Of a stretch of 24,358 nt of DNA, positions 1-24,358 are shown in pieces. The notes beneath the pieces were generated by a model. The model saw nothing but the letters and a program-made list of their open reading frames with translations, was not told the DNA's origin and did not search any database. The stretch's first letter is position 1. Each line of letters opens with the position of its first letter. The translations under genes and the position numbers were made by a program. This DNA comes from a virus: positions 1 to 24,358 of IMG/VR virus record IMGVR_UViG_3300009172_000056. The stretch is one strand, 5' to 3'.

Positions 1-510
1 CCAGCAGGTTATAGCCGCGGTCAATTATTAGGTGTAAGTAAACTAAAATTCAACCCTAATCAGGTTGAAAGAGATGCTCTTTATAAGAAAGGTATCAATC
101 CAATAGTTGCTCAACCTGGTCAAGGTATTCTTCTCTTCGGCGATAAAACATACCAAAGAAAACCTTCTGCGTTTGATAGAATCAACGTACGTAGGCTATT
201 CATTGTCTTAGAAAAGGCAATTTCGACTGCATCCAAATTTCAATTGTTTGAATTAAACGATGAGTTTACCCGTGCAATGTTCCGTAATATGGTTGAACCA
301 TTCTTAAGGGACGTTAAAGGTAGACGTGGTATTAATGACTTCTTAGTTGTTTGTGACGAAACAAATAACACTGGAAACATTATTGATACTAATCGTTTTG
401 TGGCTGATATCTATATTAAGCCAGCTCGTTCAATTAACTTTATCACACTTAACTTTATTGCAACACGCACTGGAGTTGAATTTAGTGAGATTGTTGGTAC
501 AGGAAACTAA
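1..510 (+). CDS. 18: Tail sheath protein gp18, C-terminal part (cut by window edge)
   Basis: The frame is open from base 1 to the stop at 508-510, giving 169 codons of a protein whose start lies before the window. The translation carries the conserved C-terminal domain of contractile-tail sheaths: FGDKTYQ near codons 47-53, then RINVRRLFIVLEKAI, then an EPFLRDVKGRRGI stretch, and it ends in the FITLNFIATRTGVEF beta-strand segment. In T4 this domain lies on the tube and holds the sheath lattice that contracts during injection. The gene is followed directly by the tube gene, the order expected in T4-like phages. An internal ATG at 244 is not a separate gene, since homology continues upstream of it. 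Identification is by remembered family motifs plus synteny and is secure. Confidence 0.95.
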   Translation, partial: PAGYSRGQLLGVSKLKFNPNQVERDALYKKGINPIVAQPGQGILLFGDKTYQRKPSAFDRINVRRLFIVLEKAISTASKFQLFELNDEFTRAMFRNMVEPFLRDVKGRRGINDFLVVCDETNNTGNIIDTNRFVADIYIKPARSINFITLNFIATRTGVEFSEIVGTGN

Positions 511-518
511 TATAAATA
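511..518 (+). promoter_or_regulatory. T4-type late promoter for gene 19
   Basis: A perfect TATAAATA box starts immediately after the sheath stop codon, 22 bases before the tube ATG. The predicted leader of about 17 bases contains AAAAGGA, a reasonable ribosome binding site. This copy therefore gives a conventional short leader, unlike several other late boxes in the window. Confidence 0.75.
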
Positions 519-540
519 ATATAAAAAGGAAACAACTATT

Positions 541-1062
541 ATGGCAACTGTAGACAACTTTAAATCAAAACTAATTGGTGGCGGTGCAAGAGCTAATCTC
601 TTCAAAGCGACATTAACATTCCCAGGATACGCCGAAGGCGATGCTGAATTATCTTCATTCATGTGCAAAGGCGCCCAAATGCCTGCGAGTGTAGTCAACA
701 ACATTGAAATCCCTTATCGTGGACGTCAATTAAAAGTAGCTGGTGATCGAATATTCGAAAACTGGACAGTAACTATTATCAATGATTCTGGTTATGAAGT
801 CAGAAACGCAATGGAGCGATGGATGAATGGTATTAACGAACACGTGGCTAACACCGGTTTAGTTAATCCTAATGATTATACATCTGATCTTTTCATTGAT
901 CAGCTCGATAAAGCTGGAGCAACAACTAAATCATATACTATCAGAGACGCATTTCCAGTAAATGTATCAGCGATTGATGTAAGTTACGATTCGGCAGATA
1001 CAATTGAAGAATTCACTGTTGAGTTTGCTTACCAGTATTGGGAATCAAACACCACAACTTAA
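541..1062 (+). CDS. 19: Tail tube protein gp19
   Basis: This 173-residue protein matches the T4 gp19 tube monomer in size (T4 about 163) and in position right after the sheath gene. Seen directly: an N-terminal ANLFKATLTFPG strand, FMCKGAQMPAS, PYRGRQLKVAGDR, FENWTVTIINDSGYEVRNAMERWMN, and a C-terminal RDAFPVNVSAIDVSYDSAD segment. These are typical of the Hcp-like tube fold that stacks as hexameric rings. It has its own late promoter at 511 and an AAAAGGA ribosome binding site. The RDAFP segment recurs in the protein at 6479-6964, showing that the two are paralogous. The gene ends in front of a strong hairpin that probably separates it from gene 20. Confidence 0.95.
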   Translation: MATVDNFKSKLIGGGARANLFKATLTFPGYAEGDAELSSFMCKGAQMPASVVNNIEIPYRGRQLKVAGDRIFENWTVTIINDSGYEVRNAMERWMNGINEHVANTGLVNPNDYTSDLFIDQLDKAGATTKSYTIRDAFPVNVSAIDVSYDSADTIEEFTVEFAYQYWESNTTT

Positions 1063-1085
1063 AGTTTTAACTAAGATATACGCAC

Positions 1086-1112
1086 TAAGCGGAGGTCCAA
1101 ACCCTCCGCTTA
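1086..1112 (+). terminator. Hairpin terminator after gene 19
   Basis: A 10-bp perfect stem (left arm TAAGCGGAGG at 1086-1095, right arm at 1103-1112) encloses a 7-base loop. It lies 24 bases after the tube stop codon. The following TTGTTGTATAAAT tract is only moderately T-rich, so termination may be partial. The next late promoter begins 7 bases after the stem. Confidence 0.7.
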
Positions 1113-1118
1113 TTGTTG

Positions 1119-1126
1119 TATAAATA
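1119..1126 (+). promoter_or_regulatory. Late promoter for gene 20, nearly on the start codon
   Basis: TATAAATA is followed by TTATT and then the ATG at 1132, a gap of 5 bases. T4 late promoters start transcription a handful of bases after the box, so the first transcribed base would fall at or next to the A of the ATG. No Shine-Dalgarno sequence is present between box and start. Confidence 0.75.
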
Positions 1127-1131
1127 TTATT

Positions 1132-2646
1132 ATGGAATTATTCGGATACGACATTAGTAAAAAAGTATCGGCCAAAACAACGGCTCGAGAAGAAAAGATC
1201 ATTTCGCCTATACCCAAAGTTAGCGACGATGGAGCAACTAATGTTGCAGTAAGTGGTGGAGGATACTACGGAAGTGTTTTAGATTTATCTAACACTGATG
1301 CAGTTTCTGATCATGACTTAATTATCAAATATCGCGATGCGGCGGCTATGCCTGAGTGCGACGCAGCAGTAAACGATATCGTAGATGGCGCTATAGCGTC
1401 AGGCGATACATCTGCACCTATTAGTTTACACTTAGAAGATTTGCGGCAGCCCGCAAGTGTAAAAAAAGGAATACTAAAAGAATTTTCAAAGATTTTAGAA
1501 TTATACAACTTTAACGAAAAAGCGTCAGACTATTTTAGAAACTGGTATATCGACGGTAGAGCTTATTTTCATGTTATTATTGATAAAGAAAACCCACAAA
1601 AGGGTATTGTAGAATTACGTCAGGTTGAACCTACACACATAAGCAAAGTAAAAGAAATAGAAACAAAACGAGATAAAAAGACTTCTGTTGAATACGAACA
1701 TATCTCCGACGAATACTACGTATACTCAAATAATCTAAACGGTGCCAGCGCTACTGGAGTCAAATTCGCAAAGGATGCTATCATACAAGTAACATCTGGT
1801 CTTATGGATTCTCACAGAACGAGATCAATAGGCCACTTGCATAAGTCTTTGAAATTGGTTAACCAATTAAGATACATGGAAGATTCTTTAGTGGTTTACA
1901 GAGTTTCAAGAGCACCAGAACGTAGAATATTTTATGTAGACGTAGGTAATTTACCTAAAGGTAAAGCAGAAGAATACGTACAACAGGTCGTATCGAGATA
2001 TAGAAATAAATTAGTGTACGATGCTTCAACTGGTAATATCAGCGATGACCGTAGACACATGTCTATGTTAGAAGATTTTTATTTACCGAGAAGAGAAGGC
2101 GGTAGAGGTACCGAAATTACTACATTACCAGGTGGTGATAACTTAGGTCAAATCGAAGATGTGCAATTCTTTCAAAAGAAACTGTATAGATCTTTAAACG
2201 TTCCTTTAGCAAGATTAGAACAAGAAAGCGCTTTCTCAGTTGGTAGATCCAGCGAAATTACACGAGAAGAAGTAAAATTCCAGAAGTTTGTCGATAGACT
2301 AAGGAAAAAATTCTCTTTCATGATTATTGATGCTTTAAGAATTCAGCTAATACTAAAAGGTGTTATAACAGAATCTGATTGGTACACAATGAAAGAGTAC
2401 ATTACAGTAGATTATCTAGAAGATAACTATTTCTCTGAAATGAAAGAATTTGAAATTCTTAGAGAACGCCTAGAAATGGCACAACAAATGGATGATCTTT
2501 TAGATAAGGGATTCGTATCTAAGAAGTATATTCGTCAAACGGTACTAAAACAAACTGAAGAAGATATTGAAAGACTGGCCAGTGAAATAGAAGAAGAATC
2601 TGAAGAATCCGGCGAAGAAGGCGAAGAAGACGATTTAGATTTCTAA
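1132..2646 (+). CDS. 20: Portal vertex protein gp20
   Basis: At 504 residues this is close to T4 gp20 (524). It forms the dodecameric portal at one capsid vertex through which DNA is packaged and the neck attaches. Family landmarks seen include YRDAAAMPECDAAVNDIVDGAI near residues 67-88, the FRNWYIDGRAYFHVIID core strand region, VVYRVSRAPERRIFYVDVGN, FYLPRREGGRGTEITTLPGG, and SLNVPLARLEQESAFSVGRS. The C-terminus is a strongly acidic tail from about residue 487 to the end, mostly Glu and Asp, as in other marine T4-like portals. The gene follows a hairpin and a late promoter with no ribosome binding site, so translation may begin on a leaderless message. It is followed by a small core-protein gene and the protease, the usual head cluster order. 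Confidence 0.96.
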   Translation: MELFGYDISKKVSAKTTAREEKIISPIPKVSDDGATNVAVSGGGYYGSVLDLSNTDAVSDHDLIIKYRDAAAMPECDAAVNDIVDGAIASGDTSAPISLHLEDLRQPASVKKGILKEFSKILELYNFNEKASDYFRNWYIDGRAYFHVIIDKENPQKGIVELRQVEPTHISKVKEIETKRDKKTSVEYEHISDEYYVYSNNLNGASATGVKFAKDAIIQVTSGLMDSHRTRSIGHLHKSLKLVNQLRYMEDSLVVYRVSRAPERRIFYVDVGNLPKGKAEEYVQQVVSRYRNKLVYDASTGNISDDRRHMSMLEDFYLPRREGGRGTEITTLPGGDNLGQIEDVQFFQKKLYRSLNVPLARLEQESAFSVGRSSEITREEVKFQKFVDRLRKKFSFMIIDALRIQLILKGVITESDWYTMKEYITVDYLEDNYFSEMKEFEILRERLEMAQQMDDLLDKGFVSKKYIRQTVLKQTEEDIERLASEIEEESEESGEEGEEDDLDF

Positions 2647-2666
2647 TCAACAAAGGTTGATACTAT

Positions 2667-2687
2667 AAAGGCTATTGTGTGGCCTTT
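2667..2687 (+). other. Small hairpin after gene 20, possible weak terminator
   Basis: AAAGGC at 2667-2672 pairs with GCCTTT at 2682-2687, and U-G and A-U pairs can extend the stem to 8 bp around a 5-base loop. No T-run follows, so it may act as an RNA processing or stability element rather than a terminator. It lies just upstream of the next late promoter. Confidence 0.35.
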
Positions 2688-2702
2688 CAAAAACTAAAAT
2701 AT

Positions 2703-2710
2703 TATAAATA
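2703..2710 (+). promoter_or_regulatory. Late promoter for the core protein / 21 / 22 / 23 operon
   Basis: A perfect TATAAATA box is followed by the 5 bases GAATC and then the ATG at 2716. It is the last clear late box before the terminator at 6431, so it probably drives the small core protein, protease, scaffold and major capsid genes as one transcript. The first gene has no ribosome binding site and would be leaderless. Confidence 0.75.
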
Positions 2711-2715
2711 GAATC

Positions 2716-2874
2716 ATGAAAGCAGAAGAAATATTTAAGGGTATAATTACTAATAACCCTGTTAAATCCGCCAAAGCATTTGGTGAAGGAGTGCGTGAAA
2801 AATTAGATAGCGCGCTTGAAGTTCGTAAAGTAGGTCTTACATCATCAATATTTAATAAAACGATCGAAAAATGA
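2716..2874 (+). CDS. Small prohead core protein (gp67/gp68-like position)
   Basis: A 52-residue gene lies between the portal and protease genes, where T4 has 67 and 68, which encode small prohead core components. The protein reads MKAEEIFKGIITNN, then an amphipathic stretch, and ends EVRKVGLTSSIFNKTIEK. The REKLDSALEVRKVGLTSSIFN segment resembles a helix (K-x-x-x-ALxxRKxxxAxxxF-N/D) that I recall from small capsid-associated proteins of marine myoviruses. Its TGA overlaps the protease ATG (ATGA at 2871-2874), so the two are likely translationally coupled. A late promoter sits 5 bases upstream. Assignment rests on position and weak resemblance, not on a firm match to gp67 or gp68. Most ORF callers would miss it because of its length. 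Confidence 0.75.
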   Translation: MKAEEIFKGIITNNPVKSAKAFGEGVREKLDSALEVRKVGLTSSIFNKTIEK

Positions 2875-3518
2875 AATTAATTACAGAACAGTTAGATTCC
2901 AACATTAGCTACATCACAGAAGCTAATGAAAAAGGCGAAAAGAACGTATACATCGAAGGTGTATTTATGCAAGCCGAAAAACAGAATCGCAACAATAGAA
3001 TTTATCCTAAAGATGTATTGGCTAAAGCAACAGCTAAATACGTTAAGGAGCAGGTTGTAACTGGTAGAGCCGTTGGTGAATTAGATCACCCTCAAGGGCC
3101 CCAGATTAACCTTGATAAAGTTTCACACAGAATCACCGAACTTAAATGGAACGGTAATGATGTTGTTGGAAAGGCGCTGATACTAGATACACCTATGGGT
3201 AAAATAGTGAAAGGGCTCGTCGAAGGCGGGTGCAAGTTAGGCGTCTCTAGTCGTGGTATGGGAACAGTTGAGGAAAAAGGAAAAACATCATTTGTTAAGA
3301 ACGATTATGTTCTTGCAACTGTTGATATTGTCCAAGATCCAAGCGCTCCATCAGCTTTTGTTGATGGCATAATGGAAGGCGTCGAGTGGATTTACGAGAA
3401 TGGAATTCTTACACCTCAACAAATTGAAGAATATGAGACAGAAATTAAAAAGGTACCAATTGGGCGGATTAGTGAAGCTCAAGAAAGAATCTTTAGGGAT
3501 TTCCTCTCCAAACTCTAA
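2871..3518 (+). CDS. 21: Prohead core protein and maturation protease gp21
   Basis: This 215-residue protein matches T4 gp21 (212), the serine protease built into the prohead core that removes scaffold and trims capsid proteins after L/I-x-E. Visible signatures are FMQAEKQNRNNRIYP near residues 32-46, the GELDHPQ motif with the catalytic His near residue 68, and GVSSRGMG, which holds the likely nucleophilic Ser near residues 126-127. The VDIVQDPSAPSAFVDG stretch is also typical. Its ATG overlaps the stop of the small core gene. Likely substrates in this window include the capsid protein (LNE, residues 54-56), the scaffold, and the ADP-ribosyltransferase-like protein at 22930, whose leader ends in LLE. 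Confidence 0.95.
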   Translation: MKLITEQLDSNISYITEANEKGEKNVYIEGVFMQAEKQNRNNRIYPKDVLAKATAKYVKEQVVTGRAVGELDHPQGPQINLDKVSHRITELKWNGNDVVGKALILDTPMGKIVKGLVEGGCKLGVSSRGMGTVEEKGKTSFVKNDYVLATVDIVQDPSAPSAFVDGIMEGVEWIYENGILTPQQIEEYETEIKKVPIGRISEAQERIFRDFLSKL

Positions 3519-3543
3519 TTCATAATAAGGAAACTTAAAAAAT

Positions 3544-5034
3544 ATGTCAAACGATAACAAAGAACAAATCGTTGAAGATGTTGAAGAAAAAGATCTTGTT
3601 GAGAACCAGGAGCTTGAAGTTGAAGAAACCGAAGCGGTTGTTGAAGAAACAACTGAAGAAGTTTCAGAGGAGACTGAAGTTACTGAGGACCAACCTTTAT
3701 CTGATGCTGTCTTAAACGTATTACTTGGTGAAAAAACCAAGAAAGAAGAAACGGAAGAAGAATCCGAAGAGGAAGAGGAAGAATCCGAAGAAGAAGTAGA
3801 AGAAGCTAAAAAGGTAAAAGAAGACGAAGATGAATCAGAAGATGAATCTGAAGAAGATGAGGAAGAAGTTTCCGAATCTGCTGAAGATGAAGACGAAGAT
3901 GAAGACGAATCTGAAGTTGCTGAAGAAGTCGAAGAAGACGAAGACGAATCTGATGAAGTCGAAGAAGACGAAGAAGAGGAAGAAGAATCTGATGAAGACG
4001 AAGTAGAATTACCTGAAGTAAAAACAAAGGCTGGTTATCTAGCATCTAGTTTTGATAAGCTAAAAGGTATGAAAAAGACAGAACTTGTTAGTGCATTCAG
4101 TGCATTAAACATGACTGAGGAAGATGAAGACGAAGTAGAAGTTCCAAAGACTAAAGCTGATATTATAAACTCTGTTTATGGTCAACTTAAGGCGATGAAG
4201 AAGGACGACTTAATGGCTTCATACCAATCAATCATGGCATCAAACTACGAAAGCGTTAAGGAAGAAACAGAAGCAAATCTTTTTGCTGATGACCTTAAAG
4301 TTTTAGCTAGTACTGATCAAGAATTGACTGAAGACTTCAAAGCAAAAGCTTCTATCTTGTTTGAAGGTGCTGTCGCAAATAAAGTGGCCGAGATTAAAGA
4401 ATCATTGGAAGCTGAATATTCAGAAAATCTACAGGAAGAAGTTACTTACGTTCGTGAGTCTCTTGTTGCTAAGATTGATGATTATCTTTCATATGTTGTT
4501 GAATCTTGGATCGAAGAAAATCAAGAGTTTGTTGATAACAAACTTCGTACAGAAATTTCAGAGAATTTCATGAAAGCGCTGCAAAGTACTTTCACTGAAC
4601 ATTACATTGAAGTTCCTGATTCAAAAGTTGATCTTGTAGATGAACTTTCAGACGAAGTCACATCAATAAAAGAATCTTTAGAGATTGCTAACGCAGAAAA
4701 ATCTGAACTTGCTAGTCAAGTTGAAGAACTTTCTCGTGAAAAGGTTATCTCTGAAGCAACTAGTGATTTAGCTTCAACACAAGCTGGTAAATTTAATAAA
4801 CTTCTTGAAGAAGTTACATTTGAAAATACTGAGCAGTTTGCTGAAAAGGTAGCAACTATCAAAGAAGGTTTCTTTTCAGAGTCAGCTTCAACTGAAGAAG
4901 TCTCTCAATTGGACGAAGACAAATCCGTTACTACAAATGTAGAAACAATCGTAGAAGGTCTAGTGGATGCTAACGCAAATCTTCCAAAAGATATGCAGAA
5001 GTATGTTCAGCACCTTTCACGATTTAACCCATAA
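3544..5034 (+). CDS. 22: Prohead core scaffold gp22, with long acidic region
   Basis: Position between protease and capsid genes, and an acidic, coiled-coil-rich composition, identify the internal scaffold around which the capsid assembles and which the protease later degrades. At 496 residues it is far longer than T4 gp22 (269). Residues from about 1 to 155 are dominated by Glu/Asp runs (EEEEE, DEDEDED patterns). Residues 160-189 and 202-231 form a tandem duplication beginning KTKA. The C-terminal half (about 235-480) is predicted helical or coiled coil, ending KDMQKYVQHLSRFNP. The RBS is AATAAGGAAAC, about 10 bases before the ATG. The repetitive GAA/GAT codons create long spurious reading frames on the opposite strand. 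Confident call by synteny and composition. Confidence 0.93.
   Translation: MSNDNKEQIVEDVEEKDLVENQELEVEETEAVVEETTEEVSEETEVTEDQPLSDAVLNVLLGEKTKKEETEEESEEEEEESEEEVEEAKKVKEDEDESEDESEEDEEEVSESAEDEDEDEDESEVAEEVEEDEDESDEVEEDEEEEEESDEDEVELPEVKTKAGYLASSFDKLKGMKKTELVSAFSALNMTEEDEDEVEVPKTKADIINSVYGQLKAMKKDDLMASYQSIMASNYESVKEETEANLFADDLKVLASTDQELTEDFKAKASILFEGAVANKVAEIKESLEAEYSENLQEEVTYVRESLVAKIDDYLSYVVESWIEENQEFVDNKLRTEISENFMKALQSTFTEHYIEVPDSKVDLVDELSDEVTSIKESLEIANAEKSELASQVEELSREKVISEATSDLASTQAGKFNKLLEEVTFENTEQFAEKVATIKEGFFSESASTEEVSQLDEDKSVTTNVETIVEGLVDANANLPKDMQKYVQHLSRFNP
4021..4236 (+). repeat. Tandem 30-residue duplication inside gp22
   Basis: Bases 4021-4110 (residues 160-189) and 4147-4236 (residues 202-231) encode two copies of a helical module. 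Both begin KTKA and share an LK-x-MKK core. By eye 11 of 30 residues are identical and most others are conservative. The offset is 126 bases (42 codons), with an acidic DE-rich linker between them. Confidence 0.75.
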
Positions 5035-5078
5035 TCAAATAAACTAAAATTCTAACAACAAAAAAGGAATTATTTAAA

Positions 5079-6398
5079 ATGTTAAACGCAGAAAAAGAAA
5101 TTAAAAAGTGGGCACCAGTATTAGAACATGCTGATGCTGCACCGATCACAGATCGCTACAAGAAAGCTGTAACCGCTAAGCTTCTCGAAAATACCGAAAA
5201 GGCTATTAGAGAAGAAAACGCGCATTCCAGCTATTCTTTGAATGAAGGACTAGGTACAGATACTTCATCTGGTAATATGCCTGGTCAAGGAACTGGATTT
5301 GATCCAATCCTTATCTCGCTTGTACGCCGTGCAATGCCAAACCTTATTGCTTATGATGTAGCAGGTGTCCAGCCAATGTCTGGTCCTACTGGTCTTATCT
5401 TCGCAATGGAACCACGCCATGAGTCTAACTCAACAGCTGGTATCACAAGTGCAGACGCTGCAGCATTCGCACCAGGTGTAGAACCTGGTGATGTTGCTGG
5501 TGCAGGTACAGGTACTAACACTGGTAATACTGGTGCATTCAACTCAGACGTTACAACAGATGCTTCTGCAGAAGCTATTTTTGATGCCGACAATATCGGT
5601 TTCAATGTAGAAGATTCAGAAGACGCTAACATTGCTGGTGAAATGGGTTTCACACTGTCCAAGACAGTTGTTGAAGCTAAAACACGCCAACTGAAAGCTG
5701 AATACACAATGGAAATGGCACAAGACTTGAAAGCAGTTCATGGTCTTGACGCTGAAGCCGAATTGGCTAACATCCTATCTGGTGAAATTCTCGGTGAAAT
5801 CAATCGTGAAATTATCCGTACAATCATCAAACAAGCTAAGCTTGGTGTAACTGGTGTCCAAAACACCGCTAAGTTAGACCTATCAGCAAGTAATGATTCA
5901 ATTGGCCGTTGGGCAGTTGAAAAATATCAGTACCTTGCATTCGCTATTGAGAAAGAAGCAAACAAGATTGCTGAAGAAACACGTCGTGGAAAAGGTAACT
6001 TCGTTATCTGTTCTTCAAACGTAGCTTCTGCTCTTGCTGGTGCTGGTAAGTTAACATTCGGTGGCGATGGCTCCTTGAATGTAGACTCAACTGGTAACAC
6101 ATTTGCTGGTGTTCTTAATGGTTCACTTAAGGTGTATGTTGATCCATACGCTGTCGGTGATTACGCAGTGGTAGGTTATAAGGGAGATAGTGCTTATGAT
6201 GCAGGTATATTCTACTGCCCATACGTACCTCTTACAATGATCAAAGCAGTTGGAGAAAATACTTTCCAACCTAAGATTGCATTCAAGACTCGTTACGGAA
6301 TCGCAACAAACCCATTTGTAACTGCAAGTGGCGGCGCGGCTGGTAACACATCTAACCTGAATCAATACTACCGTAAGTTCGGTGTTGTTGGTATCTAA
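5079..6398 (+). CDS. 23: Major capsid protein gp23
   Basis: A 439-residue HK97-fold capsid protein (T4 gp23 is 521). Characteristic segments are PILISLVRRAMPNLIAYDVAGVQPMSGPTGLIFAM around residues 72-106, KTRQLKAEYTMEMAQDLKAVHGLDAEAEL near 200-230, IWVICSSN-type FVICSSNVASAL, and the C-terminal FKTRYGIATNPFV region. The N-terminal propeptide likely ends at Glu56 (SLNE followed by GLG), matching the L/I-x-E rule of gp21; T4 cuts after Glu65. The ribosome binding site AAAAAGGA lies about 10 bases upstream, with no TATAAATA box in front, so it is probably read through from the promoter at 2703. A strong terminator follows at 6431. Confidence 0.97.
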   Translation: MLNAEKEIKKWAPVLEHADAAPITDRYKKAVTAKLLENTEKAIREENAHSSYSLNEGLGTDTSSGNMPGQGTGFDPILISLVRRAMPNLIAYDVAGVQPMSGPTGLIFAMEPRHESNSTAGITSADAAAFAPGVEPGDVAGAGTGTNTGNTGAFNSDVTTDASAEAIFDADNIGFNVEDSEDANIAGEMGFTLSKTVVEAKTRQLKAEYTMEMAQDLKAVHGLDAEAELANILSGEILGEINREIIRTIIKQAKLGVTGVQNTAKLDLSASNDSIGRWAVEKYQYLAFAIEKEANKIAEETRRGKGNFVICSSNVASALAGAGKLTFGGDGSLNVDSTGNTFAGVLNGSLKVYVDPYAVGDYAVVGYKGDSAYDAGIFYCPYVPLTMIKAVGENTFQPKIAFKTRYGIATNPFVTASGGAAGNTSNLNQYYRKFGVVGI

Positions 6399-6430
6399 TT
6401 AGATATCGGTTAAAGCAACCTTTAAACTTA

Positions 6431-6461
6431 AAGAGGAGTTCTTCGGAGCTCCTCTTTTTTT
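6431..6461 (+). terminator. Strong intrinsic terminator after gene 23
   Basis: GAGGAGTTC (6433-6441) pairs with GAGCTCCTC (6446-6454), with one G-U pair, around a C(UUCG)G tetraloop. Flanking AA/TT can extend the stem, and seven Ts follow at 6455-6461. It is the clearest rho-independent terminator in the window and fits the end of the highly expressed capsid transcript. Confidence 0.92.
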
Positions 6462-6465
6462 GCGT

Positions 6466-6473
6466 TATAAATA
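6466..6473 (+). promoter_or_regulatory. Late promoter abutting the second tube-like gene
   Basis: TATAAATA is followed by GATAT and the ATG at 6479 (5-base gap). It lies 4 bases after the T-run of the capsid terminator, so termination and re-initiation are packed into 50 bases. No ribosome binding site is present. Confidence 0.78.
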
Positions 6474-6478
6474 GATAT

Positions 6479-6964
6479 ATGGCTGGAACAAACTTAACAA
6501 GTAATATCAATCTTTTAGCACCAACTGGTTTTAAACTTACGATCAACCGTGAAAAGTTCGCGAACACCGAATACTTTATCACGTCTTTTTCTATACCAGA
6601 CATCGCGGTATCTGCGGTTGAAACACGATATCGTGGTGTGATATCGTACGAATCAGGCGAGCCTAGACAGTTTGGTGATTTGTCAATTCGATTTGCGATT
6701 GATGAAGATATGAAAAACTATAACGAAATATACGATTGGCTAAAAAGCAATTCTAATCAAGGTTCGAATAAAGGTCAGATAGAAAGACACGACATGATTC
6801 TATCTGTTTTGTCAAGCCATAATAACGTTACGAAACAATTTCAATTCAGGGATGCATTCCCTACCACTATTGGTGGTGTTGAGTTTAGTACTCAAAATAC
6901 AGATGTTGAATATTTGCAGGCAGATGTTACATTTAGATACACTGAATATGACATTATAAAATAA
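6479..6964 (+). CDS. Tail tube-like protein, candidate gp3 (tail completion)
   Basis: This 161-residue protein resembles the tube protein at 541. It has an N-terminal GFKLTINREKFANTEYFITSFSIP strand pair, a YRGVIS segment matching YRGRQL, a WL-ended helix, and RDAFPTTIGGVEFSTQN matching the RDAFPVNVSAIDVSYDS of gp19. The final FRYTEYDI parallels FAYQYWE. It occupies the slot between gene 23 and uvsY that I recall holding gene 3, the tail completion/sheath terminator gene, in cyanophage T4-like genomes. The tube fold fits a protein capping the tube end. It could instead be a second tube or adaptor protein. The late promoter 5 bases upstream gives a leaderless message. Confidence 0.72.
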   Translation: MAGTNLTSNINLLAPTGFKLTINREKFANTEYFITSFSIPDIAVSAVETRYRGVISYESGEPRQFGDLSIRFAIDEDMKNYNEIYDWLKSNSNQGSNKGQIERHDMILSVLSSHNNVTKQFQFRDAFPTTIGGVEFSTQNTDVEYLQADVTFRYTEYDIIK

Positions 6965-6965
6965 G

Positions 6966-6973
6966 AATAAATA
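6966..6973 (+). promoter_or_regulatory. Possible late promoter variant before uvsY
   Basis: AATAAATA differs from the late box by one base and lies just after the stop of the preceding gene, 10 bases before the uvsY ATG. NATAAATA variants are accepted in cyanophage late promoters as I recall. UvsY is otherwise an early/middle product in T4, so this may be chance in A+T-rich spacer. Confidence 0.35.
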
Positions 6974-6983
6974 ACTTTATATT

Positions 6984-7433
6984 ATGATTAACTTGGAACA
7001 AATCCTAGAGATGTGGAAGAAAGACACAATCATCGATGACGTATGTTTAGATGATGAAACAATAAAGTCTTCTAAATTACACGCCAAATACCTTGAACTT
7101 TTTTCAATGGCTAAGCTTATGCTAAAGAAAAAAGAAATGGAACAAGAATCCATGAAAAAGGATAAGTGGCTTTACTATAACGGTAAGATGTCGCAAGAAG
7201 ACATGGACAACCGTAAATGGAAATATGATCCATTCGATGGTATGACTAAACCATTAAAGAGCGACATGGACATGTACTACTCCACTGATAAAGATATGGT
7301 GCGGATTAAAGCACAGATAGATTATCAGAAAACTATCATTGATACTCTTGAAGAAATCATGGGCAACATACGCTGGAGGCACACCCACATCAGGAACATT
7401 ATTGATTTTAAGAAGTTTACTTCTGGAATGTAA
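6984..7433 (+). CDS. uvsY: UvsY recombination mediator
   Basis: At 149 residues this matches T4 UvsY (137), which loads the UvsX recombinase on gp32-coated single-stranded DNA. Similarity to remembered T4 UvsY covers the N-terminal LEQILEMWKKDTIIDDVCLDD (T4 LEDLQEELKKDVFIDSTKL), the central KWLYYNGKMSQEDMD (T4 ARLDYYSGRGDGDEFSMD), then DKDMVRIKAQIDYQKTIIDTLEEIMGNIRWRHTHIRNIIDFKKFTSG, the conserved C-terminal half. The ATG is preceded by TTTATATT with no ribosome binding site. Its TAA overlaps the ATG of the methyltransferase gene by one base, and uvsW follows that gene, so recombination functions are clustered. Confidence 0.9.
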   Translation: MINLEQILEMWKKDTIIDDVCLDDETIKSSKLHAKYLELFSMAKLMLKKKEMEQESMKKDKWLYYNGKMSQEDMDNRKWKYDPFDGMTKPLKSDMDMYYSTDKDMVRIKAQIDYQKTIIDTLEEIMGNIRWRHTHIRNIIDFKKFTSGM

Positions 7434-7936
7434 TGCTAAAGGCAAGAAAAAATTTACCAGATCTGTTACAAAATAATTCTATTGGGATAGAATTAGGCGT
7501 TGCTGCAGCTTCTTATACAAAGGTGTTATACGATTCTAAAAAATTTAAAACACTTTATGGAATAGATATGTGGAATAGCAGAGGTCATACTGATGATGAA
7601 ATGAAATCTGCAAAAAAACTTGTTCCTAATGTAAAAATTATGCATGGCACATTTGAGCAATTTGTGAATAAGTTTGAAGATAACTTTTTCGATTTTATTT
7701 ACATAGATGGATATGCACATACCGGACAAGACGATGGAAAAACACTGTATGATTGGTGGCCAAAATTAAAAGTTGGAGGTATATTTTCAGGCCATGACTA
7801 TTGCAAGAAATACGCTGAAACTATAAAAAGAGTAGATGCTTTTTATAATAAAAACATCGATAACATTGTTCCGTGGTCACTTAACGTAACAAACGATGTT
7901 GATAATTTTCCGTCTTGGTATTTTTATAAAAGATGA
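7433..7936 (+). CDS. Class I SAM-dependent methyltransferase (Methyltransf_24-like)
   Basis: This 167-residue protein shows the class I methyltransferase layout. Motif I is IGIELGVAAASYTKVLY (about residues 18-34), the acidic end of strand 2 is YGIDMW (about 42-47), and the DFIYIDGYAHTGQDDGKTLYDWWPKLKVGGIF stretch (about 87-118) is followed by GHDYC. That combination (IDG.H...D...W.P.LK.GG....HDY) is characteristic of small O- or N-methyltransferases of the Methyltransf_24 type often found near sugar-modifying genes. The substrate cannot be read from sequence. It overlaps uvsY upstream (TAATG) and uvsW downstream (ATGA), so it is fitted between two core recombination genes without spacer. It looks more A+T-rich than its neighbours, consistent with acquisition as cargo. 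Confidence 0.78.
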   Translation: MLKARKNLPDLLQNNSIGIELGVAAASYTKVLYDSKKFKTLYGIDMWNSRGHTDDEMKSAKKLVPNVKIMHGTFEQFVNKFEDNFFDFIYIDGYAHTGQDDGKTLYDWWPKLKVGGIFSGHDYCKKYAETIKRVDAFYNKNIDNIVPWSLNVTNDVDNFPSWYFYKR

Positions 7937-9432
7937 TAACCGCACACAGAAAAGACGAATCTCGAATTTTTTTAGAAAGCCAAGACACCGGCCTTCTTAT
8001 GGAGTTGTGCGAGTACTTTACCTTTTACGCTGAAGGATACAAGTTTATGCCAGCTTATAGAAATAAGTTATGGGATGGAAAAATACGTTTGTTTGATAGA
8101 CGTTCTAATACTTTGCCTTATGGCTTACTCAAAAGAGTAGCAGAGTTTTGTTACGAAAGAAACTACAAAATTGAATATGATGATTCTTTAAAGAACAACA
8201 CCTTATTCGAAGAAAAGGGAGAACTAGAAAAATTTGCTAATAATCTTTCTTTATCGAATGGCGGTAAAACTATTACACCTCGTGATTACCAGTTAGATGC
8301 GTTTATCCACGCTGCGCAAAACCATAGATGTTTACTGTTATCTCCTACTGGATCTGGTAAATCGCTTATCATCTATATGTTACTAAGATACTTTTTAGAT
8401 AACGACATGGATAAAAAGGCGCTGGTGGTAGTTCCTACAACATCGTTGGTTGAGCAGATGTATAAAGACTTTGACGAGTATTCAAAAAACGATAGTACCT
8501 TTTCTGCAGAAGAAGATGTGCACCGAATTTATTCAGGAAAAGAAAAGCACGATTTTGATCAGTCAGTGGTAATTACTACATGGCAAAGCGCTATTAAATT
8601 GCATGCAAGTTGGTTTGTTCAATACGGCTTTGTAGTAGGTGATGAAGCTCACACCTTTAAAGCTAAATCGTTAACTACAATTATGAATCGATTGACAGAA
8701 GCGTACGTGCGAATAGGAACTACAGGAACCATTGATGATGCTATCTCTAATCAAATGACGTTAGAAGGTAATTTCGGACCTATTCGAAAAGTTACAACTA
8801 CAAAGGAGTTGATTGATTCTAACACGTTAGCACAATTGACTGTGCAGTGTTTAGTACTAAAGTATTCAGACGAAGAAAAGAAGATATGCAAAGGACTGAA
8901 ATACCAAGATGAAATCGATTTTATCGTGAGCCATGAAAAACGTAATCGATTTATTGTGAATCTTACGTGTGATCAGCAGGGGAATTCTTTAGTGCTATAC
9001 AATCTGGTGCAAAAACACGGTAAGCCTCTTTACGATATGTTTGTTGAAAAATGCAAAAGCACAGGACGTAAAGTATTCTTTGTATCAGGTGCAGTAAACG
9101 CTGAAGAGCGCGAAAGAATACGAGCTATTACTGAAAAGGAAAAGAACGCGATTATTGTTGCGAGTGTGGGTACCTTTAGTACAGGTATAAATATAGTTAA
9201 CCTGCACAATATAATGTTTGCTTCACCAACAAAATCACAAATAAGAGTTTTACAATCTATCGGAAGAGGATTAAGAAAAACAGAAGATGGTCAAGGGACG
9301 ACTATTTACGATTTAGCTGACGATTTGTCATGGAAGAAATCTAAGAACTACACCTTGAATCACGCAATTGCACGAGTTAAAATATACACTAAAGAGAAGT
9401 TTAACTATAAAATCAGTGAGGTGCCACTATGA
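7933..9432 (+). CDS. uvsW: UvsW DNA/RNA helicase
   Basis: A 499-residue SF2 helicase. T4 UvsW unwinds branched DNA and R-loops and helps switch from origin- to recombination-dependent replication. The N-terminal FYAEGYKFMPAYRNKLWDGKIRLFD domain (about 31-55) is specific to UvsW. The helicase core has a Q-motif-like RDYQLDAF, Walker A SPTGSGKS at 137-144, VVPTTSL, TTWQSA, DEAH at 237-240, a TGT motif III, and the motif V/VI region ASVGTFSTGINI followed by QSIGRGLRK. It overlaps the methyltransferase stop and its own stop overlaps the ATG at 9429. A TATAAATA string at 9186 lies inside the GINI codons and is probably coincidental. Confidence 0.95.
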   Translation: MITAHRKDESRIFLESQDTGLLMELCEYFTFYAEGYKFMPAYRNKLWDGKIRLFDRRSNTLPYGLLKRVAEFCYERNYKIEYDDSLKNNTLFEEKGELEKFANNLSLSNGGKTITPRDYQLDAFIHAAQNHRCLLLSPTGSGKSLIIYMLLRYFLDNDMDKKALVVVPTTSLVEQMYKDFDEYSKNDSTFSAEEDVHRIYSGKEKHDFDQSVVITTWQSAIKLHASWFVQYGFVVGDEAHTFKAKSLTTIMNRLTEAYVRIGTTGTIDDAISNQMTLEGNFGPIRKVTTTKELIDSNTLAQLTVQCLVLKYSDEEKKICKGLKYQDEIDFIVSHEKRNRFIVNLTCDQQGNSLVLYNLVQKHGKPLYDMFVEKCKSTGRKVFFVSGAVNAEERERIRAITEKEKNAIIVASVGTFSTGINIVNLHNIMFASPTKSQIRVLQSIGRGLRKTEDGQGTTIYDLADDLSWKKSKNYTLNHAIARVKIYTKEKFNYKISEVPL

Positions 9433-9956
9433 GCGATTATAACCCATCAGACGATTTAAAACAACACATGCGTGAAGCAGCAATAATGAGCTATCGATTA
9501 GTGGACGGCAGTTACATATTGGCAGAAGAAATAGATGCTGACGAAGAAAACAACGTGATATACATTGCTGACGCGTTAGAACTTAATGTTATAGGTGCAA
9601 GAGCGTACTTCACTTGTTGGTTAGATTCAGAAGAAGATGAAATGATCCAGCTTGTCGGAGATAAGATCGTAGGTCGTACAGAGACACCGATGCATCTAAA
9701 AATGGATTACCATAGATACTATATACTTCAGAAATTGAAGAACGTTTTAACGAAAGACGAAATAAGTAAAGTAATTGAAGAGATGTTTAATCCTCCAGTT
9801 GATAATCAAGATTTAACAGATGAATACGAAGAGGAAGAAAAATGGAAAACCGATGGCGGTATTAGTTCTGAAAAGAATTTGAAACCCGATTATGGATTTG
9901 AATCAACCTCTGACTACCATTTTAAATGGAGAAAGAAGTTTAAAGGAAACAACTAG
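9429..9956 (+). CDS. Conserved hypothetical acidic protein, N-terminal Sm-like fold possible
   Basis: A 175-residue protein I cannot name. The N-terminal half contains SYRLVDGSYILAEEIDADEE followed by NVIYIADALEL, a pattern like the Sm1 strand set of Sm/LSm proteins (L-x-DGS-x-I-x-A-E... then IxxxxALEL). A helix-rich PMHLKMDYHRYYILQKLKNVLTKDEISKVIEEMF segment and a low-complexity acidic tail follow. It overlaps the uvsW stop by 4 bases (ATGA) and is the last gene of this transcription unit. T4-like phages commonly carry small proteins of this sort near uvsW, so an RNA- or protein-binding accessory role is possible. The Sm-like reading is inference and should be checked by structure prediction. 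Confidence 0.55.
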   Translation: MSDYNPSDDLKQHMREAAIMSYRLVDGSYILAEEIDADEENNVIYIADALELNVIGARAYFTCWLDSEEDEMIQLVGDKIVGRTETPMHLKMDYHRYYILQKLKNVLTKDEISKVIEEMFNPPVDNQDLTDEYEEEEKWKTDGGISSEKNLKPDYGFESTSDYHFKWRKKFKGNN

Positions 9957-9985
9957 TCATACCCTTTCCTTGTTTGGTTTTAATT

Positions 9986-10014
9986 ATTATACCAAAAAAG
10001 CAGACAGTTGTAAA
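9986..10014 (-). promoter_or_regulatory. Antisense promoter of the TTTACA-17-TATAAT family
   Basis: On the minus strand TTTACA (plus coordinates 10009-10014) is followed by exactly 17 bases ending in GG, then TATAAT (9986-9991). This is as good as any + strand member of the family in the window. It points back into the gene at 9429-9956 and uvsW. No minus-strand reading frame of useful length follows, so a non-coding antisense transcript is the likely product if it is active. Confidence 0.6.
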
Positions 10015-10046
10015 TAAAAAAGTGCGAAAAAGGGTAACTTTTTTTA

Positions 10047-10075
10047 TTTACTTTTGAGTGATAATATAGTATAAT
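10047..10075 (+). promoter_or_regulatory. Sigma70-type promoter for gene 55
   Basis: TTTACT at 10047-10052, a 17-base spacer and TATAAT at 10070-10075. The ATG of gene 55 is 14 bases after the -10 box, so the leader would be about 7-8 bases with no Shine-Dalgarno sequence. A short A/T hairpin with a T-run (10027-10045) just upstream may end the uvsW transcript. Confidence 0.72.
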
Positions 10076-10089
10076 AGATACAGAAAATA

Positions 10090-10686
10090 ATGAAAAGCGA
10101 ACCTAATAAAAAACCTAAAATTAAACCTAGGGATAAACCACACTACGTAAACAATAAACAGTTTTCCCAGTCAGTAGTAGATTATGTCACCTCTGTGAAT
10201 GAAGCTCGTGAAAAGATGGTAGATGAGCCTAGAATTACAGAGTATATCGGCACATGTTTTCTAAAAATTGCAGAAGGATTATCGCACAAACCAAATTTCG
10301 TAGGGTACACATACCGCGAAGAAATGGTCATGGATGGAGTAGAAAATTGTATTAAAGCAATAATGAATTACGATGTTAAAAAGGCAACACGTACTGGATT
10401 ACCAAACGCCTTTGCTTACTTTACACAAATTGTGTACTTTGCCTTTTTGCGCAGAATAGCTAAAGAGAAGAAGCAGCAAGAAATAAAAGAAAAATATATA
10501 GACTATGCTGGAGCTAGCGCCTTTATGGAAATTGGCGATCATCCAGATTCAAATGGCATCGTTGATAGAGTACGTTATAAATCACAAAGAATTAGATACA
10601 ATGACGATAAGATTAAACAGTTTGGAAAAGAACTTAAAAAACGTGCTAAGAAAAAAGTAGTAGGCGGATTAGAAAAATTTCTATAA
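10090..10686 (+). CDS. 55: Late sigma factor gp55
   Basis: This 198-residue protein matches T4 gp55 (185), the small sigma-family factor that directs host RNA polymerase to TATAAATA late promoters with gp33 and the gp45 clamp. Shared landmarks are the N-terminal KPHYVNNKQFSQSVVDYV (T4 KYNYVNNKELLQAIIDW), KIAEGLSHKPNFVGYTYREEMVMDGVENCIKAIMNYDVKK (T4 [41 protein letters not shown]), and NAFAYFTQIVYFAFLRRIAKEKKQ, the sigma region 2-like helix. The C-terminus is basic. It has a sigma70-type promoter, fitting a gene needed before late transcription begins, and its target boxes are found throughout the window. Gene 47 begins 6 bases after its stop. Confidence 0.95.
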   Translation: MKSEPNKKPKIKPRDKPHYVNNKQFSQSVVDYVTSVNEAREKMVDEPRITEYIGTCFLKIAEGLSHKPNFVGYTYREEMVMDGVENCIKAIMNYDVKKATRTGLPNAFAYFTQIVYFAFLRRIAKEKKQQEIKEKYIDYAGASAFMEIGDHPDSNGIVDRVRYKSQRIRYNDDKIKQFGKELKKRAKKKVVGGLEKFL

Positions 10687-10692
10687 TACATT

Positions 10693-11751
10693 ATGCGAAT
10701 AGCGATATTGAATGATACTCATGCCGGAGTTAAAAATGGTGCTGATATCTTTTTAGATTATTCAGAAAAATTTTATGATGAAACCTTTTTTCCGTACTTG
10801 GTTGAACACGGAATAAAGAAGATAATTCACTTAGGTGATTATTTCGAGCATCGTAAGTATGTAAACTATAAAGTTCTTGAACATAACTACGAAACGTTTG
10901 TTTCTAAGTTATACGAGCATGATATGCACATGGATATTATTCCAGGAAATCATGACGTTTATTTTAAGAACACTAACAACCTAAATTCGCTTGAACAAAT
11001 TCTAAGTAAGTATAGTGATCGTATTCATATACACATGGATCCAAAAGTAATTAATTATGATGGATTAGATATTGGCTTAGTTCCGTGGATAAGCAAAGAT
11101 AACGAAGAAGAATGTATGGAGTTTATGCGTACTGCTTCTGCTCCTATTCTTATGGGTCACTTAGAACTTGGCGGTTTTAGATATATGGCTAATGCTAATA
11201 TCACATCACATGGTATGGGCACAGAAATTTTTCAAAGATATGAAGCTGTTTATTCTGGCCATTATCATACAAAGAGTACACAGGAAAATGTAACGTATCT
11301 TGGTACTCAATTTGAACTTACTTGGTCTGATGCTGGTGATCCTAAATACTTTCATGTATTAGATACTGATACCCGCGATATTTTGCCAGTGCGTAATCCT
11401 GCGGTGTTGTTTCAAAAAATTATCTATGATGGTGATGACGAGCCAACACTTGAACAGGAAAGAATAGAAGGAACATATATCAAAGTTGTTGTAAGTAATA
11501 AAAAAGATCTATTTGCCTTTGATCAGTTCATGGACAAGTTGTATAATCTTAATCCACACGAAGTACGCATTATAGAAAACTTTGATGAACTTGCAGGTGG
11601 TAGTATCGACGATGACGATGTTGATACTGTCGATACACCTACACTATTAAACAGTTATATCGACACAGCAAAAACAAATTTGAATAATGACATTCTCAAG
11701 AAAATGATGAATGAACTCTATATAGAAGCACAGGCTTATGATAATATTTAA
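10693..11751 (+). CDS. 47: Recombination endonuclease subunit gp47 (Mre11-like)
   Basis: A 352-residue member of the Mre11/SbcD nuclease family (T4 gp47 is 339). Phosphoesterase motifs are visible in order: I, NDTHAG (D/H, residues 7-11); II, LGDYFEHR (about 47-54); III, PGNHDVY (about 84-90); then GHLELGG (about 155-161); and GHYHTKS (about 194-200). With gp46 it resects DNA ends for recombination-dependent replication and degrades host DNA. It overlaps gene 46 by 14 bases, so the two subunits are probably translationally coupled. A TATAAT hexamer at 10682 lies 5 bases before the ATG, but no -35 is evident. Confidence 0.95.
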   Translation: MRIAILNDTHAGVKNGADIFLDYSEKFYDETFFPYLVEHGIKKIIHLGDYFEHRKYVNYKVLEHNYETFVSKLYEHDMHMDIIPGNHDVYFKNTNNLNSLEQILSKYSDRIHIHMDPKVINYDGLDIGLVPWISKDNEEECMEFMRTASAPILMGHLELGGFRYMANANITSHGMGTEIFQRYEAVYSGHYHTKSTQENVTYLGTQFELTWSDAGDPKYFHVLDTDTRDILPVRNPAVLFQKIIYDGDDEPTLEQERIEGTYIKVVVSNKKDLFAFDQFMDKLYNLNPHEVRIIENFDELAGGSIDDDDVDTVDTPTLLNSYIDTAKTNLNNDILKKMMNELYIEAQAYDNI

Positions 11752-13438
11752 GAAGGTCCAATACAAAAACTTCCTTTCAACTGGCAATAAAGAAACTACG
11801 GTTTATCTCAATCAGGATAAATCTACATTAGTTGTTGGTGCTAATGGTGCAGGTAAATCTACATTACTTGATGCTCTATCGTTTTCCCTATTTGGTAAAC
11901 CACACCGTAGTATTAACAAGCCTCAACTTGTAAATACTATCAACAATAAAAACTGTTTAGTTACAGTTGAATTTTCTGTAGGTGGTTTAGAGTATAAGAT
12001 CATCCGCGGTATGAAGCCCAATATATTTGAAGTATACAGAAATGGACAACTGCTAAATCAAGAATCTCATAGCAGGGATTACCAAAAAATTATTGAGCAG
12101 AACATTCTTAAGCTTAACCATAAGTCTTTTCACCAAGTGGTTGTTTTAGGATCATCTAACTTTATTCCTTTTATGCAACTACCTTCGCACTCAAGACGAA
12201 GTGTTATTGAAGACTTGTTGGATATCGGTATTTTTACTAAGATGAATGTAGTCTTAAAAGATAAAATAAATTTGTTGCGTAGTCAATCGCAAGATACTGA
12301 TAATAAGCTCGATTTGCTTAAAGAAACAATTCAACTACAGGCCAAACATATCGCAGATCTTAAAAACATTGATACGTCTAATAAAGAAAAGAATGAAAAA
12401 AAGATTGCGCTGATCGATGATGAAAACCAAGTATTGATTGATAGTAATAAAGAACTACAAGAAGAGTACGATAATACTTACACTGAGGTAAAGGCGAATA
12501 TGGATACCGCTCATAACAAAATACAAGATCATAGTTTCGCAGAACAATCTTGGAATTTGAATGTAGGTAAAATTGTCAAAGAGGCTAAATTCTATGAAGA
12601 AAATAACGTGTGTCCTACGTGTTCTCAAGAATTAAGTTTAGATTTAAAAACCAAAAAAGAATCTGAAGCTAGAAAAAAGGCAAAAGACATAAGTTCAAGA
12701 ATAACTAACTCTATTGAAAAGCGTCTTGGTATAGAAGAATTGCATGAGAAGTACCGTAAACAATGGGTACATCTAAACGAAGTTCAAACATCTATTAATA
12801 ATAATAAGTTGAGGTTGACATCCAATAACGAAAAGATTGATGACTTAAAAATAGTTGAAACCGTAAAAGACACAAAGACAGCAGAAGATAAACTGTTAAG
12901 TGATAAAGAAGAACGCGAAAAACTTTCTGAACTAAGAGTAGAACAATCTAAACTAAGTTCTTATATGGACGCATTAAGTGAGCTATTGCGTGATACAGGC
13001 ATTAAAACAAAAGTTATCCGCCAGTATCTACCTGTCATGAACAAGCTTATAAATCAATATCTTCAGGTTCTAGACTTCTTTGTGTTGTTTAATTTGGATG
13101 AATCGTTCAACGAAACTATCCGTTCTCGCCATAGGGATGTATTTACTTATCCATCTTTTTCTGAAGGTGAAAAGCAACGTATTGATTTAAGCCTTCTTTT
13201 CGCTTGGCGTCAAATCGCTAAAATGAAAAACTCAGCAAATACTAATCTGTTGATTCTTGACGAAACATTTGATTCGAGCATGGATGCAGACGGTGTTGAC
13301 AACCTCCTCAAAATACTTTATACACTAGGAGATGATACTAACGTTTTCATTATTTCTCATAAACAGGATATGCTCGAGGGCAAATTTCCGCGGAAACTAG
13401 AGTTTGAAAAGGTAAATAATTTCAGCAGAATGAAGTGA
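11738..13438 (+). CDS. 46: Recombination endonuclease subunit gp46 (Rad50/SbcC-like)
   Basis: A 566-residue SMC-like ATPase matching T4 gp46 (560). Walker A is GANGAGKST at residues 34-42. Long helical arms flank a zinc hook, CPTC, with Cys292 and Cys295. The ABC signature FSEGEKQR lies about residue 480 and Walker B LLILDETFDSS around residues 502-513, followed by the switch His in IISHK. Two molecules dimerise through the hook and work with gp47. The gene is followed by a 115-base spacer that contains the promoter of the next gene. Confidence 0.96.
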   Translation: MIIFKKVQYKNFLSTGNKETTVYLNQDKSTLVVGANGAGKSTLLDALSFSLFGKPHRSINKPQLVNTINNKNCLVTVEFSVGGLEYKIIRGMKPNIFEVYRNGQLLNQESHSRDYQKIIEQNILKLNHKSFHQVVVLGSSNFIPFMQLPSHSRRSVIEDLLDIGIFTKMNVVLKDKINLLRSQSQDTDNKLDLLKETIQLQAKHIADLKNIDTSNKEKNEKKIALIDDENQVLIDSNKELQEEYDNTYTEVKANMDTAHNKIQDHSFAEQSWNLNVGKIVKEAKFYEENNVCPTCSQELSLDLKTKKESEARKKAKDISSRITNSIEKRLGIEELHEKYRKQWVHLNEVQTSINNNKLRLTSNNEKIDDLKIVETVKDTKTAEDKLLSDKEEREKLSELRVEQSKLSSYMDALSELLRDTGIKTKVIRQYLPVMNKLINQYLQVLDFFVLFNLDESFNETIRSRHRDVFTYPSFSEGEKQRIDLSLLFAWRQIAKMKNSANTNLLILDETFDSSMDADGVDNLLKILYTLGDDTNVFIISHKQDMLEGKFPRKLEFEKVNNFSRMK

Positions 13439-13497
13439 TTTTTCATAAGTTGTTGATAGTAATATAGTTAGTGTTTTGACATAGCTGCATTTTGTTA

Positions 13498-13526
13498 TGT
13501 ACTTTTGCCTCATTCTATGGTATAAT
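13498..13526 (+). promoter_or_regulatory. Extended -10 promoter for the CobT-like gene
   Basis: TGTACT at 13498-13503, a 17-base spacer ending TATGG, and TATAAT at 13521-13526; the TGG before the -10 also satisfies the extended -10 TGn motif. A leader of about 20 bases follows with TAAGG before the ATG at 13553. Confidence 0.75.
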
Positions 13527-13552
13527 AGTACTATAACAATTAGGTAAGGTTT

Positions 13553-15823
13553 ATGGAAAAAATACTCGATTTACAAAATCAATCATCTGTAGCACGGTTA
13601 CTCGCCACAGAGAATATTACGGTCACTCACAAAAGGGGTATCACAACCGCATACTTCGATGTAAAGCATCGTGTACTTGGTCTTCCAGTCTGGAAAGATA
13701 AAGGCAAAGTGGTGTATGATATGCTTGTTGGTCACGAAGTATCACATGCTCTTTTTACTCCTGCTGATGGATTTGAAAAGTTTGTTGAGGAAGAAGGACG
13801 TAAGCATTTTGACATCTTAAACATTATTGAAGACATTCGTATCGAGCGGCTTATTAAAAACAAGTATGCAGGCATGCCAAGAATATTCAATGGTGCTTAT
13901 AAGGACCTTGTAGAAAACGACTTTTTCGGCATTAACGACAAAGATGTTCCATCACTAGGCTTCCTTGATCGTTTGAATCTACGCGGTAAGATTGGTACAG
14001 TTGTTGATATTCCTCTCAACGATGATGAAGAAAAGCTTTACCGAGAATGCTATGCTGCAGAAACATTTGAAGATGTAGTTGAGCTTTATCACAAAGTAAA
14101 GAAGTTTGCACAGGAAGAAGCCGAAGCTAAAAAGCAAGAGGCTGACGACAACGAAGATCAAGAAGGTGATACTTCTGAAGATGGCGAAGGTGAACAACTT
14201 GAACCACAGGAAAGTAGTTCTGAAGATGGCGATGGTTTCAGTAATTCTTCTTTACCTGAAGATACTTCTGACGAAGCAGACGATGGCACAGAATCACACA
14301 GTGTTCCATCTGCTGTCAGTGACGAAGAAATAGAAGAGGCTTTAGGCGATTATTTAGACAAAAGAAAAAAACAATTCGCCGAAACTGACGAAGATGATGA
14401 TCTTGGTCAAGACGGAGCAGGTCGTAAAAGCGATTCCAATGGTGAAGATGTTATCATTGAGCCTACGACTACAAAAGCACTTGAAGAAAATTTAGTTGAC
14501 AAAGAATCGTTAAAGGCCGGTCATAAAAGGGAAGCAATTGCGCTATGGCCTACAAAAAAGACTATTAATAAACACATCGTAGGCTATAAAGAAGTGATGA
14601 AAGCTCGAGGTAAGCTTGAAGAATTTTATCCTGAAGAATATTACTGTCCTAAGGAGCGCGCTGATTACGTATCTAAACTCACCTATAGCGCGATTGAATT
14701 TAAGAAGAAGACTAACAAAAAGGTTGGAGTGCTTGCCCGTGAATTTGAACGTAGAAAAGCAGCTTATCAGTATTCACGAGCTCAAGAGTCTCGTCGTGGT
14801 ACATTAGATGTAAATAAACTGCACAAGTACAAATATGACGATCAGATTTTTCAATCAGTCATGCACCTTGCAGATGCAAAAAGCCATGGTATGATATTCT
14901 TTATTGACTACTCAGGCTCAATGAGCGCGGTGCTTAAAGATGTATTAGAACACACTTTGAATCTAGTTCACTTTTGTAAGAAGGTTGGTATTCCATACAA
15001 AGTTTACTCCTTTACATCAAACTATTCTTTAGATAAAGAAGACGTTTCTCAATCAGACATGGAGTTTGATTTGTCAGATTTAGTTTTGGCAGAATTATTT
15101 TCAAGCGAAATGTCATCAAAAGAATACAACGAAGCTTTTCAAATGGTGACTTGTCAAATTCTTAATTCTACTGAATACAGATTTAGCCAACAAGGAATTT
15201 CAAAATTCGAACACTTAGGTGGTACTCCACTTGATCATACACTAATTGCTTCACACCAGATTGTAGACGATTTTAGAAAAAAGAACCCTGTGCAAAAGCT
15301 TAATGTCATTATTCTAACTGATGGTGAATCACACAGTTGTGGTCCAAGTGAAGCTTGGTCTGCAAGTACATTTTTCACCAACGTAGGAGGAAAGCAAAAA
15401 TCGATCAAACGTCATTATGCAACTGCTCAGTATATTAAGTTATTGAAAGAAGTTAAAGGTGTCAACACGATTGGCTTCTTTCTTCCAAATAACAAACGTG
15501 CCGGTAATCAACATCTCAATCGAATGGCAGCTCATGCACATGGTAATGGCTCGGCTTATGGAAAGGCAGGAGATTATATGAAAAAGTACCGCAAGGACAA
15601 ATACTTCCACATGCCCGAATGCTTTGGTTACGATTCGTACTTCCTACTATCGAGTGACATTGAAATTGAGGATGATGACTTCGACTTCTCGGGCTCTGAA
15701 GGTAAGGACCTCGCAAACAATCGTGGCGAACAGTCTAAATTAGCTCGCCAGTTCGCAAAACACAATGTGGCTAATAAGACAAACCGAGTGATTATGACTA
15801 AATTTGCCGAAATAATTGCATAA
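13553..15823 (+). CDS. CobT-like protein: HExxH peptidase-like domain plus VWA domain
   Basis: A 756-residue protein of the type annotated in marine T4-like phages as CobT-like or peptidase. The N-terminal domain contains GHEVSHALF with HExxH at 61-65 and a downstream NIIEDIRIE that could supply the third zinc ligand. A Ser/Asp/Glu-rich linker follows at about 185-290. A C-terminal von Willebrand A domain begins with the metal-site motif FIDYSGSMS (D452, S454, S456), followed by GGTPLDHT and ILTDGESH. Bacterial CobT with CobS forms the cobalt chelatase, but the pair is also a general MoxR AAA+/VWA design that remodels protein targets. The partner ATPase gene follows after 66 bases with its own promoter. 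A chelatase role is uncertain; the metalloprotease-like domain suggests target processing. Confidence 0.85.
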   Translation: MEKILDLQNQSSVARLLATENITVTHKRGITTAYFDVKHRVLGLPVWKDKGKVVYDMLVGHEVSHALFTPADGFEKFVEEEGRKHFDILNIIEDIRIERLIKNKYAGMPRIFNGAYKDLVENDFFGINDKDVPSLGFLDRLNLRGKIGTVVDIPLNDDEEKLYRECYAAETFEDVVELYHKVKKFAQEEAEAKKQEADDNEDQEGDTSEDGEGEQLEPQESSSEDGDGFSNSSLPEDTSDEADDGTESHSVPSAVSDEEIEEALGDYLDKRKKQFAETDEDDDLGQDGAGRKSDSNGEDVIIEPTTTKALEENLVDKESLKAGHKREAIALWPTKKTINKHIVGYKEVMKARGKLEEFYPEEYYCPKERADYVSKLTYSAIEFKKKTNKKVGVLAREFERRKAAYQYSRAQESRRGTLDVNKLHKYKYDDQIFQSVMHLADAKSHGMIFFIDYSGSMSAVLKDVLEHTLNLVHFCKKVGIPYKVYSFTSNYSLDKEDVSQSDMEFDLSDLVLAELFSSEMSSKEYNEAFQMVTCQILNSTEYRFSQQGISKFEHLGGTPLDHTLIASHQIVDDFRKKNPVQKLNVIILTDGESHSCGPSEAWSASTFFTNVGGKQKSIKRHYATAQYIKLLKEVKGVNTIGFFLPNNKRAGNQHLNRMAAHAHGNGSAYGKAGDYMKKYRKDKYFHMPECFGYDSYFLLSSDIEIEDDDFDFSGSEGKDLANNRGEQSKLARQFAKHNVANKTNRVIMTKFAEIIA

Positions 15824-15829
15824 TAACGG

Positions 15830-15858
15830 TGTACAAACTAGGAAACTCAAGGTATAAT
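15830..15858 (+). promoter_or_regulatory. Promoter for the CobS-like gene
   Basis: TGTACA at 15830-15835, 17 bases ending CAAGG, and TATAAT at 15853-15858. The leader to the ATG at 15890 is about 25 bases and contains AAAAGG as ribosome binding site. Confidence 0.8.
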
Positions 15859-15889
15859 AGATCTATAATAAAGCAAAAGGTTAAACAAT

Positions 15890-17065
15890 ATGACAAAAAC
15901 ACTCAATACAATACTCAAGGAGACAGGTAAGTCTTCTTTTTCGAACAAGGAAATCATGATCGTAGCTACAGCAAATGGCTTCGACCCCAAAGATGCCTAT
16001 AAGGAAATCAATAATTTACATCGTGTAAAGCGTGGTGTATACTCCTTTGAATTGCCTGCAGTAAGTGCTCCTGTAGCACCTCAGGTACCTCAAACAGCAA
16101 TGGCTAATATCGCCTTCAGGGGAGTAGCTTCAGTCTCTAATGATGAAGTCTACGTACCGGCTGTCGATCCTACTTACATCAAGTGGGGTGAGTACAACAC
16201 AATCATGAAAATCATAAAGTCAAATATGTTTTTCCCAACGTATATCGCTGGCCTTTCAGGCAACGGTAAGACAATGATGGTAGAACAGGCTTGTGCTAAA
16301 ACAAAGCGTGAATACGTACGAGTCCAAATCTCTCCTGAAACAGATGAAGATGATTTGATTGGTGGCTTTCGCTTAGTCAATGGTGAAACAGTTTTTCAAA
16401 AAGGACCAGTGGTAAAAGCTATGGAACGTGGTTGCATACTTTTGATTGACGAAATCGATCGTGCTACGAACAAGATCATGTGTCTCCAAGGAGTACTTGA
16501 AGGCAATCCTATTCTTTTGAAAAAGACAGGAGAGGTAGTAACACCTGCAGACGGGTTTAACGTAATCGCCACAGCCAATACTAAAGGCCGCGGCTCAGAC
16601 GACGGTAGATTTACCGCAGCATCAATCATTGACGAAGCATTCCTCGAAAGATTCGTGTGTGTAATTGATCAAGCTTTTCCTCAGCCAACAATTGAAAAGA
16701 AGATTGTCGAAAAGCATATGGCTAAGTTCGGTGTTGAAGATACTGAATTCGCTGAAAAGCTTATTGCATGGTCAAACGTTATCCGCAAAACCTTTGAGGC
16801 TGAAGGTGTGGAAGAAGTGGTTTCCACTCGCCGCCTTTGCCACATTGTGAAAAGCTTCTCAATCTTTGAAGATCGCATGAAGGCAATCAACATGTGCATC
16901 AGCCGATTCGATGAAGAAACACGTGTAGCATTCTTAGATCTTTATACTAAGATTGATGAAAGCCAACTTACCGAAAACGGTGAGATTGTACAAGACGACG
17001 CTGCCGCGTTAAACAACATCTTAAATGAATATAACAAAGAAGGCCACGAAGAAGACGTGCCTTAA
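15890..17065 (+). CDS. cobS: CobS-like MoxR-family AAA+ ATPase
   Basis: A 391-residue AAA+ protein. A short N-terminal helical domain (about 1-55) is followed by an Ala/Pro-rich linker. Walker A is GLSGNGKT at 121-128, Walker B is CILLIDEID around 182-190, sensor 1 is NVIATANTKG, and an arginine-finger-like EAFLERF follows. It matches phage CobS proteins common in marine T4-like phages and the ATPase subunit of aerobic cobalt chelatase. MoxR ATPases act with VWA partners, and the CobT-like gene immediately upstream supplies one. Each gene having its own sigma70-type promoter allows independent expression levels. The enzyme's target in infection is unknown to me. Confidence 0.9.
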   Translation: MTKTLNTILKETGKSSFSNKEIMIVATANGFDPKDAYKEINNLHRVKRGVYSFELPAVSAPVAPQVPQTAMANIAFRGVASVSNDEVYVPAVDPTYIKWGEYNTIMKIIKSNMFFPTYIAGLSGNGKTMMVEQACAKTKREYVRVQISPETDEDDLIGGFRLVNGETVFQKGPVVKAMERGCILLIDEIDRATNKIMCLQGVLEGNPILLKKTGEVVTPADGFNVIATANTKGRGSDDGRFTAASIIDEAFLERFVCVIDQAFPQPTIEKKIVEKHMAKFGVEDTEFAEKLIAWSNVIRKTFEAEGVEEVVSTRRLCHIVKSFSIFEDRMKAINMCISRFDEETRVAFLDLYTKIDESQLTENGEIVQDDAAALNNILNEYNKEGHEEDVP

Positions 17066-17072
17066 TAACAAT

Positions 17073-17151
17073 TTGCGGTGGAGATCGCAAGTCATAACCT
17101 AACCTAAAGTCCTACCGTTGAGCGTCATAACTTAACGGTAGGCAACTTTTT
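17073..17151 (+). terminator. Terminator and repeated motif after cobS
   Basis: CCTACCGTT at 17111-17119 pairs perfectly with AACGGTAGG at 17134-17142 (9 bp, 14-base loop) and CAACTTTTT follows, a credible terminator. Upstream, TTGCG (17073-17077) can pair with CGCAA (17086-17090). A 13-base motif GTCATAAC(C/T)TAAC occurs at 17091 and again at 17124 inside the loop and right arm, so the spacer may hold a structured RNA or a duplicated terminator remnant. Confidence 0.6.
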
Positions 17152-17168
17152 ATAGAACAGAAAACAAT

Positions 17169-17336
17169 ATGAGCAAAACATCAAAACCAGGCGCAGACCT
17201 ACGGGCACCAAATCCATCTAAAAGAAAACTACTAGGACGTTCAAGTGGAAATATGGTATTCAACGAAACAGTTCAAAGAATGGTAACTCCTAAAATGGAT
17301 AAAGCCATTAAGAACAATAGAGAAAAAAGAAAGTAA
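17169..17336 (+). CDS. Small basic hypothetical protein
   Basis: A 55-residue, Lys/Arg-rich protein beginning MSKTSKPGADLRAPN and ending NNREKRK; I recognise no family. It has no membrane segment or cysteine pair. The ATG lies after the cobS terminator without an obvious promoter or strong ribosome binding site (GAACAG nearby). Its TAA overlaps the next ATG by one base (TAATG), which supports it as a real, co-translated gene. High charge suggests nucleic-acid or virion association, but that is speculation. Confidence 0.6.
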   Translation: MSKTSKPGADLRAPNPSKRKLLGRSSGNMVFNETVQRMVTPKMDKAIKNNREKRK

Positions 17337-17698
17337 TGACAGAAGACCAATTAAAGGAATGGGAAATAAAGGCAAAGTTTGCTAAGAAAAAATCAGCAAG
17401 TGGTGGTATAAAGTTTGATGACGATAAACCAGATTATAGCCTATTGCCGCCTAATGCTTTAGAAGATGTTGTTAAAGTATTAACCATTGGCGCAAAAAAG
17501 TATGATAGACACAATTGGAAAAAGCTTGATAATATTAACGATCGTTATTTTGCTGCAGCGCAACGCCACCTTTGGGCCTTACAAAAAGGCGAAACTTTCG
17601 ACGACGAAACCGGCATTCATCATGGAGCTCACGCAATATGCTGTATGATGTTTTTAGTTGAATATAACTATTTACAAAACACTAAACACAAGGTATAA
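17336..17698 (+). CDS. DUF5664-type nucleotide pyrophosphohydrolase (MazG/MazZ-like)
   Basis: A 120-residue protein with the DUF5664 signature: GGIKFDDDKPDYSLLPPNALEDVVKVLTIGAKKY, then NWKK, RYFAAAQRHLWALQKGE and a final DDETGIHHGAHAICCMMFLVEY. This small all-alpha family, related to MazG, includes phage dATP/dGTP diphosphohydrolases that adjust the nucleotide pool; in some phages it supports base-modified genomes. No PurZ or modified-base synthesis gene is visible in this window, so general pool cleaning is as likely. It is coupled to the small basic gene by a TAATG overlap, and the sliding clamp promoter lies inside its last codons. Confidence 0.8.
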   Translation: MTEDQLKEWEIKAKFAKKKSASGGIKFDDDKPDYSLLPPNALEDVVKVLTIGAKKYDRHNWKKLDNINDRYFAAAQRHLWALQKGETFDDETGIHHGAHAICCMMFLVEYNYLQNTKHKV

Positions 17699-17699
17699 T
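17671..17699 (+). promoter_or_regulatory. Promoter for gene 45, embedded in the preceding gene's end
   Basis: TTTACA at 17671-17676, a 17-base spacer ending AAGG and TATAAT at 17694-17699. The ATG of gene 45 follows after 8 bases (ACTATATT), leaving at most a 1-2 base leader. The promoter overlaps the stop codon of the pyrophosphohydrolase gene. Confidence 0.82.
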
Positions 17700-17707
17700 A
17701 CTATATT

Positions 17708-18391
17708 ATGAAAATCAGTAAAGAAACCCTCGATGTCCTGAAAAACTTTTCAGTCGTCAATCCTAATCTTGTTATCAAAGAAGGTAACAAGTTGTCAACC
17801 ATCGCTGAAGCAAAAAACATTATGGCATCAGCGAATGTTCCTGAAACGTTTCCAAAAGAAGTTGGAATTTATGATTTGAATGAGTTTCTTTCAGCTCTAT
17901 CATTAATCAGTGATCCTGAATTTGAATTTGGTGAAGATTCAGTTGTCATTAAATCGCCTACTGCATCTATTACGTATCGTTATGCAGATACGAGTATTTT
18001 AACGGCACCACAAAAAGAGGTAACTATGCCTGATGCTGATGTCAACGTTGATCTTTCGGCTGATGACATTGCACATATCCGTAGAGCAGGTGGTGCACTA
18101 GGCCACTCTGTGGTTTCAATCGTTTCTAAAGAGGGTGATGATAAAGTCTTTTTGCAAGTAAAAGATCCTAATAATTCTTCTGCGAATGTATTCGAACTTG
18201 AAGTAGGCAGCGCTTATAGTACTACAGTCGACTTTGATCTGCAGTTTCTTATTAGTAACTTAACACTTATTCCTGGTGACTATAAAGTCTCAGTAAGTTC
18301 TAAGCTAATTTCCCATTGGGAATGTATAAATAACAACTCGGTGGAGTATTGGATCGCACTAGAAAAAAGCTCTACCTTTAATGATGGATAA
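17708..18391 (+). CDS. 45: Sliding clamp gp45
   Basis: At 227 residues this equals T4 gp45 (228), the trimeric ring that tethers DNA polymerase and also activates late transcription with gp55 and gp33. Similarity to remembered T4 sequence is clear at the N-terminus MKISKETLDVLKNFSVVNPN (T4 MKLSKDTTALLKNFATINSG), in AIYDLNEFLSALSLISD-type IYDLNEFLSALSLI, and in SNLTLIPGDYKVSVSSK (T4 MANMKMQPGNYKLLLWAK) and EYWIALEKSSTF. It lacks a ribosome binding site and has a promoter 8 bases before the ATG. A late-type box (18325) lies inside its 3' end. Confidence 0.96.
   Translation: MKISKETLDVLKNFSVVNPNLVIKEGNKLSTIAEAKNIMASANVPETFPKEVGIYDLNEFLSALSLISDPEFEFGEDSVVIKSPTASITYRYADTSILTAPQKEVTMPDADVNVDLSADDIAHIRRAGGALGHSVVSIVSKEGDDKVFLQVKDPNNSSANVFELEVGSAYSTTVDFDLQFLISNLTLIPGDYKVSVSSKLISHWECINNNSVEYWIALEKSSTFNDG
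18325..18332 (+). promoter_or_regulatory. Possible late promoter inside the end of gene 45
   Basis: A perfect TATAAATA lies in codons near the C-terminus of gp45, 62 bases before the next ATG. It is placed suitably to transcribe the following small gene late in infection. Because it encodes protein, chance cannot be excluded. Confidence 0.4.
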
Positions 18392-18394
18392 ATC

Positions 18395-18691
18395 ATGCCA
18401 AATAGACCTAAAAAAAGTAAAAACATGAGTGAAGAAACACAAGAAACACAAGAAGTACAAGCACCTGAAGTAAACATTGGAGACTTTGGTGCGATTTTAC
18501 AAATCATCGATGTTGCATCTACCCGCGGCGCGTTTAAAGGAGCTGAACTTAGCTCTGTTGGCGCAGTACGCGATCGTGTAGCAGCTTTCGTTGATTTCTA
18601 TACGCCGAAAGAAGAAAAAGCCGGCGAGGAAGATGCCGCAAATGAAGCAACTACTGATGGCGCAGAAGTGACTGAGGAAACCTCTGAGTAG
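18395..18691 (+). CDS. Small conserved protein, possible virion-associated
   Basis: A 98-residue protein with a conserved-looking core DFGAILQIIDVASTRGAFKGAELSSVGAVRDRVAAFVDF and an acidic tail rich in Glu, Ala and Thr. I recall short T4-like cyanophage proteins with the same pattern (L-x-x-I-x-x-ATxRGAFxxxELxxVGxxxDxxxxF), some annotated as virion proteins; the function is not known to me. The start at 18395 has GGATAA in front. An in-frame ATG at 18425 (MSEETQ) is a possible alternative, since the first 10 residues are basic and unlike the rest. It separates genes 45 and 44, which are adjacent in T4. A weak hairpin (CGAC/GTCG at 18702-18717) follows. Confidence 0.72.
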   Translation: MPNRPKKSKNMSEETQETQEVQAPEVNIGDFGAILQIIDVASTRGAFKGAELSSVGAVRDRVAAFVDFYTPKEEKAGEEDAANEATTDGAEVTEETSE

Positions 18692-18747
18692 TTGAAAGCC
18701 ACGACCTGAGTATGTCGGTTTTGAAAAAAACTACTCAACACTTTTGA

Positions 18748-18776
18748 TTTACATACCTTTGATCTTAAGGTATAAT
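18748..18776 (+). promoter_or_regulatory. Promoter for genes 44/62
   Basis: TTTACA at 18748-18753, 17-base spacer ending TAAGG, TATAAT at 18771-18776, then TATATT and the ATG at 18783 (6-base gap). From the -10 to the ATG it is identical to the gene 43 promoter at 23389. The message would be leaderless. Confidence 0.88.
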
Positions 18777-18782
18777 TATATT

Positions 18783-19730
18783 ATGACAAAACAAAACGAA
18801 TTCTTGTGGGTCGAGAAGTATAGACCTCAAACTATTGAAGATTGTATTCTTCCAACAAGTCTAAAAAAGACTTTTCAAAAAGTTGTAGATACTGGTGAAA
18901 TGCACAATATGCTACTTACTGGCTCTGCAGGCTTAGGTAAAACAACTGTCGCTCGTGCCTTGTGTAATGAACTCGATTTAGATTGCTTACTTATTAACGC
19001 TTCTGAAGAAGGTAACATCGATACACTTCGTTCTAAAATTAAACAGTTTGCGTCTACGGTTTCTTTAAATGGTGGTAATTATAAAGTCGTTATCCTTGAC
19101 GAAGCTGATTACCTAAATGCCCAATCAACACAACCTGCGTTACGCGGCTTTATCGAAGAGTTTAGTTCTAATTGTAGATTTATACTTACATGTAATTTTA
19201 AGAATCGTATTATTGAACCTCTTCACTCTCGCTGTGCTGTAATCGAATTCAACACAACGAAAAAGCAGCTAGGTGAATTGTGCGCTTTGTTCATGAAAAG
19301 AATGCAAACTATTCTAGAAACTGAAGGTGTTGATTATAATAATAAGATACTCGCCGAATTGATCATGCGGTATGCACCAGATTGGCGCCGTGTAATTAAC
19401 GAGTGTCAACGTTATTCATCTTCAGGCGAAATCACTTCAGACGTATTGATTGGCTTGTCAGATCAAAACATTGCTTCACTAGTCACTTACTTAAAGAGTA
19501 AAGACTTCAAAAGTATGCGATCTTGGGTAACTAATAATGCAGACGTTGATTCATCTGTTATTTTCCGCAGAATTTACGATACGTTGTACGAGTTTGCAAG
19601 TCCGCATTCTATTCCTGCGATTATTCTTATCCTTGCTGATTACCAATATAAAGCGGCCTTTGTTGCTGATAAAGAACTCAACACTGTCGCGTGTCTAACT
19701 GAAATCATGGCATCATCAGAATGGAAGTAA
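18783..19730 (+). CDS. 44: Clamp loader large subunit gp44
   Basis: A 315-residue AAA+ clamp loader ATPase (T4 gp44 is 319). With gp62 it opens and loads the gp45 ring. The start MTKQNEFLWVEKYRP at 18783 is chosen because T4 and other homologues begin just before the EKYRP motif, and because the longer in-frame start at 18744 would lie upstream of most of the promoter. Walker A is GSAGLGKTT at 47-55, Walker B VVILDEAD at 102-109, sensor 1 ILTCNFKNRI, and the HSRC arginine finger near 157-160. Its stop is overlapped by gene 62 (10 bases), so subunit production is coupled. Confidence 0.96.
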   Translation: MTKQNEFLWVEKYRPQTIEDCILPTSLKKTFQKVVDTGEMHNMLLTGSAGLGKTTVARALCNELDLDCLLINASEEGNIDTLRSKIKQFASTVSLNGGNYKVVILDEADYLNAQSTQPALRGFIEEFSSNCRFILTCNFKNRIIEPLHSRCAVIEFNTTKKQLGELCALFMKRMQTILETEGVDYNNKILAELIMRYAPDWRRVINECQRYSSSGEITSDVLIGLSDQNIASLVTYLKSKDFKSMRSWVTNNADVDSSVIFRRIYDTLYEFASPHSIPAIILILADYQYKAAFVADKELNTVACLTEIMASSEWK

Positions 19731-20155
19731 AAAAGCTAAGCCCATTCGATTTTATTAAATCGATCAACGAAGGTAATAAAGGTAAACACCTTTTGCGTGA
19801 TTGCACAGCAGACAACTCGCTAGAATCGTCGAATCCAGATTCGGCCGATAAACAGTATGTTCCATTCATCATTAATCGAGGGTTGTCATACTTTAAAGAC
19901 ACCGCTCTGTTCGCTAATGAAATGAATTTACACGCCAACTTACCTCATCGTATGCAATACGACTTCTATAAAAATATAGTTACTCACGGCCGCAGATTTT
20001 CTAAGTGGGGTAAAAAGGCTAAATCCAGTGAAGATATAAAAATGATTCAAAAAGCTTACAATTATTCTAAACAGAAAGCAGAAGCGGTGTATCCTATTAT
20101 GTCAAAATCACAAATAAAATCGTTACATGATATTTTTGATAAAGGAGGTAGATAA
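19721..20155 (+). CDS. 62: Clamp loader small subunit gp62
   Basis: A 144-residue protein in the gene 62 position; T4 gp62 is 187, so this is a short version. The conserved block PFIINRGLSYFKDTALFANEMNLHANLPHRMQYDFYKNIVTHGRRFSKWGKK (about residues 45-97) is the hallmark of this family, and the C-terminus ends DKGGR as in other family members. It contacts the gp44 ATPase ring and the clamp. The start codon lies inside the last codons of gene 44. Gene regA follows with its own late-type box. Confidence 0.93.
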   Translation: MEVKKLSPFDFIKSINEGNKGKHLLRDCTADNSLESSNPDSADKQYVPFIINRGLSYFKDTALFANEMNLHANLPHRMQYDFYKNIVTHGRRFSKWGKKAKSSEDIKMIQKAYNYSKQKAEAVYPIMSKSQIKSLHDIFDKGGR

Positions 20156-20173
20156 AGCGTAAGTTGCAATTAG

Positions 20174-20181
20174 TATAAATA
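20174..20181 (+). promoter_or_regulatory. Late-type promoter before regA
   Basis: A perfect TATAAATA lies 22 bases before the regA ATG. A leader of about 17 bases would include GGAA as a weak ribosome binding site. In T4, regA is expressed early and middle, so late transcription here would be an addition or a change. Confidence 0.6.
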
Positions 20182-20203
20182 ATTCTTTACAATGGAATAA
20201 ATT

Positions 20204-20626
20204 ATGCAAACGCAAACACCAGTTGAATGGACACCTTCAGATATGTTGGAGGTACTACTAAATGAGCCTGACGATTTTCTTAAAATTAAGGAAACTCTTA
20301 CTCGTATTGGAGTATCTTCTAAAAAAGATCATAACACTTTATTTCAAAGCTGTCATATTCTTCACAAGCAAGGTAGGTATTTTATAGTACACTTTAAAGA
20401 ACTTTTCATGCTTGACGGAAAACCTTCTAATTTTACTGAAGATGATATTTCGCGCAGAAACACTATAACAACTCTTTTATCTGATTGGGGATTATTAACC
20501 ATAGTCGATGTAGCACAGGCAGAACCAAAAACATCTTTACGTCAAATAAAAATTATTTCACACAAAGATAAACAAGAGTGGAGTTTAGAATCTAAATACT
20601 CAATTGGTAACGTTAAAAAGGCATAA
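20204..20626 (+). CDS. regA: Translational repressor RegA
   Basis: A 140-residue homologue of T4 RegA (122), which binds start-codon regions of early mRNAs, including 44, 45 and its own, and blocks ribosomes. Similarity is obvious: DFLKIKETLTRIGVSSKKDHNTLFQSCHILHKQGRYFIVHFKELFMLDGK aligns with T4 DFLKVKETLTRMGIANNKDKVLYQSCHILQKKGLYYIVHFKEMLRMDGR. The LLSDWGLLTIVD segment and the terminal YSIGN also match T4. About 15 extra residues are present at the N-terminus (MQTQTPVEWTPSDML). Its own start region, GGAATAAATTATG, is A/U-rich and a plausible autoregulatory site. Confidence 0.95.
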   Translation: MQTQTPVEWTPSDMLEVLLNEPDDFLKIKETLTRIGVSSKKDHNTLFQSCHILHKQGRYFIVHFKELFMLDGKPSNFTEDDISRRNTITTLLSDWGLLTIVDVAQAEPKTSLRQIKIISHKDKQEWSLESKYSIGNVKKA

Positions 20627-20629
20627 ACG

Positions 20630-20637
20630 TATAAATA
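20630..20637 (+). promoter_or_regulatory. Late promoter abutting the Ntn-hydrolase gene
   Basis: TATAAATA starts 4 bases after the regA stop and lies 7 bases from the ATG at 20645. No Shine-Dalgarno sequence is present, so the message would be leaderless or have only a base or two. Confidence 0.75.
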
Positions 20638-20644
20638 GATTTAT

Positions 20645-21577
20645 ATGTGTGTAGTAGCTGTAAAAAGGTTAAAAAACCATGGTTGGATCGGGATTAAAAA
20701 TCGCGATAGGAATTACCAAACTGAAGTTGACATTGTACAAAACAATCGCGAAGGAATACAGCGCTTATATATCGATGACAAATTGAGTCGTTGGACAGAA
20801 GGATTAAACGAGTATGGTGTCTGCGTTTTATCAGCATCTTTGTCAGTAAAGAGTGATGAAAAAGAAGGTGATAAAATTACTAACCAACGATCAGCTCGTA
20901 GGAATGCTGATGGTTATTATTCTCCTGACGGTAAAGCTATTCGTAAAGCGCTTTTAGAAAAAACTCCTGAAGCTGCAGCTAAAATTTTAATCGCTCATGA
21001 ACTTTCAGGATGTACTTATGTCTTCAATGAAAAAGATTGTTATTTAATTGAAGGAGGTTTTTTAGTACGTAAAGAAGATGCTACTAAAGACAACCCTCGA
21101 AAGTTTATTCACAAATTGGTTAAACTCAAAGATGATGAAATTTCCGTAAGAACAAATCATGGTGTACTAATTCCAGAACTTGGTTATATGGAAGATCCTG
21201 AAGATGATAAATTAAAATATGCTCGAAAAAGTTCTGAAATGCGTTATAAGTATGCAACAGAATTTATGAAGCCTGACTTTAAATTAGCAACAGACGCGAT
21301 TGACGCTTTAGCACAAACGCCAGATAAAGATATTTTCATGAATCCTATTCGTACAGGTGATACTAAAAAGGCTGAGATGGTTACAACAGGGCAATTACTT
21401 TTAACACCAAAAGATAGAACACTTCACTATAGACCAATTTATTCTTCAGTCGCATTTAAATACGATAAATTAAATGGGCCAGAAGCCAAAACCTTTTTTG
21501 AAATAATTTCATCGCGAAAGCTTTTATCGTTTAAAGAATATAACACATTCTCAAAAAGTGTAAGAGTAATCGTATAA
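20645..21577 (+). CDS. Ntn-hydrolase family enzyme (NRDE / C45 / choloylglycine-hydrolase-like)
   Basis: A 310-residue protein beginning MCVVAVKR, so removal of Met would expose a catalytic Cys, the mark of N-terminal-nucleophile hydrolases. NRDRNY with Asp21 and Arg22 stands at the spacing of the conserved Asp in penicillin-acylase/bile-salt-hydrolase relatives. WTEGLNEYGVCVLSASL (about 56-72) matches their GxNExGL motif, and SVRTNHGVLIPELGY (about 168-182) supplies a conserved Asn-His. Such enzymes cleave amide bonds of varied small molecules; here the substrate is unknown. It belongs to the accessory block between regA and 43, with a late promoter 7 bases before the ATG. A precise family cannot be fixed by eye; a class II glutaminase is less likely, lacking a partner domain. 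Confidence 0.72.
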   Translation: MCVVAVKRLKNHGWIGIKNRDRNYQTEVDIVQNNREGIQRLYIDDKLSRWTEGLNEYGVCVLSASLSVKSDEKEGDKITNQRSARRNADGYYSPDGKAIRKALLEKTPEAAAKILIAHELSGCTYVFNEKDCYLIEGGFLVRKEDATKDNPRKFIHKLVKLKDDEISVRTNHGVLIPELGYMEDPEDDKLKYARKSSEMRYKYATEFMKPDFKLATDAIDALAQTPDKDIFMNPIRTGDTKKAEMVTTGQLLLTPKDRTLHYRPIYSSVAFKYDKLNGPEAKTFFEIISSRKLLSFKEYNTFSKSVRVIV

Positions 21578-21580
21578 ATA
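21573..21580 (+). promoter_or_regulatory. Late promoter for hsp20
   Basis: TATAAATA overlaps the stop codon of the Ntn-hydrolase gene. Unlike other late boxes here it is 85 bases from its gene, giving the longest leader in the window. Confidence 0.7.
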
Positions 21581-21585
21581 AACTT

Positions 21586-21665
21586 TTAAGGTAACACGCT
21601 GTTACTTTGAATGAGATGCCTTCGGGGTCTTACAACACATAACCTGCCTAACGGAGGAAAACAAA
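21586..21665 (+). promoter_or_regulatory. Structured 5' leader of hsp20
   Basis: The leader contains hairpin GTAACA-CGC-TGTTAC (21591-21605). A second imperfect hairpin capped by UUCG follows (AGA at 21614-21616 and CC at 21619-21620, pairing with GG at 21625-21626 and TCT at 21628-21630). The strong ribosome binding site GGAGG is at 21653-21657, 8 bases before the ATG. Bacterial hsp20 leaders are often RNA thermometers, but no obvious anti-Shine-Dalgarno pairing was found by eye, so thermosensing is only a possibility. Confidence 0.45.
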
Positions 21666-22103
21666 ATGACAAATACATACACATGGCCAGGCCAATCCTG
21701 GACAATCGGTTTCGATACTATGTTTGATAGTATCGAAAAACTACAATCACAACAACAAGGTTATCCACCTCACAATGTTGTGAATCACGGCGAAGACAAA
21801 TACGAAATTGCTCTTGCTGTCGCGGGCTTCAACGAAAAAGATTTATTCGTTGAGCAAGAAGAAAACGTTCTCACAATCGCATCTAAGGATGTAGATCTGA
21901 ACGGTAATAAAGAATACATCCATAAGGGTATTGCAACACGCAAATTCAAAAGAAAATTCACATTAAGTGAATATGTTGAAGTTGAATCTGTTGCACTTGT
22001 TGATGGTATTCTATCTGTCTATCTGGTAAAAAATATTCCAGAAGAAAAGAAGCCTAAAACTTTCACGATTGGCGCTGAGACACCTCAGTTCCTTTCTGAA
22101 TAA
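21666..22103 (+). CDS. Small heat shock protein Hsp20 (alpha-crystallin)
   Basis: A 145-residue protein with a central alpha-crystallin domain: PPHNVVNHGEDKYEIALAVAGFNEKDLFVEQEENVLTIAS (about 35-74), then FKRKFTLSEYVEVESVALVDGILSVYLVKNIPEEKKPKTFTI. It lacks the exact C-terminal I-x-I motif but has FTIGAETP near the end. Such holdase chaperones keep unfolded proteins soluble. Phage versions are common in marine T4-like viruses and are thought to aid assembly or host stress survival. The gene has a late promoter, a long structured leader and the best ribosome binding site in the window, suggesting high late expression. A perfect 11-bp inverted repeat lies in codons 15-25. Confidence 0.93.
   Translation: MTNTYTWPGQSWTIGFDTMFDSIEKLQSQQQGYPPHNVVNHGEDKYEIALAVAGFNEKDLFVEQEENVLTIASKDVDLNGNKEYIHKGIATRKFKRKFTLSEYVEVESVALVDGILSVYLVKNIPEEKKPKTFTIGAETPQFLSE
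21710..21738 (+). repeat. Perfect inverted repeat inside hsp20
   Basis: TTTCGATACTA (21710-21720) is exactly complementary to TAGTATCGAAA (21728-21738) across a 7-base loop, in the codons just before the crystallin domain. Such a long perfect stem within coding sequence is unlikely by chance and could affect translation or mRNA stability, or bind a dimeric protein. Confidence 0.8.
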
Positions 22104-22117
22104 CAAAAAACAAACTA

Positions 22118-22149
22118 GACATGGCGTCGTGCATTCGCGGCGTCATGTC
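22118..22149 (+). other. Long 14-bp hairpin between hsp20 and the outer membrane gene
   Basis: The left arm GACATGGCGTCGTG (22118-22131) pairs along its whole length with the right arm at 22136-22149, with three G-U pairs and no mismatch, around a CATT loop. It is much more G+C-rich than its surroundings. No T-run follows, so it may be a rho-independent-like roadblock, an RNA stability element or a processing site rather than a standard terminator. Confidence 0.7.
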
Positions 22150-22168
22150 ATTTAATACATACAAAAAT

Positions 22169-22870
22169 ATGAATAAAAAAACAATCATTAAATACATCGT
22201 AGGTGCAGTAGTACTTTACGTTGCATACTCATTCTTCTTCGGTGCTAAAGCCGAAGCCCAAGAAGTCGCAAAGACTTGGGAGGTTCAAGGCGAAGTGGGG
22301 CAATATGAAAAACGTATTGACACTGGTGCTTATACCGGAGATGATGCAGCATTCGTAAAACTAAGCACAGACTTAGGTGTTATCGGAGGCCTATCACTTG
22401 TAGGTGATCTTGAATATGTCAACACTGATGACTATCAGGTTTATGCAACTGTTGGCACTGAACTTAACACCTTTATTGGTGTGCTCGGTGTTTATGGCGA
22501 ATATTCAACTGGGGCTGTTGAAGCTGGCGAAGGCTTGTTTGAAGTTGGAGCAGCTTATGGTCTAAACCTTTTTGGTTTGGACACAGTAGTTGCAGCATCA
22601 GCAAATGAAGATAGCGCATATAGTGCAGAACTCTCAAGCGAGTATGCTCTATATTCTGGTAAAGCCTTTGCGCTTTCTATTGGAGCAGCGTATGGTCAAA
22701 CATTTGAAACACAAGCTGATTACGATTACACTCTTGGATTTGCTCGTATTTCTACGACAGGTCCAGTATCAGTATTCGTAACTGTTAACTATCTTAATAG
22801 CGATGCTGTTAATGGTACTGATGGAGTTTGGGAAGCTACTACCGATTTTGGTGTAGCATTCAGCTTCTAA
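22169..22870 (+). CDS. Secreted beta-barrel outer membrane protein
   Basis: A 233-residue protein starting MNKKTIIKYIVGAVVLYVAYSFFF with a classic signal peptide: basic n-region, hydrophobic core, and a cleavage site near AKAEA followed by QEV. The mature part is rich in alternating polar/hydrophobic strands with Gly, Tyr, Val and Ser, and ends TTDFGVAFSF. That terminal Phe with alternating hydrophobics matches the beta-signal recognised by the host BAM machinery. The protein should therefore sit in the outer membrane as a barrel of roughly 10-12 strands. The start at 22169 is chosen over the in-frame ATG at 22121 because the latter lies inside the hairpin and would put 16 polar residues before the signal peptide. 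It has no close promoter; it probably shares the hsp20 transcript. Receptor masking, superinfection exclusion or nutrient/solute uptake are possible roles, but none is shown. Confidence 0.75.
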   Translation: MNKKTIIKYIVGAVVLYVAYSFFFGAKAEAQEVAKTWEVQGEVGQYEKRIDTGAYTGDDAAFVKLSTDLGVIGGLSLVGDLEYVNTDDYQVYATVGTELNTFIGVLGVYGEYSTGAVEAGEGLFEVGAAYGLNLFGLDTVVAASANEDSAYSAELSSEYALYSGKAFALSIGAAYGQTFETQADYDYTLGFARISTTGPVSVFVTVNYLNSDAVNGTDGVWEATTDFGVAFSF

Positions 22871-22877
22871 TTTAAAG

Positions 22878-22917
22878 GTCTTTCCCTCTTTCGCCTAAAG
22901 TAAAGGGGACTTTTTTT
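22878..22917 (+). terminator. Terminator after the outer membrane protein gene
   Basis: GTC-ttt-CCCT (22878-22887) can pair with AGGGGAC at 22904-22910, with an inner CTTT/AAAG stem, and a run of seven Ts follows (22911-22917). The last T belongs to the next late box, so the terminator and promoter overlap. Confidence 0.6.
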
Positions 22918-22924
22918 ATAAATA
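22917..22924 (+). promoter_or_regulatory. Late promoter abutting the ADP-ribosyltransferase-like gene
   Basis: TATAAATA followed by GATAC and the ATG at 22930 (5-base gap). There is no ribosome binding site. Late expression fits a protein meant to be packaged into heads. Confidence 0.78.
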
Positions 22925-22929
22925 GATAC

Positions 22930-23388
22930 ATGCAATCATTCAGTGAGTACTTACTTGAAGCAAAAGGGAAAAAACTTTTCATTGAAGGTTGGCACGGTAC
23001 ACGTAAACCTTTTAAGCCACCATTCAAAGAAACATTGCAGGGAAGTGAAAACGATGATGGCTTTTCAGGTAAAGGCTTTTATTTTTTCGGCAATGAAGAA
23101 GACGTTAAGTTTGCAGTGCCTAAAGGTTACAAACAGAAGTTTGAAATTAAACTAAAGAACGCATACAATTTAGATAAAGACGACATCTTCTCAAAAGATA
23201 CAGATTTGCCATTTGGGCAATACCGAGATGAGGAAACCTTGCGTTTGCTGAAAGAAGGTTACGACGGAGCTTACCGCACAATGAATGGAAAACTTGAAGA
23301 ATTGTGTGTGTTTTCTTTTAAGAAAGAAGGCTTTGACGGCAATAAGAAGATTAAAACTATAAAAGGAGAAGATTGGGAAAAAATATAG
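22930..23388 (+). CDS. Small ADP-ribosyltransferase-like protein with capsid-targeting leader
   Basis: A 152-residue protein. The first eleven residues, MQSFSEYLLEA, resemble the capsid-targeting leader of T4 internal proteins (MKTYQEFIAEA) and end in an L-x-E site (Glu10) for the gp21 protease. The rest fits the ART domain seen in polyvalent and toxin proteins. WHGT with His22 comes first, then GFSGKGFYFF with Tyr51, an FEIKLKNAYNL strand, GYDGAY at 110-115, and EELCVF with Glu124 as the likely catalytic acid (an H-Y-E style triad). Such enzymes transfer ADP-ribose from NAD to protein or nucleic acid. T4 injects the ART Alt in a similar way, but that protein is far larger and not recognisably alike. 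Promoter overlap and lateness support a virion-packaged effector. Function is inferred from motifs only. Confidence 0.68.
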   Translation: MQSFSEYLLEAKGKKLFIEGWHGTRKPFKPPFKETLQGSENDDGFSGKGFYFFGNEEDVKFAVPKGYKQKFEIKLKNAYNLDKDDIFSKDTDLPFGQYRDEETLRLLKEGYDGAYRTMNGKLEELCVFSFKKEGFDGNKKIKTIKGEDWEKI

Positions 23389-23417
23389 TGTACATACCGT
23401 AAATCTTATGGTATAAT
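23389..23417 (+). promoter_or_regulatory. Promoter for gene 43
   Basis: TGTACA at 23389-23394, 17-base spacer ending ATGG (extended -10 TGG), TATAAT at 23412-23417, then TATATT and the ATG at 23424 (6-base gap). The whole element closely matches the gene 44 promoter. It starts right at the stop codon of the ART-like gene. Confidence 0.88.
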
Positions 23418-23423
23418 TATATT

Positions 23424-24358
23424 ATGATTTTAACCGGATTTTACACTAGTGTCGAGCGATTAAGTAACAAACTTCTATATCGAGGTTACGACGACGAGGG
23501 AAAAAAGATAAGCCATCGAATTGCGTATAAGCCTACGCTTTATCTTAAGTCTCAAAAGGCAGTTACAGATTGGAAAGCTCTGGATGGTACACCTGTCGAG
23601 CCTTTACAATTTGGCTCAATGAAAGAAGTCAGGGAATTCGAAAAGTCTTATAAAGGTGTTCCTGACTTTTGCCTTTATGGTAATACTCGTCACATTCCTG
23701 CGTTTATTCAGAATCAGTTTCCCAATGAAATTGTTTACAATCGCAACATGGTCGATGTTGCTTCTTTGGATATTGAAACCGCGTATGGTGATGGCTTTCC
23801 TGAGGTCGACAATCCAGTAAATCAGATTCTTACGATTGCTTACAAAAGCTCAAAAGATGACACTTATCGTGTTTGGGGTATGAAACCTTACGATGAAGCA
23901 ATCACCGCGCTTAAGCATTTAAAAATCGAGTATCGCCAGTTCACTGAAGAATCTTCAATGCTTTCTGCATTCATCGATTATTGGGCAGAACCAGACAACA
24001 CACCTGATATCATTACTGGTTGGAATACTCGGTTCTTCGATATTCCTTACATGGTAGCTCGAATGGCGTTCTTACTCGGCGAAGAAAAGGTTCGTAATCT
24101 CTCACCTTGGCGTAAGATCGAACGTAAAGAAATCTTTGTCAAAGGTCGTCAGCAAATCGCTTTTGACATCATGGGTATTCAACACCTTGACTATATGGAA
24201 CTCTTTAAGAAGTTTGCATATACTTATGGTAATCAAGAATCGTATTCGTTGAATCATATTTCAAGTGTAGTACTTGGTGAAAAGAAACTCGACTATTCTG
24301 AGGTTGGTACACTTCGTGACTTGTATGATGCAGACTTTCAAATGTTTGTTGACTACAA
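23424..24358 (+). CDS. 43: DNA polymerase gp43, N-terminal part (cut by window edge)
   Basis: The frame starts at ATG 23424 and stays open to the window end (311 full codons). It covers the N-terminal and 3'-5' exonuclease domains of a family B polymerase. Seen: MILTGFYTSVERL, RIAYKPTLYL, the NEIVYNRNMVDVASLDIETAYGDGFP region with Exo I DIE, ITGWNTRFFDIPYMVARM with Exo II and its Asp, and LDYMELFKKFAYT as in T4 LDYLDLYKKFAFT. It replicates the phage genome with the clamp system encoded upstream. The ATG lacks a ribosome binding site and lies 6 bases after the -10 box. In T4, regA directly precedes 43; here four accessory genes intervene. Confidence 0.96.
   Translation, partial: MILTGFYTSVERLSNKLLYRGYDDEGKKISHRIAYKPTLYLKSQKAVTDWKALDGTPVEPLQFGSMKEVREFEKSYKGVPDFCLYGNTRHIPAFIQNQFPNEIVYNRNMVDVASLDIETAYGDGFPEVDNPVNQILTIAYKSSKDDTYRVWGMKPYDEAITALKHLKIEYRQFTEESSMLSAFIDYWAEPDNTPDIITGWNTRFFDIPYMVARMAFLLGEEKVRNLSPWRKIERKEIFVKGRQQIAFDIMGIQHLDYMELFKKFAYTYGNQESYSLNHISSVVLGEKKLDYSEVGTLRDLYDADFQMFVDY

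Follow-up and report, generated by a model that had tools for sequence, protein, structure and literature searches.

Phage-encoded outer-membrane proteins of known role come mostly from temperate phages. Lambda Lom and the PA-2 porin, for example, are barrels that act in lysogens, the former 8-stranded and Ail-like and the latter 16-stranded and of the OmpC type. The KdgM/NanC porins (PF06178; 4FQE, 2WJQ, and 8XUA) are 12-stranded barrels with basic lumens. In T4-like phages, the closest described protein is an exported, 223-aa predicted barrel with a terminal Phe from Aeromonas phages of the Straboviridae (phrog_21698), represented by phiAS5 E1A206, which we equated with ORF0252 from its length and sequence features, and by Aeh1 ORF120c. 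The phiAS5 gene occurs in 14 Aeromonas phage records and is annotated as hypothetical. Pelagi- and methylophages also encode the CsgG/CsgF curli pore (PMC9004378).

We analyzed 24,358 nucleotides (the window) of IMG/VR record IMGVR_UViG_3300009172_000056, in which an open reading frame at positions 22169 to 22870 very probably encodes an outer-membrane barrel. The predicted barrel matches the KdgM/NanC porins in size and strand number, but its lumen is acidic. Unlike Lom and the PA-2 porin, it has 12 strands and occurs in T4-like phages, and no sequence relation to either protein was found. CsgGF is likewise an outer-membrane pore in related marine T4-like phages but is a multimeric lipoprotein of a different fold and family. 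The Aeromonas phage gene has different neighbors and adjoins a NAMPT-like gene.

Genomic setting and distribution of the barrel gene

The window represents 24.4 kb of an uncultured T4-like phage, with the gene order gp19, gp20, gp21, scaffold, gp23, UvsY, UvsW, gp55, gp47, gp46, peptidase, CobS, gp45, gp44, gp62, RegA, hsp20, the barrel gene, an unknown, and gp43; several of these genes were named by synteny with HTVC008M. The presence of gp23, gp20, UvsY, gp44/62, RegA, and gp43 around the barrel gene bears out the T4-like assignment made in the initial annotation. The nearest capsid proteins (52 to 53%) belong to phage C48C1, Methylophilales phage Melnitz, and Pelagibacter phage HTVC008M. 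The host bacteria are probably marine, and a Gram-negative host is implied by the barrel protein itself and by these nearest isolates. Rfam and tRNA scans of the window returned nothing.

The barrel gene lies on the plus strand and comprises 233 codons plus a stop (233 aa; Table 1). The program-made reading frame opens farther upstream, at ATG 22121. Because conservation in an alignment of 19 relatives begins at MNKK (22169), and because ATG 22121 sits within a 14-bp hairpin, we conclude that 22169, the start given originally, is correct. Values of dN/dS between 0.07 and 0.22 across eight pairs of family members indicate purifying selection and therefore a real, selected gene.

Table 1. Features at and around the barrel gene (window coordinates)
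Feature	Position	Strand	Description	Basis
Late promoter TATAAATA upstream of hsp20	21573..21580	+	Probable promoter of the hsp20-barrel unit	
hsp20-type small heat-shock protein	21666..22103	+	Upstream neighbor	Matches phage Hsp20 genes by tblastn, 42-46% identity
14-bp hairpin between hsp20 and barrel gene	22118..22149	+	-23 kcal/mol, z -6.3; strongest in window	
Sec signal peptide, 30 aa	22169..22258	+	Predicted signal peptidase I cut AEA/QE	Sequence and 19-member alignment
Barrel gene, mature part	22259..22867	+	203 aa; predicted 12-stranded outer-membrane beta-barrel, acidic lumen	AlphaFold2, VIA-align superposition, charge counts
EKRIDTGAYTGD, predicted extracellular hairpin of strands 1-2	22307..22342	+	Most conserved exposed tip	Column entropy 0.85 vs 1.28 mature mean
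FGVAFSF, last strand and C-terminal beta-signal	22847..22867	+		Terminal F in 19/19 members
Possible weak terminator after barrel gene	22874..22914	+	Stem then T7; -9.1 kcal/mol but z 0.0	
Next late promoter TATAAATA	22917..22924	+	Start of unit after barrel gene	

Scans of IMG/VR recovered about 20 distinct barrel loci, and in the databases searched, relatives were found solely in uncultured T4-like contigs or viruses. In the window clade (the window, L003, L006, L009, L018, and L019), hsp20 lies directly upstream of the barrel gene; in L019, whose contig was read further, gp43 lies downstream. A related group (L047 to L052) has a different upstream gene. In the loci read from a second clade (L021 to L024, L031, L038, L054, L056, and L059), the barrel gene follows or is close to nrdA-nrdB. 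The gene has thus been retained in lineages of quite different gene order. Contigs of both clades encode gp23, and between the second clade and the window the capsid proteins are 31 to 32% identical and the barrel proteins about 40%, suggesting that the gene either is ancient among T4-like phages or has been transferred from one lineage to another. A cyanophage origin was rejected, as no psbA-type gene was present in eight related contigs, which may be fragments.

Several other genes were recorded. The L031 contig (G001), which belongs to a 185-kb T4-like relative and contains the barrel gene as well, encodes a CsgG homologue at 60573 to 61220. In a record labeled Pseudomonas phage Y7 (unverified; L037, OQ572409.1, 5187 to 5636), the hsp20 is bacterial and the readable genes look bacterial-chromosomal, and the record is probably not phage. 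Directly after a perfect late promoter, positions 22930 to 23388 of the window encode a 152-aa protein with no match in Pfam or PHROG. Its N terminus (MQSFSEYLLEA/K) resembles the T4 capsid-targeting sequence cut by gp21, and by eye WHGT...GFSGKGFYF...EELCVF resembles an ADP-ribosyltransferase core; the product may be Alt-like and be injected along with the DNA. A 310-aa protein at 20645 to 21577, with a late promoter at 20630 and no Pfam match, starts MCVV and has RNRDRNYQ-like and GLNEYGVCVLSAS motifs; by eye it looks like an Ntn-hydrolase (C45/C59-like) with Cys2 as the nucleophile.

Export signals, predicted fold, and relationships

By inspection, the N terminus has a K-rich start (MNKK to K8), a hydrophobic stretch at residues 9 to 24, and then GAKAEA/QE. 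A30, at position -1, is invariant in 19 relatives, with a small residue at -3, and every one of the 19 members ends in Phe, in agreement with the signal peptide and terminal FGVAFSF beta-signal recognized in the initial annotation. The body of the window protein contains 28 aromatic residues, and Cys is absent. Strand-type hydrophobic alternation exceeded that of shuffled sequences in five members (P = 0.003 to 0.02). The features of the BAM class are present, namely, a Sec signal peptide, an even strand number (12), and a C-terminal aromatic beta-signal. In relatives, Cys residues occur close to where the hydrophobic core ends, which raised the possibility of a lipoprotein; we rejected this reading because positions -3 to -1 are inconsistent with a lipobox and because Cys is absent from the window protein.

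AlphaFold2, given 19 sequences, predicted 12 strands from residue 38 to residue 232 (mean pLDDT, 81.7; pTM, 0.71), the low-confidence regions being chiefly the signal peptide and the vicinity of residues 111 to 120. When the L031 protein (40% identical) was modeled separately with the same sequences as input, 12 strands were again predicted. Among the solved structures compared, the best superposition of the window model was on KdgM (4FQE; Z = 18.1, 2.2 Å, 164 residues), where it runs from the first to the last strand of the closed barrel; KdgM was again the top match for the L031 model (Z = 17.6, 2.5 Å, 167 residues). Among the next matches were further closed small diffusion channels; for the window and L031 models, respectively, Z scores were 17.3 and 16.1 with VhGalP, 17.2 and 16.3 with PcoB, and 16.4 and 15.2 with NanC. 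OMPLA, LpxR, and autotransporter barrels, which have the same strand number as the window model, also matched (Z = 13 to 15). Based on the signal peptide, the barrel, and the terminal Phe, we infer an outer-membrane location. The initial proposal of an exported barrel is thereby supported, with fold and strand number as predicted by the two models and with T4-like neighbors around the gene.

The KdgM/NanC porins share only ~10% sequence identity with the window family in superposition, and a scan of 12 members at E values up to 5 gave no match to PF06178, while the NanC control matched at 1.2e-28; the KdgM architecture is therefore shared but the family is not. Consistent with this, hhalign gave a probability of 0.4% for an alignment with NanC. 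We accordingly rejected membership in the KdgM family, both for want of a sequence match and for the acidic lumen. Membership in Ail/Lom/OmpX was rejected because there are 12 strands, not 8, and no match to the Ail/Lom Pfam family.

When lumen and lipid faces are assigned from the hydropathy alternation of the strands, the lumen of the window protein has 14 D/E and 3 K/R, and it is also acidic in members of two other groups. The mature window protein has 29 D/E and 6 K/R (26 and 25 in NanC), and in each of the 19 members, acidic residues outnumber basic ones in the mature part. Conserved polar lumenal residues are E42, K64, E82, E125, N133, R193, and N207, although conservation of the lumen did not significantly exceed that of the lipid face (P = 0.19). 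The tips predicted to be extracellular are short and show no diversification (entropy, 1.31, versus a mature mean of 1.28), and the most conserved of them carries the motif EKRI.TG.

The initial annotation knew of no T4 counterpart. This is true of T4 itself, but the Aeromonas T4-like phages phiAS5 and Aeh1 encode a structurally similar predicted barrel. In structural comparisons with viral proteins, the phiAS5 barrel ranked first or second and was the best named match (E = 2e-6, TM about 0.6, about 10 to 12% identity in the structural alignment). An hhalign comparison with the phrog_21698 family gave a probability of 56%, over residues 1 to 55 only (the signal peptide and first strand), and none of 12 window-family members scanned matched phrog_21698.

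Using tblastn, we found no relative of the barrel protein in 50,697 phage records or 72,556 plasmids, and a search of the phage records with the L031 relative found nothing. PHROGs and Pfam yielded nothing significant for the family, NCBIfam yielded chance-level matches only, and PDB sequences yielded one chance match. The C48C1 gene at the equivalent place, between hsp20 and gp43, is unrelated. Two pattern-seeded scans of 84,980 GTDB species genomes, which could miss a distant donor, found no bacterial relative, so that descent from a bacterial porin, as initially supposed, is unsupported by sequence despite the KdgM-like fold. A literature search on phage-encoded porins found nothing on point. 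Within the libraries searched, the family has no named member and appears to be undescribed.

Transcription signals

The window contains 10 exact matches to the T4-type late promoter TATAAATA, every one on the plus strand, compared with 2.25 expected. Two of these flank hsp20 and the barrel gene, which therefore appear to belong to one late unit. Most of the other window-clade sequences have a late promoter 571 to 612 bases upstream of the barrel gene, and in several window-clade and related loci, another lies 732 to 753 bases downstream of its ATG. The hairpin between the two genes is a candidate hsp20 terminator or transcript 5'-end/processing element. Nearly all window-clade loci have a hairpin at the equivalent place (weak in L019 and L052), mostly of different sequence, with a T run after several of them, as in an hsp20 terminator. 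Because no late promoter directly follows this hairpin, expression of the barrel gene may depend on read-through or on processing. Strong hairpins also follow gp19, gp23, and CobS (1081 to 1118, 6427 to 6465, and 17107 to 17150). Those after gp19 and gp23 are directly followed by TATAAATA, an arrangement of modular terminator-promoter units.

All eight loci of the second clade carry TTGA-N16/17-TATAAT, the -10 box being separated from the barrel ATG by exactly 8 nt, an arrangement that suggests transcription by a host-type RNA polymerase from a nearly leaderless start. Similar sigma-70-type arrangements precede several other open reading frames of these phages. In L022, L024, L031, L038, and L059, the recurrent form TTG-N19..23-TATAAT-N4..11-ATG apparently marks leaderless or near-leaderless sigma-70-type promoters in one T4-like lineage. 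The initial annotation placed the barrel late in infection. That fits the window gene, which lies downstream of a late promoter with hsp20 between, but the distant-clade promoter points to early or host-RNA-polymerase expression. Timing may differ between clades, and thus we did not build lateness into the functional explanation.

Candidate functions

We propose, with a probability of about 0.4, that the protein serves as a narrow diffusion channel. During infection, the phage would produce a precursor that is exported through the Sec pathway, loses its signal peptide when signal peptidase I cleaves after AEA, and is built by the BAM complex of the host into a monomeric 12-stranded barrel of about KdgM/NanC size. 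With its acidic, cation-preferring lumen, the channel would alter the outer-membrane permeability of the infected cell and could admit small cationic solutes, for example, during phage production. We infer with uncertainty that the barrel conducts, that it prefers cations, and that the phage benefits. Three features favor a channel: the most similar folds belong to small channels, polar residues of the lumen are conserved, and the exposed tips, which are short, have not diversified. Among the roles raised initially (superinfection block, altered permeability, and release), the anatomy of the protein mildly favors permeability. A 12-stranded fold alone is no proof of conduction, as OMPLA, LpxR, and autotransporter barrels share it, and the conserved lumenal residues of opposite charge could pair as salt bridges and plug the barrel shut. 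No substrate, transporter partner, or AMG-type neighbor was found for the barrel gene. More specifically, a dedicated cation-preferring channel might provide a nutrient-poor infected cell with small cationic solutes during virion production, an idea that we consider rather unlikely. If true, this would be an auxiliary gene acting at the outer membrane and not in metabolism.

The main rival to the channel is superinfection exclusion or receptor masking, possible if somewhat doubtful, in which the phage barrel covers or displaces a receptor or binds tail fibers. Early expression, as the sigma-70-type promoter at the ATG in 8 of 8 distant-clade loci would allow, suits such a role, as does the strong conservation of the exposed EKRI.TG hairpin, and the authors of the Melnitz study have postulated that a phage-encoded S-layer protein acts in this way in a related marine phage (PMC9004378). 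However, the exposed tips are short, conserved, and undiversified across deeply split phage lineages, which argues mildly against a receptor-directed role because an arms race with receptors would be expected to diversify them, and the sole recognizable promoter of the window clade is late. It is improbable that the barrel is instead a release factor that weakens or permeabilizes the outer membrane late, as a lysis step. The window-clade gene does lie downstream of a late promoter, a CsgG homologue occurs in the 185-kb relative, and curli pores have been proposed to regulate lysis in Melnitz (PMC9004378). Yet the sigma-70-type promoters of the other clade do not suit a lysis gene, and no recognized lysis genes adjoin the barrel gene in the window or the loci read. 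Furthermore, small closed barrels have no known membrane-disrupting action. Very improbable are a virion or tail-associated protein, which would fit a T4-like phage gene near a late promoter but not the signal peptide, lipid-facing hydrophobic alternation, and terminal Phe of all members or the conservation across lineages with quite different gene order, and a 12-stranded outer-membrane enzyme such as OMPLA (phospholipase) or LpxR (lipid A deacylase), which have the same strand number and superpose at Z of about 13 but for which the family alignment offers no conserved catalytic His, Ser, or Cys and no Ser/His/Asp-type set, the window protein having no His at all.

The barrel protein is small and should refold easily, making channel, receptor block, and lysis aid directly testable against one another. 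Purifying selection maintains this sequence-orphan barrel, with its 12 predicted strands, in several T4-like lineages that have diverged deeply, suggesting that virulent phages profit from remodeling the outer membrane of a cell that they will soon kill.
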